6,241 nt of DNA from an uncultured bacterium (lineage in GTDB: Bacteria; Verrucomicrobiota; Kiritimatiellia; RFP12; UBA1067): NCBI GenBank assembly GCA_902779075.1, contig CACZAK010000250.1:1-6241 (forward strand). Direction: 5' to 3'. A program made the translations under genes and the position numbers. Position 1 is the first letter of the stretch; each line of letters starts with the position of its first letter. The notes beneath the pieces are model-generated. The model did no database searches. It was not told where the DNA came from and worked only from the letters and a program-made list of their open reading frames with translations. Of the stretch, positions 1-6,241 are shown in pieces.

Positions 1-165
1 CTGTACGACATAGCGCCTGTTCCTCGCAAGGTCCAGGTCGTCGGGATCCGCATCCCAAAACAGATTCTCTGAAAAATCGTCTTTGCTCATGTCGCCATAC
101 ATTATACCATAATTCGGCTTATCGTTGTTGGATGAAATGAACGCCGTATACTGCCGCACATTCAT
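1..165 (-). CDS. Unrecognised protein, N-terminal 55 residues only (runs off the left edge)
   Basis: The reading frame is open from an ATG at 165-163 to base 1 with no stop, giving 55 residues that begin MNVRQYTAF and end RYVVQ. I chose this start because a good AGGAG lies 8 bases upstream and the ATG follows the stop of the preceding gene by only 4 bases, an arrangement typical of translational coupling. The nearer ATG at 173-171 runs into a stop after three codons. There is no signal peptide or membrane segment in what is visible. The segment is polar and acidic in its second half (DADPDDLDLAR) and contains several aromatic residues. I do not recognise a family. It is the last visible gene of the cluster, so it may share the transcript of the three-helix protein before it. 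Confidence 0.6.
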   Translation of the reverse strand, partial: MNVRQYTAFISSNNDKPNYGIMYGDMSKDDFSENLFWDADPDDLDLARNRRYVVQ

Positions 166-169
166 TTCG

Positions 170-1525
170 TCATCTCCTTTTCCGCTTACGACTTTTTGAG
201 CGCGGATCGTCATCTGGCGGATGGAACGTCCCGATGAACTTCGCATTTGACAGCGAATCGCCGACTGGCTCGAAATCATGTCCTGTCGCCTTTCCTTCTT
301 CCGCATTGACATCGATTGAAACGTTAAGCGTTTTGCCGTTCTCCCCTCCACTGATGACAATGCCACCACCATCGGCGGAGGTTGCGCCAGGCGGTATCTT
401 CACCCACAAATCCCCAGACTTGCCACAATGATCCTTGTGCATGACTTCCACCGTTTCACCTGCAACGTCGATGCGCCATTCATTGCGCCACGACACATCC
501 TTCTGCCCAGTGAACAGATGGTAGCGTCCGTCTTTAAGCACATAAAGCGAATAGCCGACTTCACCAATGTACCTGTCAGTGCCAAGCGCGATTCGTTTCC
601 CCGATGCAAATGCCAGACGATAGTAGTGAGAACCATTCCAACGCCTACATTCAAGCGTGAACGGAACTTCGCCGCCGTCCAGGTTGACGATTTTCCACTT
701 TGGCTCGATTATGTCCGCAAAGGGATCGCCCTCGCCTGGTTCAAACCTTCCACTCGGGTGGAGAAGCCCAATATAACTGCGACTCTTCAACGAATCTCCA
801 ACGGGCGTTCCACCGCTTACGTCCTGTTCCCCGTTCTCCGTCTTGACCGAAATCGAGTCATTCGACCTGCCATAGACCTTAAGTGTCTTATCAGGGATAT
901 TCACCCATGTTTCATCACACATCATCTCAACTGTCTCATTCGTCACGTTGACGCGATAGTCGTTGCGGATGAAGTCGAATTCCAGCCCGTCAACAAGATA
1001 GTACTCCCCTGTCTGCAGGCGATAGACGGCGAACGGACCCGCTCCGCCAGTGTCCATCCAGACGCCAATACGCTTGCCGGACGGAAAAACGACACACTTG
1101 TCGTACTCGGCAAGGAACGGATGCGCCGGACGATACTCGACCGCAAACTCAAGCGCGGCGGTCTCGTTCGTCACGCTTGCGCTTCGCACCTCCGAGTAGC
1201 CACTTGACGTCGCATGGGCTACGATTCCATGCGCAACGAATGCAAAGACCGACCCAAGGCCAAACAGGAACAACCCCGCAAGGCCAAGGAGGAACTGTCC
1301 AAGCGCACGACCACACTGATGTTTGACCAACGACTTGAAGAACGCAATTATGTTGACGATTGTCACAATCACCTGCACGACAAACATAATATCGGCCAGC
1401 GCAATCCCGAACCAGCCGAGCGGCGGCGATATTGCATACGCCACGAACAGCAACAGCGCAGTGCAGCACCACGCGACAAACGGCCCGTACGCCGTCTCGA
1501 ATACGAATCTCGCAATCTTCCGCAT
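170..1525 (-). CDS. Membrane protein with three N-terminal helices and a duplicated C-terminal module, function unknown
   Basis: The product is 451 residues from the ATG at 1525-1523 (MRKIARF). I prefer this start to the in-frame GTG at 1579 because AAAGGAG sits 10 bases upstream and the upstream extension lies in the intergenic leader repeat. Hydrophobic helices are visible at about residues 14-32, 38-63 and 76-103. Basic residues at the N-terminus and in the second loop (KSLVKHQCGR) predict an N-in, C-out topology, placing the large C-terminal part in the periplasm or outside. That part contains two diverged copies of one module (about 147-257 and 306-436). The copies share F-x-SGKRI, Y-x-L-x-x-G-x-Y-x-L, RN(D/E)(Y/W)R, ETVE-x-M, WV-x-IP, PVGDSL and IG-x-x-HP. 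The tail is strongly basic (KSRKRKRR). I do not recognise a named family. The gene starts 56 bases after the radical SAM gene and is probably cotranscribed with it. Confidence 0.85.
   Translation of the reverse strand: MRKIARFVFETAYGPFVAWCCTALLLFVAYAISPPLGWFGIALADIMFVVQVIVTIVNIIAFFKSLVKHQCGRALGQFLLGLAGLFLFGLGSVFAFVAHGIVAHATSSGYSEVRSASVTNETAALEFAVEYRPAHPFLAEYDKCVVFPSGKRIGVWMDTGGAGPFAVYRLQTGEYYLVDGLEFDFIRNDYRVNVTNETVEMMCDETWVNIPDKTLKVYGRSNDSISVKTENGEQDVSGGTPVGDSLKSRSYIGLLHPSGRFEPGEGDPFADIIEPKWKIVNLDGGEVPFTLECRRWNGSHYYRLAFASGKRIALGTDRYIGEVGYSLYVLKDGRYHLFTGQKDVSWRNEWRIDVAGETVEVMHKDHCGKSGDLWVKIPPGATSADGGGIVISGGENGKTLNVSIDVNAEEGKATGHDFEPVGDSLSNAKFIGTFHPPDDDPRSKSRKRKRR
174..178 (-). promoter_or_regulatory. 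Ribosome binding site (AGGAG) for the partial gene at the left edge
   Basis: AGGAG lies 8 bases before the ATG at 165-163, inside the last codons of the upstream gene, so stop, ribosome binding site and next start are interleaved. The context GTAAGCG, AAAGGAG and then ATGA resembles the repeated leader seen at 1523-1573 and 5896-5946, but only over short blocks, so common origin is uncertain. It supports ATG 165-163 as the real start. Confidence 0.6.
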
Positions 1526-1573
1526 CCTTCTTCTACTCCTTTCGCTTGCCGCCGCAGGGCGCGTTCCGCGCGC
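1523..1573 (-). repeat. Leader repeat, copy 1: 51 bases with ribosome binding site and start codon
   Basis: These bases match 5896-5946 at 45 of 51 positions by my alignment. Read on the minus strand, each copy is a GC-rich block containing CCCTGCGG, then AAGCGAAAGGAGTAGA, then GAAGGATG, where the ATG is the start of the following gene. Similarity continues weakly into the first few codons (M-R-K versus M-Q-K) and stops abruptly upstream. Copy 1 almost fills the 56-base gap between the radical SAM stop and the three-helix protein. The AAAGGAG is 10 bases from the ATG and is the evident Shine-Dalgarno sequence. Confidence 0.8.
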
Positions 1574-1581
1574 ACCCACTT

Positions 1582-2676
1582 CTATGCCATGTCCTCAAGA
1601 ATGGATGCCACTGGGAACGCCGGGTTGTAGTGCCGCTGGATAAAGAGCGCGTTGCGCTCGGCGTAAAGCCGTTCCGCAAGACGATCGGCGAGCGGTATCA
1701 CGTGCCGCTCGTGTTCGCAGAAAAACGGCGGCACCGCATCGAGCGATCCGGTCGTCGAGATGTTCAGGCAGCCACACCGGTTGTTGCACCGCCCTTCGAG
1801 CGCGCATCCGGCACATGCCGGTTTCGCACTCTCGTTGCGCGCGAAGATGCATTCCCGGCTCCGCTCGTCAAGCCCGGTGCCGACATGGCCGATCTCATAA
1901 CCGGCGCGGCCGACGAACTGGACGCACGGATAGTACGTGCCGTCCGGCGCGACGGATATCTGCCGCCGCCCCAGCTGACACGACGCGCCGCGTCCGGGCC
2001 AGATGCGCGTGGCGATGCGCTTGTCAAACGCGGCGAAATAGACCTTCTCCTCGCGGCGGCAGGAATCGAGATACCAGTCCGCGAGACGTTCGTACGCTTT
2101 CCATAGCCGCCGCCGTGCGTCGGCGTCCCAACGCGCCTGGAAGTTGACGGTCGAGACAATGTACTTCGCGCCGCGCGCGCAGAGGTCCATGACGCCGTCC
2201 GCGAAATCTCCCGCCGTGTCGGGGTTGACGGTCATCATGACCGGCGCATACGGCAGTTCGGCAAGAACGAGCCCAAGTCCGCGCAATGCCTCCGCCGACG
2301 AGCCCGAGCCGTCTGCCCCGACGCGGTGCCGGTCGTGTGCGGTGGCCAGCCCGTCGCAACTCACCGCGACGCTGAGGCGGCATTCCCGCGCACGTTCGAC
2401 AAACGCCGGCGTCACCAAAGTGCCGTTCGTCGTCACCTTGTAGTGGAACGCGAACGGACGCCTCCTCTCGCAGGCGGCTATGATCTCGAAGATCAGCTCT
2501 TCGCGCAGCAGCGGCTCGCCGCCGAAGAATATGACGCCGCAGTTTTCCTCGCCGTCCGTGCACTCTGCAATCGCCGACAGGGCTGTCTCAAGCGCCATGT
2601 CGTTCGTCCCGTGTCGCGCGTAACAGTAGCGGCACGCGAGATTGCACCGGTCAGTGAGATGGAGCGTCAGGTGCAT
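1582..2676 (-). CDS. Radical SAM/SPASM domain protein, putative peptide or protein maturase
   Basis: This 364-residue protein is a radical S-adenosylmethionine enzyme. Residues C11, C15 and C18 form the CxxxCxxC motif for the [4Fe-4S] cluster that cleaves SAM, and FGGEP at 51-55 is the SAM-binding GGE motif. The C-terminal half has the complete SPASM pattern for two auxiliary clusters: C233-x12-G-x4-C251, then C288-x2-C291-x5-C297-x3-C301, then C320. Members with this layout usually modify ribosomally made peptides or proteins (thioether, C-C or epimerisation chemistry) or act as anaerobic sulfatase maturases; which applies here is not visible. I chose ATG 2676-2674 because the protein then begins MHLTLHLTDRCN, as radical SAM proteins of this type normally do; the TTG at 2721 is an unneeded extension. 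No Shine-Dalgarno sequence precedes the ATG, and the gene overlaps the upstream gene by 26 bases, so translation is probably coupled. No sulfatase is encoded in the window. Confidence 0.93.
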   Translation of the reverse strand: MHLTLHLTDRCNLACRYCYARHGTNDMALETALSAIAECTDGEENCGVIFFGGEPLLREELIFEIIAACERRRPFAFHYKVTTNGTLVTPAFVERARECRLSVAVSCDGLATAHDRHRVGADGSGSSAEALRGLGLVLAELPYAPVMMTVNPDTAGDFADGVMDLCARGAKYIVSTVNFQARWDADARRRLWKAYERLADWYLDSCRREEKVYFAAFDKRIATRIWPGRGASCQLGRRQISVAPDGTYYPCVQFVGRAGYEIGHVGTGLDERSRECIFARNESAKPACAGCALEGRCNNRCGCLNISTTGSLDAVPPFFCEHERHVIPLADRLAERLYAERNALFIQRHYNPAFPVASILEDMA

Positions 2677-3589
2677 GGCGTTTCGAGAGGTGGCTGAAGA
2701 ACCATTCAATCTGCGCGACAAGCTGCCGTTCCGCTATCTTGCGCCCGCTCCGCTCCTTGAATTCGTGCTTTTTCTTCCAGTCCGGCTTTCCTCCGGCATT
2801 CTTCTCGAACGCCTCGATTTCCTGCTTCGGGACGTATGCGACTGGATCGTAGAACACGCCGACGTCGACATGATGGCCCTCCGTCCGCTTGCCGAACCCT
2901 TGGACGGCCGCTTCCGCGGCATCGCGCGTGCGGCAGGTCCTGACGGTTGAGCCTTCCCAAGGATCCTTGAGCCAGCGGTCGGCGTCCGACTCGGAAATGT
3001 ATTCGATCCGCATCGATCCGTCGCGCGTGCCGAAGTCGAAAATCCACGTGCGCTTCTTCCGCGGCTCTTCAAGCGGCGCCCGGCGGGCACGGACGAGCCT
3101 CGCCACGAGATTCGGGTTCTCCCGCTTGCGCTCCCGTTCTCCGACAGGAGCCTCCACGCCGTCAAGTTCTTGCGCGTCCGCAAGCGTCACGCCACGTTTT
3201 CTGAATTCCCGCTCGATGATTGCAAGCGCAGCGTCCTCGGAAAGAATCACGGGCGGATTCATCGCCACGCAGCCGAAGGCGCCTTCGCCGTCGCCGGCAA
3301 GCGAGGCCGGCGGCAGCGGACAAACATCCGTCACAGGCCTTGGACTTTCCCGCTGCGGCTTTTTCGCGTCCGGCACGTTTTCCGTGGGCGCCGATGCCGG
3401 CGCGTCGCACGCCTCGCCGCCGAGCGCGAGCGTCTTGAGCCCGAGCGCGACGGCGCCGATCGTGGACACAATCGTCCGCAGACCCTTCCAGCGCTCCGGC
3501 ACACGCGAAAGATCCGCTTCGCCGATCTCGCCGGCCGTCGGATAGCGCGGCGTGGCATACCTGCGCAGGGGTGAAACAACCTCTCTCAT
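2651..3589 (-). CDS. Single-pass membrane protein, likely substrate or partner of the radical SAM enzyme
   Basis: The product has 312 residues. Residues 6-18 carry a Tyr/Pro-rich block (RYATPRYPT at 10-18) followed by VPERW at 30-34. One hydrophobic segment spans about 37-58. A Pro-rich linker comes next, then a Gly-rich block ending in FGCV at 105-108, directly followed by PPVILSEDAA at 112-121. A charged domain follows, with GVFYDP at 244-249 and a C-terminal amphipathic helix (AERQLVAQIEWFFSHL). Cysteines are few: C61, C90, C107 and C219. From memory, not from a search, proteins with this N-terminus and an FGCV..PPV.LSE block sit beside radical SAM genes in anaerobes, chiefly Firmicutes. 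I therefore infer that this is the partner or substrate. The start is fixed by AGGAGG 8 bases upstream and an ATGA overlap with the previous gene; the frame is open further upstream only as a shadow of that gene. C61 does not sit in a standard lipobox. Confidence 0.85.
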   Translation of the reverse strand: MREVVSPLRRYATPRYPTAGEIGEADLSRVPERWKGLRTIVSTIGAVALGLKTLALGGEACDAPASAPTENVPDAKKPQRESPRPVTDVCPLPPASLAGDGEGAFGCVAMNPPVILSEDAALAIIEREFRKRGVTLADAQELDGVEAPVGERERKRENPNLVARLVRARRAPLEEPRKKRTWIFDFGTRDGSMRIEYISESDADRWLKDPWEGSTVRTCRTRDAAEAAVQGFGKRTEGHHVDVGVFYDPVAYVPKQEIEAFEKNAGGKPDWKKKHEFKERSGRKIAERQLVAQIEWFFSHLSKRHAPDAPSH

Positions 3590-5898
3590 TTTTTTGGCCT
3601 CCTCGTCTTCTTCGACTTCCGCGCCTTTCTTGACCTGCCTTTTTTCTTGAGCGCTTTTTCCTGGATTACCTTTCGTTCCCAGGCCTCGAAGTCTGGACAG
3701 TCGCGCTTGACCTTCTCCAGCCGCTTCTTGAGACCCTTGACGGCTACGGCGCCGTTCTTCGGACACGCGAAAAGCGCAGAGACGATCCGCTCCGCCTCCG
3801 CCGCAAACCCGGCCTGCCGCGCGTGCAGGGCGAAGCACAGCAGATCGACGAGTTCGTCCTCGGACGGCGCATCGGCGAACGACGCCATCTCCTCCGCGTA
3901 TGCGCGGACGAACACCACGTCGCGCGCCAGCCGCGCCTTTGAGAACGAGACGCTTTGGAGCATCTTCTCTTTCCCGTCTTCGTCCGTAACCGACAACCCG
4001 ACCGAACCCGCCTGCGCCTCATACCAGACGCATCCGTGCGCAAGGAACTTCACGCGGCCAGCGTCCGACTTCGGCGGAACGACCCAGCCGTTTCCGGACG
4101 CTCTGAACCTCGCGGCGCGCGCTGTGGTCATCCCCGCCATCTCTTTGCATGGCAAAGAACATTCATCAACCTTCGCCGGATACGGGTCGACAGCTGCATA
4201 CACGGCACCTGACACGTCGGCAAAACCGGATGCCGCAAGCTCGCGTGTCAGCTCGTCCAGGTCTGGAGGCCGCATCATGTCTTCGCCAACCTCCGCACTA
4301 ATCACGACATTCGTCCCCTTGACACGAAATGTACATCCGTTTTCCGCGCAGACGCGCCTGAGCGCGGCGAACGCATAGACGTTCGTCGCAGCGAACGGAC
4401 GTACGGTGCGGGACACCGCGGACGCGTCGGCGGAGACCGCGTAGCGGATGTCGCCCTTCTCCGCCGCGCAGACGGAACAGCCCATGGCCGTGAAGAACGC
4501 GGCAACGTCGCCGATGGTCGCAGGAGGATGGAACTCTACGGACGGCAGCACGGTGTTCCGCCACTTGAAGAAAAGCATCTCTTTATCCCAATGGACGTTG
4601 TGGCGGCCGAAGTCGGCTGCCAATCCGATTTTCTCGATAGACACGTCCGAAACGTACCTTGCTTCGTCTTCGTCCGCAATCCAAACCTTGTGCGGTTCGG
4701 CAAACCAAGCCGTCCGCCAGTAGTCTAGGTTCGAACCGGCGTCGCCATAGACCGTGACCTTGACCGAAGCCCCGTAGTCCGGGTACGTTCCGCACATACC
4801 CGTCACAAGGTTCGTCGAGGACGCGAACACGGCAAGTTCACGATCGCCGTACTGGACGAGGGCAAGACCTTTCGAGAGATGCCGAGATTCCTTCGCGTTC
4901 TCTCGTATGTCATGAACGGCATTGAGCATGCCGCAAAACGGCGAGCAGCCGGGGATCTCAGAGGGGGCCGTGTAAAGACAAATGCCGTCCTTGGCATACG
5001 GCGGGTAGGGAAAGACCGGCTCGGCTCGGTTCACCTTTAGGGCGTTCCCTTCACGCGAGAAGCCGATTTCAAGCGTCATGCCGCGGAAGAAGAGCCAATC
5101 GCCCGTCACGGAGACGTTCGCCGTGTCAAGCTCAACCGGGAAGGCAAAACGGCGAAACGCGCACGTTCCCCTTCTGACGTCCCGAACGCGCAAATCAACT
5201 CGATAGACTGCACGTGAATGTTGTTCGCCGCACCCCACCTCGCCACACATGCGTATCTGACCAGATGCATCGCCCCATATCTGCAGAGAAGAGAGCCGTA
5301 CACTCTCGACATCCGCGACGACGACAACCGCCTCCGTATTCGTCGGAGCGCCCTGCGCCTGCGCCAGCAGTTCGCTTGGACCAAAAATTGGGGTGAAATC
5401 TTCTTCGAAAATGTCGCCCTCGAATCCCCATACTTTATTGTCCGAGTTAACCGTGAAGATATCTGCTGTGGAACATCTTGTGGAAATCTCAATCCGCCCG
5501 TCACATGATTCGCACGGAAGCCCCCAATTCATCACGTTCCGAACGAGCCACCATGTCGTAATGGGGATAGTCCGGCGCTCAGAATCGCCGTTGTGCGTCT
5601 TCTCGATCCTGTCAAACTTCACGAGATACGCGTCGCCCGCGTCAAGCAGGCGGCAGACTACTTCGCGTTTCTGCGGAGAGCCGTAATGGTCTGTCTTGGT
5701 GAAAATCCCGTTGACGGCGGACTTCGCCTCCTTAGGAGTGCAGACGACGACATTGCTGACGGCAACTCCGCCCCAGCCGTTCGTCGCAACGCGCACGAGC
5801 GCCGCTTCATCGAAAACCGGCGTCGTCCGCCCTCGTGCGGACGCGCAGCACGCCAGCGCGATGGAACAGACGAGAATCGCCTTTTTCAGTTTCTGCAT
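3586..5898 (-). CDS. Large secreted protein, cysteine-rich, with a possible secretin-N/STN-like segment; function unknown
   Basis: The 770-residue product begins with a Sec signal peptide (MQKLKKAILVCSIALACCASARG), with likely cleavage after ASA near residue 21; the residues before the cysteines are not a good lipobox. Residues 28-440 look beta-rich and match nothing I know. Residues about 452-535 fit a secretin-N/STN-like pattern: a beta strand, a helix starting TIGDVAAFF, two more strands, a helix (NVYAFAALRRVCAENG) and a final strand (TNVVIS). This assignment is by pattern only. Residues 654-745 are mainly helical, and the last 22 residues are almost all Lys, Arg and Ser. The mature chain has 22 cysteines, including CESC at 129-132 and CSVC at 474-477, which may form disulfides outside the cytoplasm. 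ATG 5898 is preceded by AAAGGAG at 10 bases within a repeated leader. The stop overlaps the next start as ATGA. It is probably the first gene of the cluster. Confidence 0.88.
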   Translation of the reverse strand: MQKLKKAILVCSIALACCASARGRTTPVFDEAALVRVATNGWGGVAVSNVVVCTPKEAKSAVNGIFTKTDHYGSPQKREVVCRLLDAGDAYLVKFDRIEKTHNGDSERRTIPITTWWLVRNVMNWGLPCESCDGRIEISTRCSTADIFTVNSDNKVWGFEGDIFEEDFTPIFGPSELLAQAQGAPTNTEAVVVVADVESVRLSSLQIWGDASGQIRMCGEVGCGEQHSRAVYRVDLRVRDVRRGTCAFRRFAFPVELDTANVSVTGDWLFFRGMTLEIGFSREGNALKVNRAEPVFPYPPYAKDGICLYTAPSEIPGCSPFCGMLNAVHDIRENAKESRHLSKGLALVQYGDRELAVFASSTNLVTGMCGTYPDYGASVKVTVYGDAGSNLDYWRTAWFAEPHKVWIADEDEARYVSDVSIEKIGLAADFGRHNVHWDKEMLFFKWRNTVLPSVEFHPPATIGDVAAFFTAMGCSVCAAEKGDIRYAVSADASAVSRTVRPFAATNVYAFAALRRVCAENGCTFRVKGTNVVISAEVGEDMMRPPDLDELTRELAASGFADVSGAVYAAVDPYPAKVDECSLPCKEMAGMTTARAARFRASGNGWVVPPKSDAGRVKFLAHGCVWYEAQAGSVGLSVTDEDGKEKMLQSVSFSKARLARDVVFVRAYAEEMASFADAPSEDELVDLLCFALHARQAGFAAEAERIVSALFACPKNGAVAVKGLKKRLEKVKRDCPDFEAWERKVIQEKALKKKGRSRKARKSKKTRRPKK
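3598..3603 (-). promoter_or_regulatory. Ribosome binding site (AGGAGG) for the 312-residue membrane protein
   Basis: A full AGGAGG lies 8 bases before the ATG at 3589-3587, inside the final codons of the 770-residue gene and followed by an A-rich spacer. It decides the start of the downstream gene. With the 4-base ATGA overlap it indicates strong coupled translation of the putative substrate. This contrasts with the radical SAM gene, which has no recognisable ribosome binding site, so the enzyme may be made in smaller amounts than its partner. Confidence 0.8.
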
Positions 5899-5946
5899 CC
5901 TTCATCTACTCCTTTCGCTTACCTCCGCAGGGTGTGTTCCGCCCGC
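5896..5946 (-). repeat. Leader repeat, copy 2: 51 bases with ribosome binding site and start codon
   Basis: This is the second copy of the leader described at 1523-1573, with six mismatches over 51 positions. AAAGGAG again sits 10 bases before the ATG. It forms the end of the 202-base gap between the nuclease-tail gene and the 770-residue gene. The rest of that gap (5947-6100) shows no open gene. It contains the inverted repeat at 6009-6048 and a short TCACA-N7-TGTGA palindrome at 5967-5983. I could not make out a convincing -35/-10 promoter, although an AT-rich patch (GAATATATG) lies at about 5960-5968. Confidence 0.8.
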
Positions 5947-6008
5947 CGACGTCCCATTGCATATATTCACACCACCTTTGTGATTTCCTTTACACGTTCA
6001 GATTCGCT

Positions 6009-6048
6009 TGGCGGAACGAGGACGCACATGCGCGTACCAAGTCCGCCA
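6009..6048. repeat. Bipartite inverted repeat between the nuclease tail and the 770-residue gene
   Basis: On the minus strand, TGGCGGA (6048-6042) is perfectly complementary to TCCGCCA (6015-6009). Nested inside, ACGC (6035-6032) pairs with GCGT (6025-6022) around a 6-base loop. The two unpaired sides between the stems are 6 bases each. In RNA this would be a 40-base hairpin with a central internal loop. No U-run follows, so it is not a standard intrinsic terminator. It could be a processed 3' end, an attenuator, a repetitive extragenic element or chance. Confidence 0.35.
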
Positions 6049-6100
6049 TGACCGCGAGCGCGCGTGGCGTGTACATGGTATGATTACGCCATTGCCTTTC

Positions 6101-6241
6101 TCATGCCACCGTCGGCTGGAGCTTCTTGACCTGGGCGAGCGAAAGGCCGGTGTATCTTGCAATGTCCTTCAATGCAAGAATACCGTCCTTCAGCATCCGC
6201 TTAGCCATCGCTAGCATGGTCTCACGTTTGCCCTCGCGCTT
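6101..6241 (-). CDS. Rpn family recombination-promoting nuclease / PD-(D/E)XK nuclease family transposase, C-terminal tail only
   Basis: The frame is open from the right edge to a TGA at 6103-6101, giving the last 46 residues of a protein. It opens with the charged run KREGKRE and continues as a helix (TMLAMAKRMLKDG), then a small helix-turn-helix-like unit (IARYTGLSLAQVKKL). Rpn/PD-(D/E)XK 'transposase' proteins characteristically end with repeated E-G-R/K-E units followed by a 'mL..G...e.IA..TGLs.eei..L' tail, which this matches well. The nuclease domain lies outside the window, so activity and intactness cannot be judged. Rpn proteins are linked to RecA-independent DNA transfer. The gene ends 202 bases before the 770-residue gene in the same orientation and is probably not functionally connected to it. 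Confidence 0.75.
   Translation of the reverse strand, partial: KREGKRETMLAMAKRMLKDGILALKDIARYTGLSLAQVKKLQPTVA

Follow-up and report, generated by a model that had tools for sequence, protein, structure and literature searches.

What does a SPASM radical SAM enzyme do when it is encoded beside a protein of no recognised family? The window considered here (the whole stretch of 6,241 nucleotides that was analysed, from an uncultured bacterium) carries such a pair, which an earlier note, made from the sequence alone, had described as a two-gene cassette, with a complete SPASM-type gene (P0002) overlapping by 26 bases the gene of a protein, here FGCV (P0001), taken to be its substrate or a scaffold. 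We recovered both open reading frames as described, with the overlap at 2651-2676 (Table 1); the ATG at 2676 is supported as the start of P0002 because most aligned relatives begin at the same MH.TLHLT. The pair is thus real, but the description as a two-gene cassette missed a conserved upstream partner, P0003, of which a homologue lies directly upstream of FGCV at 15 of 20 scan loci (weakly, at 34 bits, in L010). The genes of P0003 and P0001 overlap by 4 bases (3586-3589), and on sequence grounds P0003-P0001-P0002 is a three-gene unit, with P0003 conserved in rumen relatives. From sequence comparison we consider it quite probable that P0002 is a maturase that acts on the adjacent FGCV through a leader in the n-region of its signal, modifying a loop of the protein before export.

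Table 1. Positions of the genes and features discussed in the text
Feature	Positions	Strand	Basis or remark
P0001 (FGCV protein), 312 aa, probable substrate	2651..3589	-	ORF; homologue searches
P0002, SPASM radical SAM enzyme, 364 aa	1582..2676	-	ORF complete
P0003, secreted protein, 770 aa	3586..5898	-	upstream of FGCV; signal peptide judged by eye
Putative leader, P0001 residues 1-36	3482..3589	-	conserved n-region (P7, P14, Y16-P17, P31, R33-W34)
Signal-peptide-like hydrophobic stretch, P0001 residues 37-58	3416..3481	-	hydropathy and model helix
Candidate modification site, P0001 residues 101-113, GEGAFGCVAMNPP	3251..3289	-	conservation and likeness to sister-substrate motifs
Mature folded domain, P0001 residues 87-305	2675..3331	-	weakly PD-(D/E)XK-like
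CX3CX2C radical SAM motif of P0002 (C11, C15, C18)	2623..2646	-
SPASM cysteines C233 to C320 of P0002	1717..1980	-

The enzyme and its pairing with FGCV

The assignment of P0002 to the SPASM-type radical SAM enzymes was borne out. It matches the Pfam radical SAM family PF04055 with 53 bits and the Pfam SPASM model with 20 bits, just under the cut-off of 21.5, and its cluster ligands are intact: the three cysteines of CX3CX2C are kept in 105/105, 111/112 and 111/112 of the sequences with letters there, and no fewer than 122 of the 123 aligned relatives keep each of the seven SPASM-spaced cysteines (C233, C251, C288, C291, C297, C301 and C320). Comparison with named SPASM maturase models, which had been proposed as a check, placed P0002 in no such family among the 25 matches listed of 88 NCBIfam families matched. 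The best was PapB (NF047865), with 174.4 bits against a cut-off of 340, and the models for nif11 (117.8; cut-off 518.7), QhpD (TIGR03906; 107.6; cut-off 453), CXXX-repeat (103.9; cut-off 350) and SCIFF maturases (102.6; cut-off 425), as well as for sulfatase maturases (below), all fell under their cut-offs. A search of P0002 with Pfam and NCBIfam gave no recognised leader-binding domain.

The pairing itself, whose frequency had been named as a test, was observed directly and is nearly constant. FGCV was present at 19 of the 20 loci of an enzyme-first scan; among 240 genomes of one class, all 7 that have an enzyme above 480 bits have FGCV, and all 8 copies adjoin the enzyme; and in 8 FGCV genomes that were new to the scan the enzyme is adjacent at all 9 loci (frame-broken in G710). 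The pair occurs in more than one phylum, in at least two groups (Kiritimatiellae-type and Bacillota). Thus co-occurrence is not rare, nor does the enzyme fall within the sulfatase maturases, and the suggestion that the enzyme would act on FGCV, its putative substrate, stands to that extent.

Some FGCV matches lack a complete adjacent enzyme. Those in G402 and G446 are fusions to a GH2-type protein, without leader, GFGC or enzyme match; that in G431 lies in a long fusion with an enzyme remnant, and that in G196 (E 9e-4) inside a large unrelated ORF. In G711 the start of FGCV runs into mid-enzyme, and G010 has, close to the end of a contig, a second FGCV copy (L052) of this sort. In one pair of G432 (C101), the enzyme is closest to rumen enzymes (60%) and the FGCV protein stands at 26% to that of the window and 33% to that of the other pair, so that co-divergence of the two G432 pairs, as read from these sequences, is not clean. 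We also set aside a mobile element, since tblastn with the Bacillota homologue P0204 gave no match in plasmid or phage collections, and a separate small RiPP precursor near P0002, since gene clustering across the loci compared gave no other neighbour family common to rumen and Bacillota loci. The downstream gene product P0004 has no homologue among the loci compared. A literature search, with most subscription journals outside its coverage, found no description of the enzyme-FGCV pair.

The N-terminus of FGCV and the neighbours of sister enzymes

No Pfam or NCBIfam family was found for P0001, and the low-scoring Pfam hits among FGCV members (W2, ANTAR, PqqD and others, with E 0.0026 at best) were treated as chance; the first search yielded 62 homologues, and a profile 435. 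The blocks that had looked conserved in the single sequence are so in its relatives: P14, Y16, P17, P31, R33 and W34 are invariant in the 61 sequences with letters at those positions, and F105, G106, C107, P112 and P113 are kept in 63/63. The N-terminal positions hold equally in a wider set (Y16 182/182, P17 181/182 and P31 182/182 of the sequences with letters there). In G493 the N-terminus of FGCV lies in another frame, with I-P where Y-P is expected.

FGCV had been described as membrane-anchored. The best 19-residue hydropathy window of P0001 (1.59) lies at residues 40-58, and residues 37-56 form a helix in the predicted structure model, but the segment looks more like the h-region of a signal peptide than a stable membrane span, because the maximum averages 1.32 over 63 close FGCV sequences, AXA-like ends (read by eye) occur in some relatives, and a lipobox-like motif (pattern match only) is found in 97 of 121 distant sequences, compared with 0 of 63 close ones. 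By the same pattern P0001 itself has no lipobox. We take FGCV to be exported, and anchoring survives in the form of lipoprotein-like N-termini in many distant relatives.

The next-closest enzymes adjoin otherwise unrelated exported proteins, some of about 65 residues and one with LysM, and small, tandem, precursor-like genes occur there where FGCV would stand. An upstream exported protein was seen in all 7 sister-enzyme genomes in the sample, with YP[ST] in 5 of them; L076 and L077 are without YP[ST]. In an out-of-sample test, an exported Tyr-Pro protein was found at 11 of 13 testable sister loci, and none inside the 1.5 kb searched at L104 and L106. As a strand control, YP[STAVDE] was counted on the same strand (16 upstream, 2 downstream) and on the opposite strand (0), compared with 16 upstream, 3 downstream and 2 on the opposite strand for plain YP. 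A profile of the FGCV leader scored 8 of 21 sister N-termini above all of 6300 shuffles, two of these 8 being FGCV-like cousins; scores were near chance for L078a, L078b, L076 and L089, and sister leaders retain little apart from Tyr-Pro. This likeness suggests that the N-terminal blocks of FGCV are leader-like and related to the N-termini beside sister enzymes.

The candidate target and competing readings

We infer that the leader is formed by the n-region of the signal peptide, with the G-C-V..P-P loop as the likeliest target. In the wider set of 184 sequences, G103 is kept in 184, G106 in 183, C107 in 180 and P112 in 180, and many neighbours of sister enzymes have G-x-[IVM]-x..P motifs like the G-C-V-x-x-x-P-P of FGCV, the patterns for such core-like motifs having been composed only after the sequences had been viewed.

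A special case of the maturase-substrate reading, and compatible with it, is that Cys107 is joined to a nearby side chain by a thioether of the QhpD or PapB kind, which would staple the loop before export. Maturases that form thioethers (PapB, QhpD and SCIFF) supply the nearest models and C107 is nearly universal, but at the position four residues on 92 of the 184 sequences have A, 78 have N and 8 have S, and neither Asp nor Glu, as in the CX3D/E motif, is among its five commonest residues (A, N, S, P and W). Moreover, C107 is missing from the three copies of L020, from P0291 and from the cousins at L108 and L109, and most sister-substrate motifs lack Cys, which weakens an obligatory thioether; the L020 enzyme retains its cysteines although its FGCV copies lost C107. 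We regard a thioether at this residue as unlikely.

The mature domain of FGCV is, in the models, folded and well predicted. This domain fits the earlier supposition that the substrate is a whole, anchored protein rather than a small released peptide. Its fold shows a weak resemblance to the PD-(D/E)XK nucleases. No Foldseek hit to the FGCV models reached E 0.001, and the list for the second model is headed by autotaxin (E 0.5), with no nuclease-fold support; a VIA comparison has I-Bth0305I as its top row for both models, with low Z and unrelated rows among the nucleases, the two models having been built from overlapping alignments. The conserved acidic residues E128, D185 and E196 are placed in what we take to be the typical manner of this superfamily. 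The likeness is one of predicted fold only, and the usual Lys two residues past the second acidic residue is absent, P0001 having E196-Y-I-S and the relatives displayed E-F-V-S or similar.

We considered that FGCV might instead be a partner (a chaperone, inhibitor or effector) of an enzyme that acts elsewhere, for example on P0003, which has no family in Pfam or NCBIfam and is likewise coupled to the pair in rumen relatives. However, the enzyme-FGCV pair persists in the Bacillota loci fetched and in G397 and G432, where P0003 homologues were not found, several FGCV copies can accompany a single enzyme (L020, L071), and the small tandem genes beside sister enzymes occupy the same position as FGCV, so that we judge this reading quite unlikely. 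An ORF of L016, similar to P0003 by eye, failed confirmation as a homologue. With FGCV as substrate, its product probably works with P0003 in the rumen relatives.

The leader could also be the product, if the enzyme modified the YxxPxYP...PERW segment itself and signal cleavage freed the modified peptide, with the mature domain as carrier. Radical SAM enzymes are known to form cross-links at Tyr, Lys, Arg and Trp, and Y16, P17, P31 and W34, among the most conserved residues, are kept in the L020 copies despite loss of the GFGC block. In most members, however, conservation is just as high in the G-x-G-x-F-G-C-V..PP block and in the domain, and the repeated motifs of sister cargo downstream of the signal are what core peptides would show, while so little beyond Tyr-Pro is common to the sister leaders; we think a leader-derived product improbable. 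Finally, it is scarcely credible that P0002 is an anaerobic sulfatase maturase with its true substrate a sulfatase elsewhere, although each of the 13 enzyme-family members scanned has a hit to TIGR03942 with E no higher than 1e-10, since P0002 reaches 55.4 bits against a cut-off of 349.45 and so lies outside the family that the earlier note had named in its refuting condition, P0001 has no match to CxPxR or SxPxR, the substrate motif of those maturases, and the pairing with FGCV spans more than one phylum.

Proposed order of events and known systems

With FGCV as the substrate of P0002, we infer the following order of events. In the cytoplasm, P0002 would recognise the FGCV n-region (P-x-Y-P ... 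P-x-R-W), which would serve as leader and start of the export signal in one, and would then make a radical-based modification, likeliest in the G-x-G-x-F-G-C-V-x-x-x-P-P loop before the folded domain. Modified FGCV would then be exported, its signal probably being cut by signal peptidase I in the clade of the window, whereas the lipobox of many distant relatives predicts lipidation of the exported protein; in rumen relatives the product would probably cooperate with the large secreted P0003. As a long shot, we suggest that exported proteins with an n-region leader and a radical SAM modification form a class, whose cargo ranges from lipopeptides of about 20 residues to folded domains, and in whose FGCV branch the modified G-C-V-x-x-x-P-P loop would precede helix one of a PD-(D/E)XK-like secreted domain with acidic residues and without the usual Lys, the enzyme supplying a protein-derived catalytic or metal-binding group instead.

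If the maturase proposal is true, both the export machinery and a radical SAM maturase read the signal n-region, and modified secreted proteins or lipoproteins are possible without a dedicated protease or transporter. Lipoprotein-RiPP hybrids would then include radical SAM enzymes besides iron oxidases, and folded domains besides short peptides, in two bacterial groups or more (Kiritimatiellae-type and Bacillota). A short SPASM enzyme with a Tyr-Pro n-region encoded next to it offers a simple search key, and the sister precursors of about 65 residues are small subjects for deciding the chemistry.

With a conserved putative leader and an adjacent modifying enzyme, the FGCV locus would belong to the RiPPs in the wide sense, provided that the enzyme modifies FGCV, and the closest published kind is the DAG-RiPPs (DybA/DybH, NedA), though these use a different enzyme class. 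In these, a cytoplasmic enzyme acts on precursors whose signal is of the secretion or lipoprotein type, the general lipoprotein pathway lipidates them afterwards, and some substrates are proteins of more than 30 kDa (PMC12636315). The likeness lies in cytoplasmic modification of a signal-bearing precursor, which is proposed for FGCV. In contrast, the DAG-RiPP enzymes are MNIO (DUF692) iron oxidases whose recognition motif is C-terminal, and the term 'radical SAM' has 0 occurrences in the available text (PMC12636315), while P0002 is a PF04055 SPASM radical SAM enzyme and the putative FGCV leader is the signal n-region. The PapB ranthipeptide maturases are alike in being short enzymes with the radical SAM domain at the start, and supply the best-scoring named model, but their CX3D/E cores are absent around C107 of FGCV; PapB tolerates other spacings (PMC9413430). 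QhpD of quinohemoprotein amine dehydrogenase is likewise a SPASM radical SAM enzyme that modifies a protein, the small, Cys-rich subunit QhpC, before export by means of a 28-residue N-terminal leader; a dedicated protease cuts that leader and an ABC transporter exports QhpC (PMC7876137), whereas neither a protease nor an ABC transporter gene adjoins the FGCV locus.

Gene arrangement and the two proteins

We confirmed the earlier observation that a gene for a SPASM radical SAM enzyme (P0002) overlaps by 26 bases the gene for the FGCV protein (P0001), and found both at the coordinates tabulated here; the gene for P0003, a secreted protein, overlaps the FGCV gene by 4 bases. The fragment at the upper edge looks to us like the C-terminal end of a transposase of the Rpn/PD-(D/E)XK type.

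Genes of the window, with order of transcription
Feature	Coordinates	Strand	Transcription order
P0003, secreted protein, 770 residues	5898-3586	minus	first
P0001, FGCV protein, 312 residues	3589-2651	minus	second
P0002, radical SAM enzyme, 364 residues	2676-1582	minus	third
P0004, membrane protein, 451 residues	1525-170	minus	fourth
Edge gene cut by window, C-terminal fragment with end ...LALKDIARYTGLSLAQVKKLQPTVA	6101-6241	minus	
Edge gene cut by window, start MNVRQYTAFISSNNDKPNYG...	1-165	minus	

The enzyme has a radical SAM domain with its motif and seven cysteines in SPASM spacing, each kept in at least 122 of 123 aligned relatives. PapB is the best named model (174 bits against a cut-off of 340), and the enzyme falls below the cut-off for every NCBIfam family among the matches listed (25 of 88). 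The sulfatase maturase model scored 55 against a cut-off of 349, so the enzyme does not fall clearly within that family, the alternative raised in the earlier note. In a diverse enzyme alignment, PapB matched 13 of 13 members, with a better E-value than any other family tallied; among solved relatives, 5wgg scores highest by sequence. P0002 begins directly with the radical SAM domain, and Pfam and NCBIfam gave no match to a leader-binding domain.

FGCV itself has no Pfam or NCBIfam match and, by sequence, no convincing relative of known structure. Homologues numbered 62 in one search and 435 in a profile search; the 120 listed from the latter are mostly from Bacillota or Atribacteria where a name is given. 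Models of two members, P0001 (mean pLDDT 83.6) and its homologue P0204 (85.1), built from overlapping alignments, predict the mature part with good confidence. In an alignment of 184 sequences (63 close, 121 distant), the fixed points of the mature part are G103 (184), G106 (183), C107 (180), E128 (183), D185 (182), E196 (182) and Q293 (184), and those of the N-terminus, among sequences with letters there, are Y16 (182/182), P17 (181/182) and P31 (182/182). Behind the N-terminal ~36 residues comes a moderately hydrophobic segment, whose mean maximum hydropathy is 1.32 in close and 1.65 in distant sequences, and a lipobox-like motif occurs in 97 of 121 distant versus 0 of 63 close sequences. 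FGCV is therefore predicted to be exported. The earlier description of this protein as membrane-anchored holds only in part: the signal of the window's protein is probably cut by signal peptidase I, and many distant relatives are probable lipoproteins.

Pairing of enzyme and FGCV across genomes

An enzyme-first scan of a species genome collection, which reaches close relatives only, returned 20 loci, the closest of them from uncultured genomes and 99% identical to the window in the enzyme. Where taxa are given, these are either Lentisphaerae, Verrucomicrobia and Kiritimatiellae (which, reading from record titles, we together label Kiritimatiellae-type) or Bacillota, with many rumen-type isolate names. 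FGCV is present at 19 of the 20 loci, including L020, where the profile match is weak (17 bits), the alignment is clear, and three tandem FGCV-type copies are followed by the enzyme, and L019, where a TraX-family gene stands between enzyme and FGCV. The sole locus without FGCV, L016, comes from a genome with two copies elsewhere. Similarly, when both profiles were run on 240 genomes of one class, enzymes above 480 bits occurred in seven genomes, all with FGCV, and all eight enzyme copies adjoin it; the next enzymes (236-260 bits, seven genomes) all lack an FGCV match in their genomes. FGCV-first searches of 299, 240, 398 and 97 genomes, in sets that share genomes, yielded 19 genomes with any match. 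In 14 of them the enzyme accompanies FGCV at the same locus, with a broken frame in G710; eight of these (G054, G249, G397, G432, G493, G627, G710 and G712) were not reached by the enzyme scan. A complete adjoining enzyme is missing in the other five (G402, G446, G431, G711 and G196), two of which, G431 and G711, hold an enzyme remnant. The two genes are nearly always adjacent, and the pair itself is uncommon, with 4/299 (including the spurious G196) and 4/398 genomes in two overlapping phylum samples.

Several loci have features of their own. In G402 and G446 (L041, L042), a GH2-type glycosidase-like protein ends in an FGCV-like domain that lacks leader and GFGC, and neither genome has a matching enzyme at E 1e-60. 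At two decayed loci, the FGCV start runs into the enzyme middle (L070, G711) and an FGCV-like domain without GFGC adjoins the last ~63 residues of the enzyme (L050, G431). A TraX-family gene (TraX is a pilin acetylation protein) separates enzyme and FGCV in G010 (L052, L053), with a related fragment before the second FGCV copy, and one pair (L048; G432 C101) lies amid genes that by eye resemble those for ribosomal proteins, EF-G and RNA polymerase.

At 15 of the 20 scan loci the gene immediately preceding FGCV encodes a P0003 homologue, and in G008 both FGCV copies have one beside them. We saw none in L019 and L020, nor at the loci of G054, G249, G397 and G432, and so regard P0003 as added within the rumen clade.

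Sister enzymes, a putative Tyr-Pro leader and a possible core motif

Within this class, the next clade of enzymes (seven genomes above 500 bits; profile built from five) has a small exported protein directly upstream in all seven genomes, by eye unrelated to the mature part of FGCV, and YP[ST] occurs within the first 30 residues in five. Among 14 further, out-of-sample loci, 13 were testable (L110 is truncated at the edge of its contig): an exported Tyr-Pro protein lies upstream on the same strand in nine, with several in tandem in four; an FGCV-like protein lies downstream in two (L108, L109); and no such protein was found within the 1.5 kb searched in two (L104, L106). An automatic detector (YP[STAVDE] plus a hydrophobic stretch, its residue set chosen after the sequences were seen) matched 16 same-strand upstream N-termini (nine loci), two downstream (L108, L109) and none on the opposite strand. 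When the position after YP was left free, these numbers became 16, 3 and 2; raising the hydropathy threshold to a stricter 1.5 left nine matches in five loci, with none elsewhere.

A profile of FGCV residues 1-36 scored eight of 21 sister N-termini, two of them FGCV-like cousins, above all 6300 shuffles, and exceeded 4.5 bits among 570 real N-termini only for proteins with such leaders; L078a, L078b, L076 and L089 scored near chance. The Tyr14-Pro15 spacing is common to the leaders of L102 and L103 (MEIKP[IV]...) and P0204 (MDLKPV...). The upstream cargo includes one protein with a LysM domain, one with the end IIMGKIQVVNPPKR, and some of only ~65 residues.

At L099, L101, L102 and L103, tandem Tyr-Pro lipopeptide genes, some of ~65 residues, precede the sister enzyme; LGGAPLPPPVK and MMGGAPLPPPVK are examples of how their products end. 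The cousins at L108 and L109 (G914, G913), downstream of intermediate enzymes, keep the Tyr-Pro leader and have Thr in place of Cys (SPYGTGRP, SPFGTGMP; profile score 25.8 bits). Upstream of a third, more divergent enzyme (L089, G415) is a secreted protein with VLGEIPEDIE and YGDIACP, without a Tyr-Pro leader.

Eight sister substrates contain 25 matches to [LIVM].?G.[ILVM][^P]?.{0,3}P, compared to 3.0 in shuffles (25 reached by 0 of 5000). A stricter form, G.[VI][AS][VMI][NAE]P, matches 123 of the 184 proteins in the FGCV family, among them 61 of the 63 close ones, as well as three related sister substrates, against a background of one match in 225,495 residues. Because both patterns were written after the sequences were seen, L076 and L077 almost duplicate each other, and the majority of sister substrates match the looser pattern only, we regard this apparently shared core motif as support, not proof.

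A putative course of modification and its published counterparts

The earlier note had proposed a two-gene cassette with the adjoining protein as substrate or scaffold. Co-occurrence upholds the pairing and, with the similar leaders and core-like motif, makes FGCV a well-supported putative substrate; the limit to two genes does not stand, given P0003 at most scan loci. In the simplest account, the enzyme would use the signal-peptide n-region as its leader and would modify FGCV in the cytoplasm, with export of the modified protein following. The Tyr-Pro leader is the best candidate recognition element because it is common to otherwise different cargo, and residues 101-113 are the best candidate modification site because G-x-[VI]-x..P is common to FGCV and sister cargo. 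The chemistry need not involve Cys, to judge from the alignments, since C107 is absent in L020 (where the enzyme cysteines are kept), in the homologue P0291 and in the L108 and L109 cousins.

The cassette is part of a wider set resembling a new variant of exported RiPP-like proteins. In the literature searched, we found no radical SAM counterpart with a leader inside the signal peptide. According to a 2025 preprint, DAG-RiPPs are lipoprotein-RiPP hybrids made by MNIO enzymes and recognized via a C-terminal motif, and its authors expect more enzyme classes (PMC12636315); here, in contrast, the enzyme is a SPASM radical SAM protein and the putative leader is N-terminal. PapB, the nearest enzyme model despite its sub-threshold score, acts on substrates that carry CX3D/E (PMC9413430). 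QhpD is a SPASM enzyme that modifies a protein via an N-terminal leader before export (PMC7876137), the same combination that we propose for FGCV.
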